Shown piece after piece: positions 1-64,000 of a DNA stretch of 64,000 nt. A program made the translations under genes and the position numbers. The stretch covers positions 536,022 to 600,021 of the forward strand of contig JARVKI010000014.1 of the NCBI GenBank assembly GCA_036674765.1, given 5' to 3'. Each line of letters starts with the position of its first letter. Positions within the stretch are counted from its first letter, which is position 1. Source of the stretch: Seiridium cupressi (Eukaryota > Ascomycota > Sordariomycetes > Amphisphaeriales > Sporocadaceae). A model generated the notes under the pieces. That model was given only the letters and a program-made list of their open reading frames with translations. It was not told the DNA's origin and did no database searches.

Positions 1-628
1 AAACATGGCGGCGGATGTTGGTGACGGAATGAAGCAGGTACGCACGGCGCTGGTAAGGTGAGCGGTTTCAGCGAGCGCCGTTGGGATCCTCGAATCGGCG
101 CAGGGAACCCATGGAACCATGGATCTATTGATAGTCGATGGGACGAACCAGGTCGCATGGGGGCAGTTTCCTCTCCCAAACCGAAACGACCAGCCTTCTC
201 ATACCGTCGGACCGCGGCAACGCCCAAGAGCTGTGGCCCAAACGAAGGCCTGCAAACTGACGTCAGCAGAGTGAGGGTTCTGACCTGCTGTTCTGGGCCA
301 GGTTGTGAGGCATCGCCGCTTGACGATGCACTGACCAGGCGGCACGCTTCATGCCGAGTATGGTGTAGATGAGCTACATGAAGGTTCGACGCTGGCCACG
401 ACCGAGACGCTTCTCCGCGATGTTTGAGAGACGGACCCATTGCGACGGGAGCGCCCTGTGGCTCCTCATTCGCGGCAAGCCACGGCCCCTAGGGCGGGGC
501 GGCGGGTAGCGCAGGTCTTCGTCGCGCTCGTTAGAGGCGTCAGGCGTCCGGCTCGCCGTTGCGATGGGGCGTTTGCTCAAATCTGGAAGGCCGCAGCTCT
601 GCACGTCGTCGATTGAGCCAGTCATCGC
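1..628. other. Upstream intergenic region
   Basis: No supported gene. Short open frames on both strands (for example 58-372 plus and 374-733 minus) have low-complexity, Arg-rich translations typical of GC-rich non-coding DNA and no recognisable domain. The segment probably holds the promoter and 5' leader of the aminopeptidase gene that starts near 629 or 653. The window may also cut off the end of an upstream gene that I cannot see. Confidence 0.5.
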
Positions 629-2821
629 GTGGTGTCGCCTGCCCGCCTGCAAATGAGGGGCCAGACTATCTTCGCGAGGGGCAGCCTGCTTTTGAAGAGC
701 GTTCACATCACCATCCGCAGCCCTTCGTTCCAATCGACAGGCTCAGCACTGGGCCAACAGCAGAGGCGTCGTTACAGCTCCGGCACCACAAAGATGGCTC
801 CGCGCGACCCCAACACCCTGTCCAATTACGGCGAGTGGTTGACCAAGCACACCACCGTCAACTTCCGCGTCAACTTCGACAAGCAACGCCTCGAAGGGTC
901 CGTCTCCCTCGACCTGGAATCGCTGACCGAGAAGGAGAGCAAGGAGATCATCCTCGACACCAACCATTTGCATGTCTCGTCGGTTAAACTCAATTCGTCT
1001 GACTCGGAATGGAAGGTCAAGGAGAGGGTCGAGCCGTATGGCTCCCCTCTCCATGTCTCAGTGCCTAATGGCGCATCAAAGGGCGAGTTAGTGCAGGTGG
1101 AAATCGCCGTCGAAACCACCTCCGAGTGTGCTGGTCTGCAGTGGATGTCCCCTGCTCAAACAGGAAACAAGAAGCATCCATACGTGTACTCGCAATGTCA
1201 AGCTATCCTGGCGCGCTCCGTCTTTCCCTGCCAGGACACGCCAGATGTGAAATCGACCTTTACGTTCAACATCACTTCTCCTCTCCCCGTGGTCGCCAGT
1301 GGCGTGCCCGTACCCTCCGAAGCTTCGGGCGAGGGTGAGAAGCTATTCCAGTTTGAGCAAAAAGTCCCGATCCCGTCGTATCTCTTCGCCCTCGCCTCGG
1401 GAGACCTAGAGACCGCCCGCATCGGCAAAAACTCCTGGGTGGCTACAGGTCCTGAAGCTATCAAAGGCGCACAATGGGAGCTTGAGGGTGATATGGACAA
1501 GTTCCTGGACATTGCCCAGAAACTTGTCTTTGACTACCAATGGGGCGAGTACAATGTATTAGTCCTTCCGCCAAGTTTTGCCTACGGAGGTGAGTTTAGA
1601 TACATTGCTCGAATCTGTGAAAGTACTAAGTATAATCCTAGGCATGGAGAACCCTATCTTCACCTTTGCGACTCCCACCATCATCAGTGGTGATCGACAG
1701 AACGTGGATGTCATTGCTCATGAGCTGAGTCACAGCTGGAGCGGCAATCTTGTCACAAGCTGTAGTTGGGAGCACTTGTAAGTTAGTATTTGCTTGAGAC
1801 GATGTCGTACTGAGAGTTATGATAGCTGGTTGAACGAGGGCTGGACCACCTACTTGGAGCGACGTATTGGCGCTGCGATTCATGGTGCCCCGCAATTTGA
1901 CTTCTCAGCAATCATTGGCTGGAAAGCATTGGGTGAGTCCCTCGAATACAGGTCTCGTGATGAGCGCAAGCTAATTGTGCTTCTAAAGAGGACACTGTGA
2001 AGCTTTTCGGAGCCGACCACGAATACACCAAGCTCATTATAAGCCACAAGGGTGTGGATCCTGAAGATGCCTTCAGCACTGTGCCATACGAAAAGGGCTT
2101 CCATTTCCTATGGTACTTGGACAAGCTAGTCGGCCGCGAACACTTCGACAAGTTCATCCCACACTACTTCAAAACTTGGGCTCGCAAGAGTCTCGATTCC
2201 TTTGAGTTTAAACAAACCTTCCTTGACTTCTTTAACTCATACGGCAACAACGAGATTAAGGAGAAGATTGCCCAGATTCCTTGGGAGGAGCGATTCTACA
2301 CACCTGGTCTTCCACCCAAGCCTGACTTTGACACCTCATACGTCGATAGCTGCTTGGCGCTGGCTGAAAAGTGGAAGCAAGATGTGAGTATCAAAGCCTC
2401 TCAGGATATTTGCACGAGATGCTGACCTATCATGCAGGATTTCAGGCCTGATCTCAAAGATATTGAGACATTCACGGCCAATCAGACCCTTGTCTTCTTA
2501 CAAGCCGTACAAAACTTCTCCCCGGCCATTTCGGCTGAGCGATCTCACCTGATCGGTAGCACATACGAGATCAGTACGTCAAAGAACATCGAACTGAAAT
2601 CAGCTTACTATAGTATCGCTTTGCGCGCTGGGGACAAGTCAGAATTCCCTGGCATTGTTGAGCTCTTGGGTAGTGTCGGTCGGATGAAGTTCGTGCGACC
2701 ACTATACAGAGGCCTCGTTGCTTTGGACAGGGATCTGGCTGTTAAGACTTTCGAGAAGAACAGAAACTTCTACCCTTCGACGACGAAGGGGCAGCTGGCT
2801 AAGGACCTAGGCTTAAAATAA
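629..2821 (+). CDS. Leukotriene A4 hydrolase / M1 aminopeptidase (bifunctional, likely mitochondrial form)
   Basis: Zinc metallopeptidase of family M1, LTA4-hydrolase type: it removes N-terminal residues from peptides and in this family can also open epoxides. I read five exons: 629-1590 (approximate end), about 1645-1777, 1826-1932, 1989-2383 and 2438-2821, all with GT-AG introns and continuous frame. Diagnostic motifs are a split substrate-binding GGMENPIF (across intron 1), the zinc site HELSHSW, and the third zinc ligand in WLNEGWT, which is rebuilt only by splicing intron 2. The C-terminal helical domain ([19 protein letters not shown]) follows and ends in GLK. The first ~55 residues before [15 protein letters not shown] are Arg/Ser-rich without acidic residues and end in RRRYSS, like a mitochondrial presequence. 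The Met at 794 gives the usual cytosolic start. Starts at 629, 653 (MRGQ) and 794 are all possible. Family call is secure; exact start is not. Confidence 0.93.
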
Positions 2822-4917
2822 GTTACTTATGTCCTGTTTAGCAGTGCATATGGAATATATCATCCATCTAGCGATAGTCCTATCCAACTGAATAGTACTT
2901 GCGCTTGAACGCATCCTACTCAAACAATAGTTTTCTACATTGCAAGGAGTCAAATGACTGTAAGAGTGTAAAAGTCTTTACAGATTCTTGCGGTAGCCCC
3001 GCTTACCATCATGATATCCAGAAGTTCTATGGAAACAGGGTCATTATTATCATTGTGATCAAATCCAAACCGTGAAGTTCCCTGCACCTATCTCCTGCCA
3101 CATTTGGCTTTCACTTTGGCAGTTCTCTAGGCTAGGACATCTTTCTAATCCTTAGACGAGTATTATCAGAGATTTGGATTACTATATCACGTAACCCACA
3201 ATGCCAGGCCAAGGTCCCTAACGATATCCTATCTGACCCTACGCATTAATTTTCCTCTTTCAATCCGGCCAATCCAGTCAATTTGCTATATGGTTGAAGC
3301 CAGATTCTCGTAGCTTCCACTGTTTGATATATGGCCGAGAAATAGCTATCTGCTCTACCTACCTTGTCAGACGTTCAACTGATGTCAACGAGTGCTATGA
3401 AGCCTGCCAAAGTTTAATCGGAGAGCTTATTTTCGTCGCAGGTATATTGCGGGTTGACAACTGACTGTTGTGAAATAGATATGCATATTGCGCCAAAACG
3501 GCACGGTTTCTCCCGGCTTGATTTCGTCACTGAGTTCATTAAGTCTGAATGGGATGATCCAGGCACGGAGCACTCTGTCCTGCCCAAATGCCGTACTTTC
3601 GCGCCCGTACTCCGGCACCGGATACTGCGGCCAGTGCAGGATGGGTTAACGCATTTCCCGTCGCAATGAACTTGTCCGAGGGCATTCTTCGATGATGCCT
3701 TATCCAAACAAAGCTTCCGGCAAACGACAGGCCATTATTGTCTAAAGAAAAGAAACGGTGTGAACAGCCCTGGACCATCGAGCATGGCAGCCTTCTAAGT
3801 ATTTGTACTTGCGAGAAGAGTGAACAGGAGGGGTTCACCTACTGCATTCCGAATCCGCCAGGACGGTTGTCAATACAAACATGTCTTCGTGGGTATCTTT
3901 GGTAGATATTGAAGTGTAGAGATTTTCAGTGTTTGTCCTAAAGATAACGTGTGTTGAAATGTAAGCAGTGTAGTGTAAGTAATCGTGTGCAAGTTTGATG
4001 ATTGGGGGTTTGGGGTTTCGTTCCCGGATCAAAGCTACTATAGCCTGCACAATACCGCAACCTCGTGGATTTATTTCAAATGTAGACGTGGTTGAATCTG
4101 GTTTATCCCTGACTGAATAGAATCTCGGGATTTATATGTAGTCGTGTTAAATACCGACTTGTTATATAGCCCAGTTGTGCAGCGATGGTAACTTCATCGG
4201 CCGTCTCCTCTCGGTGATGGGAAAGCCTTTAAGAATTTTTCCCTCTCCATTAGAAAGTTGCCAGGAGAAGGTATATATAGCTTTAGAGGCCTTTGTTATT
4301 GCTGCGTTACTAGATGGCAGAACATGTCATGAATCGTTTTTACTTGGATTTTACATATCTAGCAGTATAACCCCCACTAAGAAGGACAATGGACGAATTC
4401 AACGTCCGGCGATACCTTGTTTATTGCCTATCTGGCTTGCTGCATACCAACATGAGAAGAATGGTAAGAGATATGGGCTATGCACTCTGTTGTGGTATAG
4501 ATGAGCACCCTTTGCTGACTTTCGATGGATTGCAGGGATCCCTGGCGTAGCGCCCGGCTGTCAGATTAGTGATGTGGAGGGATGCGGCTTTTCAAGGCGT
4601 GCTGGTATCCATAATTGTTCAATAGTCCGAATATCATGACGGTTCCCCTCAGCAACCTAGGCCGACTTGAACGAAGATGAGGCGAGATCTGCTGTCGAGG
4701 AGAGGGGAAGGACCGCGTGTTCCGCTCCAGCGATTCTGGACACATCAAGACCCTGGAACCTACTCCACAAATTCCGTGGGATGTGGTGGCATGTGTAGAT
4801 AAAGCTCGACTTCTCTCGAAAAGTATCGATTGATGTAGAAAGTGGTGTGATGCACCTAAACCAGCGATCGTGAATACAGTCAATCAAGTCAATTCGACTG
4901 TGAAGATCATCTTGGCA
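2822..4917. other. Intergenic region, no supported gene
   Basis: About 2.1 kb between two plus-strand genes. Open frames here (3454-3669, 3835-4050, 4175-4504) are short, overlap one another on opposite strands and show no domain, signal peptide or splice-supported extension. Base composition is mildly AT-rich. The last ~150 bases before 4918 probably hold the promoter and leader of the oxidoreductase gene. Confidence 0.6.
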
Positions 4918-6157
4918 ATGGCTTCACGTACGACGAAGCAACTGATCTTGGCAAACCCACCAACGGGTCTGCCGGTGTTCTCTGGCCCGAATGCAACGTT
5001 CGAGCTGCAAACCGTTACCTTGCCTGAGCTCAAGGAAGGAGAGCTAGTAAGTTAGACCATCTGACTGCCTCACCTTCAATGCCTTGTATAGTGCAAAGCC
5101 GAAGAGTATATCGATGCTGACCTGGCGAACCATTAGCTTTGCAAAGTGCATGCCTTCTCGAACGATGCAGGCCAGCGCGGCTTCATCCAGAGCACGGTTT
5201 CTGATGAACGGCTATATGCCCCACCGGTTCACATTGGGTCTCCGTAAGTTCACCCACGATTCATTTGGCCTTTCCCTGGGCATCGTCGAACTGGTGACTA
5301 ACGGCTTTCTGACTATATGCAGAATGCGCTCGGGAGTTATCGCCGAGGTGCTGGAGACGAAGTCATCCAAAATAAAAGTCGGCGATATGATTACCGATTA
5401 CCATCGTGGAATCTGGAGCGAACGCTTGATCGTTAGCGACCAGGAGTGCCAACCGCTGGCGCCGCTCCCCAACGGCTTGTCTTTGACGCACTACGTGGGC
5501 GCCTTCGGCGGCTCTGGCCTTACAGCTTATACGGGACTGCTGTACGCCGGCGGCGCGAAGCGCGACTCGGATCAGACAATCGTGGTCTCGGCCGCTGCCG
5601 GTGCCACGGGGTCCATAGCCGTGCAGGTCGCTGCCAAGATATTCAAGGTTAAGCGTGTTATAGGCATCGCAGGATCAGACGAAAAGTGTGCCTGGGTCAA
5701 GAACATAGGCGCGCACGAGTGTCTCAACTATAGGAGTCCGACTTTCCTAGACGACCTGAAGGCTGCAACGCCTGACGAGGTCGATATATACTTTGATAAC
5801 GTCGGCGGCCCCATTCTAGATGCTTTGCTGCCGCGCATGAAGCGTCTAGGCAGAGGCACCATTGCTGTGTGTGGTGCCGTCGCCCAGTACAATGCGGATG
5901 GCAAGGCTATGGAGCTGCACAACTGGTGCGAGGTCTTTTCAGCGAGGATCACTATCAAAGGATTTATCATGTTCGATTACCTTGAGCATGTTCCTGCCGC
6001 TCTACAGGAGATGGTTGCTGCAGCTGCTGATGGCCGATTGGATCTGTCAGACGCCGAGACTGTGGTGGAGGGGCCCCTTGAGAAGCAGCCGGAAATATGG
6101 ACGCGGCTTTTTACTGGTGACAACAAGGGAAAGCTTGTGACTAAGTTGGTCGCATAG
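4918..6157 (+). CDS. Zinc-independent medium-chain NADP(H)-dependent oxidoreductase (prostaglandin/leukotriene B4 reductase type)
   Basis: Predicted NADPH-dependent alkenal/one reductase of the MDR superfamily, LTB4-dehydrogenase/zeta-crystallin-like branch. These enzymes reduce activated C=C bonds of enones and detoxify reactive aldehydes. Three exons: 4918-5046, 5137-5243, 5323-6157, giving 356 aa. Exon 2 reads LCKVHAFSNDAGQRGFIQ, the conserved family segment. It is reached only if the intron ends at the TAG of 5134-5136, which fixes the splice site. Intron 2 joins GS-P to MRSGVIAEVLE. The Rossmann motif is VSAAAGATGS (AxxGxxG), followed by GIAGSDEKCAWVKNIGAHECLNYRS, then FDNVGG and GRGTIAVCGAVAQYN. 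No zinc-ligand cysteines of classical alcohol dehydrogenases are present, so a zinc-free enzyme is inferred. Physiological substrate is unknown. Neighbours share no obvious pathway. Confidence 0.92.
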
Positions 6158-7317
6158 CGACCGCGGCCTAAATAACGTTGGCTGATTAAGTCACGGAGCG
6201 TATGATGCTAGTTGTTACTTATACCCATTTGACTTATACATTTGTGTGGTCCTGCACCAGTAGTTTTTATAGCCCACCAATGCGATCTTATGCAAAAAAG
6301 AAAATGTCAAGAAGTAGTATAGATCCTCCCAGAACGTTTTATCCCAGTTATACACGGATTCCCAGAGCACTGATGCCTATTTTCTCCAGGGTATCTAATT
6401 ACTTTTCTGCCCATCAGCGATTGTTTATACGTCGAACCTTTCCCACTTCTCAGTCTTCTCCATCCTCCCCTCGTGGTAATAACTATTTCTCTTGTTACTC
6501 GTTCTAGTTAGAGAATGGTCGCGTGAGTTCTCATCCTTTAGGGTCCAAACTGGAAATTCAGGAAAGAAACATATGCCATACTAAAATTGGCATTTACGCA
6601 GTGTGATAGCCAACTGCTTCAGAGCTTGCCCCGTAACATGGCTAATAAAATCGAAGGAAGCAAAAGCCTTATCTCAACCACAGTATCAATCAAAGATGAC
6701 CAGTAGAAGGCTTAGGTTCAAAGCGACACCTACAGAGGGATATGTAACCTTTACGAAGCAGCCGCTTGGCACTCCGGGCAATACTACTGAAAGGGGCGGA
6801 TGGAGTACCTAGCTAGAGTGACACTTGGTTGCCACGGATACCTGATTGCAATCATCAGTATTCTAGGAAACCAAGCCGTGTTGGTGGGTTGCAAGGAGAA
6901 CCCCGATCAGTCAAGTAGCAGTCATTCCATGGGGTTCACAATTGGATTATACCACAAGGTTGAAGATGTCAGTGTTCGCGTTGTGAAAATGTAATTCATT
7001 GCTAATGCGGTGAAATAAGCCCTCATTACAGAGCAGATATCATCCGTCCATTTGTAGGCGACCTAAGCAACATCCAAGCAAGCAAACCTTCATAAGAAAT
7101 TCCGTACAATGATTGGGGAAAGGCAATCGAGTTCCCTGCGATCTGCTAAACCATGTCCTATCCCGGTCTGTCGTCCTGCCTTAAATCAACTACGGAGACC
7201 ATCTTAGCCTAACGCCATCTGACCAACCATGGCAATTGCAAATCTTCGTGCCATAATGTCATTAATTTCTCATAGGGAACCGTCGCAAGCATCAACCAGC
7301 TTGCTCAAAAGACGTGA
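6158..7317. other. Intergenic region (shared 3' side of convergent genes)
   Basis: Lies between the 3' ends of a plus-strand gene and a minus-strand gene, so it should hold two terminator/polyadenylation regions. Open frames at 6202-6507, 6603-6812 and 6800-6994 have no domain or plausible splicing partner. I see no RNA gene or repeat. Confidence 0.6.
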
Positions 7318-10118
7318 TTAGACAATCTGCGGTGCGGTAGCAGCGAGGCCGGCGAAGAGAAGAGCAGCACTCGTCACTCCACTAACAACACTGACAGAAG
7401 CATACTTTGCAAACTTGCTGAATCGACGTCTTTTGGCAGGTCTGACATCACGCTGAGCTGGAACAGGAGGGACCACAGGGGATGCAGCTGCGACCTCGGT
7501 GGCTGCCGAGATTGTCCGTCCACTCAGCACAGGGTCAGCATTATCAGAGACAACTGCTTCAGCCTCTGCCTCTCCCTTCTTCGAAGCACCGACAGTTTGT
7601 GCAGCCGGACCAGCACCAAGGACGATGTCTGATTGCAGAAAACCGGGGGAGGCAGGTGCTGGGGATGAGCGAACATTGTAGGACTCGTCTTCCACCTCTG
7701 GGAATACCTCGTCGTAAGAACGCTTGGGAGGACGAGGGCTGTTGTCACTACCACTGCCTAGAATAGGAGAGGCTTCCTTAGACTCTTGAGAAATCAAGAA
7801 CTTCACCGCTAGACGACGGCGACTTCGAGTCGCATCATTCTCGGGTTTCTTCTTGCTCTCCACAAAAGTGGATGCACTAGTCATATCCACCTCAGGACTT
7901 TGTAGTCGTGTGCGCTCGTCAGACAGTGGCAGTGAGTAGTTGTGGGGCTCTTTCAGGAAAGCTTCGCCGACTGGAGTCCATGCCGATGTGAGCACCGGGG
8001 GCTGCTTTGGACCGTGTCGTGTCTCCAAGACTATGTCAGCCATGGAATCTCTGGCGGAGTCGGGCTCTCTCCATGGAGGCAGGGTGACCCAGAGTGGTGG
8101 TCCCTTTGTTGCATCAGGTGCACGAGTGGCCGGAGAGGTCGAATTTGAGGCGGCGTCGTCTGCAGCCTTGCTCGCAGTGGCGGTAGGGGGATTCGCCTGG
8201 ATGAGAGGGTTGCTCATTACGGATGCTCGATTGTGGTCTCTGGCGGCGAAGAATTCGTACTTTCCGGTTCGCTCGCCAAGTGCCTGAGTCGTCGATGAGA
8301 ATTGATGGGATTCGGTCTTTGTCAGACTAGGTTTGGTCAACATGGCGCCGGAAGGACTTAGATGCCGGTCGTCCGTGAGCAGGGTGTCTGGACGATACAT
8401 GAATCGCTTGCTAGGAGTATCGCCCGTTTGTGCCATAGGCCGAACATGAATGAGAGGTGCGGTTGGGGGAATGGCAGATGAAATATCATAGGAGTATGGG
8501 GCGGCGTTCGGCATGATCGGTGAAGATGAGGACTGGACAGCGACATTTGGAGAGTTGCTCCTGTCGAACAAGCTAGAATCCATCGGATCATCCTCGTCCT
8601 CACTATCCTCACTACCTGAAGACATGTCCTCTTCCCAACAACGGGCGTTATGGAGACCTGCAGAAACCCAATTAGTATGGGGAATATCTCCCAAGCAAGC
8701 CGACTCACTATCTTCATCACACTCGTCTTCCTCGTCATGTTCATCGCAAAAGTTAACATCGTGTTCCGACTCGCCAGCCAAGGAATCGTCATCCGAATCA
8801 CTATTCTCGTCACTGCTTCCGCTAGTCACATCGGTTCGTTCTAAATCAGAAGTGGTGTCATCGTCATCCATAGGAGCGAGGAAAGTGTTAGACACATCCG
8901 GACTTCCAGGAGCCTCTCCAGCCTCGGAGTCAGTCTCATATAGGGGTGACTGGGCAAACAAGGCTCCTTCTGGTGCGTACGACTCATCTGGCGTCGATGG
9001 ATTCGGATAAGAACGATGGCGAGATTCCTCGTCCGACAAGTAGTCCAGAGCGGACGATTCACTGTCGCTGTGAATACTCATTGGTGATGAGGCCCTAAGG
9101 GAAGCAGCAGGGGAGGGTCTGCCAGATTGAGGATCGCGAGCTTCAGGTTCCGACGTCAGGTCAATAACATCCGAATCAAGGTTTCCTACGGTCGTGGTGG
9201 ATGTGAAATTCTTGGAGGGTGACTGCTGCTTGGGAAGAGGCGATCCGGTAAGATCAATAGGGAAATCTGGCTGTGGCTGCTTCATTTGCGATGGAAGAGG
9301 CTTGTCAGTCTCGAGGATATCGTCGTCACTGATCAGGTCTTCGTCGTCGTAGTCAGGAACAGAAAAGGTATTGGTGGGAGTAGCACGATTGGAGATGGCT
9401 GAGGGCAAATTCCTTAAATATGCCGTTAGCTTTGCCGCGACAAACGGAGTTACTTAATTTCAGCGAAACTTACTCTTGGTTCCAGCTTAGCTCCACATGT
9501 ACTGTGCAAGGCGGAAATGTCTGCTGGCCTCGATAAATATCGGTACCAAATCGAATAATGTCTCCGTCTCTTAATGATACCTTCTCCCGAGTACAGATTC
9601 GGTCTTCTTTATCCTCGTGTTCGGATCGGCGGAAGGTGCCGTGAAGCGATCCGGTGTCTTCGATTAGAACGGTCTATTTCTAGTCAGTCATGTTCTGTTG
9701 GACTTGTCATATACTAGGCTGCGCGGTGTAGTGGTTGGAGACGCACCTTCTGATCAAAATCGGCCGTCAATTCAGCATGTTCCCGGGACATGACTGGACT
9801 ATCAAACCAGGCATTCTCTTCCGCTGCTACGAATCCTTTGCTTTCCTGCTTGGATGCTCGTCCGACACGAACAGTCGGACGATCCTTCGTCAAGGTGATG
9901 TTACGTGTAGGTACAACAAATTGTGGACCGGCGTCGCGCGCGGTGAGCTTCACAATGACTGCCACCATGTTAGAAGGAGCAGAGTAATGTATGTCTTTAG
10001 AAACATAACGTAGGGAGGAGCCAGGAAAAGCTTCTGAGAAGGATAAGAGCGGATGGTGAGCTGCAGAGTTAGACATACCGTCGCATTTGTCCCTGGTGGG
10101 ACTTCCCGTAGAAGCCAT
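7318..10118 (-). CDS. FHA-domain protein with acidic disordered middle and C-terminal hydrophobic tail
   Basis: Forkhead-associated domain protein; FHA domains bind phosphothreonine peptides. Exons in transcript order: 10118-10079, 9958-9747, 9673-9474, 9412-7318, about 848 aa. The 120-bp first intron (GTATGT donor, CTAAC 12 nt before AG) joins MASTGSPTRDKCD directly to VIVKLTARD. Exons 2-3 carry the FHA core: RVGRAS, a SREHAEL-type loop, then LIEDTGSLHGTF and REKVSLRDGDIIRFG. The remaining ~700 residues are Ser/Asp/Glu-rich, with acidic runs around DDEDEDDEED-like stretches, and contain no recognised domain. The C-terminus has a basic KRRRFSKF patch followed by ~25 hydrophobic residues ending in APQIV, which suggests a tail anchor in ER or nuclear envelope. 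It could be a divergent SLMAP/Far9/Far10-like STRIPAK protein, but I see no coiled coil, so function is left open. A candidate 51-bp in-frame intron lies at 8658-8708. Confidence 0.88.
8658..8708 (-). other. Candidate 51-bp in-frame intron or retained intron inside the FHA gene
   Basis: On the minus strand the segment begins GTGAGT, has ACTAAT about 14 nt before the end, and finishes TTCTGCAG, an excellent fungal intron. Its length is 51 (17 codons) and it contains no stop, so the reading frame stays open whether it is spliced or retained. Splicing would join DED to SLHNARCWEE and remove a locally non-acidic stretch from an otherwise acidic region, which favours it being a real intron. Confidence 0.6.
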
Positions 10119-12858
10119 GTCGCTCGAGTTCTAGGGGTCGCGGGGGTAAGATAGCACTTGAAGTCTGGATGCCGGTGTACTATGTATGCATGTATCTTGC
10201 TCAAAAGTTCGCTCAACGACGCTGGCAAAACCGAGGCCGTACCAGGTGTTGCCAACGCGTGACGAACCCGGGAATTCCGAAGTTTGAGAAGAAAGGCGAT
10301 GGTTGTATTTGTGAGCTGACTGCGCTGTCAACTCGGAGCTCACCCGAGTAAGTTGTGAAGTACTGGGATCAGAAGGTGATAACAGCACGGCTGTTGTACG
10401 TCGAAAGCGGATCGAGGTGCTGGGTGCGATGAACCCCGACGGAGATTCAACACTTGCGGTTAAGGAGAGATAGAAATCAAATCGAACAGCCAAATAGAAT
10501 GGTTCTGGGGAGGGGAAGGTGCGAGTTGAAGTTGAAGTGAAGGTGAGGCCTGGGGAGGGTAGTTGCTTGCTTTCTGGCCAATGGCGAAACGGGCTCAGGC
10601 CGAGGCGGGGCAGTCGAGTGTCAGAAGGAGCAGGCAGAACACCCGATAAGCGGCCTGGGGTGCTTTATCGCTGCCTCTCCACCCGGAGCGCGTTGAATGC
10701 AATAACTTGAATTTCTTACGACAACTGGCCCGGATAAACTTGAAAAAGACTCCAGTTTACTATAGAGTGCTACTGAACATGATGCACACATTGAAACTAC
10801 AGTCGAGGGTTTGGAGGTCGCGCAAAGGATCGATCAACGCTTCTGGCTGTTGGTCGGAGCTCTTATCCTGATACTTGGCTAGGCACTTTAGGCGATAAGG
10901 TTACAAGGGTCCTTGGGCGGGCTTTGGTGGGGTTGCCGCCTGATAGCCTGGGCGTACCCCGCCATACCTTGATGATAACCACCAAACCCTCTTTCTGCCA
11001 GTGGGGAGGCATGGCTGAAGACTCTCTTTGGAGGCTGCGCTCGTGTGATTTCCTGATGGAAGCGATCCAGTCGAGCCGGAAATGATGGAAATATGTACAG
11101 CAGATGCACGATCCAAAGTTGTTTGTCTGTCAACTTTGACAGCACTCGCCCTTAGAATAGCTTTGGCTAGCACGAGATACTTGGGCCTTGACAGCCGCTA
11201 TCGAGGCTGGTCCGGAAGGTTGTCCGCATGACTGCTTGATGAGTTGGCCCCCAGAGCCAATGCTCATCCATTGGCCCAATTGCGCGAGCTTCTTGGGCTA
11301 CTCTGGAGACTACGTAACAAACCGGGCGAGCAGAGGTGCCAAAAGATCGCAAAGTTCCTTTCGGTCTGTACACACGTGCATCGAGCAGTGGTCTTATTCA
11401 ATACTAGGTTCGATCCCGGGCCAGGAAGCGTACGCATTTTGTCGGTCATTACCATTCTTCGAGGAACCAACAAGCTGCCAGTGCAACCCCCGAGATAATG
11501 AGCCATGCAATAGACCCTCGTATAGGTCCATAGTTGGGATCACCAATATCAAGCTGTGGAAATGCTCGTTCATTGACACTACCACGATATACCCTCCTAA
11601 TCGGACCCTGGAGAAGGGTCGCGATCTTTTATTGGATATTCTTCTCTTACTGTCTTTTACATAGGCATCGTTTTATTCAATGTTATCCCTCTATTTAGTC
11701 AACTTTCCGCCAGAATATCTTGAATGTGCTGAATCTAGGATCTATAATGAACGGGTTATGCAAGGGTTATGCAAGGGTACATTGTAAGCAATGTCTCATC
11801 GAAAGGCGACGAGCATGTCCTGCCGAACCTGTCCGCTACCGTGATCGCAGGTTGCCTTGGGACTTCTTGACTTCTCAGGTACGAGCTCTGAGACATCAGG
11901 CAACTTCCACCATGTGTGGTATCACCCGCGAGGCCACATGCCTCACGTCCAACGCCTTTTCGGGCTAGTAGCCACTCAACGCGCTCCCTGAATCTGAGTC
12001 ACCCCCTTGGCTTCCCGCAGTGGACCTTGCGTTGCGATACGCTGATGGGGTAGACCCCGCGCCTGCTGCATTTCAGCTCCATCGAGGGGCTGCTGGGAAT
12101 CCGGACAGAAAGAATAGACGTCATTTGCGACGAGACAGTTTGAGTGGCATTACTGGCAGTAATTACATATAGACGGGGAGAGCATGAAGCTGCAGAACCG
12201 AGCGCGAAGAGGAGATAATATCATATCACGATCAGTTTCCACGTTTCTGATACTCTTCATCAATCAAATGACACTGGCTGCAAGGGCTTCAACTGCCTAT
12301 GGTATGTTCCTATTGTCCGAATACCCAATGACATCCCGTTGCATTGTATGCAGGGACATGTGGCCATGGAGCCTGGCGCTCCTTAGTGGCAGTATGTTTG
12401 CATCATAGGGCTCTGCTTTCCAGGGTTTAGGTTCCTTGGATGACTGCGACTTGCGTGGAGCGTGTTTCCCGGGTTATTGTTAGGCATCTTTACCCTGCTG
12501 ATTTGAAATCCCCCCATCGTCTCCGCGCCTGCCGTGCTGCAGTATTTGTTAGAAATTCTGGTGCGCACCCACCTATTTTGCCTGGCTCTTCACGACGCCA
12601 CTTCACCTATCTCCGTGACCTTTTCGCACACGGAACAGAAGTGCATATCCCCGAGAATATATGCTTCCAGGCTCACATAAATACCACGCTCCTATGGATT
12701 GTTGCCCGAACTCGAGACTTCACAGCTACAACACCCCATTTACCTAACATTGAGATCCAACAGCCGCAGCACACACGAGGTTTCCTGCGCAACGAAGCTA
12801 TCACATTTCGCACCACCGCAACCGTTGATTTCGCACAGCACATCGCATTTAGAACAAC
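10119..12858. other. Divergent intergenic region, no supported gene
   Basis: 2.7 kb between the FHA gene (minus) and the IFRD gene (plus), so both promoters lie here. Open frames (10131-10493 minus, 11188-11664 plus, 12440-13033 plus) overlap on several frames and have no family features. A small direct repeat, GGGTTATGCAA in two adjacent copies, is at about 11754-11775. Stretches just upstream of 12859 are C-rich and CT-rich like a fungal 5' leader. Confidence 0.55.
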
Positions 12859-14241
12859 ATGCGAGACTTACGGAAGAAGATTCTGCTGGAGAGTGGCAAG
12901 ACCGTCTCCAAGAAAGCACGCTCACGACCCGACTCAAATTTCGGTTCTACGACACATTCGCCGTCTAGCTCCCCAGCTGGATCGCGACAGGCCTCACGGG
13001 CCCCTAGTCGCTATGCGTCAGAGGACGAATTGAGTGACGATGATCTGAACGACAGCCTCACAGACTCCATTGTCGCTTCGGAAGACGGGGAGGAGACGAT
13101 CAGCGACTGGACAGACAAGCTCAAAGACTGCATAAACGAGATCCTGGATCGTAAGCGTAGTAGTACGCAAGGCCGAGAACGATACTTTGCTGGCTATACA
13201 CACTTGGCAAGGCATCACTTTGCCGACACTATGATTGAGAACCAGCTACACGAACTTGTCCCGGCAATGCTGAAGAGTATCAGGGGAGGTCGCAATACCG
13301 AAGAAACCGTCGGCGCGTTGAAGGCGCTGCAGATGACCACATTCACAACACAGTCTGAGTCGATCTACGACCAAGCCTACTCGATACTCAAATCTGCGGC
13401 CGAGGGCTCAGATGAAGAGGCTATCAAGGTCGAGGCGCTATATACCATGGCCGTCGTCACTATTTTCGGTGGGGGAGCCGAAGTTGCCGCCCAGGAATTG
13501 ATGGACTTTGCAGTCGAGATCGTCGAGAGCGACGGTCACAGCATAGAAGCCGGAGATAACGGCCCCGTAGTGACGGCGGCACTAGCAATATGGGGCTTCC
13601 TCGCCAGTCATGTTGACGACCTGGAGCAGCAGTCCGAAGAGGCACTTGAGGCGTTTACGGAACAACTTGACAGCAGTGACGCCGATGTCCAGATCGCTGC
13701 GGGCACCAACATAGCCCTGATCTTCGAGGCTATAAGACTTTTCAACGAGCAAGCTGAAGATGAACACGACCACAAACAAGAAGAACTTAGGCTAGAAGCA
13801 AAACAGAAAGGCGAGCGATACATCCCTGAATCGTACAACCCCTTCGACCTGCAATACAACCAGCACCAATTGGTGCAGCAGATGACGGAGCTTGCTGGGC
13901 GATCTTCCAAGTCGGTCTCAAGAAAGGATCGCCGCCAGTTACACACAACGTTCAACAGCATCTTGAAATCTCTAGAACTCGGCAAAGGTCCTGGTTACTC
14001 GGAAGCCGGTCGTATCGCACGAGAGTCGGATCGAGGTGGTGCGCGAGTATATGCCGCAGAGAAGGTCTTTACCGAATTTGGCTATCGTAATACAGTGAAG
14101 GGCGACGACGGCAGGACACTCACTATCGACTCGTGGTCGCTGTCAATTAGGGTCGACTTTCTGAAGAGGATTCTTGGTGGCGGGTTCACAACACATTGGT
14201 CTTACAACCCAGCAGTTGAGGAGACATTTGATTCAGCATAA
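12859..14241 (+). CDS. Interferon-related developmental regulator (IFRD) family protein
   Basis: Single-exon 460-aa protein. IFRD proteins (IFRD1/PC4/TIS7) are ARM-like helical proteins described as transcriptional co-regulators and, in yeast and animals, as ribosome-binding factors; the role in filamentous fungi is not established. Residues 1-75 are a basic then Ser/Asp-rich disordered leader (KTVSKKARSRPD, SEDELSDDDLNDSLTDS). The family signature then starts: DWTDKLKDCINEILDRKRSSTQGRE, RYFAGYTHLARHHFADTMIE, and the helical repeat region with VGALKALQMTTFTTQSE and ALIFEA. The C-terminal IFRD motif is recognisable around SKKDRR-like residues: SVSRKDRRQLHTTFNSILK, then the conserved WSLSIRVDFLKRILGGGF. 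The start at 12859 follows a C-rich leader and is the first Met of the homologous region. Confidence 0.93.
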   Translation: MRDLRKKILLESGKTVSKKARSRPDSNFGSTTHSPSSSPAGSRQASRAPSRYASEDELSDDDLNDSLTDSIVASEDGEETISDWTDKLKDCINEILDRKRSSTQGRERYFAGYTHLARHHFADTMIENQLHELVPAMLKSIRGGRNTEETVGALKALQMTTFTTQSESIYDQAYSILKSAAEGSDEEAIKVEALYTMAVVTIFGGGAEVAAQELMDFAVEIVESDGHSIEAGDNGPVVTAALAIWGFLASHVDDLEQQSEEALEAFTEQLDSSDADVQIAAGTNIALIFEAIRLFNEQAEDEHDHKQEELRLEAKQKGERYIPESYNPFDLQYNQHQLVQQMTELAGRSSKSVSRKDRRQLHTTFNSILKSLELGKGPGYSEAGRIARESDRGGARVYAAEKVFTEFGYRNTVKGDDGRTLTIDSWSLSIRVDFLKRILGGGFTTHWSYNPAVEETFDSA

Positions 14242-17200
14242 ACATTACGCAGTCCTGGCAATGTTTAACCGCACTTGAGCATCACAGTTTTGAGGGATTG
14301 ATAACAATCGCGTTTGTTTATTGTTTAACATCAGAAAAAATCACCATCACGAGATACCCGGCTTAGAAAAATGGAGCCATACACGAGAGTAAAGGGAGTG
14401 AAAATAGGGCTCTGAGCATGGTTTTGTTATCGGAGTGGCTTGCATTTGCTACGCATATCTTATTTCGAAAGCATGAAGAAATGTCATTTCACAAACTCAT
14501 CATTATTGCGCACAAACATCATACTCGTGTAGTGATTAGTTGATTGGTGTGATAAATGAAACCACGAACACAAGTCATCGTTGTTGCGAATATTCTTGTG
14601 TTACCAAGGAAGAGCCTGGTGGTCATATGTGACAACAGACGGGAACCTACGTGTTGCCAGTGTTCCCATAGAAATACCAACTGCACCAAAGAGACGTCGC
14701 TTTGCCATATTTCCGTCTCGTACGATAACAGGTCATTCATCTGTGACCTTAGCAGCCCTGCTTCAAGTTTCGAGGCTGTGGTACACAGCTGAAAGATCCA
14801 ATTTTCCGCTCATACGACAGGTCAGAGTTCTAGTATACAGGGCTATAACGGTAGCCTGGTCGACCGGGGAAGGGCAGGGTTGCGAAAGTAATTTCTCAAG
14901 GCAGATCTTGGGTGTAAGGAGTGTGGAATGAACAGTTCTCTATGCGTCAGGCATACGCCCGCCCATCCACAAACTGTGTACCTTTTCCCCATGTTCAAGC
15001 GGTTGGTGAAGTCCGCATTGTTATGCTGGATATAATCAAAGTCATAAAATGTCACCAGGAAAATGTCAAACTCAAAAGCACGCTCGGGCTGGTCCGATTG
15101 GAAAAGGTCTTGACTGCAGCTTTAGGCGACTGACGGGCAAGTGCCATGTAATATCGCAGAGGCGTGGCCCGGCGGTGCGATGTGACAGGCCACCATAACT
15201 AGCTGCCGTAGTATTGGAGAGGCTGTGGTGTACGAGTATCAATTCGCCACTGGAGACAAGAAGTCCGACTTCAAGGGACTGGGGAAAAGAAATACTTGCA
15301 GTCTTATTTTTCACGGCACCAGTGGTATTCTCACTACGCGCATGATGGCAAGTACATGTCACATATAAGCTTTAATTCATCGGAACTGGCAGCTGATCCT
15401 GGGATGTCCTGTTCCTGTTCCTGTTCCTGGTCAAGCTGCACAGCCGTTCGAGGTTCGGTAGCTTTGACAGCGGAATAAGAGAGTGTCTTCCCAAGACATA
15501 ATGCTATCAGCCGCCTTCGAGGCCGAGCTTGAAGTTGTAGTGGTGCGAGCTGGAGTGTTTGAGAATAGACTTGTGTCGTCTTACAGTACGAAGTGACGTC
15601 AATGTAAGCCTTCCAAAGTCTTGGTCGAATCTTTCGACTCGCGATTCGTTAGGATCTTTATGACGCGACATTATCTAGATTGGAAAAATCCTTGCTTGAC
15701 TTAGCTTGACATTGCTCCCTTCACTTTTGCTTGTGTATACCAAGTCGGTGTGAAGTCCCGTTTCCATGGGCATCGTCGCAATGGATCCCCTGTCAACCCG
15801 CTTTGCGGTAAAGTCCAAAGATCCGCTAATCAATTTGCAGGGCCCGGGAAGGTCCCGTCCGGCATCGTTGACGGGATCCCGTTCAATCTAGTTTTGATCT
15901 AAAGGCCCATGACGCTTGACCAAACTTGCTAAATTGCCCAAGGCTGGGGACAGCCAGTCGGTGGATCTTTGGGTCGGACTGGACTGCTTGCGGATGGAAA
16001 ATGACCATGCTTGTCGATCTGCCAGATTATGCTCCATATCATGGTCCCCAGCCATCGCCCTGCCAAAGACGCTTGAGCCGCAATGTGAGCTGACCCTGAG
16101 TCCTTGCTTCCTGTTGCCGCCCATGTCAACAGAGGAGCTTGGGCCGTCACAGATGGGGGACAGACGCTGTCCCGCAACTCTATTGAATGGGATTTCACGT
16201 TATCTTCTGCGGGCACCGGGGCCCTGGGCTCTTTCGCTGCCTCGAGGCGTATGAACATATCAAACTTCAGAAGGAGTATCCAGTCGCGCAGTAGCCCGGA
16301 GAAGCTGGACGCGACAAGATAAGGTTCCAGCCATTGTCCATGAACTTTATAGTCGCTTATAACACTTGCTAGATAGTCGCATATAGACATGGAATCCATC
16401 GAGTCTCGTCCACGGGATCACTCGATCTGGGTTCTGGAAACTAGCTAGACTAATACCTACCCAACTGAGTGTCACATCAGAGTCAGAGGGGCACATTCCC
16501 GCAACGCATCGCCTCGGTCGCTTCCCTGCTTGGCCTGCAGCCCACGGTTTTCTGCCAGGGCCGTCCGGTGGTGTCATTGGCTGCGCACCCCTAGTAGAGC
16601 CAACGCATCAACTCCTAAATCCCAGCTGCCCGCATTCTGGACAAAGCCTCACAAGCCTATTATCGTCCCTTTCTGCACTCAGTAGCTCTCTGCGAATAGC
16701 ATCGGCGCTGTCTGCTACTACTGTCGCAGTCGCCTCCTCGCTCTGCCTGGGCTGCTTGCGTTCCTCATCAGTGCAAGCCCGGTTATCTATTCCCCCGAAC
16801 TCTAAACGGACAGTGGCAATCTGAGTGGCTGATACGGGGCCTCCGTACGTCCCCATAGCCGAGTCCACGTATCGCTGGCTCGCTCGCCTTCATCACGCAC
16901 ACAGCTTCTCGCCCAGTAGTCGCCCGTGTCGTCCTCTTCACTTCTCCTGCCCGCCTATCGTGGACTTTGTTGTCTCCCCGTCTCTGTCAAAGCGCATTCG
17001 CCAGTAGCAGCGTTCCGTTGCTCGACTGCAGAGGCTGGGCGCATCTCCCGAGAGAGCGGACTAGCACCCGGCAAACCGGGACTAACGAATAATCGGAGAG
17101 GTTGGAGCTCACCCAAACCCAAACCCGAACATCTCGCACTCTGTCTCTCAACGACAGCAAACAAGTTTTCTTTTGCAGAGACACCTTCTTTTGCGCGTTG

Positions 17201-17695
17201 TCACTAAAACCCTGCGATCACCTGTTTTCGCGTCGTCAATTGCATTCACTGTAGGTCTCACTCTATTCTTCTGCATGTCTTGATTTTCCATGTTTACTTG
17301 AATGGGTCTCTTTGGGCTTGGATGGAGCCTTGCTTACAGCTACGGTAACTGACCTGCGCAACACAATCACAGCACCTCGTACGGTTGCATCAGACACCAG
17401 CCAGCGTTCATTGCTTCAGCGAACAGCACATTAACCAAACGCCAAATGTCTTGACAAACGAAAGGCAACGCACTTGCGATCTGTTCCTTGCCATTTCGCG
17501 CGAGTAGCCTCGGATCTTTTCTGGGTCCCTGTCGTCGGGCCACTGGCTCTCTCCACTTGACAAGCGGTCTGTACAGACCCAGTTTGGGAGGCGAGTAAAC
17601 ACCCCGACCCAGGGCAGACACCAAGGCCAGGAAATCTATTCAGACAACCCACCTTTCGCGGGCGCGGCTGCTCCAAATCACCAATTGGCACCAGA
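14242..17695. other. Long intergenic region with probable long 5' leader of the downstream gene
   Basis: 3.45 kb without a convincing gene. The longest open frame (15929-16399 minus, 156 aa) has no domain, overlaps two other open frames and lacks splice-supported extension. A short CTGTTC microrepeat (about four units) lies near 15409-15430. From ~16,850 on the plus strand the sequence is C/T-rich, typical of fungal leaders. A GTAGGT...ACAATCACAG pair at about 17252-17371 could be a 5'-UTR intron of the large gene at 17696; this needs transcript data. Confidence 0.5.
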
Positions 17696-20600
17696 ATGGG
17701 GGCCGACTCGAAAAAGGCCCCTCCTCTACCTGCGCCGACCGAAACCGAGTCATTAAGCACGCCAACCGAACTTGCGACCGATGTCTCTCGCCTGCAAGAC
17801 GAGGAGCGATCCCATTTCTCCCTTCCCGACGACGGAACACCAGTCACCATCCGAACCCGTGGTCACAGGCCCAATCGCTCCTCAACATCGTTGTTGATCG
17901 AGTATTTCGAAGGCGGAAAGGGTCCCAGTTCCCCCGAGGGCGGATCTTCCACCAGTCGCAAGCCGAGCGTGAGAGTGCGCTTGACCCCATCGAAGGGAGG
18001 ACGCGGAAAGAACGACCATATCCAGATCACTGAGATGTCTAAGTCCTCGCGCAAGGCCTCCGGATCTAAACGGGCGCATCACGATCCGCTCGTGCCAAGC
18101 CGAAGCGATCTAGACGTGACCGACCCCGAAGATGCCAGAAGTATGCATTCATATGCTTCCGCAACGGAAGAGTCTAACGTATCTCGCCACCCTATCGAGG
18201 TCGAGATCGCACCCGGACATTATCGTAGGCGTGAGCGAAAGCCTTCGAGCCCCCTCATCCCAGCCGCCGACAGCAAGGTTTCGTCGTCATATGTGCCACC
18301 TAACATGTCAGATATCTCTGCCATACCAACCGACAGCTTTCTTGATGGATCAGGTGGAACGACAACCATGTCTTACTCACCTGTCAAGAGACACAGTAAG
18401 AGCCCGTCGGGTGCAGAAGCATTGGCAGCTGGTGCGATCGGCGCGGTGACTGCAGCAGCGGTAGCCGATAAGATGAACCGTAAAACTCGGAGTGAAAGCC
18501 ATGATCGCAAAATTATGGAGAAAGCCATCGAGAAGGCGACCAGACCTGAGAAGAAGCACCGGTCCAAGAGTAGGACAAGCAGCATCAGTGAAATGGAAGC
18601 CGAGGGCAAAAGTTCTGCTTCAAGACGGAGGTCCTCCAAGGGAGGTCATAAGGAATCTATGGTCTCGGGTGCAGATTCCAGCATGCTCTCGTCAGCACTC
18701 ACGCCAAGCCACAGGTCCTACGATTCGTATTCCTCGTCGAAAGTTTCTATCAACAATCCCAAACTTCTCGAGACTGTTGAGGACGCTATCAGGCGACTTA
18801 TCCTCCCAGAGCTGGAATCACTCAAGAGGGAGCGCAGTCAGCGTGACACGAGGAGCAAGGATAGGGAGTCACTATCGAGTCTCACCTCGCTCTCACGCGA
18901 GGAGCTTTCTGTCACTAGTAAGAGGAAATCAGGTGGTACTGAGCATTCCGTCAGATCGAGAGGCCGCGAAGCTAGAAACGATCTTTCGCCACAGAGCAGC
19001 GTCGAGCATGTTTCTGTGCTTGAACATGAAGAGAACACACCACGCCGCGAGAAGGATCATCATGAAGACGTTGCACTGCTCGGGGCGGCGGCGGCGGCAG
19101 GCATTGCTGCCGCCAACCGAGATAGATCGAGGGCGGACGAGAAGCGGCAACGCAGGCGGCGGAGAGCCAAAACTCCCGAGCACGGTAGAGCTGCCGATGA
19201 GTATGATGATGCCGAGCACGAGGTTATTCCGCCAATGCCGCTGTCTAGTGAGATCAATCCCTCGGAGATGACAAGGACCTCGATTTTATCTGCCGAAACA
19301 GACAGGCCTCACTCGGCTAGTGAAGAGCTGACGCCCGTCCGCGAGGTTACGAGGGACATCGTGTCTAGTGACTCCGTCCACAATACACCAACGCCGACTC
19401 GAACACCGGATCAACATTCTCTGCAAAAGACTCTTGGAACCGCCCATGCCAACATTTCCCATGGCGATTTACGAGCCCTTCCCCGGCGAGGCACCGGCGA
19501 GTATGAGGAATATGACGAAGACAGTGAGATCAGCTCAAGGAACCCTGCTTATCATGACGAGTACGATGAGTATGAAGAGGAAGGTCTCAGCGTGCCTGAT
19601 GGATACGATGGCAGATTCTTCAATCAACAGGACGTCCCGCCACCTTTGCACTATGTCCCTTATCAGCAAGAACGACGTGGTCTCAGTCCCATTCAAAGCG
19701 TCTCCGGCTATACAGAGGGAGATAGTGACATTCATCACCGACGAGACTCCAGGCTTACAGATAGCGAAATTTCTTCTCCGCACAAGTCTCCCCGACCTAC
19801 CTCTATCCCAAGCAACATGCGGAGCCGAGAGTTTGGCGATGAGGAGAGCAGCGTCCGAAGCTCCGGCAACTACCGGGATACCAGATACACCGATGACAGC
19901 GAACTCGATGGGGTTACCTCGGGGCAAGCAGTTCGCGGAGTTGGTGCCAACCCTCAATTCATACACCAACCCTTTGGTGCAGAATCTAATGTGGCATCCC
20001 TTGTGGATGGCTCCGTCTTGGATCAGTCAGTTCTCAGTGCCGGCCAAGACTATCGCGACTCTCAACTCTCATATGACTCCCGGGCTGAGGAGCACCTGTC
20101 CAGAGGAAGCAGTCCTTCCAAGAATTCTGTCAGCAGCCGAGTTGAGCAATTTGAGAAGCGTAATTCGCCCGCATTGTCTAAGCAGTCACACTCTGATGCC
20201 TCCCGCGAATTTGAGGAGTATGAAGTTGATCAGTATGGACGGAAGTATCCCAAAACTCGGGATCGACATTCTCCTACCACATCTGAGCAGGCGATCACCA
20301 ATGCTGCCCTGACCCGGGCAGCCGAAGAAGCCAAGAGGAAGGCCCACCAAGCGCTACTAGATGCCGAGGAGCGATGGCAAGGTGAGGGTGTCTCGCGCAA
20401 CAAGTCGTTCAAGGAGAGAGCGAAGGCAGATGGTTTCAGATCCAATGCCACTCCACGCCACAGTGTCGACCGCCTCTCTGAGACATATAGTCATCCGGAA
20501 ATGGGAGCTAGCGGCTTGCCAGACTCGGAATACCCGATGCCCGAGATTGGGTATGGATATGAGGACGACACCCATTCTGTCGTTCAGGAGCCCCTTGGAG

Positions 20601-23182
20601 GGTCTGATGCACGTGAATGGCATGAGGAGCCAACACCCACGCAGGAAAAGACTTTTGACTTTGAGCGAGCTGCTACGCCCAAGGCCAGTGAGAAAGGATC
20701 TTCGTATGGATTGGGAATCACTGAGGCGGCTGCGGCTGGTGCTTTAGCTGCCGCTGCGGGCATGGCTTCCACCCATGCTGCGGGCACGGGCGCCACTCAC
20801 AGTAGACAGCCGTCCCAGGAACACGAGGACGAGTGGCACCGCACTTCAGGCGAACGCAAACGAGATACGCTCGTCACGAACCCCTACGAAGGAACAAGTC
20901 CAATTGCCAACCTCCCTGGTCTCGACCAACTTACCGGGGCTGATTACAACGGGGATCTGTACCGAGGAGGTTACAACACCGGAAGCCCTGGACTCCATAA
21001 CGGCGATGAGGGCTATGAAACCGCACAACCGAATGAGGCACATTCCAAGGGCAAAGCAGTCGAGTTCCAGAGCCAACCTGGCATGGGCGGCAACACGGAT
21101 GATCCATTCTACGTCGGCATGCCGAATCACCAAAGACAAATCAGCGGGCTGTCTCAGGGCATGGCATCTCCGCTTTACGATGCAGCCACGGGTACTGGGA
21201 TGGACAGGATACAATCCAAGGATATCATTGCCTTGATGGAACATGTGAGTTGCCATTTACTCTCTTTCTTTTCTTCTTTGAAGCGAAGCGCTAATACGTT
21301 CATAGCTCATGGTCCGTGACGCTCAGCGAAGTGCTAGGGATACCGAAATGCTTGTCACCCTTGTCAGGTCCGCCGCTGAGATGCGGAACTCTTTCAACGA
21401 TATCAAGAGGCTCCTTGCCGACACCGAAGATCAGATCATTGGTGAAGTGAAGGATAACACCGAGAAGACGGTTCAGCGACATCTGGGTGGTCCGCGACCA
21501 TTCCCGGGCAGCGGCTCACGTTCTATACAAGGCGGTTCGCAAACAGGCACCCTCGATGAAAATGCCAAGAAGCGCAACATCTTCCGCCGGGCTCTGAAAG
21601 GTCTCAGTAGTAAGGGGACCAACGATCTCGGGAGAATCGAGGATATGCTTATGCAGCTACTGGGCGAAGTCGATGTTCTGAAACATCAAACTGCTGGGCA
21701 GGCTCTGGTGTCTGGCATGGGCACGCAAAACCAGTCGCTCGACAACCTGCCTGAAGTCCAGTATGAGCAGGATAAGGGCTACGAGCCGGAAGGTAATGCC
21801 GGAACTTCGACGGCCAGTCATGCTAGCCAATCGGGCCATCTTTCAATCCCCCAATCCCGCGGGCCTTCAGCAAGGGGTGGTTACGAGCGAAAGTTTTCTG
21901 ATCACAGGATCAGCACTGTACACGAAGGTGACGAGGACGAATATGTCGAACAGCTCCCCACACCGGCAAACGAGTACTCTAATCCAGACCTCTTCATGTC
22001 GTCCGCAGTTCCACCAACTCGTGGTGGTTCTGTCCCACTTGGCACCCCTCCGCAGACAGCTGGTCAGCTTGCTGGCCACTCCGCCAGTCACGAGAACACT
22101 CCTCTTACTGATGCCAGCAAGAAGCACAAGTCGAAGGGCTCATCTGGCTTCTTCCCCAAGATATCAAGATGGTCCGAGACAACAACATCCAGCGTTGGCA
22201 AGATGTTCCGCAATTCTCGCAAGCAGGATCATCCCGAAGAATTCCTTCAACATCCGCCTTCTCGCTCGGGCTCGGATCTGGATGAGTACGACGACTACCA
22301 AGCCAACGACCATTACGACGACGAGAAGTTGCACTCGGGTTTCTCTGAACAAGACCTAAATGGCAACATGTCTCCAGAAGAGACTACACCAACACGTTAT
22401 CGTCAGGAACCTTCACCTGCCATGTATGGTACTCCGGAGGATCCGAAGTACAAGGCGCATCGCAATAGCATCAACCTGCAGCATCCCCAACCCCGGCCAG
22501 GCCAGACCGAGCGATTCAGGACTGCTCTCGAAACATCCGCCCAAGATTACACCACAAACCTCCAGTCTCCCATGAGCCCTCGCTCTGAAAACTGGGCCCA
22601 ATCAGTTACGAGCCTCCATCGTTTCCCCGAGCAGAATACCAACCGTTACAGCGACCAAAGCGCATCCAACGAGTATGGTTGGACCTCCCCATCGCAACAA
22701 GGGCCACCCCGACCTCCCAAGGAGCCCCTGGACGAAATTGCTGGAACTCCGCCGCGCAACGAGCGTTTGAGCAAGCTTCAGAAGCACAGCCCGCTACCCT
22801 ACCACAGCGTTGATAGTGGCTATGGTGGTACGGCAACACACGCAGGTACTGTCGGTACAGCAAGCTACCACTCCGGTAGCCCCAAACTGGAGAATCGCAA
22901 TCTCAGTGGCGCGCTTGCTGTCCCTACTCGCCGGCCAAGTGGGCCACGAGCCATGACCCCCAGCCGTGGTATGAGCAGATCACGAGGAAGTGAGGATGGA
23001 GAAAGTATCCGAAGCGGCCGTAGCGGAATCAGTGATACCCATGCTAGGGACGAACGGAGAAGGAAGAGAGGTGAGCATGACAGCTACTGTACTTGACTTC
23101 CCAGGTCGACGTTAACACTCATCTCTTAGACACTTTCGGCACTGTGGGCACAACTACAAGCCAAGAATCAGAGACGTTTTAG
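17696..23182 (+). CDS. Very large Ser-rich, mostly disordered protein (about 1788 aa), conserved C-terminal helical module
   Basis: I do not recognise a named family. Exons 17696-21244, 21306-23070 and 23130-23182 join in frame. The protein is dominated by Ser, Arg, Glu, Pro and Gly, with many SP/TP and RxxS sites, so it is probably a phosphorylated scaffold. Three Ala/Gly-rich hydrophobic stretches stand out: one near residue 240-255 (ALAAGAIGAVTAAAVA), one near 465 (LLGAAAAAGIAAA) and one near 1010-1030 (EAAAAGALAAAAGMAS). They resemble those of fungal 'involucrin-repeat' and septum/Woronin-body tether proteins, but that is only compositional similarity. The junction of exons 1 and 2 falls in a well-ordered segment (DIIALMEH-LMVRDAQRSARDTEMLVTLVRSAAEMRNSF) with predicted coiled-coil character, followed by TEDQIIGEVKDNTEKTVQRHL. 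This is the best query for homologue searches. Open frames of up to 314 aa in the +2 frame are shadows of this gene. Confidence 0.85.
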
Positions 23183-24190
23183 GGAAGACGCTCTCGGCTC
23201 TTGGATGTGCACCTACCCCCCGGAAGTCCCTTCGCCCTGGACTTCAAGTCGGTCGGTCGTCGTTCGCGATAACATTCGCCCCCATATTTTACGCTTATGG
23301 ACATATTTACCATGGCAGGCTTATCTGGATACGCCTGCTCTTCATGGAACTCGTCTCGCATGTCATTATAGAAAATACTGACGCAAGGCACCATAAAACA
23401 CGGCGTTCCATCTTGCTTTCCACTGCTAGCATTTCTCAAAAACACAAAACGCAATCAAAATCAATTTGGACTCGAGAGCGAAGATGTCGACCACGATCAT
23501 ATCACAGTGTCTGTGACTGAGAGATCTAGGTTGCTCGACGAGGCAGCAGCCATTGTGACGGGAGCCACTAGGCTGGGCAGTTTGTTTTGATCAGCGATGC
23601 GGACTTGGTTGCTTCACATTCTCTCACGACGGTCATGACATCATATGAGGACACCCATTTTACATACTACACAGCCACGATTTGGGATTTTGATTCGAGG
23701 TGTACTAAGGAGGAGGGGATTTGCGTTGAACCTCTCAGTGGGTGAAGGATTTTAGGGTGGATGGCCGGAGGACGTGTATAGTTCTAATAATACTGAGATG
23801 GTTCTTGACTTTGTTGCCAGGGTTTAATTATGCGTGAGACTTAACCACCCTACAATTCAAAGCGTGTCTGGGACCTTGGTTGATATTTCCGGCATTTCCC
23901 AATGCCTATAGCGGGTCCTTGATTATTAGAGGACTTCTGACATTCTTGAAGATCCCACTTTCAATTGTAGTTGCTGTTGCTGCTACCTACAAGGGCCCGG
24001 CATGGAGCTACACTGTGACGGTCTGCTTGGAAAGGTAGAACTCCATGAAACACGAAGCGTTTTGTCTTTCTAGGTTCTACATCTCCTCCAGATGCAATCG
24101 ATGTAGGCTCCATAGTCACAATTACAGTAGGTATGTTCATATCCACAGCATATGTATAGGGCCAAGTCTCACTAACCCATCATGACCAAC
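23183..24190. other. Intergenic region (3' sides of convergent gene and pseudogene)
   Basis: About 1 kb between the end of the large plus-strand gene and the end of the P450 pseudogene on the minus strand. Open frames at 23179-23454 and 23961-24146 (both minus) have no supporting features. No RNA gene or repeat seen. Confidence 0.55.
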
Positions 24191-25667
24191 TTACAGTACA
24201 ACCCTGGTATTTCGTGACGACACAGTGAAGTCCAGCCTCTCTGGTTTCACAAACCAAAAACTGTGAGTTTTGTTGTGGCCGTGCAGTTCCCAGTCGAAAT
24301 CCCGGATGATCCGAGGGGCCAACTTAATGATCTCGAGCAATAAAATAGACTTTCCAATGTAAAGTCGGGAACCAGCACCAAGCTGTATGGGGGGAAATGC
24401 GTTAGCATTTACTACTCCAGAGAACTGACATAAAACCGGGACATATGGCTTGAATCACGGGGATCCAGTGACGATTCATCATCGCGAGTGGTGATTCATC
24501 ACTAATGAGCCACCTCTCAGGGCGGAACTGCTCGGCATCCGGTCCCCAAGTCCTGGGATCTCGGTGCTCTACCCAAGTGTTGACGCCCACGGTCGTCTAG
24601 CAAGATTTTCAGCCTCGATAAGTAGAAGGGGAAAACGTTAGACCTACACCAGCTGGGAAAAATTGGCCTGCGATGGTAGCACCGCCTTCTGGAACGAGGC
24701 GCTCCAGGGGTAACCCAGTGGCCGGATGCAGGCGTGATGCCTCTTTGATGATGGCCTGGAGACATTCAAGGTCTTGGGCTTCTTTGAATGTCGGCTGTTC
24801 CGATAAACTACCATTTTCCTCAGCATGAGCAAGCTCTTCTCTCAACTTTCCAAGGAGCTTTGGGTTTTGCAAGAGGTGACAAAAGATAGAGGACAAGCTG
24901 ATCGCAGTGGCGTCCGAGCCAGCGAACACGTTGGTATCACAGCCAAGCTGGATGAAACCCATATGAAATTTACCAGGGTTTTCTTCATGCTTCTTGAAGA
25001 GTTTAAAGAGAAACACTGTGCTCTGTTCGAGGATTGAAGTTCTGCAAGTGATTCATTATTCTTGTCCCGGAAATCCGAGATTCTTGGCATAGTGAAGCGC
25101 GAGACATACTCTTCCGGGGTCGCCTTGCCGTTAGTCAAAACCCTCGTGAATAGATCGGCGCACTCGTGAACGGACGGCTCATAGGATACAAGGGCGGAAA
25201 TGGTATTTGCGCTGCTGAAAAGCTTGCGCTACTGTGAATGGCGTGTGGTATCCGTTTTGGCAAGCCTATTCCAGCGATCGGTTACGCCCGTTTTCGAGAC
25301 AACGGCCAGCCATCGTACCGGGTAGACTTCTTGGAGTTGGATCCCGGCCCATATATGGTTCTGAAAGCCCCAGGGTCGTTGAAGCTGAACCGGTTGGGTT
25401 CGTAGCGAACGATAGGTCTTATTTTCACAGATCAGTCATCTACGTGTAGGGGCTAGTCATCTCCAAAGTTGCAATTACCATTTTTTGATACAATTCCAAG
25501 TTCTCATACTCAAAATGACCCTTCGCAACTCGACGGAGGTACCAAAGATCAGTACACCGCGCAAGGAACGGTCCAGGGACAGACCGAAGAGGCGACAATA
25601 GCGGCTTCAATAGATATTATCCAGCGACGAAACCCATCAAACATGCCGCGAGAATATTTGTAATCAT
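24191..25667 (-). pseudogene. Cytochrome P450 pseudogene (heme-ligand cysteine replaced by Tyr)
   Basis: Remnant of a microsomal P450 of the fungal pisatin-demethylase/benzoate-hydroxylase-like group. Recognisable pieces in order: start Met at 25667 and hydrophobic N-terminus; SVPGPFLARCTDLWYLRR; IVRYEPNRFSFNDPGAF and IYGPGSN; RKLFSS...LVSYEPSVHECADLF; FLFKLFKKHEENP; the I-helix FAGSDATAISLS; the K-helix [19 protein letters not shown] and FRPERWL; and a heme loop LGAGSRLYIGKSI. Two 3' introns still look functional: 24597-24647, and 24383-24458 with CTAAC. Lesions: a TAA in the N-terminal anchor (25617-25619), a frame change near 25,285, a TAG at 25229-25231, loss of roughly 90 codons of the middle helices, a one-base frameshift near 25,018, and Tyr where the invariant heme-thiolate Cys belongs. 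Dead gene with high confidence. Confidence 0.88.
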
Positions 25668-25894
25668 CTTGAGAGTTAGACAGTATAATGAGAGAGGACT
25701 CTACGAAGAAATTCTTCGTTCTCAGAAATCGCAGAATTGGGCCTGCCGCATCCCGAGAAGTCACCGGCTCCCTGTTTTGTGAGATTGATTGATTAAGTAT
25801 CGGCGAGAAATAGAAAGGCAGATAGTCTAGTACGTGTACATGTGTGTGGGACTGGGAAGCCCAAAATAATCGGTTGCTGGGCATCTGTTTCAGC

Positions 25895-26122
25895 ATGGAC
25901 CAGTCCGAGGTAAGTGGAATTCGCTCTTATGCATGGGCAGCATGGCGTTTCCTCAGCTGCATCGGTTATAATATCTTAATATGCTCGTTTAATGGCTACT
26001 AACGTCATTACAATTAGCTTTACAAGGCTGTCCCAGAGCTCAGAACAGTAGCCAATGCTTACGATGACCTGAAACATCATGTTACCAGAGATACTGTTGA
26101 ATCGATTCTCGCCTTCGAATAG
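25895..26122 (+). other. Possible spliced mini-gene or 3' remnant (39 aa), uncertain
   Basis: ATG at 25895 begins MDQSE, followed by a GTAAGT donor, a TACTAAC branch sequence and an ATTAG acceptor (intron 25910-26017). Exon 2 (26018-26122) then reads LYKAVPELRTVANAYDDL and on to LAFE and a stop. The splice signals are unusually complete. The frame stays open for another ~15 codons upstream of the ATG, so this may be the 3' end of a larger lost gene. I do not recognise the protein. Confidence 0.3.
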
Positions 26123-28895
26123 AATCTAGCGAGCTCTCAAACAACCAAGCCCAACCGAAGCTAGGTCTCCCATGGAGGAAAGTAAGGTTGACTGAAAAGT
26201 CCAAGCGTTAGTGGGAAATACTACCGCCATCCAGATAATAAGGACGATACAACATAATTATCGCGAAAAACGCTTCACGTTTGTCAGTGCTGCCATAAAG
26301 ATTTGCCATCTAAATTGTTTATCCACTTAACATTAGTTTTAGTTTTAGTCTGCCATACGAACGGGTTTAATAACAACGGATGAAGTTGCTGAAAGTTTTA
26401 ATATGCCAATTTTTTGTTAGATATCGTGATTAATAATGTGAGCCTAATAATCCTACTGTAATGAACATAACACAATGGAAGATATTAGCGAAGATCACAA
26501 CCGCCTATTTGCCAGAATGAATTTCAACTGTTCAATGACACTGCAACAAAATTGTGCATTAAAATAATGATTTTAGGTGAACATCCTTTCCTTGGTTTTC
26601 TCATGACTAAAGTGGCAAGGCTAATATAATGTGGCTGTCTCCGCTTGTGGACAACTCATCATAGAAATTTCAAGCTTTTTCGAAATCGATAGCTTTGATC
26701 AGAGTGTCCGACCAATCACTGGACTGTGTGGAACCTGCAGAAGACCAAAGGACCTTGCGTAGTATTCGTAATAAGTCTTCAAAAATAATTTTATATGTGC
26801 TTAGAAAACTCCTAGCTATCTATTAATGGATAGACCCTATCCAGCAAGGTTAGGGTCGAGGAAGACCAGAAGAGGAAGAGGTTTACGATGTTCAAGTTCA
26901 TCATTTCACATCTTTAATTTGAGACACATGCATACAAATATTTCTTCAAAGAGGGTCTGTATTACTTGAGTAATCCTCTTAGTCTTTTCTAGATCATATC
27001 AAATGTAACTAAAGGATTTACATCCTTTTCACTGGACTACGAAGTCTGGAATCGTGAATTGACCGAGGAACTGAACCTCTCGGAGAGAATTTCTGGCCTA
27101 CAAGAGGACACTTAAGTCTCGGGACTTTTAGCCTTAATATAGAGCGTATCATCCTAAAAGCATAGCTCTACGGTGAGTTGGCGTCATTTGAAAGATCTCC
27201 AGTGGAAGATCCATTCTACTTTCATGCCGCACAAGTACCCTACTACCACGCTCCTTATAGGTACACCCCATATGCCTCTACCGCCAAGCCGGTGGACAGA
27301 GACACGGGGAATCATCACCGGCAGATGTGTACGCTGGACGCGATAAAACGCTTGAATCAGATGAACGCACAAACGGTTGTGGTGATTATTGGCAAGACGC
27401 TTGCGCAGCGCAGCTCATTTCCGCTTTGCTCAGAATAGCAGAAGACCGGCCCGGTTTACAAAAGCCAATGCACTCGTATGGGTTCAATTCCATTTTGTTA
27501 CAAGGGCTACAAAGCTATATAAGCTTTTCGTTATCATCTTGAAGAGGCTAAATCTGCGCGTGTTGACTGTTATGCATGAGATGCAACCCAAAATATTAAC
27601 GAATCTATAACTTGACTAAGAATATTTGGTCTCAAGTTGATTCTGATATTATGAGATTGTTCTTAGAGGTAACATTATAATTCATGTATTATACTCATGC
27701 GAGTAATTTACAACGCTTTCTTCTTATTGGACGGCGGCGCTTTAGATACTGCATGTCCTCGGTAATTTATTCGATGTCAAGCTAAGGGTATGATTCCCTC
27801 GTGTTTATGACGACACGAAACATAAGATCTGTTAATAAGCCCCGAAATATTCAAAGTAACCCTTAGTACATGAGTTAAAATATTCCGTTATCATTGCATC
27901 GGCCGACATGCGATATATCTTTGTTGTATAACACAGCTTCCCCTGGAGAATAGCACCACACTTCCAGCCGGATTCCTAGTGAGTGTTAGATCATGATATA
28001 TTCTACCGGTCTTCTTTTAAAAGGTCATGTTAATAGAAGGGTCTGTAATCAACAATTTGGAAACAACTTGGCCGTGGAGAAGAAGTATTGCCAGCGTAAG
28101 TCATTGCATTTGAGCAATGGTCCATAAGAATGGCAAGCCAGTTGAGATCATCGAACTTGTTAACACAGCAGGATTCCGACGGCCCAAAGCTATCTGGCAC
28201 AAGAAGGCAAGTATGATGGCACAGTGTTTCGCTACTATATGAGCAAGCCGCTTTGGTCGAGGTACATAGAAAATGTTCGAGGGCCTATCATTTCTTCTTG
28301 GCACGTCAAGGGCTATGCGATCATTGTGAAAAGATATCATGAAATTTTCAATGTCATATACACGATATACGCAGTACGCAGACAGAGTATGCGGGTACCA
28401 GTGCCACTGAGAGTACCCATATGCGGCCTAAGAGGGAAGGTAGCGAGCGGAGTGAGTGGGGGGTAGAATGGCTCAGTATCACAACAGTGAGACATACATG
28501 GTGTCTGCAGGGGCGGCGTGTACATTGCTACGTAGCACAAGTATCACAAATAAATAACCACTTTACTCTGCATATCGGCAGACTCGGCCTCGCTTATCGA
28601 ATTTGAAATCCTGTGGATTCCCACGTGAACACACCACTGTTTCGGGCCAACGATGCAGCTGCATTCAACGGTCTCCGAATGCTACCACGTTCTTCTCGGC
28701 CCAAGATTCTCGATTTGCTCGGCGAATCCACGTGCATGTTTCTGCTAAGGTAGCGGTCGGAGCTCCCTCTGTCTTGTATCAGGTGTCCGAGCAATCACGC
28801 AATGGACCCATAAGCACTGCATATGGATATGATCAACATTTCGTTTATGGACTTGACCATCTCCAAATTCCTCAAGAGTGTTCATATGCGAAATA
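26123..28895. other. AT-rich gene-poor region with degraded sequence
   Basis: 2.8 kb, AT-richer than flanks. Open frames such as 27178-27438 (no ATG at its 5' end), 28224-28466 and 28603-28899 on plus have partly protein-like composition but no family match, signal peptide or complete splice structure that I can defend. They may be gene debris like the neighbouring pseudogenes. No terminal inverted repeats or transposase motifs found. Confidence 0.5.
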
Positions 28896-29258
28896 CTAAG
28901 CTCGTCCCACGCCCCTTGCTTGAACCAGCATAAATGGCAGCCATTGTGCTGTAGCGATTACGTCAGTCAAATGTGTAGTCGTCGCCGTGGCATCTCGCCC
29001 TTTTATAATGGCATTTCCGACTAAACGGACCGCCTTGGTGCTTGACCATATATCGACTTGACCGAAAGACCAAGCCTCATCGTTGCTGCTATCGGGAGCA
29101 ACTGCACGAGTATCGCCGGCGGCAGCACCGACATTCGGAGCTGAATCTAGTTAGCATCATTGGGTAATTAGGAAATATAGTATCTTACTTCCGATAGCAA
29201 GCCCACAGGCTCCTGTGGCTAGCAAAGGCACGACGTACAAAGTATTCGAGAGTTGCAT
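28896..29258 (-). CDS. Candidate small secreted protein (104 aa), hypothetical
   Basis: Two exons in transcript order, 29258-29189 and 29140-28896, separated by a 48-bp intron with GTAAGA donor, GCTAAC branch and TTCAG acceptor. The alternative acceptor 6 bases earlier keeps the same frame. Exon 1 encodes a convincing signal peptide (MQLSNTLYVVPLLATGACGLA). The mature part is about 83 residues with no Cys beyond the signal, rich in Ala, Thr and Asp (VGAAAGDTRAVAPDSSNDEA, then WSFGQVDIWSSTKAVRLVG) and ends GVGRA. No Lys-Arg repeat is present, so it is not a second Kex2 precursor. Lack of family match and location among decayed genes keep confidence moderate. Confidence 0.45.
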
Positions 29259-32200
29259 TTTGAGTATCGCTGGAAGTGGATGGGAATAAAGCTTGCAATC
29301 TTGTAGAGTATGAGTGACCGATGTCAGAACAAGAGGGCTAGGAAAATGTCGACTACGCGGCTTCGACTATTTATGTCTGGAAATCTGGCTAGACGTGGAT
29401 GAGTTGTGAGAAGCATAGTCCCATATCATCGTTATACCACCCCTGCCAATGATGTTTCCTTCGTCCTGTGCAAAAATCCCTGGATAGCCTATCGCTAGCT
29501 TTGATAATAGTATCAGAAAGCAATTATTGGTCTTTCGACGCCTGGGAACTCATACGGCTCGTGGAGACAATAATTGGTCCATAAGCTTGAATGCATGGGA
29601 CTTTACTAGACTGGGTCTTGCATCCATGTTGCATAGGATATATTTAGATACCTTAGAAGCCTCTTACATATCTTGGGTCTTGTAAGCACTATGACCACTC
29701 GATCGCTTGCCATGCATTAAAGAGCTGCGGGTATCGTGTGGAGGAATGACATTTAATGATCTCGCATCCTCGTGACAGCTGAACCACTGGAAAAACTACG
29801 ATCTACCGTCACAGAAAACAAACAGGCGACCAAACAGCTTATAGGTGTTTGTATTATCTGTATTGCCGGTGTGTATTTGGTGCTTGACCTATCCATGTTT
29901 GGAAGATCCTATGTCCACTTTCCATTCTGTGTTCTGGAGCAGCTGTGCAGACCGCCATGTCCAACTATTCGAAATTGAATACATCTTCTAGCATGCAGAA
30001 ATCAACCTTGAGAGGATAGAAACCATCATAACGAAGGTGAACGCAAGACGGTTCCGTCGAGCTCTGATGATGACGACATCAGCAAAAACGAAAGAGTTCC
30101 TAGGACTTCACTGTGCAGCAACGAGGCCGTCCCGACGCCGACGAATAGGCTAGTGTTTGAATTCAACTCATTTACATAGTCTCATATTGGCTGCAGATAT
30201 TCTCTTCATCGCACATGCTACTGGGTGGTTGCTTGGAGGACGGCTGTCTGACCCACACCCTGCAAAGAGTATGTCTTCGACGAAACTTAATCAGATCACA
30301 GTTGTATTAATCATGTTATGTGAAGCTGTTCTTCGAAACGCCATAAGGTTTGAAGAACGTTACTTCGATGATCGGCCTATCTTGAAGAACAGTGATGGAG
30401 CCTTGGACACCAACAAGAAGGGTGCCGACTTTTAATGGCCCACCGCGGCCATAATATGCGAAAGCCTGGAGATATCTGATGGAACGTAAGTTAGCTGCCA
30501 CGATGAGGTGGCAGCTAAATCCATGTTGTTTCACATGATTTACGTTCTTAGACGAGATTTCCGAGTAACCGAGGAGCTGGGTTAATTTTCTGGATAGAAA
30601 AGCCTGGTCAAACTCTTCGACGAGAGGGGCTATTACATGGAGGTTTCTGTATTCTGTGCTCTCCACTGCATTCAAAGGTTTCACCATTACGTTTACCGCG
30701 ATCACTTTCACACCGATCTATCGGAGAAGGACGACTTCGCGCTCAAGCAGCACACAGGTGACGGGAGCCCAAAAGAATATCAATGGAGCTCGCCATACTG
30801 ATGACTGGTAGACCACTGCTTGGATTGGCTAAGGCAATATGTCCAGTGCAATGCTGATGCGACACTTATACCGATCCGCTGGGTTGAAAGGTATCTGTTG
30901 CCCGAGGGAATAATACAAATATCATGTCTAACTTGTATCAAAGTACCGCTCGACTAGTTACTAGAGATTGGAGAAAGCACAGTTGTGTAGCCTATGAACT
31001 GATTGTCGACTTTATGGCGGCTCGGTCCTTTGATCCCTTCGAGCCTGGTTTGCTTGAACATCCAACATTTGGTACGTCTTTGTTTGCAAAGCTGGAACGA
31101 AAACGAATTGAGAGCCCAGGATGGTCATTTTCTCTCGGTCCAGGAGATCCGTATGATAACTATAGTCCTGGAACCGGATTCGTTGTGCTTCCAGAAGGGC
31201 ATAGGGCGTTGTTTGGTGGTGATCAAGCACCAAATGAATGAGCTCAGATAGCCAACAGTAATGAGCGTGTTCCTACAATGTACAGATGTGCTGGAGCATT
31301 TCGAGCCGGTATCAGTAAAATAAACCACGACTATGATATCCGCATATGTACATGGTGCTATCTTCTAGTCCGGGCCAAGTTATGCCTGTGGGGCATGCGG
31401 TCATCTCTGCTTCCGAAAATTATAGTATTGTCTCGCTAATGGATTCAGCGCCTGCATGCGCCATCTCATAGGTGCGTTGCCGGGGTGCGTTAGGGCATTT
31501 CTCCACGTTGCAGGGGACCATTCGTTCGGCAATGCGCTCCACCTCAGCCACTGACGACGGATCACATGTAGTCAAATGAACGTCGCAGAAATGAACGATT
31601 GATTCCTTGACAGTTATATTCGAAGTCGACTGTTCGTCATCGAGCTGGGCATTGCATGGGTCGTGTTGATCGGGCGAAGCCTGGGTAAAATGCCACAGTG
31701 ACATTCCTGCGCGTCTCGCGATTGAAACCAAACCCCCCACTCGATACTTGCTCCAATAGCCGCTGCTCACCTTGACTCAAGATTGTGGCTTGTTACACAG
31801 AGAAGTCATTCACCAATCAGAGTCTATAAATAAGTCTATAGGCATTTGTGAGGTATGTCTCGGTGGTCCGACTAATAATGTTATGTTTACTGTGGTTCTA
31901 AGGTAGTGTATATGGAGACCCTACATCTGTTCACAATCGCGACTTCTGTTCCGAAATCAAATGACCCAATCACAGGCACCAGGGAGCGTTAAGCTGATCA
32001 ATCAACAAACCGCGGCACTTTTCCTATGCATGCATACATGCATGCAGTGAGAGCGCGTGTAAGAGTATCGCGCTTATGGTCGCACGCAGCAGTATACGCG
32101 GCGGTTATCGTGTCGCACTACCTGCAACCTGCGGCTCCTGCAGTAGCCACCCATCAACCGGATCAATACCGAGGTCGGATCATTTTGACCTATGAAATCG

Positions 32201-32410
32201 CCCGCCAGTATCGGGTACTCGTGTGACCATGTCTATGTGGTTATCGTAAAGCATTTACTAGTCCAGTCATAAGGTAAGACGTAGTAAGAGCTTCTGCGTA
32301 TGAAGATCGCCACCGAGAACTCTCGAGATTGCCTGTTCACCACCTCTCGAGTCTTGTCACACTTCGATTTACCTTCAAGCACAATGCCGGGGTCTTTTTG
32401 AGCCGGATCT
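29259..32410. other. Gene-poor region with orphan open frames
   Basis: 3.1 kb. The best orphan frames are 30157-30435 plus, 30924-31241 plus (105 aa, starts at a true ATG, balanced composition including LFAKLERKRIESPGWSFSLG) and 31420-31710 minus (ATG-initiated, five Cys, including HFCDVHLTTCD and MVPCNVEKCP). None shows a signal peptide, domain or clear intron structure, so I do not call them as genes. A perfect 11-bp inverted repeat lies at 30491-30518. Repeats of GCATGCAT are at about 32027-32046. Confidence 0.5.
30491..30518. repeat. Perfect 11-bp inverted repeat with 6-nt loop
   Basis: TTAGCTGCCAC at 30491-30501 and its exact complement GTGGCAGCTAA at 30508-30518 flank GATGAG. It could form a stable hairpin in RNA or be a palindromic protein-binding site. 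No gene is firmly assigned on either side. Confidence 0.8.
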
Positions 32411-33115
32411 ATGAGTGATAAGCCTAGTTTCGCAAACATGAAGTCTGACGTCGAGGCGTCATCTCTACCAGCAAAAATGGGTGCACAAGACTCACGAGCT
32501 CCAAAGCCCTCGCGCTATCTCTTCATAGTATTTCATGTTTTTCTATATTGCCTAGCATCTTTGGCTGTGGCTTCTCAAGCCTTCTCACCGCGCAGTGGAG
32601 CATGCTCAACGCCACGGGGCATCGAGCTGTCACGGTCGCCGCACTAGACATCACCATGCAGACCAGATGTCTATCGACCCAGAACCCTGGCGGCAGGTAT
32701 CAATTCCTGTGACTGCGGAAATACTACACGCGAGGCACTCTCTCGAAGATGTGTCTACGATGCCTTGTCGGCGAGTTGGCTGCCGCCGTACTGTAGAGAC
32801 GAGCAGCTGACGGTCGAGTTTGAGCACGCTGGACCCGGCCCTGATGGTGCTTGAGACTACCTCGCCGACGGGGACGGCCAGGTGCTAATCAGCAGGACCG
32901 CCATAGCTGCTTTGGGGGAGCTTGGTGGTACATTCAGGGTATCATGAGAATGGCACATTGCTCAATGTGTCTTTTGCTGGCAGAAGCACATCCGCATGAG
33001 GGAGACCGGTGTTGTGGTGTAGGCTCATTTCGATAGCCTTCGCCATGCCAAGCGCTGCGCTTACCTGATCATGAAACCAAAGCCTGAGCACCTTTGCTGA
33101 TCGAGGTGGACGTAA
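32411..33115 (+). pseudogene. Broken gene for a single-pass fungal membrane protein with paired His/Cys motifs
   Basis: The N-terminal part starts at ATG 32411 (MSDKPSFANMK) and contains a cytosolic leader and one membrane segment, RYLFIVFHVFLYCLASLAVA. It runs into a stop at about 32645. Farther on, one long frame from about 32727 reads REALSRRCVYDALSASWLPP, CRDEQLTVEFEH, DYLADGDGQ, EWHIAQCVFCWQKHIRMRETG, AHFDSLRHAKRC and ends at about 33100. It is broken by three in-frame stops, after PDGA, before EWHI, and after TGVVV. Fungal membrane proteins of this type normally carry WEYHxxHC and HxxHC motifs. Here the second His of each is replaced (HIAQC, HAKRC), so even a readthrough product would lack the paired site. 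The family is only loosely like UstYa/DUF3328, and this assignment is from memory of the motif pattern. Decayed state is clear. Confidence 0.65.
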
Positions 33116-33331
33116 GGATGAATTCAGCCGGTCTAAAATCTTGAATCGTTGTATTGGATAGATATATGAGTGAAATAACTTTTTACATGAGAAACTTTTG
33201 GAAATCTACCATTTTGCGGCGTCTTTAACGAATGACCTCTTTCAACTCAGCCAAGGAAACCATGTAAGCGGATGTGTTTTCCATACAACCGAAGGAAAAA
33301 GTACCGTGAATATCCCCCGCCATCTATCCGA

Positions 33332-36300
33332 TCAGCTGTCCCAAATCGCACCATAGGCCGGAATGCCACGCGTCTCGAGGCCGTACACGACCTTCTTGGT
33401 GATCTTCTCATTGGCGATGATGATGACCGCCTCGGCATTGAACCCCTTAGCGAGGTTGTACCCCATCTTGACGAGATCCGGTCGACCCAAGACTCTGGTG
33501 TCATGAATCACGGCATTTGGGATCTTCTGCTGGACCGACTCCACGAAGGGACGCCCAAACGTCTTCTCTGGGTTGGGTGTAGACCAGAGTAGTTGAGTCG
33601 GACAGTGGTGGTTCTGAATGTGGCCCAGCATGGGGCCGATGCCCGATCCAGTAGCAATGACGACGACGCGATTGAAGAGCGTCGCGATGCGCATGACACC
33701 GCACGTCGGCACGCTGCGGACCCAGAGGTGGGTGGGCGGGTTCTGAATGCAGTCTTTGGTCCAATCGCCTGCATTTGATACTACCAGCGAGTAGCCCTTG
33801 GGACGTCCGTTGACGGCTTCGGGTGCGGGGATTGTGGCAAAGGAGTGCCATTCGAGCAGAGGTCTTCTAGAGATGCGAGTGAAGCTGCCGTTGACTGGGA
33901 CTGTGTAGTCAAAATGCAGGCGGACGGCGTGAGGTGACAAGACCTCAGAGTCGACACGAACCTTGCGGAGAAAGAGCCAGGATGATATAATGCAGAAAGA
34001 GGCAACGACGAGCAGCCAGAACGTTGGGGCGCGTACGGAGGCATCGCCAAGGGTCTCGCCGGCCTGTTTTGTGTCGTTGATGGTGAGAACAACTTGGGCC
34101 CAGAAGAGCCCGAGCATGGACCAGCCGATGAAGCGATGGACCTTCTCAAACAAATCGTGGTTTCGTTTTCTCATCGGTGGCCATGCGAACCCGAACATTG
34201 TTAGGAAAAACGCAGTGAGAATCCAGGAGACGATGGCCACACCTAGTGACTGAGGAGGCGCCGCACTACAAGTGTGAGGAGCCAATTGACAAACGATGTT
34301 GGAAATATTGGACGCAAGAAGCCACATGGAGGCACAGACGGCCGCGCTAGAGTGCACACCGCCGAGGTGATAGATCTTAGCAAACTTCTTGCGGACGACA
34401 AGCGGCCAAGATCGGGGTACAGAACAACAGATGGTATACAAGGCATTGATGACAAAGTCTTGTCGAATCAGCACAGCGAGGCACAGGTTGATGGCCGTCA
34501 ATGTGCCGAGCCACTGTCTGTTGGTCCCCGTAACGAAGATGGCAATGAGTGCGCCCACGTTGCCAAGACCGACCAGGGAGAAGAGGAAGCGGTAGACAAT
34601 GAACACCCGCTTGACGAGGCCCCGGAAAGGCTTTCTCATGACCTTGTCGGGGACGTCGCCTGTGAGATCGATCTTCTCGTGGTCTTTATTGACGCTGCCG
34701 GAAGAGTCCGACCCAGAGCTTGAGATGTTGCTGTCAGAGGCGCTTGACTTCAAAGGCTTCTCGGGATTCTCGCGCTTCTCGCACTCAGTTGACGCTGGTT
34801 CGACCAAGGCCTTCAGAGCTCTCTTGTCGAGCTTTCCGTTACTAGTCTCGGGCAGCGTATCAAGTAGATGGAACCGGGTAGGCATAGCATAATACGGCTG
34901 GCGTAGGGATAAATGCTGCCTCACGAAATCGATATTGACAGTCGCGGGCTCCAGGAACCCATGGATTTCTCCGTTGACCAGCAACGCTGTAGCTCTTGTC
35001 ACGCCGAGACAGCTATTGATGGATGCTGATACACCATCGAGCTCAACTCGGAAGCCTTTGACTTTGACTTGGTCGTCGCTTCGACCGAGGATGTCCAGGA
35101 CACCGTCTTCTGTCCATCGGCCAATGTCTCCAGTGTTGTACATCATGCCTCCATCATTCCTGAAGTTGTCCAACACGTATTTGACGGCGGTGACCTCGGG
35201 AAGGCCAACATAACCCCTGGAGATACCAAGGCCACCGCCCCACATGATACCGGGTTCGCCCAAAGGCACTGGTTTCATGCTCTCGTCAAGAACATAGACT
35301 GTATTGTTTGGAGTCGGCGCTCCAATGGTCAAGGGGCCACCGGGGACGTGCTTGTGCATGGTGTTGACAATGGTCGTCTCTGTGGGACCACAGCAGTTGT
35401 AGTATGTGCCGTGCGTGGCCCACAAGTCGGCGATTCTCTGCCCGCTGGGCTCTCCGGCAGTGGCGACGACCTTGATGTTTGGATACATTACGGGGTTGTA
35501 CTTTGCCAAGATGCTCGGTGTGCAAATGAGAACGTCTATCTCACGGAGAGCTTGATCCCAGTTGGACCCTCTCAACACCAGAGTACCGCCATTGCAGAGG
35601 GCAGCAAGGACCTCCCAAGCTCCCATATCGAAGCTGATGTTGAGGACCGACCCCACCTGGATCCCAGGCCTAATATCCAAATCTCCAGGTGATAGGCAGA
35701 CGAGATTGGTCACATTGCAATGGGTGACATCGACTCCCTTGGGTGTTCCAGTTGTGCCTGATGTGTAGATGACATAACATCCCATCTCCGTCGTGGCAAG
35801 GTCAACGAAAGTATCCTCGAAAGGATAACTCTTCTCCATTGTTTCGAGCTCCTTGTCATCTTCATCAATGACCACAGCCCTGCAGGCCCCGTCAAGGCTG
35901 TACAGCCGATGCTCTGTGGAAGCAAGACAGAGCGCGATGGTTCCCCCGCTCTGCTCCAAGACGACGCGCAGCGTAGAGTCCGGCACCACGCCGCCGTCGA
36001 GAGGGACGTACTGTGCGCCGCAGGAGAGTGTTGCTATGATGCCGATGAGCATCTCTATGCTTCTCTTGGCGACCAATGGAATCCGGTCCCCGGGCTTGAC
36101 GCCCAATGTTCGGAGACGGACGGCTAGCCGCCGAGCGCGCGATGCCAGCTCGCCATATGTGATGGTTCGTAGGGGCAAACGCGAGAAGTCTCGTGCAGCA
36201 AGAGCTTCAGGTTGAAACTGGGCATAGTGAAAGAAGGCAGCAGTGATAGTACCGAAGGGGCTAGTCTGCTGCGGCCCGAAGCTGAAGCGCAAGGGATCCG

Positions 36301-36370
36301 AGAGGCTGATAGAGCGCTCTCCATCTGGGATCCTCTTTGCCGCGGGGATTTCGGCCAGTCTAGACGCCAT
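33332..36370 (-). CDS. tmpL: TmpL-like protein: AMP-binding (adenylation) domain, transmembrane region, FAD/NAD(P) reductase domain
   Basis: Intronless, 1012 aa from the Met at 36370; upstream in-frame codons to 36568 are probably leader. N-terminal adenylate-forming domain (about 45-560): YVIYTSGTTGTPKGV at 199-213, CCGPTETT, YNTGDIGRW...GRSDDQVKVKGFRVEL, and NGKLDKRALK with the catalytic Lys. No phosphopantetheine site follows. Next is a Ser/Asp-rich linker and then about six hydrophobic segments (~640-800), with His in YHLGGVH and FEKVHRFIGW. Last is a ferric-reductase-like FAD/NAD(P) domain with LLEWHSFATI, VVIATGSGIGPML and a C-terminal AIWDS. This order matches TmpL of Alternaria and Aspergillus, a membrane protein reported at Woronin bodies and needed for redox homeostasis and virulence. 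Substrate of the A domain is unknown. It could instead be a paralogue with a biosynthetic role. Confidence 0.85.
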   Translation of the reverse strand: MASRLAEIPAAKRIPDGERSISLSDPLRFSFGPQQTSPFGTITAAFFHYAQFQPEALAARDFSRLPLRTITYGELASRARRLAVRLRTLGVKPGDRIPLVAKRSIEMLIGIIATLSCGAQYVPLDGGVVPDSTLRVVLEQSGGTIALCLASTEHRLYSLDGACRAVVIDEDDKELETMEKSYPFEDTFVDLATTEMGCYVIYTSGTTGTPKGVDVTHCNVTNLVCLSPGDLDIRPGIQVGSVLNISFDMGAWEVLAALCNGGTLVLRGSNWDQALREIDVLICTPSILAKYNPVMYPNIKVVATAGEPSGQRIADLWATHGTYYNCCGPTETTIVNTMHKHVPGGPLTIGAPTPNNTVYVLDESMKPVPLGEPGIMWGGGLGISRGYVGLPEVTAVKYVLDNFRNDGGMMYNTGDIGRWTEDGVLDILGRSDDQVKVKGFRVELDGVSASINSCLGVTRATALLVNGEIHGFLEPATVNIDFVRQHLSLRQPYYAMPTRFHLLDTLPETSNGKLDKRALKALVEPASTECEKRENPEKPLKSSASDSNISSSGSDSSGSVNKDHEKIDLTGDVPDKVMRKPFRGLVKRVFIVYRFLFSLVGLGNVGALIAIFVTGTNRQWLGTLTAINLCLAVLIRQDFVINALYTICCSVPRSWPLVVRKKFAKIYHLGGVHSSAAVCASMWLLASNISNIVCQLAPHTCSAAPPQSLGVAIVSWILTAFFLTMFGFAWPPMRKRNHDLFEKVHRFIGWSMLGLFWAQVVLTINDTKQAGETLGDASVRAPTFWLLVVASFCIISSWLFLRKVRVDSEVLSPHAVRLHFDYTVPVNGSFTRISRRPLLEWHSFATIPAPEAVNGRPKGYSLVVSNAGDWTKDCIQNPPTHLWVRSVPTCGVMRIATLFNRVVVIATGSGIGPMLGHIQNHHCPTQLLWSTPNPEKTFGRPFVESVQQKIPNAVIHDTRVLGRPDLVKMGYNLAKGFNAEAVIIIANEKITKKVVYGLETRGIPAYGAIWDS

Positions 36371-38521
36371 AGTGAGACAGATCACTTGAGATCGGCAAAT
36401 AAGCGAACACAGGATGACGCGCACACTAAGAAGCGGTGAGAGGATCGTACGGGTGTAGGTGAGGTATAAGATGATACTGAACTCCCGGCGACTCAACCCA
36501 CAACAAGAGCGTTGTTGTTGCCATTTATATATGCTTTGCTGGCCACATCGTCGCTGATGTCCTCGCATCCCGACACCATCTTTCTCATGAAGCTGGCAAC
36601 AGTTGAAATGTCGTGCTAGCGCCGTGCGTCACCCTGCTCGAAGGGTCGTATTATTCCTTGTGACTTCACGAGGTACAGGGCTTCTGGAACAATGTGGGCA
36701 TCGATGGTTGTTACCACTCGGCGAGTCCCCATAGAGACATGCACAACCCTGATATGTCCAGGGGCATCACGATCCGGCACTTCACACTTGCCATTCCTGG
36801 AAGATAATAAGACGTGGCGAGCTGTTTCATAAGAGTATTGGAAACTTCTGCGACCATTCAGGGACCGGATTCAGCATGGGATCTGACCCCACGATGAGTA
36901 CCAGAAGTATATCTGTGGATTCGAATATCATAATGGAATTAGAAAACCCGTCAACGTCATATGTGCTTGAGCTCTCGCGATAATGTACGCAAGACTCAGA
37001 ACGGAAGCCCATCGCAACAGGATCGACGGGGGGTCATATGAAGAGGTGGTATTGAGAGCTGTTCGAGGGCTGTAGCATCGTCTGCTCCGTTGCCACGGTC
37101 CTTGGAAGAACCCTTGCCGCAGGTGATCAATGGCTGTTATTCCGTTCAGGGGAACTGTACTGTGCATATGCCCACAAACGCAAGTACAGAACCCATATAA
37201 CACGTGCAACTCGACGAGCTCTCTGTCTTGGCATCTAGGATAAAGAGAGGCTTGGTATGGAGGACGTTGCAGGATTTGGAATAGTCGATCGGACGCGCAA
37301 GGGGACACTGCGTTCAACACCGGTGAGCAAGGGCCACGGATAGGTATGGAGGAGAAGTATCTTCAGAGTGCAAAGGGGGCAGTTGAAGGGGCGTAAAACG
37401 CTACCGTTCACAACACAAATCCTTTCAGCAGGGCAGGTAGCTGGCAGTGTCTCCCCCGGCAGAAGCTTGGGTCGATACGAGGCGGCAGGCCCAGAGCCTA
37501 TGCCAAGCCGGCATCCCAGCCGACTCAGTGACGAAGAGAAATTGATGAACGCGGACATGTTGGCAGAGGGCAGAAAGACGCCAGCTGCATAGGTGCTGTA
37601 TTGCAAGAGCGCCGGGCGAGAAACAGAGTTGCAGCTAGGGACCCCTAGTTGCAGCAGCAGAGTCACATCTCTTACGCGATATGTTCACATAAGCTTATCA
37701 TAAGCGACTGTTCCGGGTTCTGTCCGTGGAGACAGAATCGGAACGACGTTGGCTCAGTGCTCGTGGCGGCTTCTGGGGGAACGATCATGTCCAGTATGTG
37801 GAAGAGCCAGGCACGAGTCGAGGCGCGTTGTAGAAACAGGCGGTTACCCGGCCGAGTGTCGGATATGGCAGCATCAAAAATGGGGATGTCGTTATAAAAC
37901 GGGCTGCTAGATACAAGCGATGATCTCGACCCCTTCGGGAACGGAGTGTGCAGCTTTTCGGCAAGGCGACCGCAAGCAGGCTAGAGGAGTTGTAAGAATT
38001 AGAGTTTGAACTCGCCCCCTGCTTCCCGGGACCACCTGTGAGACCTGGATCCCTGGCGGGCGTGGGACCCCTGGCAGCGTGGGACCCCACTACCCGCCAC
38101 CCCCCCATAGTGAGCCTCAGGCATGAGAAGAAGCTCAAGCTGACGCCTTCCGCTTCTGTCTTATTGTTCTGTGACAAATTGATCACGCATTCGAGGTCGC
38201 CGAAGTCCATGGCTACGACAATTGGGATCGAAATCGCTGGCCAATGTGTGTAGAGGCGGAGAATCTCAGTATTCTGCGACGACAAAGCTTGTCCAGGATG
38301 GACCTGGATGGACCCTGGGCATACTACCTTCCTAGAATACGAGGGCGACGCTGTGGCACCTAGTCGCGCTGAGCTATGATAAGAGGCGCTTGTTCCCACA
38401 ATGTAAGTGCATCTCGTTGCACCTGCCGATGACGCCTTCCCCCATTCCTCATTGGCCATTGACCAGACTCTACCATTTACACTGCCCTTACATAACAGAT
38501 TAGCTGTTCAAGTAGTAAAAC
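36371..38521. other. Divergent intergenic region, no supported gene
   Basis: 2.15 kb holding the promoters of the TmpL-like gene (minus) and the enoyl-CoA hydratase gene (plus). Open frames at 36928-37320, 37235-37666 and 37785-38459, all minus, are Ser/Pro/Arg-rich, mutually overlapping and without domains. A C-rich run (CCACCCCCCCATAG) lies near 38097-38110. Confidence 0.55.
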
Positions 38522-39580
38522 ATGGCAACCTTGACGGTGGAGCCACTTGTATCTGCTAGCACACCAGTGGAGAAAGTGAAAGTCATCGCATTCAACAGGC
38601 CAGAGAAGAGAAATGCCCTCTCCCAGGCCCTCATAGGCGACTTTCTTAGAGAGCTCACCGCCGCATCAGAGGACAGCAATGTCAATGCCATTGTCGTCAC
38701 TGGGAATGCCTCCTTCTTCTCAGGTTCGTTGTTGTCTCTGCGTTGAAAGCGGAATTCGGACAAGCGATCCGCTGCTAAATTGGCACAGCTGGCGCCGACA
38801 TCAAGGAGATTGCAGCGATCGATACAGAGGCTGCACAGCGAGGTCGATACCTCGAAGACCTCTGCAAAGGCCTGGCAGCTGTCCGAAAGCCAGTAATTGC
38901 TGCAGTCGAGGGAATGGCGGTAAGGTCTCTAGAAGTCACTGGTTTGCATCACCTTCAGACAGGCCAATTGACTGACTACTTGGAACTTTGCAGCTTGGTG
39001 GAGGATTCGAGGTTGCACTCATGGTAGGATCTCTTGAGCAATCCTGTATTTCCTCTACGATCATGTGGCGTATGCCATACTAAGCTCTCGCGCAGTGTGA
39101 TATCATCTTGGCCTCTGAGAAGGCTTATTTTGGGTTGCCTGAAGTCAAGATTGGACTGATACCCGGTGCCGGAGGAACTCAACGTTTGACTAATGCCTTG
39201 GGCAAGTACAAGGCTATGCGATTGATCTTGTTCGGCGATTCAATCACTTCCCGGGAAGCAGAAGCCCATGGCCTCGTGACCCATGTCTACGAACCGGGCA
39301 CAGTGTTGGAAAATTCGATCAAGATCGCCAGTCAACTCGCTGGGCTTAGCCCTGGGGCGGTATCACTAGCCAAGGAAGCCATTCGTCGATGTACGTCTAG
39401 TGTGTCCCCCCACTCTGGCGTGAAGTTGTGCGCTGACGATGTGATTTTCTCATGATAGGCGATGATAAAGGTCGAGATGATGAGTTCGAGCGCAGCTTAT
39501 ACTACTCCGCTTTTAGCTCATCCTACAAGGTAGAGGGAATTGCGGCGTTTCTGGAGAAGCGACCACCTAAGTGGTCTTGA
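38522..39580 (+). CDS. Enoyl-CoA hydratase/isomerase (crotonase) family enzyme
   Basis: Hydrates trans-2-enoyl-CoA in fatty-acid or amino-acid breakdown. Five exons: 38522-38723, 38789-38919, 38994-39023, 39096-39390, 39459-39580, giving 259 aa. Crotonase motifs: FNRPEKRNALS, the oxyanion-hole loop SAGADIKE, IAAVEGMALGGGFEVALMCD, and EVKIGLIPGAGGTQRL. Both catalytic glutamates of true hydratases are present (GGGFE and LPE), so hydratase activity is expected rather than only isomerase. Exon 3 is a 30-bp microexon coding LGGGFEVALM, including the first catalytic Glu. The C-terminus is PPKWS, with no peroxisomal SKL, and the N-terminus is not a clear mitochondrial presequence, so localisation is open. 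It may be ordinary beta-oxidation and unrelated to the peptide locus 3 kb away. Confidence 0.93.
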
Positions 39581-42247
39581 TATAGTGTTAGATGTTAGTT
39601 GCCAAAGAAAGCTTCATGGGATTTCAATCAATGCCGACGTGATATCAAATAAACTCGCGACGATAATAATATAAAGCTTAGGGGTCTTTGATAAATTGAA
39701 AGCTATACTACAATCAAGATTCTCCTTCATTATGTTGCTGTTCTGAATTGGCTCCGTGTCTCAATTGGGGTCCCACAATACCGTACATCATGTCAGCAGT
39801 GGCCGCACAGGGCACCCGAAATAGGGGCAGGCTGTCTTGCAGCTACCGACAGCTCCGAGATAGCTACTCGATGCATAATTCCTATTCTCCTTCGCTTACA
39901 TAGTGCCGTAGCATGTGGCTGACTAAGTTGTCTACCGTTTCATCAACTACTTACTTAAAAAAAATACAAATTAGGTACCCCCACCTACTTTCTAGAACTG
40001 GCTTTAACTACACCCACACCAGCCTTGCCCCTGATGACCTCACCTGGAGATCGACCATTTCCCCTTGCAGTATCAAGATTTCGCCAAGATAAATGAAAAA
40101 TCGTGTTTATTTGTCAAGAACAGCGTTGACGTTCGCCACCCAGTCGTTACCTTGAGACGATAATAGCTAGGCTGTCGTCACCCAACAGAGGCAACGGAAG
40201 TGCAATATAGTCGGAGGCGTCGGAGTCGCCGAGCCTACGGACCTGGAAATAATTTTGGATCTCTTGTGGATATACTCAGTGCTTTTGGCAATGTTACCTT
40301 AGCTATAATCTGGTTGTTACCGGGCGCGCACACTTACGCGGCGCGAAAATTGGAATAGCTACAGCACTGTATAGTGCGGTAATTATGCTTCAATGTTACA
40401 AAAGACAATGATTTGTTGCAGCAATTCTCAAATGGTAGTCTATACTACTGCACGTCATGCTACAAACGCTGGGCTTAATTATCTTGGGGTTGATGAGGCA
40501 ATTCACCGGAATTCGGTTGGGTTTGAAACTGGCGTGCCGTTTCTCCAGATGAACCCGGCGGGATCAGAGATCCCCATCAGAGAGGGTGTACACAACTAAG
40601 CGACTGCGATGCCCCTTGTGCTGTAGCCCACACTATCGCCTCAGGAATTTTGGCCGGCTTGAGGGGGGCACACCACCCGAGGTACACACCCCCATGCGCT
40701 ACCCACGTGGGAAACTGTCGAGATTCGAGTAGGGTGTCACCTACCACTCGCTACTTTTTTCTCCTACGAAACAAGCCACCTGTGGGGTAGAATACAGAAA
40801 GCTTCAATTAACAGCTTAACTGTTTTGTACCTATCCCTTGAGAAAAATGTGACGATGAGCAGGAGTTTCAGGCAGACATGAACATCATATCAAATATGTT
40901 TACGACATAATCGCCAAGACTTTTACAAACTTCTATATGTAGTAGTTACCAACGCGAAGCTTTATTGCGACTCCCACAGTGATGTCGACCGGCGATCAAT
41001 TCCCCTTTCTACAAGCACCCTTGTTTGATCCAGAACGACCACCACGGGCCATTTGGAATACACCACCCTCGTCATAGCACCATAATAAACCTGGTTAAGT
41101 CTACCATTGCATCGGTGCCGACAATCTGGGGAACCCTGGTTACCTGCCCAATATGACCCCGAACACACCACGCTAAAGACTAACTATCATAAGTGACAGG
41201 TCTCGGGTATCTAACATCTACCGCTCGGGTGAGATGCCGTGATAAGTACAGTCCGGATTCATGTCTACTCAGTGAGTAAACCTCGTATGAGGAAACCAGA
41301 TCGTCCTTGTTCTAGAAGGCGTCCTCGTTTTCGCTACTTGTTTGGCCCACAACAATTTTTCTCATCTGAATTCTCCATCGACTATGCCCTGAGCAATGAC
41401 TGTGGCAGTCGTCATGCCGGCAGTCATTAGCAAGTAGATACTCTCCCAGCATTCATTCTGTTGCACACCACAAGCCGTAGCGGTTGCCTCCTCGTCATAC
41501 TCATGCAGGTACCCGACCTGCCATTCAGCAGCCATCTTGTTCGTGTTAGCGCTGTGTAATCGTGAGAGTCTAACCGATTGCCCCTCCCCCATTCTGTCTC
41601 GTCGGGTAACAGGACACCCTGCAAGCGCTGCCCAACGTGCAGATAGACTCGCTTACGCTTGAGGGCCGAGCCGCACCCACCCATTCAACCCTTGCCACTA
41701 GCGCATCTCTGACCACCGTCCGTGCAGGAAGGGGAGGGAAAGCCTTGGTCACTACAATGTAGTCAGGGCGAAGCCTATCATGATCAGCATTAGCATCCTG
41801 TGCGGCCCACCAAGACTTGGGTCGTTACAGATGACGTGGTTTTCGAGCTCCCACTAGTGTAACTACAGTCTGAGGCCGGAACCACATATCTCTCTTTCGA
41901 GTACTACAGACATTGACAAATTCACTAGTTTTCGATGAGGTAAATAAGTGTAGTAAACAGCGCAGACGAGCATGCACACCCAAGTTTTTAATTATAAGAG
42001 AATTGTAATTGAAAAGCACATTGATATTGACCCTCACTGAAAATATGGTCACGACTACTGCCCAAAGGCTCCACTAAACAAATCAAATTTTACCCTTGTG
42101 AAGTCTTCTTGGTGTAGCTGTCAGCCTTATTTTCTTCCTTCCCATGTTCCTAGAAAAGTTTCAAGAAATGGCGTCATTTCTGGTTCACATTTGATATTGA
42201 CCACGGCTGTGGGATTTGTATATAGCCAATTCAAAATGCGAAGCCAA
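39581..42247. other. Intergenic region (3' sides of convergent genes), no supported gene
   Basis: 2.7 kb between the enoyl-CoA hydratase and the UstYa-like gene. Open frames at 40393-40599 plus and 41362-41752 minus (three frames) lack signal peptide, membrane segment or HxxHC motifs. I specifically looked for a second DUF3328 gene or a methyltransferase here and found none. An A-rich run is near 39957-39968. Confidence 0.55.
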
Positions 42248-43254
42248 CTATGCCGCCGTACAAGACGGCGGAAGACTATCCAGAGTTCCCAGCGGCTCGC
42301 CATCTCTATAGCCAGCTAGCTTGCTGTTGGCATATTCTTTCCAGCCGACGAATCGCGGACGCCGTTTCTGAGCGGGCTGCCAGTGAAGTTTCTTTGGTAG
42401 ATCCTCCCAATTTCGAATCAGATTGCCTTCGTACCAGTCTATCATCGCATCATAGTCCCGGCACACGCGATTGACCGCGAAATCGGGCTGTGGTGCTTCT
42501 TGGCCCTCGACCCAGTTGAAGAAAGTGATTTCAGGATTGGCGTAACACATCAGGTCCTGCAGTAGTGAGTCAAGACAGTGGTTGACGTGGGCCATCTGGA
42601 AGAGAGGCGGGGTGAAGTTGAAGCGACTGCCGTAGTAGTATTCGTAGTTGGTTATGAGATTCTTGCGCAACACGTCGAGACAGTGTACTTGATGTACGCC
42701 GTCCAGGATAGCGATGTAGCTGTTGGTCCCATAGCCGAAATCTTCCGGAACTTTGAGTACCATCTCCGGGTCTTTGCCCGCCCGTCTAACCTCTTCCTCG
42801 CTTACGGCGATGACGCCATTCTGGCCGATCCTCTTCCACGCCGCGTCTACCTCCGGGCTGGGCGGCGATCGATATATATGTCGCGGAATAGAGGGGTCCG
42901 GTAGCAATATGTCATCACGTTGAGTTTGATAATAAGTGACAGATAATCGATCGAGCAAGGCGCCTAGCTTATCAGGTAAGCATATATCCCTAGCTTTTGA
43001 ATGCACTCTTCAAAACACAGGAGAGCCCCAAACTCACCCTGCCACTCTATGCAGTGGGTGTTGTCAATATGGAAGTAGTTTCTTGCCAGTAGGAGTGTTA
43101 CAAAATTTGTAACGCATAGAAACGCCATCATAGGCAATTTCCCCCTGAAGCTCTTCCAGACCGATAATTGGGGCGAAACAGGGAGAGCTTCGCCCTTCAA
43201 CAACCCCATATCGCCCGAATCGTCCTGTTCTTGTGCGAGTACGACATACCCCAT
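42248..43254 (-). CDS. UstYa-like (DUF3328) oxidase, candidate RiPP-modifying enzyme
   Basis: Member of the fungal DUF3328 family. UstYa/UstYb and relatives catalyse oxidative cyclisation or other oxidations of Kex2-processed ribosomal peptides (ustiloxin, phomopsin, asperipin-2a). Two exons, 43254-43038 and 42963-42248, give 310 aa; the GTGAGT donor and CTAG acceptor join EWQ to GALLDRL in frame. Layout: short cytosolic leader, one membrane segment at about 40-57 (LPMMAFLCVTNFVTLLLA), then a luminal domain with PSPEVDAAWKRI, the first motif HQVHC (163-167) and the second HVNHC (198-202), followed by the usual DLMC (209-212). Both family-defining HxxHC motifs are intact, as is the Cys of DLMC. 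It is transcribed away from the repeat-peptide gene, 1.5 kb off, which suggests a divergently controlled pair. DUF3328 enzymes also occur in non-ribosomal clusters (cyclochlorotine), so substrate assignment is by neighbourhood. Confidence 0.92.
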
Positions 43255-44748
43255 GGCTGCTATAGTGGGAGGTCAATGGCACCTCAAAGAAAACATATAC
43301 TTGACCGTAAATTGAGTTGTTGTCAACCGATCGTAAAGTATTAAAATGCAAAGCGGATTATTCCCTTGGAAAAGACAAGACTTTGGTGAGTAGCTGCTTT
43401 CAGATGCCACCTCACATTACTAAAATCATTTTCTCCCATACAACTAGTGAAGACCTGCAAAAAGAAAATTTTTGTGCAGACGCTTTCATTTATCGTGTCT
43501 CAAAGGCCTGAATTGCAAGTTTAGAGTCGGGTTGGGTTGATTCACCTTACGTGACCTAATATCCCAGCCTTTCGATTTCGCAATTGAAGCCATTCCCGTA
43601 CGCCCCGTAAGCGATAAAGCTAATCTGGCAATACAACTAACTAGATTAAGGTTTTTACCGCTGGGCGGTCAATTCTAAACAGAAAACCTTAGGCCACTAA
43701 AAGGCCAAGCATTTGGATGAGAGTTTGAAATTCAGCAAATGCTTTGGCTTTTACTGGCCAATTCTACTACATTCACGCATTGAGCGTTGCTGTGCGATAA
43801 AAGCCTCAATTAGTAGAGGTCGTTTTGTATCAACAAAACACAGTACGATTTGGTAATTAGTCAGTATACATACTTGAACCCTGGCATATGATATTATGCA
43901 TTTTTCAAACTGTACATGCCACCTTTAAAACGATCATACTACCAGATTGTATGTTCACTGATCTCTTCGGAGTTCCGAGGCAATGGTAAATGGACCCCGG
44001 ACGCCTCCTTAATGCGATAAATGACCGGCAAGGCACCCTTGTTAATTCTCTCTTCCACCTTACGGGAAACTCGTGACAATTGCGTTGAGAGGGACTGGAC
44101 TGTTCTTTGCAGAAGGTTCTTTGCCGCTCCGAAATAGACTATGGGTATGCAAGGCTCCTTACCATGACTTCACTCTACATTCCATCGCCTAGATTAGGTT
44201 ATTATTTTGCAATGGATTCGCTTGTTGTATCCTTATTGCGCTATGATCGCTCAATAATCATCTGCCAAAGTAAAATCTACAAAAGCGTAGAGTTTTGACC
44301 CACCCTGGGGAAATAAGCATGTGGCCCAGGCAAGTATACTTGAATAATTTTAGGCTCTCTACGTTGCGAGGTTCTGTAACCTTGAATCTGTGAAAACAAT
44401 GGTATACCGTTAAACTTAATGGCGATTGGCAGTTTGCTCTTGCCTTCTGCCTGTGAGTTTGGAATTTCAGGGTTTGTACCTGTCTCGTACGAGGAAAAGA
44501 CGTCATTTCAACCTCCAAGGCACTATTTCGTTGTCAATTCAATATGAAGGCTTTCACTTCGGCACGGATGACTTATTCCAGAGCATTTGTAATCTGCAGT
44601 CTCCTAGGAGACTCATTTGTATAAAGTCGCGTCAATTCCCTGGAGCATATACAACTCGATATTCAGAGACATAAGCACCAAGAAAGTGATCCAAGTGCAG
44701 AGTGTTCTAACTTTCTAAGCCGGAATACACCCAGCACCTACACCAACG
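43255..44748. promoter_or_regulatory. Divergent promoter region between UstYa-like gene and repeat-peptide gene
   Basis: 1.5 kb with no supported gene; open frames 43317-43511, 44107-44298 and 44426-44674 have no features. A near-palindrome TCGGAGTTCCGA at 43967-43978 has CGG and CCG half-sites spaced by four bases, the style of a Zn2Cys6 regulator site. Part of it (GAGTTCCG) recurs near 46953 upstream of the alpha/beta hydrolase, in a different half-site arrangement. Chance occurrence of an 8-mer is not excluded. The sequence before the precursor ATG is C/T- and CA-rich with CAACGATG around the start. Confidence 0.4.
43967..43978. promoter_or_regulatory. Candidate Zn2Cys6-type binding site CGG-N4-CCG
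   Basis: TCGGAGTTCCGA, inverted TCGGA/TCCGA arms, sits about 710 bp from the UstYa-like start and 770 bp from the precursor start, roughly central in the divergent promoter. No regulator gene is visible in the window to pair with it. Confidence 0.3.
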
Positions 44749-45108
44749 ATGTTTTCTCCCAGGATCTTCGCGCTTCTGCTGGCCACAACCTCCATGACGG
44801 CTATTGCTGCCCCCATTGCTGGAGGCTCTCAAGGTACTTCCGTTATTCACCTTTTAGGCCGTAACTAGCTGTTTGGAGGTGTATCTGACATCCATCAAAT
44901 AGTGCGACAAGCCGTTGCTGAAGAGGATCTCGAGCCCGGTGCATGGAACGCAGTAGTGATTACCAGTAGTGCCGAAAAACGCGCCGAGGATCTTGACCCT
45001 GGCGCATGGAATGCCGTGGTTATCACCAGCAGTGCTGAAAAGCGAGCGGAAGAAGATCTTGAACCTGGTGCGTGGAATGCTGTGGTCATCACCAGTAGCG
45101 CCGAATAA
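44749..45108 (+). CDS. Kex2-processed multicore secreted peptide precursor (candidate dikaritin RiPP precursor)
   Basis: Two exons, 44749-44833 and 44903-45108, give 96 aa; the 69-bp intron separates the leader from the repeats. Residues 1-20 are a signal peptide (MFSPRIFALLLATTSMTAIA). A short spacer, APIAGGSQVRQAVAE, follows, then three tandem units of about 21 residues: acidic EDLEP or EDLDP, invariant PGAWNAVVITSSAE, and Lys-Arg at 54-55 and 75-76. The last unit ends at SSAE without KR because the stop follows. Kex2 cleavage in the Golgi would release three nearly identical peptides. The repeats are identical in protein but use different codons throughout (GTAGTGATT, GTGGTTATC and GTGGTCATC for Val-Val-Ile), so the peptide sequence is under selection. 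The partner UstYa-like gene points to oxidative modification, probably at or around the single Trp. Alternatives: an unmodified secreted peptide or pheromone; it lacks the Cys/Trp pattern of known alpha-type pheromones. No standard annotation would be expected to name this gene. Confidence 0.9.
44918..45105 (+). repeat. Three in-frame tandem repeats of ~63 bp encoding the peptide cores
   Basis: Units begin at GAGGATCTCGAG, GAGGATCTTGAC and GAAGATCTTGAA. They share the amino-acid sequence almost completely but differ at many third codon positions, so they are an old duplication kept by selection and not a recent slippage product. Confidence 0.9.
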
Positions 45109-45928
45109 TGCGCCGAATATGAGCGTATTGTGTAGAACACAATTGCTACTTCGAGAGCAGTAGGACAGTAATTGAGCGAATTGTTCAGAGGCTCCTTGCA
45201 GAGCAGTTTGGCTAATGACTGCCTCGAGTTGTTATTGACTGTTTTAGGAGGGGAAGAGAGTGGTTGTTCTCCGGTACGGTCGCGGATGGGATGATACGAA
45301 ACAAAGCTCTCTTCACACCACTGGCTTACTAAGACGCTGTTTGGATGGCAGTAGCAGATGCCGAAGACTTAGCATAGATCTCGATATGAGGAATCAACAA
45401 ACGCTACTGGCGTAATAAGACGTGAATTCTTTAAGAAGGGTGACTGATGCTGAGAAAGTAAAAGACTTCCAGACCAATGTAGAGAAGCTAGTGCTAGAAC
45501 TATTCAGAAGCGTGCTGATTATGGTGGTAAAGAAGATATATATCTAGGTTCAGGTATGTCTTGATACATGGGCCCGAGTAATAGGCACACGGCTTTGGTC
45601 TGATTGTAATACCGACGTCTCGTGCATCCATTGTCCGCCTCAGCCATTATCTGTCTACACGCTATCATAAAAAAATGTAAGCTGAATTAGTGATCGTTTC
45701 AAGCAACAATAGAACAAATTCACGAGTAACATATGCGGCACTTTTTGGACAGGGTTCCTACGACCGGTTCCTGATTCGCTTTTGATATCTATGGATCTCA
45801 AGCATGGATTTGATTGGAGGTCTGATGTGCTTCAGAGAAAGTGAGGATTTATGCCGTTGAAGTTGCTTGATCCTTGTGCGATGATGCCCCGGATTTTGCC
45901 CTCTATCACCAAGTATTAGAAGACTATT
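45109..45928. other. Intergenic region downstream of the peptide gene
   Basis: 0.8 kb between two convergent genes (peptide precursor plus, alpha/beta hydrolase minus). No open frame of interest and no further repeat units were found after 45108. Confidence 0.6.
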
Positions 45929-46762
45929 TTATAAATCCTTGAAGTCCGCGGGTAGTTTCTCGGAATTGACCCAGGCGTTGACACCATGTGCAAACAGACC
46001 CGGAAGCTGGATGTTCCACCAGTGCACTGCCTCTTGTACAACCACTGCCGCATTGTTTACACCCTTCTTCTGGCCAGCTTCCCTGAGCACGCGACCCATC
46101 TCCTTAACGCCGTCGACTTGATCCATTTTTGCACCTGCCACCACACACGTTCTGACTCCTGAGTTGGCTACCCTCTCAACAGTCTCCCAACCGAATCTGT
46201 TTCCGAGGGCATCAGAAACCTCTGCCGACAAGGCTTTTGAGCGATTCTGAACCATCGCTTCCTTGAGTGCAGGGCTCACAACCAGCCCCTGCTTTCTCTC
46301 TACCAGTTCATTCAGACCGGGAATCCTGTTGATCACGAAATTCATGGCTCCCAGGGCAGATGGGTGCTGCATGAACCACTTGTATACGCCCTGGTACGGC
46401 ATCGCGCCCGAGCTGAAGCAGCTGCTGACGACGTGCGGATGGCGCGCTACCAGCTCGAGGGCGGTGAAGCCGCCCATGGACATGCCTACAACGTGTGCTT
46501 TCCCCCCATGTGCGTGCTTGGTTATCACATTGGCGACAGCATCAGCGGCTGTTTCGAGTGAGAATGAAATCAGATCGCGCGACCCGGAATGATGCGGCAA
46601 ATCTACAAGGATCAGATGGTGAGAGGCAAGGACTGCGTCGCTGGCGACAGCGTTCCACTCAAGATGGCACGAGCCGGCGCCATGAAGGAAGAGAATGGTG
46701 AGATGTCCTGATTTGTTCCTTTCCTCGAAGAATAGTTCTTGCGTTTGATTTGGTGACGCCAT
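45929..46762 (-). CDS. Alpha/beta hydrolase fold protein
   Basis: Intronless, 277 aa. It has the canonical order of an alpha/beta hydrolase: oxyanion loop LFLHGAGSCHLEW near residue 25-37, nucleophile elbow GMSMGG near residue 95 (Ser), an acid on the segment CVVAGAKMDQVDGVKE, and a C-terminal His in EAVHWWNIQLPGLF. No signal peptide or membrane segment, so probably cytosolic. Reaction and substrate cannot be told from sequence; it may be an esterase, thioesterase or epoxide-type hydrolase. It lies convergently 0.8 kb from the repeat-peptide gene, and its upstream region shares GAGTTCCG with the peptide promoter, so it could belong to the same pathway. No known dikaritin pathway requires such an enzyme to my knowledge, so this is only proximity. 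Confidence 0.88.
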   Translation of the reverse strand: MASPNQTQELFFEERNKSGHLTILFLHGAGSCHLEWNAVASDAVLASHHLILVDLPHHSGSRDLISFSLETAADAVANVITKHAHGGKAHVVGMSMGGFTALELVARHPHVVSSCFSSGAMPYQGVYKWFMQHPSALGAMNFVINRIPGLNELVERKQGLVVSPALKEAMVQNRSKALSAEVSDALGNRFGWETVERVANSGVRTCVVAGAKMDQVDGVKEMGRVLREAGQKKGVNNAAVVVQEAVHWWNIQLPGLFAHGVNAWVNSEKLPADFKDL

Positions 46763-49700
46763 CCCCCAACTTCCCAGACGCGAACATGTCGGGGGGCCTT
46801 CGCGAATAGCCCCAAACGACTCAATCCTTTCGTGCTTGATCTTGACAGGCAGCAGCCTGGTGGGGTTGCTGAGCGGTGACCTACGTAATTGGTTTGTGTG
46901 ATACAGTGAGAGGGCCTCAGCTACATGTTACCTAGTGCATCCTTCGCTCTGAGTTCCGGAGTCGTGGTGAGATCTCTCAGAAGCCGTGCGCTAGCAGCAA
47001 CCTTCAGTGAGCCTCTCAATTGAGTGCCATCCTTGGATGTCATGTATGCGAAGTTGGCGTCCAACCACTAACCTTTGGGCATGGATTTATGTTGAGCTGT
47101 TTGAGCTTGTCTTCTCGTCATCGTTCGTGAAACGCATATGGATCGGTTGGAGGAAGACAAGTGTACGCATTGTATACATCTATGCTGCACGAAAAGGCCA
47201 ACAATTATAACGCCGTGTGGTACTAGCACTAACTAAGCACTGGAGCGCTTGCCAGTTGTCGGAGGTCGTTACAGCAGTACGTAAACCAGCATGTGGCTGA
47301 TCTGAAGGGAAGTGTTTTTGAGCTGCTGGGTACGAGTGGAATGAAGGAGAACTGAGCAAGATTGAATGCGATGAATCGAAGAAGTTATTCACGGGGGCAC
47401 TGCGGCGGATCAACGTTGGTAACCCACATCACGCGTGTAGATTAATCGATTGTTCCATCGCACAGCCATCTGATCTGCCACTGAAGCCAGAAGTTCTAGG
47501 GGCCTGGCAGCGTGGGGCCTGTCCACATCATCCACAGCGTAATACGGTTACAGCGTATACAGCGCCGTCTCATTCAAGCGACCCCACCAGTTCTCCCCTA
47601 TCTTCGGCTTGACCCCGGGTTTCTCGCACTTCTATGCGAATATGCAAATAAGGCCGTCTTGGATATAGGCGGAACTGTTTCTGCGAAAACCGCCGTAATA
47701 CGAAGCTTGTGCCGCAATCTGTGAAACTCGAGGCTGTATCGTTCGGGGGATTGGAAGATTCGACCGTTAGCTAGCCGCTGATCGTCGGTGATGAGAAGCA
47801 CAAGCCCTAGCCAATTGCCGCGTCTCCTGGTAAGCAAACCCCCCGACCTCAATCTCAGCCGAGGAAGGAGGGAAAGATTGCGCCGAATAGTCGTTTGGCA
47901 AATTTACCATGTTGAAACTATCAATCAACATGTTCATTTACCTGCATAGATGGCTCATCCGTACTTGGCATGCCGACATGAACTCTTGCCCCACGTATGC
48001 AGAAACATACGGCTGTGAAATCGCCTGCTTTTACATGCACATCACAGAGTATGCATTACTCTTCCATGGGTAAAAGATATGGACACTGCTGACAAGGGTT
48101 GGAGGATGTACCATCTTCCCCGCTGGATCTTGTTGCCTCTTTTGTAGTGAGGGAAGGCGTTTCTCGCCGCTGGCCGCAAAGTGTGCATTATTTGGTGGTG
48201 GCGTACTCTATAAATGGCAAAACCGTGATTCAAGGAGCTCTACAGTATACTATCTACATATTATAGCCAATCATCGTTGCTCTCGGAGGAGACCTCAAAA
48301 AGCGGTAGTGAGCCGCGGGGTCATCGGAATACGGCAAGTCTAAAAACTTCGCTGCAGAGAGGACAAAGTGGGATTATGTGCCCAGCTCGTAGAACTCTTG
48401 CCGGACGGTAGGCAACGACCCGTGGATTGGGCTCAATGTAGTGTTGCCCAAGTAGTAATGCTTTCATGTTCTTCGGTTATGATGGTGATGCTACAAGTTC
48501 CGAGACAGCGGGTAGGCCGTACTCCATTGCGCCCCCCTCTGAACTGTTGTAGATTGGTGATCTCATCATCCATTAACAAATTGCCTCACGGGATTCACAA
48601 CCTGGCTATTGTCGCTACTTTCAGTCTAGCTGCAGCAATATTTGGTAACTTTTAGTAGTACGTATTGGCAGCAGAAAAGAAACGCTAGCAACTAATGTGT
48701 TGCAGAAGTCCTACTATCGGACCCTTTCGCGCATCACCCGGGGGCCACCCATCAACCCATGTCGCGTAACTTTCAAGCTAATGCAAGGAATGTTTCTAGT
48801 GCATACCTCGGGTCTTGTCCTGAGCATGTCCAAGAGTAAATGCCTCTCCTTACCCCAGGCGAGGGGTGCGGACACCTACCCAAAGCGGGAAGTATACATG
48901 TGCCCAGGCTATCGTACCAATGGCGCCCGCCAGGCTGGACAATGTGGAAATGGCAGATCAAATCCTCGGCCTTTCATGCCTTGGTGGACTGAAATTCTAA
49001 CATCAAGATGATCGGAGCGTTGATCAGCAGCCTGCAGCGGGCTTGGGTTTGGTGTGTATTAATGCGACTCAGATCTTCAAGCCGCCGGATCTGATATGTA
49101 GTGCCGGCTATAGTGGAGCACTGACTTGAAACAGCTCTCCCCGTTAAAAAGTGGACGAGACACCCTGTGGGGATTTAGTTGTCAGCACAGAATCTGGCTA
49201 CCTACATTGTACTTTCAGCTGCAATGAACAAAAGAAAAATCAAAGCTGTAGAACGTTGAACCTCCATTATCCACCGGTTGAATGTGCCGCGCTTCCCCAC
49301 TCTTTCTCTAAAAGAACACCCAGGTCCTGAATCTCCCCAGTGCGCAAGGTGTGTGTCTTGTCCCATTCGTGGTGATTATAGCGTGTCTTTTCCAAGGACC
49401 GAGTCATCTACTGGCTGCCGGCGTTTTCTCCGAGACACAAGCACAGTTGACTCTCACACTCGACGTCCCTATTGAATGATGTGATGGGTATCTCGAAAGC
49501 AGCTAGTCTTGAACCAGGATTTCTGGGAATGGAATGCGCTGGTGTACCTCGGCATGTACTCGGCTAGCAACAGCCCATCGACTCCCTCCCCTTCTCAACC
49601 TTCGCGTCGAGGGCTGAGCCTGCTGAGCATTCACTTGGGCGGTTCGATTTTCGAACGGTGTGAGCGCATACCAGATCATGCATGGCACGTTGTTCGCGGG

Positions 49701-51195
49701 GCAGGCCATTGGCTAATGGCATTCGCCCCGAGCCATTGGCCATGGCACGGGGCAAAACGGCCCTATTGCCACGGCTTGCTGCGCTGCGGGGTGAAGCTAG
49801 CTGGAGCGAGCTGGAGCGAGCTGGAGCTCCGCGCTGCGCCCCAAACCCCATGACGAAAACTAGAATGGATCTTGCCTCGCGTCTCAAGGGTCCTGGAGTC
49901 CAGGCCCGCCCCAGGAGGCCCTCCTTTGGGCTATTCGTACGCCGGGTGCGAGATTGATCTTGAGCAGATTTCTTGGTTCTCCAATTCTCTTATTCTCCTA
50001 TTCTCCTGTGCTCGTTACGACGCTGTCCTGCGAGATTTCCTCATTTCCTGTGTCGAGCTGAATCTCCGAGTCAGACCACGACCAGACTGTGATTGATATC
50101 TCCCGTTGTCTCGTGCATCTCAGCATTTGATCTCGTTCGCGTGGGCTTTCTTCCCGATGAGCGAAGGGCGTTAGTCTACCTAGTTGCCGTTATATGGACT
50201 TAGCGATTACGTAGAATATTCAGGGTCCTCTCGTTATCGCTATACTTTGCCGCCATTGGGCGGGCGGAGCTGAGGAGCTGGCTAATCTGATTCGCGGAAA
50301 AGACCCAGATCGACGGCACGATCCACATGGTTGCACTATGTCGTATCGGATAGGCTCATAGTCATGGTTGCGCCAGCTGTTCTTGTCACGATTCAGTGTG
50401 GGTTACTTTCACGAATCCGAAGAACCTTCCCCGTCCAAGCAGGGTAGTGCGTGGGCAAGCGTGATGAATATCGACGTGTGATGCTCGTCCTGCAAAACTC
50501 GCATTGTAGCCGAAAGCTGGGACGATTCCCACAATTTCTGGCCCCCTGCGCCCACAGGAGTCCCTAATGCCAGCTGCCCAGATTTTGACATTGGGGGATT
50601 ATTGGGCCTAGGCTCAACAAAACAATCCAAAATCTCCTTTTTCCAAGGAAAGAGGCGAGATTGGGAAAGCCACGGGGCCACCTAGAAGCACACCCCATAG
50701 CGGGTTCCGCCCGGGATGATCATACGCTTGCGCTCAAAAAGCCAGGTGCAGTATTGTCCTGTCGCAACTTCTGGCTGCCAATCGCCGCTGCCAATCGCTT
50801 GGCCGCGTGCCAGCTTCGTGTTCTCTGTGTCTCCTCGTCCGGTCGAGTACCTGCATGTACCTTAAAAGTTTGCTGCCCGTACTTCCACCCCTGGGCAGAT
50901 GATTGTTTCCCAGTGACTGCACTGTAAAAGCCACTCCCTCCTTCTCAACAACGCCCATCACTGCAGTTTCATTCATTCCTGCTAGTAGTTGGTGATTCCC
51001 TTCTGTGCTGCAAGTCTTTCCAAGAGGTAACATCTTGCCCAGGGCCGAGTCATTTGCCCACTTCGCCGTCATCGGTGGCCGTCTTTGTCTTCTTGCATCT
51101 CTGCCGAACCGGCTCTTTACCCAGAGCTTGCGCCATCTATCTCGCGAGCGCATTCCTAACTTCACGACTTTTCAAACACACTGCCCGTCGACATC
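46763..51195. other. Long gene-poor region
   Basis: 4.4 kb without a supported gene. Many short frames (47512-47724, 48368-48655, 48697-49011, 49278-49475, 49509-49957, 50409-50681, 50734-51165) overlap on both strands and have no domain, signal peptide or splice-supported extension. A GC-rich patch at about 49680-49860 contains GAGCTGGAGC-type tandem copies. From ~50,700 the plus strand looks like promoter and leader of the desaturase gene, ending in CT-rich sequence before ATG 51196. Confidence 0.5.
49797..49828. repeat. Short tandem repeat, 10-bp unit AGCTGGAGCG, about three copies
   Basis: Three successive AGCTGGAGC units inside a GC-rich patch. It has no gene context that I can support. 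Confidence 0.7.
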
Positions 51196-53298
51196 ATGGA
51201 TCGCGACCGTACGATATCGCGATGCGAGGTCGAGGGGTTGATCGCAGACGGCCAGACCATCGTCATCTTCGAGGAGAACATTCTGCGACTGGATTCATGG
51301 CTCAACAAACATCCCGGAGGACGTCTCGCTGTCTTGCATATGGTGGGGAGAGATGCGACAGACGAGATCAAGGTGTAAATATTCCCATCTTTCATTCCTG
51401 TTGCTGCATTTTGCCCAGTTGAAGCTTCACGAACAAAATCGCACTTATGTAATCGTGCATTTGCGAAATGTGGAGGAAAAAAGAGTAAAACCTCGAGAAG
51501 CTCAAGTTGGCTGTTCCATGTTCTAAATATGACGGCGCATTGTTGTCGCCCCGCGGGCCTTTCGGGCTGCTTACAAACCCTAAATCCGGACCAATTGCTG
51601 ACATTCCCACTCTAATGCAGGTACCACAGCGACACCACGTTGAAAACCATGAAGGCCTACCGGATCGGCCGGAAGCACGATGGACCCTGGATCAACATGA
51701 CACCCCCCATCCGGGGAGGCGTCTACACCAAGGACGAATCACCAATTGAGGATATTAGCGATTCCGACACCGATGCCGATGGTGCGGACACTACTGACGA
51801 GGCATGCTCCGGTGCATCTGACCAAAGCTCCCTGACTTCCGAATGCAGCAGCGTAGATGTCAAGGGCGTCCACACAACCATCACACACAGACAAACCAAC
51901 GGCCACACGACCCTTGGCTCCGAGAAGCTTGGTCGCTCAGCACCTACATCGCTCACTGCCGCACAATACACTGAGCAGTGCATGCAGGAGGGTGTTGACA
52001 AATGCATTTCAGAGTACCCATCGCTGAACCCGTTGGTCCAGGCCGACATCATCCAGAAATATCGCCAATTGCACCAAACAATACGGGATAATGGATTGTA
52101 CGAGTGCCCGTATCTCGACTATGGGAAGGAGTTGGCTCGGTATACGACCCTGTTCGTGCTCTTCATGACCGCTCTGAAATATGAGTGGTACATGAGTTCA
52201 GCAGTATGCTTGGGGCTCTTCTGGCACCAAATCATGTTCACGGCGCACGATGCTGGTCGTAAGTATTCCGTTCCCACCACTACAAACTTGTTCTTGGTCC
52301 CTGCTGGGTAGGACCGTTGCAGCCGATTTAGACCCGATTACTGACTGCGCCCTTACAGATGGCGCCATTACACATAATTTCACCTTTGACACCATGATCG
52401 GCCTGTTCATCGCAGACTTCTGCTGTGGCCTGTCCATGGGATGGTGGAAGAGCAGTCACAATGTTCACCATTTGATAACCAATCACCCCGTAAGACTTGA
52501 TGCAGCCTCCGACCTTCTGGCACCACGGCTAACAATGACCAGGAACATGACCCCGATATCCAGAACGTCCCACTGTTTGCGACGTGCCCTTCCTTCTTCA
52601 AGTCGATGAAGTCGACATACTACGATGGATTCGTCTTTGCCTGGGATGCAGTGGCAGACTTCATGGTCCCGTATCAGCAGTACACCTACTATCCCATCAT
52701 GGGCGTCGCGCGCTTCAACCTCTACCTTCTATCATGGCTGCACGTCCTATCGAGAAAGTCTTCATCGTTGGGTAGTAGCAAGGCATGGTGGATTCGCCCA
52801 ACCGAGATCACCTTCATGGCCTGCTACTGGTTCCTCTTCGGCTACTGCCTGTTGTGGCGTGCATTGCCCAACTGGACCATCCGTGTCGCTTTTGTACTAG
52901 TTTCACACATCATCACCATGCCTCTGCATGTTCAGATCACCCTTTCGCATTGGGGCATGCCGACTTCAGACCTGGGCGAAACCGAGTCATTCCCCCAGCG
53001 TCAGCTGCGTACCACTATGGATGTTGATTGCCCGGCCTGGTTGGATTTTATCCACGGAGGATTGCAATTTCAAGCCGTTCACCATTTGTTCCCGAGAGTG
53101 CCGCGCCACAACCTCAGGAAAGTGCAAGCGCTTGTAAGAGAGTTCTGCAAGGAGACCGAGATTCCCTACGTCATCTACAACTTTACCGACGGAAACAAGA
53201 AGGTTTTGAGCAGACTCGAGGAGGTCGGAGAGCAAGTAAAAGTGCTTGTCAAGTGCCAGAAATACATGGCTGAGACAGGAGAGAGCGGATTGCATTGA
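51196..53298 (+). CDS. Sphingolipid delta-8 desaturase (cytochrome b5 fusion, fatty-acid desaturase superfamily)
   Basis: Introduces the 8(E) double bond into the long-chain base of fungal glucosylceramides in the ER. Exons 51196-51374, 51621-52258, 52359-52489 and 52543-53298 give 567 aa, the usual length. Residues 1-80 are a cytochrome b5 domain with HPGG and a second heme His in VYHSDTT, which is restored by the first splice. A Ser/Asp/Thr-rich acidic linker (about 95-150) is typical of the fungal enzymes. The desaturase part has all three histidine boxes: HDAGH (split by intron 2), HNVHH and QAVHH, the last with the Gln characteristic of front-end and delta-8 desaturases. Hydrophobic segments flank the boxes. 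The exon-1 donor is GTAAAT after KV; reading through would stop at once, which supports the model. Membrane lipid gene, not obviously linked to neighbours. Confidence 0.94.
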
Positions 53299-54746
53299 TA
53301 TACTAGCATAGCCTGCCATTTCGTTATATTTGTACACAAGAGGGATCCGAACCAGTCGTAGATCCCCTACCAATACCAAAAGATCTTATATGTTATTAAA
53401 TTTGCTCTGAATTATCGTATTCGACATATGCTACCTAAGTGTATAGTAAGTGGATGTAATAGTCCTTCGCTATAGAACTCCAACAATGCCGGAAGTGGCA
53501 TGGTACGGAGAGCAAGACTCATGGCCACCACTAAACCGTCGACTGCATGTCATTAGCTCAATAGCTAAACGACAAAGAGTGCTCGAGCGAGCTAAATTGA
53601 TGCGAGAATGATGACTTTACCTATTTGACGGACAAGGACAACCTGCACTTTAGATAAGTGTTGTAGCTCTGCAGTCGTAGATGTCCCAGGAACATACCGG
53701 GTTGGTAAACGCTCTCAAGTATCAGCTTGCTACTCAGAAGAGTACCACGACCGCATCATGGGTGCTGAACAACTATCTTCCAAGAACCATAATTTCAACA
53801 GGTATGAATTAATAGTGACCTGCCGTGTACGGCTTTTTAGGTTTGAACTCTTACGCCCGAATTTGAAAGTCGCAAGTTCACTCCTAGCCATGACAACAAT
53901 ACCCCAAATTTGAATCTCAATTGTCCGGAATCCCGCAAATTCCGGCAGGCCCGGAACGCTTTGATATCAAAATCTGCAGCCATTGCAACCAGCACGGGGC
54001 TCAATCACATGATTAGAATTCCAGCAAGTCGCATGGGCTAACGGCCGACTCTATGAGCTAGGAACAAGGTAGAAAAGCAGAATCGCCTGTTCAAAAAAGT
54101 TACCTGCCAAAACCGATATTGCGTCTTTGGAGAGTCCACCGATGTGATCAGATCCGCTCCACTGCTGGACTCTGCCCCACTACCGCCGAACTCGAAATGC
54201 CACCAGCCTGACTGACGCTCGTCGCTTTCATATGATGCGGCCGGTCATTGTCGGTCACAAACAAGCTGAGATCCAAAACATGACAGCGCCTATGGGCCCG
54301 TATGTTACATTTTAAACTATACGAATGACAGCTATTTTGTGAGGGGAACCGCACTCGGCGTAACACTCCCCGCAGTAAACCACGTTTGGTGATATATGGT
54401 CTCGGCGATGAGTCTTGGCCGGAATAAGATACCCATTTTTCGGCACGGGCCTGCCCACTGTGGACTGCGCAATTGCGTGATACGTGCTCCGTTGTCGGGA
54501 GACTATCGGCTGACTGTCCACTTACTCGGCTCGTGTGCCTCAGGGCGGGCCCCCGTTATGTTTTCGTACGTGCCCCATGATCTGCAGACCTTTGAAGCCA
54601 CTCCGGCCCAGCGGGGATTGCCTCAGGCACAATGGATAGGCCAAACTCCGTCATATAAGGTGTTTTTTCTTATGGAGGCAATGGGGAGTTCATAGATTGA
54701 CAGCATTTGAACCTCGGGAAGGGTTGAAACTGGTACGAAGTTTGTC
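53299..54746. other. Intergenic region, no supported gene
   Basis: 1.45 kb between two plus-strand genes. Frames at 54148-54366 and 54312-54521 minus and 54396-54695 plus have no family features. No repeat or RNA gene seen. Confidence 0.55.
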
Positions 54747-56383
54747 ATGACCATGAACAGATCGGGAGGACGTGTCGCTGTGATAGGGGCCGGCCCAGCC
54801 GGTGCTATAGCGACAGATGCATTGGTAAAGGAGCAAGCTTTTGACACTATTCGTGTCTTCGATAGGCAGGATGTTGCCGGTGGGACATGGTGCGTTGCGG
54901 CTGCCTCTTGATCTCGGAAAGCCAATTTGACACCGCGTAGGGTACTGTCGCCGGATCCTCAGCCACAGATCCCGTCCTTTCGAGCGCTGGTTGAGCAGCG
55001 CGCAGATGCCCCTGTGCAGGTGCCTTCCTCCTTCCCCTGCGAGACACCGAGGAGTGAAGCCATCAACTCAGAAACAGAGCGTTATGCTCACACAGGCGCC
55101 CATGAACACTTACACAGCAATCTGCCCCCAAGCATCATGTGCTTCTCGCAAGAACCTATCCCTGAGCTAGTATCAGAACGGAGCCTGGTAAGGTACGGAC
55201 CGGATTCCCCATTCCGGCATAGAGAAGTTGTGCGTGAATGGGTGGAATCCATCTTCACGCGTGGGAGTCATCGCAACCTCGTCGAGTTTGGCACTATCGT
55301 GGAATTGGCAGAATATAAAGACGACGAATGGACTTTGACCTTACGAAAACTTTCAGAAGATCAGCAAAAGAACCATTGGTGGCAGGAAAAGTTCGACAAG
55401 CTTGTAGTGGCTACAGGCCACTACTATGTGCCCTATATACCCGATACATATGGCCTCGTCAAGTATGACGAGGCGTTCCCCGGAAGGATCATGCACACCA
55501 AGCACTATCGGAATATCGAGGACTTTAGAGACAAGGTCAGACACAAAACCTCGTAACTTCAGCAGGTCACTGACAATAACAGCGCGTGGTAGTGGTGGGA
55601 GGGTCAATCTCGGCGTTTGACGCGGTACATGATATTCGCACCGTGTCAAAACTACCGGTCATCGCATCGATGCGCAAGCCCAACGCAGTCTTCAGCCGCT
55701 TCGCATTTACACACCCGCACGTTGACATACGGCTTCAAGTATCAGCATTCAACCCGAGAACGGGCAGGGTTTCGTTCGCCGACGGCTCATGGGTGGACGA
55801 CGTTGATGTTGTCTTATATGCAACAGGCTACGAGTTCAGTTTCCCGTTTCTGCCAGACGTAAAGCCTGTGAACCGCAGGATACCTGGACTTTACCAACAC
55901 GTGTTTAAGACAGACAATCCTAGTCTAGCCTTCATTGGCATGGTAAGCTCTCTCTCTCTCTCGTAAAAACATGTGTGGGGAGCTAGTTTTCTAACGATAT
56001 ATGACCGTGAACAGGTGACCGGCTGTTTTGGTATACGTGCGTTCGAATGGCAAGCTGTTGCTATGGCACGTGTTTTCGCCGGGCACGCGAAACTCCCTAA
56101 CAGGGAAGACATGGAAAAATGGGAACTGAATAGGCTTGAACAGGTCGGAGACGGTTGTGCTTTCTGGAATCTCATGCCCGAGTTTGAGGAATATTTCGAG
56201 GCATACAGAGCGCTTGCAGGCGAGCCGGCTGCTGGTACTACAGGTCGCGTATTACCCAAATACGACCCAGCTTGGGCACAAGTGTTTTGGGAGTTCATTG
56301 GCTATCGAATCAGGTGGTGGTTGAAGGACGCTGAAGACGCCCTTGAGACAGAGCTAGTTCCAGCCAAAACCGCAAAGGTTTAA
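54747..56383 (+). CDS. FMO-like flavin-dependent monooxygenase
   Basis: FAD- and NADPH-dependent oxygenase of the flavin-containing monooxygenase group, which oxidises N or S atoms of small molecules. Four exons, 54747-54889, 54941-55535, 55583-55942 and 56015-56383, give 488 aa. The first intron is 51 bp and restores the GGTW motif. FAD motif RVAVIGAGPAGAIA at residues 10-22; the FMO fingerprint region FPGRIMHTKHYRN; NADPH motif VVVVGGSISAFD; then VLYATGYEFSFPFLP. All key glycine motifs are intact, so it should be active. A second Met two codons after the first is equally good as start. Flavin monooxygenases occur in the ustiloxin pathway, but this gene is about 10 kb from the peptide gene with a lipid-biosynthesis gene between, so I do not assign it to that cluster. 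Confidence 0.92.
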
Positions 56384-56878
56384 AATCTAGTACATTTGGA
56401 CAAAGACACCCCCAGGAAACGGCCATGCTTCTAGGCTTGGCTTTATTTTCTAACAGTTCAAGTCGTGGATTGGTACTCTAATGCTTATATGATAATTCGA
56501 AGACGTGCAATAAGCATGTAGTCAGCCGAGATATAAGTTCGCAGAGATTGGAGCGCGACATATGATCTCATTCCAGCTTATGAATCTGACCTATAAAGCC
56601 AAACAGTAGGCAATCAATCAAATGAAATGATGGATGCCACTATCGATGAAGCTCAATTGAGAATTTTTCACTGGCTGAACGAGCAAGGGCGATTATGTGA
56701 TATGTTAGTTGCCTGTATCGTTCTGGTGGCCCACTATTCACCAGAGTCGGGCTGCGTCCGAGGACCTTGCGAAACTGAACAACTGCAGTGCGAAGCTCAC
56801 CTGGACACATAGATACTCACTTTTACCCATACCAGTTGCCGAACCTCACTCACTTGCCTTGTTTGTTGCTTGCCCACC
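56384..56878. other. Intergenic region
   Basis: About 0.5 kb between the monooxygenase gene and the DsbA-fold pseudogene. Only short frames without features; likely 3' end of one gene and decayed promoter of the other. Confidence 0.55.
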
Positions 56879-57528
56879 ATGGCCGGTCGTCCCGTGATGA
56901 ATACTATTTCTCTTTCATCTCGCTTTGGTCATATGTCGACAGCCGGCAACTACAGGCGCTAGCGAAAGATCATAATGCAAAGACCATCTACAAGCCCACG
57001 GACCTGTTGCAAATCTTCTCGATCCCGGGTGGTCTGCCTATCAAGCAGCGTCCAGTCCAGCGACAGGCCTATCGTCTGGTCGATATGGAGCGTTGGTACA
57101 AGATCCGGAACTTACCGATCGTGAAGTTCCCGAGGTTTTATCCCGCCGATCCATCGCTTGTGTATCGCGTGCTGCTTGTGGCTTTTAATGAGGTCGGTTA
57201 CGATAACTCAGCAGTGCACGAGTTCGTGCGGAGAGAATGGAGACGGTCTGGGCCAACCAAGAAGATACTGCGGATCCGGCTACCATCGTTGCGGTGGCGA
57301 CTGCGTCCGGGCTTGATGGCGACCTCCTACTAGGGGGGGGGGGGGGCGAAGAGGGAAGAGCTTGCTGAGCAGAGGCGGCCTTGACGCAGGAGGCTGTGTC
57401 TAAGAGGTATTTCGGGGCACCATTTTACCTGTACCGGGATGAGCTGTTTCTGGGGCCAGGGCCGTTTGGAAATGCTGGACAATGTGATCAAGAGCGGTGG
57501 GACCCTATCGTATTACCCGAGATTTTAG
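56879..57528 (+). pseudogene. DsbA-fold 2-hydroxychromene-2-carboxylate isomerase-like pseudogene with a G14 tract
   Basis: Fragments in order match a fungal HCCA-isomerase-like (thioredoxin/GST-kappa fold) protein: MAGRPV in one frame, then EYYFSFISLWSYVDSRQL, FSIPGGLPIKQRP, YRLVDMERWYKIRNLPI and VHEFVR in a second frame. ETVWANQEDTADPATIVAVA and, later, YFGAPFYLYRDELF are in a third, and RLEMLDNVIKSGG is back in the second to a stop at 57526-57528. So there are frame changes near 56,897, 57,230 and 57,460, plus a TGA at 57366-57368 just after a run of 14 G at 57333-57346. A single homopolymer could be a sequencing artefact, but the other shifts are not in homopolymers, so the gene is probably dead. 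Intact homologues are glutathione-dependent isomerases of aromatic catabolism or of unknown function. Confidence 0.75.
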
Positions 57529-57968
57529 ATATGTAAGTTCTGGTGGTAGAACTCTATTCAACAATTTGATGAGCTATAAGGGATTTTATGAAATCCATAT
57601 TAATTCATAGAACTTTGTGTTATAATAGACCTTGCGTCATGCATTAACCGGTCTTTGTTTTCATCGATGAATTATGTATAAGCACGCATGTATTTATTAT
57701 CCTACGCTTACATATTAAAGGGGTTTATACAAATAAAGGTTTAGTTTCATTTTTAATTCTCAGTGGAAGGAAGTAATAAATGTACTAGGGTATTATAGTT
57801 ATTCCTTACCCCATTCCAATATACACTACATAACATCACGGTGAATACTTAGTCCTTGTTAACTTCTGCACAGGTATTGTATTTTGAGTCGATTTTTTGA
57901 TATTAATTTGGCTCAGAAGTCACAGCGCCTGGCTCACGGACCAATCAACTTTAGCATTCGGGACAAAT
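57529..57968. other. AT-rich intergenic region
   Basis: 0.44 kb of AT-rich sequence upstream of the F-box gene. It should hold that gene's promoter. Nothing else seen. Confidence 0.55.
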
Positions 57969-59128
57969 ATGGCAGAATCGACAACACTAACAGGTCTTCC
58001 AGACGAGTTGCTGATTAACATAACCGAGTTCCTATATCCTCGGGATTTGGTCAATATGGGAATGGTTAACTGGCGTCTCAGAGACTTCTTCTGGGCCAGC
58101 ATGGAGCAGAGCTTTTCCGCTGTGATGTCAGAATCTCTCAGATTCAGTTGGTAAGCGAAGCTGAGAGGTGGCGTAAAAATCTACCGGTAAGATGTTGTGC
58201 AAGAAACTGAAGGGATTACGATGTGGATCCAGAACGCAATGAGCCGCCACCTGATCGACCGCTCCTGCATTGCGCTATCGAGTATTGTAGCGACAAAAGA
58301 CTAATTCGAACAGCCGCCACCCAATATGCGGAGAGATTTCTAGAATTTCTTATGGGGCTCGAGCTGGTCAGGCACGATGGACCTTTGACGGTTGCAGTAA
58401 TGGCAAATCGGGCTGAAACACTGAAATTACTTCTGGATTTTACACCGGGTCTGCAAGAAGGTATTTGGGAAAGTAAGCAGCTCAAACAAACGTCATCTGA
58501 CAACCCAGATTCCAATTCATATATTGACACCATTACAGCAATCAGCGACCATACCTTGAGGAACTTATATGATCTTAGTGCTTTGTACGGCCAGGAGGAC
58601 ACAGTGTTGAGTCTAATGGATATCGGAGCATCAATTTGGACAGCCTCTAAGCATCTTTGCGGCGCAGCAGCTCATAGCAAGCCTCAATTGTTATTAGCTC
58701 TTATCTCTGCATACCGGTCATCGCCTTGGCCGCGGTCCATGCCAGCTCTCACTGATGCGCTCAAGATTGCCATCCTAGCTGCGTTTAGTTTCTCCCCTAA
58801 CAGTAGCTGGCTTTGGACCGAAGGGTTGGAGTTTTTAATACTACGTCCATTGGCTACTGTCGGCAGACCGTCAGGAAAGGATTGCAATTTTGAGATCTTT
58901 GACATACTCGTTGCAGCTAGAGCTGATCTCAGTATGAGTCGGGGTTTGAGCGTTATCAGAGCAGCACTCCACGCCAGTTGTCCACAGAATGCAGCACGTC
59001 TCATGGAACACGGAATACACAAGGGCTTCGCCGATCCGGAAGACTTACGAGAAGCAATCCATCTGGCGGTTCAAACCGATGGATTGCTCCATTACACCAC
59101 AGCGTTTCATCCCAAGCTACTGCAATGA
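57969..59128 (+). CDS. F-box protein with ankyrin-like helical C-terminal part
   Basis: Probable substrate receptor of an SCF ubiquitin ligase. Exon 1, 57969-58150, encodes MAESTT and the F-box (LTGLPDELLINITEFLYPRDLVNMGMVN). A 62-bp intron (GTAAGC...CTGAAG) joins FSW to DYDVDPERNEPP in exon 2, 58213-59128. The remainder is helical with degenerate ankyrin-like units (LLHCAIEYCSDKRLI, VAVMANRAETLKLLLDF, LSALYGQEDTVLSLMDIGASI, IRAALHASCPQNAARLMEHGIHKGF), a common plan in fungal F-box/ankyrin families. The frame stops at 59126-59128. A different frame continues to 59315 with plausible protein sequence (DAHSLLRSLLRAANAALKEG), so a short 3' intron or an indel near 59,070-59,125 may have been missed, and the true end may be 59315. 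Adjacent to a HET gene in a typical fast-evolving neighbourhood. Confidence 0.7.
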
Positions 59129-60062
59129 TAGTTCCCCCCACAATTACACCGACTGCATTAGTCCTGATCCAACTGGTTGTGCTATCATAGACGCGCACTC
59201 ATTGTTGAGATCATTGTTGAGAGCCGCGAATGCCGCGCTGAAAGAAGGCCAGGAGACCTCGGAAACCTGCCATTACTTGGCTTCTATTGGTTGTCTTCCC
59301 AAACTCGAACATTAATTACATGTATTCCATTATGATGCCAATCTTTAACATCATTTTGGTGTTGGGTTTTCATCGAACTAGATGTTCTTTGGCATGACCT
59401 TTACAAGAGGCAAAGATGTCGCTCATGCAGTGGCCTTACGAGTACATGGGATGTGTGGTGTTACATTGTTCTGAATGGGATCAGAGGGTCAAAAATAGCA
59501 GAAGACAATAATTACGGGTAGATTATGGTTCAACTTAATTCTACTTAACTTCTTTTAGTCTGGAGTGGTTGCCGTAACCATGTGATTATAGATTTTCTAC
59601 TCTGGAGAACTCCACGAAACAAGGATAGGAAAAAAAAAAATAGATAATAAAGAATTGCATATAAATACTGCTCTTCCAGCCGCTGCGAGTTTATAGTCGA
59701 GAGGATGGCAGAGTTGATTATAGTGCTTTGGGTATTTATGCGTCTCATTTTGAATAGGCATTGATTGGAGCTACACGATTTGTGCATGGCACGTGACCCT
59801 CAGCGGGGCTTAAATAACTCGGTCATCCTCGGGAATCAATGTCGTAAACCCTAGCATTACATCTTGACTGGCTATTGTCCCACCAATGACATCCCCAAAT
59901 CGTATTACTCATTCCGGGACATATCATATGGGCTGTAAAGCCTCTTGTCACTCACATTTGAAAGGCGACTGTCTCAAACCCGCGGTCTGACTTCTGTCAT
60001 ACTCGGTCTGGAATTACGTTAAACCTGACATAGCAGATCAACTCGCTTATTCTCAAAATAAT
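59129..60062. other. Intergenic region
   Basis: 0.93 kb before the HET gene. The first ~190 bases may be coding 3' sequence of the F-box gene in another frame. Further on only AT-rich sequence with an A-run at about 59631-59641; no gene supported. Confidence 0.5.
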
Positions 60063-62222
60063 ATGTCCATTCGCGACTCTCTCATAACCAACCCTGGGGG
60101 TGTGGATGACGAGGTCCAGGGGAAGGTTTGCGAGGTATGTGGCAACCTGGATAGCCTACGGTTACTCTCGAACAGCGCCGAAGAGCTAAGCGAAGGTGAT
60201 GTCAAACATGACAAATACGGTTCATTTTCTCGACGAAACTTAGGAGACTTCGATCTGCCCGGCAAAGATGGTTGCTCTATTTGCTCTGTCCTTAGCGAAA
60301 TATGCCACTTTTTCACACATGAGAGTTCTGATCTCCAGCGTAAGCGGGTACGAGTATATCTTCCTGGTGGAAGAGGGCTTCCCGAGATGATCATCGATGA
60401 TTTTGGCGTGGCCCAGACAATACAGTTATACACACCTATAGGTATTATGACATACGAAAGACGGGAAATGCAGTTGCTTATGAATACAGGATTTGACCCT
60501 TGCTGGAATCGCATCCCGGTTCTCCCGGAACTATTGCTTGATCGGCAATCATCAGCTTCTCTTGACTTCATTCAGTCCTGTTTAAAATCATGTATCGATC
60601 ATCACCAATCGTGCAGGTCGCCCGCGTCGAGATTTCCCACTCGCGTGCTCGACGTTGGAATCGATCACGGTAGTCGAATATGTCTGATAAAGACTGACAC
60701 GAGATCATTCGAACCCTACATTGCTTTGAGTTATTGTTGGGGTCAAGATGGCGCCTTGAAAAAAACCACTAGGGAAAACATGGGCACTTTCGAGTCTGGT
60801 ATTGATGTTCAAGAACTCCCAGTTGTTTTCCGCGAGTGCATTTCACTATCTAGGAGCCTTGGAATACGGTACGTTTGGATTGATGCCCTATGTATTATTC
60901 AGGATGATCGCCAAGATTGGGAGAAAGAGTCGTCGAGGATGTCAGATACTTATGCCCAAGCTTTCCTCACAATCGGCGCGTCCATGTCTGCATCAACTTC
61001 AAAGACTTTTCTGCGCATCTCCCCTGAAGATATGGAAAACGAAGAGTTTTCGAAAGAAATCAGTTTCAATGGAAAACTCTCAGAATTAAGGGCAAGGAGA
61101 ATTCCAGAAGTGGGAATTCATTCGCGGTGGACGGATTATCATGAGCGAGGTGCTTACCGAAGCGAACCATGGTCGCAACGGGGCTGGACGCTCCAAGAGC
61201 AACTCCTGTCACCCAGGCTTCTAATTTTCACATCGTCTGAGATACAGTGGACTTGTCAGGAAATTCAAAAGTGCGAGTGTCGATCACTCCTCAATCAGCG
61301 AAGACTGTTTGGGGGACATTCATGGGCCGATATCGATAATGCGTCAGTCGCATTTTCCTTCTGGCACAAGGCAGTCGAGAACTACTCTATCAGAGCATTG
61401 ACTCATAGTGCCGATCGACTCCCTGCACTGAGTGGCATAGCTCAAGCCATTCAGAAACGGACTGGGTCTAAATACGTGGCTGGGCTATGGAGTGACAACA
61501 TCGCGGAAGATCTTCTGTGGGAACGAGTTGGGGATTTGAAGCCTATGACGAGCTACCAAGCACCCTCTTTCTCATGGGCGTCAATAGATGGCGAAATCGA
61601 CTATCGGTGCTACATGAACGGGAGGCACCTATACCAGGACATATCTCAAGTCCTTTCATTGGATGCAGATATCCATGGATGCAACCAGTTTGGTACCGTT
61701 CGTGACGGAGCAATAAGGATCCGTGGCCCGCTAACGCCCGCCAAACTGGCCAGAGGGGACGCCGATGGGTCTTATTCTGTCAATATTGCTAGAAGAAATA
61801 TTAATTTTCAGGCAGATACAGTCCTTTCAGCCTTCATACGCCACTCAGAGGACGGTAATTCGGAGGCAGTGGCTTGCAGATACCGCACCCAAATGGAGCA
61901 ACTTGCACAAACCATGACAGCCCTAGATTCTACATTTCAGGTGGAACATGGCTCTAGGGCTAACAAGATGGATATGACCTATTCTATCTCCCTTGAGGAT
62001 GGCGCGCAATGTTGGCTACTGAGTCTTGGGTTCTATCTACCATCTCATTCAGCTTCGGCACAGGTCTACGAGTTCTTGGTGTTGGGAAAACACCCTGAAC
62101 GGCCAGAGAATTTTGAGAGGTACGTCTTAACGAATTTCAAACAACTCCCGTCTGAGGGCCTTTCTCAGCTATCTTGGGCCAGTGAAATTTTGTCAGAACA
62201 ACTCGTCAAACGCACAGTATAA
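60063..62222 (+). CDS. HET-domain (heterokaryon incompatibility) protein
   Basis: Single-exon 719-aa protein. HET domains mediate non-self recognition and programmed cell death after fusion of unlike hyphae. The N-terminal region has paired cysteines (VCEVCGNLD at about 21 and CSICSVL near 70), as in many HET proteins. The HET domain covers about 215-390: YIALSYCWGQDG, then VWIDALCIIQDDRQDWEKES, MSDTYAQAFLTIGAS, and the closing block SQRGWTLQEQLLSPRLLIFT with the conserved W-T-x-Q-E. The C-terminal ~330 residues have no domain that I recognise (no NACHT, WD40 or ankyrin motifs). The frame is intact despite lying only ~0.7 kb from a RIP-degraded AT-rich block. Confidence 0.94.
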   Translation: MSIRDSLITNPGGVDDEVQGKVCEVCGNLDSLRLLSNSAEELSEGDVKHDKYGSFSRRNLGDFDLPGKDGCSICSVLSEICHFFTHESSDLQRKRVRVYLPGGRGLPEMIIDDFGVAQTIQLYTPIGIMTYERREMQLLMNTGFDPCWNRIPVLPELLLDRQSSASLDFIQSCLKSCIDHHQSCRSPASRFPTRVLDVGIDHGSRICLIKTDTRSFEPYIALSYCWGQDGALKKTTRENMGTFESGIDVQELPVVFRECISLSRSLGIRYVWIDALCIIQDDRQDWEKESSRMSDTYAQAFLTIGASMSASTSKTFLRISPEDMENEEFSKEISFNGKLSELRARRIPEVGIHSRWTDYHERGAYRSEPWSQRGWTLQEQLLSPRLLIFTSSEIQWTCQEIQKCECRSLLNQRRLFGGHSWADIDNASVAFSFWHKAVENYSIRALTHSADRLPALSGIAQAIQKRTGSKYVAGLWSDNIAEDLLWERVGDLKPMTSYQAPSFSWASIDGEIDYRCYMNGRHLYQDISQVLSLDADIHGCNQFGTVRDGAIRIRGPLTPAKLARGDADGSYSVNIARRNINFQADTVLSAFIRHSEDGNSEAVACRYRTQMEQLAQTMTALDSTFQVEHGSRANKMDMTYSISLEDGAQCWLLSLGFYLPSHSASAQVYEFLVLGKHPERPENFERYVLTNFKQLPSEGLSQLSWASEILSEQLVKRTV

Positions 62223-62640
62223 CTTGAGAAACCCGCGAAGTAACCATCACTGACCTTTTCGTTACAGATTAGGGTTACTGATAATACATGACAGCTCTGG
62301 TAGTTTGTCTCATGATCATCCGTTTGTATTTGACGAAGAACGATTCAAGAGTATTTGTATCTTGTAAGTTCTGGTTTAGTGGGAAATGGCCTTTTATTAA
62401 CCAGAAATTTGCATGGGATATTTCTTTCTAAGGATAAATATATATACGGTAGTCGAATGGCTTTTGCTTATAATCCTAAAAAATGGTATATATAATCCAC
62501 GTAGTGAACTTAATTTAGTTTAATTAAAATAAGTGGAAGGAGGCTAATTTAATTTAATATTTTATAATATTCTTATAATTAAAGTTATTACTAAAAAGCA
62601 CCTTTTATATACTTGTTAAAATATTTAATATAATCGTATT
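62223..62640. other. Transition into the AT-rich block
   Basis: 3' flank of the HET gene. Composition falls quickly from balanced to strongly AT-rich from about 62,500. No gene seen. Confidence 0.6.
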
Positions 62641-62883
62641 ACGAACATGGGTTAGAGGAAGCCGGAACGGAATAAACCCTACTCCGTAAGCACGGACCAA
62701 GATAACATAAGAGACAAACAAGTACGGACGTGCAGGGAGCAAACATACCGGACACCAGTGCGGTAAAAATAAGGCAAACGGCAAGAATTAATTAAAGCTA
62801 ACGATCGGAAGTGATTAATAGGACTTATTAATTAACACTAACCGTAATTAGTTTTATTTATTAAATAAATATAAATAAATAAG

Positions 62884-63010
62884 ATTAATAAAAGGATAAA
62901 TAAATATATATATAATAGATATTTTTTATATAAATAGTTATTTTTTTAATAATTAATTTAAATATTTATTTATTTATAAATAAGGTTTATTAAGCTTTAA
63001 CGATTATATT
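62884..63010 (+). repeat. Direct repeat copy A in the AT-rich block
   Basis: Begins ATTAATAAAAGGATAAAT and ends in TTTAACGATTATATTT. It aligns with 63655-63780 over its whole length with few gaps. Confidence 0.8.
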
Positions 63011-63654
63011 TTTATTTTTTAAAATTTAATATTTTTATTTTATATTATATATTTTATTAATATAAATTTAATATTAATATATTATTTTAAAGTTTATTTT
63101 AATAATAATATATTCGTTATAAATTAAAGTTTATTTTATTATTTATTTATTTAATAAAAATAAATTAAATCTTTTAAATATTTAAAATAATATAATTTTT
63201 ATATTAAAAAAATAAATAATATCGGCCTAGAAATATAATAAATAATAAAAGCGTTTATTTAATAAATTAAACGTTTTAAATTATAATAATTTATTTTTTA
63301 TTATTAAATTAAATTATTTTAAATTTAATAATTTAATTTAATTTTATAATTATTATATTTATTAAGATTTTACTTATTATAAATTTAATCTTATTAAAGT
63401 TATAAATGTTTTTAATTAAAATTTTATATTTTATTATAAACGAATATAAAAATATAAAGTAAACCGGGAAAACGGGTTAGCCTTTTTTATATTAACTGGA
63501 CGAGCCGGTAAAAAGGTAAGCGTTAAATAATAAAACTATATAAAAAGGTTACGTAATAACTTACGGTTTTAATACGCGAGCTAGTATTTATAAATTATAA
63601 TTAAATTATAACTTTTTAATATAATTTTTAAAATATAAAAATATAATCTAAAAT

Positions 63655-63780
63655 ATTAATAAAAGAATAAACGGATATATATACGATAAATATTTTTTAT
63701 ATAAATAATTATTATTTTAATAATTAATTTAAATATTTATTTTATTTATAAATAAAATTTAAACTTTAACGATTATATTT
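63655..63780 (+). repeat. Direct repeat copy B in the AT-rich block
   Basis: Begins ATTAATAAAAGAATAAACGG and ends in TTTAACGATTATATTT. It retains ACGG and ATACGAT where copy A has ATAA and ATAATAG, i.e. transition-type differences. Confidence 0.8.
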
Positions 63781-64000
63781 ATAAAATATTTTTTTATTAA
63801 AATACCTTTTTAACTTTTATTTAATATACTTTTACTTATTATATATTTAATAATATAAACCCTTTAATTTACTTTTTAATTTATTTAACTTTAATTTAAT
63901 TATTATATTTTAATTATTTTTATTTAAATATATATTTTAATTTAAAAATTATTAAATAATATTTTATAAACGATAATAATATTTTAAACTTTTAATAAAA

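What the first reader, a model, noticed from the sequence alone, without database searches (positions are those of the whole stretch)
44749..45108. Undescribed Kex2-type repeat precursor with a Trp-centred core, PGAWNAVVITSSAE x3
Seen: signal peptide, one intron, three repeats with identical 14-residue segments separated by Lys-Arg, 96 aa. Known: fungal dikaritins (ustiloxin, phomopsin, asperipin-2a, epichloecyclins) are made from exactly such precursors, and known cores are mostly Tyr/Phe based. Inference: the product is a new modified peptide built around GAWNAVVI or a neighbouring stretch. The acidic EDLEP/EDLDP flank looks like a spacer trimmed after Kex2 cleavage.
Basis: partly seen in the sequence, partly recalled or inferred. 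Interest (0 to 1): 0.93.

Follow-up and report, generated by a model that had tools for sequence, protein, structure and literature searches.

The report
Fungal repeat-peptide precursor beside copper oxidase
In a cypress-canker fungus, a small secreted protein carries three identical tryptophan-containing peptides cut apart at Lys-Arg sites and sits next to a gene for a copper-dependent peptide-modifying enzyme, so it very probably makes an unknown modified peptide of an already known fungal kind.

Summary
44749-45108 (+) encodes a 96-residue protein (intron 44834-44902) with a signal-like start and three identical PGAWNAVVITSSAE segments, two of them followed by Lys-Arg. Between copies every DNA difference (7-9 per pair) is silent, and 100 shuffles gave no comparable array. 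NCBI carries the same protein for Seiridium cupressi; S. unicorne has an ortholog with identical repeats. Best reading: a dikaritin-type Kex2-processed repeat precursor whose peptide is oxidised, perhaps crosslinked, by that enzyme. It is a new member of a known kind: a survey found Trp in 20.5% of UstYa-linked repeat precursors. I saw no Trp crosslink by a UstYa enzyme in the passages read. Chemistry, exact core and expression are untested. Of 30 UstYa regions in the genome I scanned 14; 6 hold such precursors, 3 of them with Trp.

The parts
44749..45108 (+). Precursor gene, 96-aa Kex2-type repeat protein (SCUP234_03385), including stop
44749..44833 (+). Exon 1: signal-like start MFSPRIFALLLATTSMTAIAAP and beginning of pro-region
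   Evidence: hydropathy peak at residues 6-14, AIAA before P22
44834..44902 (+). Intron, 69 nt, GTACTT...CTGAC...AAATAG; NCBI's S. unicorne model implies the alternative acceptor 44878
44935..44976 (+). Repeat copy 1, PGAWNAVVITSSAE, followed by KR
44998..45039 (+). Repeat copy 2, PGAWNAVVITSSAE, followed by KR
45064..45105 (+). Repeat copy 3, PGAWNAVVITSSAE, followed by the stop codon
42248..43254 (-). UstYa/DUF3328 family enzyme, 310 aa, intron 42964-43037, N-terminal membrane helix (by eye), HQVHC and HVNHC motifs
43255..44748 (.). 1494-bp intergenic region between the divergent UstYa and precursor genes (presumed shared promoter region)
   Evidence: promoter function is inference
45929..46762 (-). 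Alpha/beta hydrolase gene downstream (277-aa frame; NCBI's model of its relative P0024 has 356 aa); cluster membership not established

Best explanation
The gene encodes a secreted Kex2-processed repeat precursor of the ustiloxin/dikaritin kind. Steps: (1) the protein enters the secretory pathway by its signal peptide (inferred from sequence); (2) Golgi Kex2 protease cuts after the two Lys-Arg sites, giving three fragments that each carry PGAWNAVVITSSAE, and a carboxypeptidase removes the basic residues (inferred from the family); (3) the acidic (A)E(E)DL(E/D)P lead-in is trimmed, perhaps after the conserved proline, and TSSAE may also be trimmed (inferred); (4) the neighbouring membrane-bound UstYa/DUF3328 dicopper enzyme oxidises the peptide, most plausibly at or from Trp, the only aromatic residue, towards an aliphatic side chain such as Val or Ile (the enzyme gene and its copper motif are shown; the reaction is inferred); (5) the small modified peptide is secreted. 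Its biological role is not known from these data.
For: Silent-only divergence of three identical 14-mers; none in 100 shuffles; identical NCBI gene model and a S. unicorne ortholog with identical repeats. Intact UstYa gene 1.5 kb away, divergent, with H163, H166, C167, H198, H201, C202, C212 and C240 invariant in the 21 aligned sequences; the first six are the HxxHC(x)nHxxHC dicopper motif shown to be essential in CctR (PMC12435403, passages). The S. unicorne precursor and UstYa ortholog (99% identical) both report a longest contig of 371145 bases, so they most likely share it. In a kingdom-wide survey the count of DUF3328 genes is highest right next to such precursors (PMC7329392). Of 13 other UstYa regions of this genome that I scanned, 5 also hold KR-separated repeat precursors. 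The one residue differing in the second S. cupressi isolate lies in the spacer, not the repeat.
Against: No expression, peptide or enzyme data. Relatives of the precursor were found only in Seiridium (the search needs shared 5-residue words and sees annotated proteins only), although UstYa relatives at 54-69% identity exist in Neopestalotiopsis, a Xylariaceae species and unnamed sources. Only two Kex2 sites; copy 1 lacks one upstream. No Tyr in the repeat, whereas 65.6% of UstYa-linked repeats have Tyr, and Trp is not enriched near UstYa (20.5% with, 24.5% without). No tyrosinase, peptidase, methyltransferase or transporter was recognised among the frames scanned from 23.1 to 62.2 kb; small exons and unscanned frames could be missed.
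Confidence: 0.8

Rival explanations
1. The precursor releases a linear, unmodified secreted peptide (signal, effector or pheromone-like), and the adjacent UstYa gene serves something else.
For: 6120 of 7878 surveyed repeat precursors have no DUF3328 gene among the 15 closest genes, and Trp is as common in those repeats as in UstYa-linked ones (PMC7329392). The repeat has no Tyr.
Against: UstYa is the immediate divergent neighbour and the pair probably shares a contig in S. unicorne. In the survey, mating-factor and pheromone precursors were, with three exceptions, not accompanied by DUF3328 (abstract). The repeat has no Cys, which filamentous-ascomycete alpha-pheromones usually have (recalled, not from a call).
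Confidence: 0.13
2. A branch of the best explanation: UstYa modifies the peptide without a Trp crosslink, for example by hydroxylation, dehydrogenation or chlorination of aliphatic side chains.
For: DUF3328 enzymes hydroxylate (CctR), halogenate (ApnU) and cyclise (AprY) (PMC12435403, passages); dehydroamino acids are also credited to UstYa proteins (title of a cited reference seen). The core is rich in Val, Ile, Ala and Thr.
Against: None direct; sequence cannot decide between this and a crosslink.
Confidence: 0.4
3. Not a working gene: a chance or decayed repeat frame.
For: No transcription data were available.
Against: Silent-only divergence, none in 100 shuffles, conservation in a second species.
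Confidence: 0.02

Closest known systems
Dikaritins (ustiloxin, phomopsin, asperipin-2a) and their Kex2-processed repeat precursors
   Same: Signal-like start, tandem repeats with KR sites, adjacent UstYa/DUF3328 gene.
   Different: Their crosslinks are built from Tyr (ustiloxin, phomopsin, asperipin-2a); here Trp is the only aromatic residue of the repeat. No tyrosinase recognised. Three copies only.
Victorin precursor (Cochliobolus victoriae)
   Same: Multi-core, Kex2-type precursor without a Tyr-based crosslink (crosslink between Phe and Leu; PMC9233826 passage).
   Different: Different core; chlorination and cluster-encoded peptidases there, none recognised here.
Kex2-processed repeat proteins (KEPs) with Trp in the repeat, as surveyed in PMC7329392
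   Same: Same architecture; 20.5% of 1758 DUF3328-linked precursors contain Trp.
   Different: For this sequence no relative outside Seiridium was found in the one search made.
Plant burpitides made by BURP-domain copper cyclases
   Same: Working analogy only: a copper enzyme with four planar histidines crosslinks peptide side chains (passages; Trp examples such as moroidin and repeat-type precursors are recalled).
   Different: Different enzyme family and organism; not a family membership claim.

Membership tests
Kex2-processed repeat protein (KEP) | N-terminal signal peptide | tested here: met
   Hydropathy peak 2.32 at residues 6-14 and AIAA before P22; simple hydropathy only, no dedicated predictor run
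Kex2-processed repeat protein (KEP) | At least 3 tandem repeats of at least 8 aa between Kex2 sites (definition in PMC7329392) | tested here: inconclusive
   Three repeats of 14 identical residues with KR between them; the first has no dibasic site before it and the last ends at the stop
Dikaritin / ust-RiPS pathway | UstYa/DUF3328 gene close to the precursor | tested here: met
   PF11807, E 6.3e-43, 147.6 bits against cut-off 25, next recognised gene, divergent
Dikaritin / ust-RiPS pathway | Enzyme carries the HxxHC(x)nHxxHC motif | tested here: met
   HQVHC and HVNHC; all six residues invariant in the 21 aligned sequences
Dikaritin / ust-RiPS pathway | Tyr in the core crosslinked through its phenol oxygen | tested here: not met
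   No Tyr in the repeat. Counts against a ustiloxin-type ether; victorin shows it is not required of all related products
Dikaritin / ust-RiPS pathway | Oxidised or cyclised peptide product | not testable with these tools
   No metabolomics available
Dikaritin / ust-RiPS pathway | Tyrosinase in the cluster (ustiloxin and phomopsin) | tested here: inconclusive
   No tyrosinase match among the frames scanned; not every frame was scanned and introns may hide short exons
Filamentous-ascomycete alpha-pheromone precursor | Cys-containing repeat, no DUF3328 neighbour | tested here: not met
   No Cys in the repeat, UstYa neighbour present; the Cys criterion is recalled

The most novel reading that the evidence does not exclude
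The UstYa enzyme crosslinks Trp to an aliphatic side chain (Val, Ile or Asn) in AWNAVVI, giving a fungal, dicopper-made counterpart of plant Trp-crosslinked peptides and, as far as the passages I read go, the first Trp-centred UstYa product; two other UstYa-linked precursors of the same genome (LYWASTLL and EEIWNSGKY repeats) would be further cases to test.
Probability: 0.35. Interest if true: 0.7.

Novelty: new member of a known kind. Interest (0 to 1): 0.4.

Why it matters
It is a compact, testable pair, one precursor and one dicopper-type oxidase, with Trp as the only aromatic residue. If the enzyme acts on Trp, it would widen the known chemistry of the UstYa family beyond Tyr and Phe. It also shows that one Seiridium genome carries several such precursor-enzyme pairs (6 among 14 regions scanned), an unexplored set of secreted peptides in a genus that causes cypress canker (abstracts in the listing).

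Tried and rejected
Direct-repeat search at DNA level gave nothing in the 44600-45300 region, presumably because the copies differ at many silent sites.

PDB sequence searches with the UstYa frame and with a 21-sequence profile found no credible solved relative (best E 0.25 and 0.98). No structure was predicted.

Alpha/beta hydrolase as a cluster member: 38 relatives at E up to 1e-40, mostly Fusarium. Only the longest contig per cluster is reported, so this test is weak: membership is neither supported nor excluded.

Second DUF3328 stretch at 30.6-30.9 kb as partner enzyme: its first motif reads CALHC, not HxxHC, and it lies about 14 kb away; not included.

A weak Laminin_G_3 match to the repeat frame (E 0.0047, 17.5 bits, cut-off 27.6) was rejected as chance.

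Cross-species DNA comparison was not possible: I had no fungal genome collection apart from the window's own assembly. The paper on the cyclase AprY (PMC12143957) is not held. No paper on the Seiridium genomes was found.

Full report
What is there. The window is the end of a 600,021-base contig of a 45.4-Mb assembly. Its 96-residue protein is identical to NCBI's SCUP234_03385 of Seiridium cupressi, Sporocadaceae, Amphisphaeriales. The gene at 44749-45108 has one 69-nt intron, 44834-44902, with a CTGAC branch-like sequence ending 13 nt before the intron's last base. The product has a hydrophobic start, a short pro-region and three copies of PGAWNAVVITSSAE. Copies 1 and 2 are each followed by Lys-Arg, copy 3 by the stop codon. 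Each copy is preceded by an acidic lead-in (EEDLE, EDLD, EEDLE). Copy 1 has no dibasic site before it.

More than chance. The three copies are identical in protein but differ at 9, 8 and 7 DNA positions; every difference is a silent third-position change. With about 10 silent and 32 replacement sites per copy, all-silent outcomes have probabilities of about 2e-6 to 4e-5 per pair. These pairs are not independent, and this is a simple site-count test. In 100 dinucleotide shuffles of the whole window there was no open frame with three or more copies of a 5-mer separated by KR/RR, and 0.19 per shuffle with two or more copies; the real window has one array. A second S. cupressi isolate differs by one residue, in the first spacer (D to E). 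S. unicorne has identical repeats and an annotated model with a different splice acceptor. Only these 3 of 336 candidates from a 5.8-billion protein set reached E 10; that search needs shared 5-residue words and sees only predicted proteins of similar length. In its own genome the two exons of this gene were the only matches found.

On the minus strand, 42248-43254 encodes a UstYa/DUF3328 protein (PF11807, E 6.3e-43), 310 aa with one 74-nt intron. NCBI's S. unicorne protein of 310 aa is 99% identical, and its reported longest contig, 371145 bases, is the same as that of the S. unicorne precursor, so they most likely lie on one contig; their distance there is not known. The two genes are divergent with 1494 bp between start codons. 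In an alignment of 21 sequences (all 20 relatives returned at E up to 1e-20, plus the query; several are truncated at the N-terminus), both HxxHC motifs and two C-terminal cysteines are invariant. In CctR this motif binds two coppers and alanine mutants of its His and Cys residues lost activity (PMC12435403, passages). A membrane helix near the N-terminus is read by eye.

Cluster extent. Downstream is an alpha/beta hydrolase (45929-46762, minus). It shares a contig length with the precursor in the second S. cupressi isolate, but outside Seiridium its relatives do not share reported contig lengths with the UstYa relatives, so I do not count it in. Fatty-acid desaturase, FMO-like and DSBA-like genes lie 6-12 kb further on; enoyl-CoA hydratase, AMP-binding and P450 genes lie on the other side. 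A scan of 79 frames between 39.0 and 51.5 kb, out of 96 that I had listed, found only the enoyl-CoA hydratase; that list left out 42.3-46.9 kb, where only the UstYa, precursor and hydrolase frames were scanned. No tyrosinase, methyltransferase, peptidase or transporter was recognised in the frames scanned from 23.1 to 62.2 kb; an M1 peptidase lies about 42 kb away. Exons hidden by introns may be missed. The simplest cluster is thus precursor plus one UstYa; asperipin-2a also has one DUF3328 gene.

Genome context. The assembly has 42 UstYa matches, which I group into 30 regions. I read around 14 of the 30: 12 fetched (four of them as a single stretch of at most 10 kb) and 2 in the window. KR-separated repeat precursors lie at 6 of these 14: the window, C19 (three copies with SIIIKSTDTY or NIIIKSSDTY), C41 (four copies with LYWASTLL), C67 (two copies with EEIWNSGKYVD), C10 (two copies with DFGIVGDTY or DFNVVGDTY) and C111 (two copies of DEAIPFYP). 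Three of the six contain Trp. The two-copy cases are weaker, since shuffles give 0.19 such hits per 64 kb, but signal-like starts are visible upstream by eye. Three other two-copy hits of the scan (in L014, L024 and L026) were set aside as doubtful or chance. In C111 and C19 the precursor repeats are on the opposite strand about 1.2-1.4 kb from the UstYa match, a divergent layout as here.

How it most likely works. Shown: the repeat protein, its selection signature, its conservation in two species, the intact neighbouring gene for a dicopper-type enzyme. Inferred from the family: secretion, Kex2 cleavage, trimming and oxidation by UstYa. Least certain: the exact core and the bond formed. The all-silent pattern covers the entire 14-mer, so sequence gives no reason to stop the core at Ile; TSSAE may be part of the product or an enzyme recognition sequence. 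The conserved Pro before Gly is a possible trimming point.

Comparison with what is known. Repeat precursors of this design are common: 7878 in 1345 of 1461 fungal strains, 1758 with DUF3328 among the 15 closest genes, with the count peaking at the adjacent gene; 65.6% of those have Tyr and 20.5% have Trp in the repeat, and Trp is not enriched relative to precursors without DUF3328 (24.5%) (PMC7329392: abstract, sections 3, 7, 13 and part 1 of section 6 read). The chemically known products use Tyr (ustiloxin, phomopsin, asperipin-2a, epichloecyclins) or Phe (victorin) (PMC9233826, passages; PMC12186524, passages). PMC12048977 (passages) gives the same description of dikaritin precursors. I saw no Trp crosslink by a UstYa enzyme in these passages or in the listings; subscription papers are mostly not held, so this is not proof of absence. 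The exact core strings are in no held paper text (figures and supplements not searched).

Verdict. The finding is real and the general interpretation right; the key support is the adjacent UstYa gene. It is a new member of a known kind with a Trp-only repeat for which I found no earlier report. Interest is moderate, and would rise if a Trp-centred UstYa reaction were shown.

Noticed in passing
window 30601-30890 (+): A second DUF3328 stretch, read across a 54-nt intron (30758-30811), has a normal second motif (HTDHC) but CALHC instead of HxxHC at the first, with in-frame stops just upstream; a divergent or decayed UstYa relative, or one with further introns.
   Followed up: partly
L021:6879-7322 (-), G000 C41: Four-copy repeat precursor with LYWASTLL and a signal-like start, about 2.4 kb from a UstYa match; a further apparently degenerate copy follows its stop.
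   Followed up: partly
L018:1573-2055 (+), G000 C19: Three-copy repeat precursor (NIIIKSSDTY-KR and variants), divergent from a UstYa match about 1.2 kb away.
   Followed up: partly
L024:910-1227 (-), G000 C67: Two-copy precursor with a long Trp-containing unit (FLGEEEIWNSGKYVDSK) lying between UstYa matches.
   Followed up: partly
P0010 (Xylariaceae sp. AK1471): 480-aa UstYa relative whose N-terminal half looks like an O-methyltransferase dimerisation region (by eye); possibly two neighbouring genes fused in annotation, hinting at a methyltransferase beside UstYa there.
   Followed up: no
window 59991-62219 (+): HET-domain (heterokaryon incompatibility) protein near the contig end.
   Followed up: no
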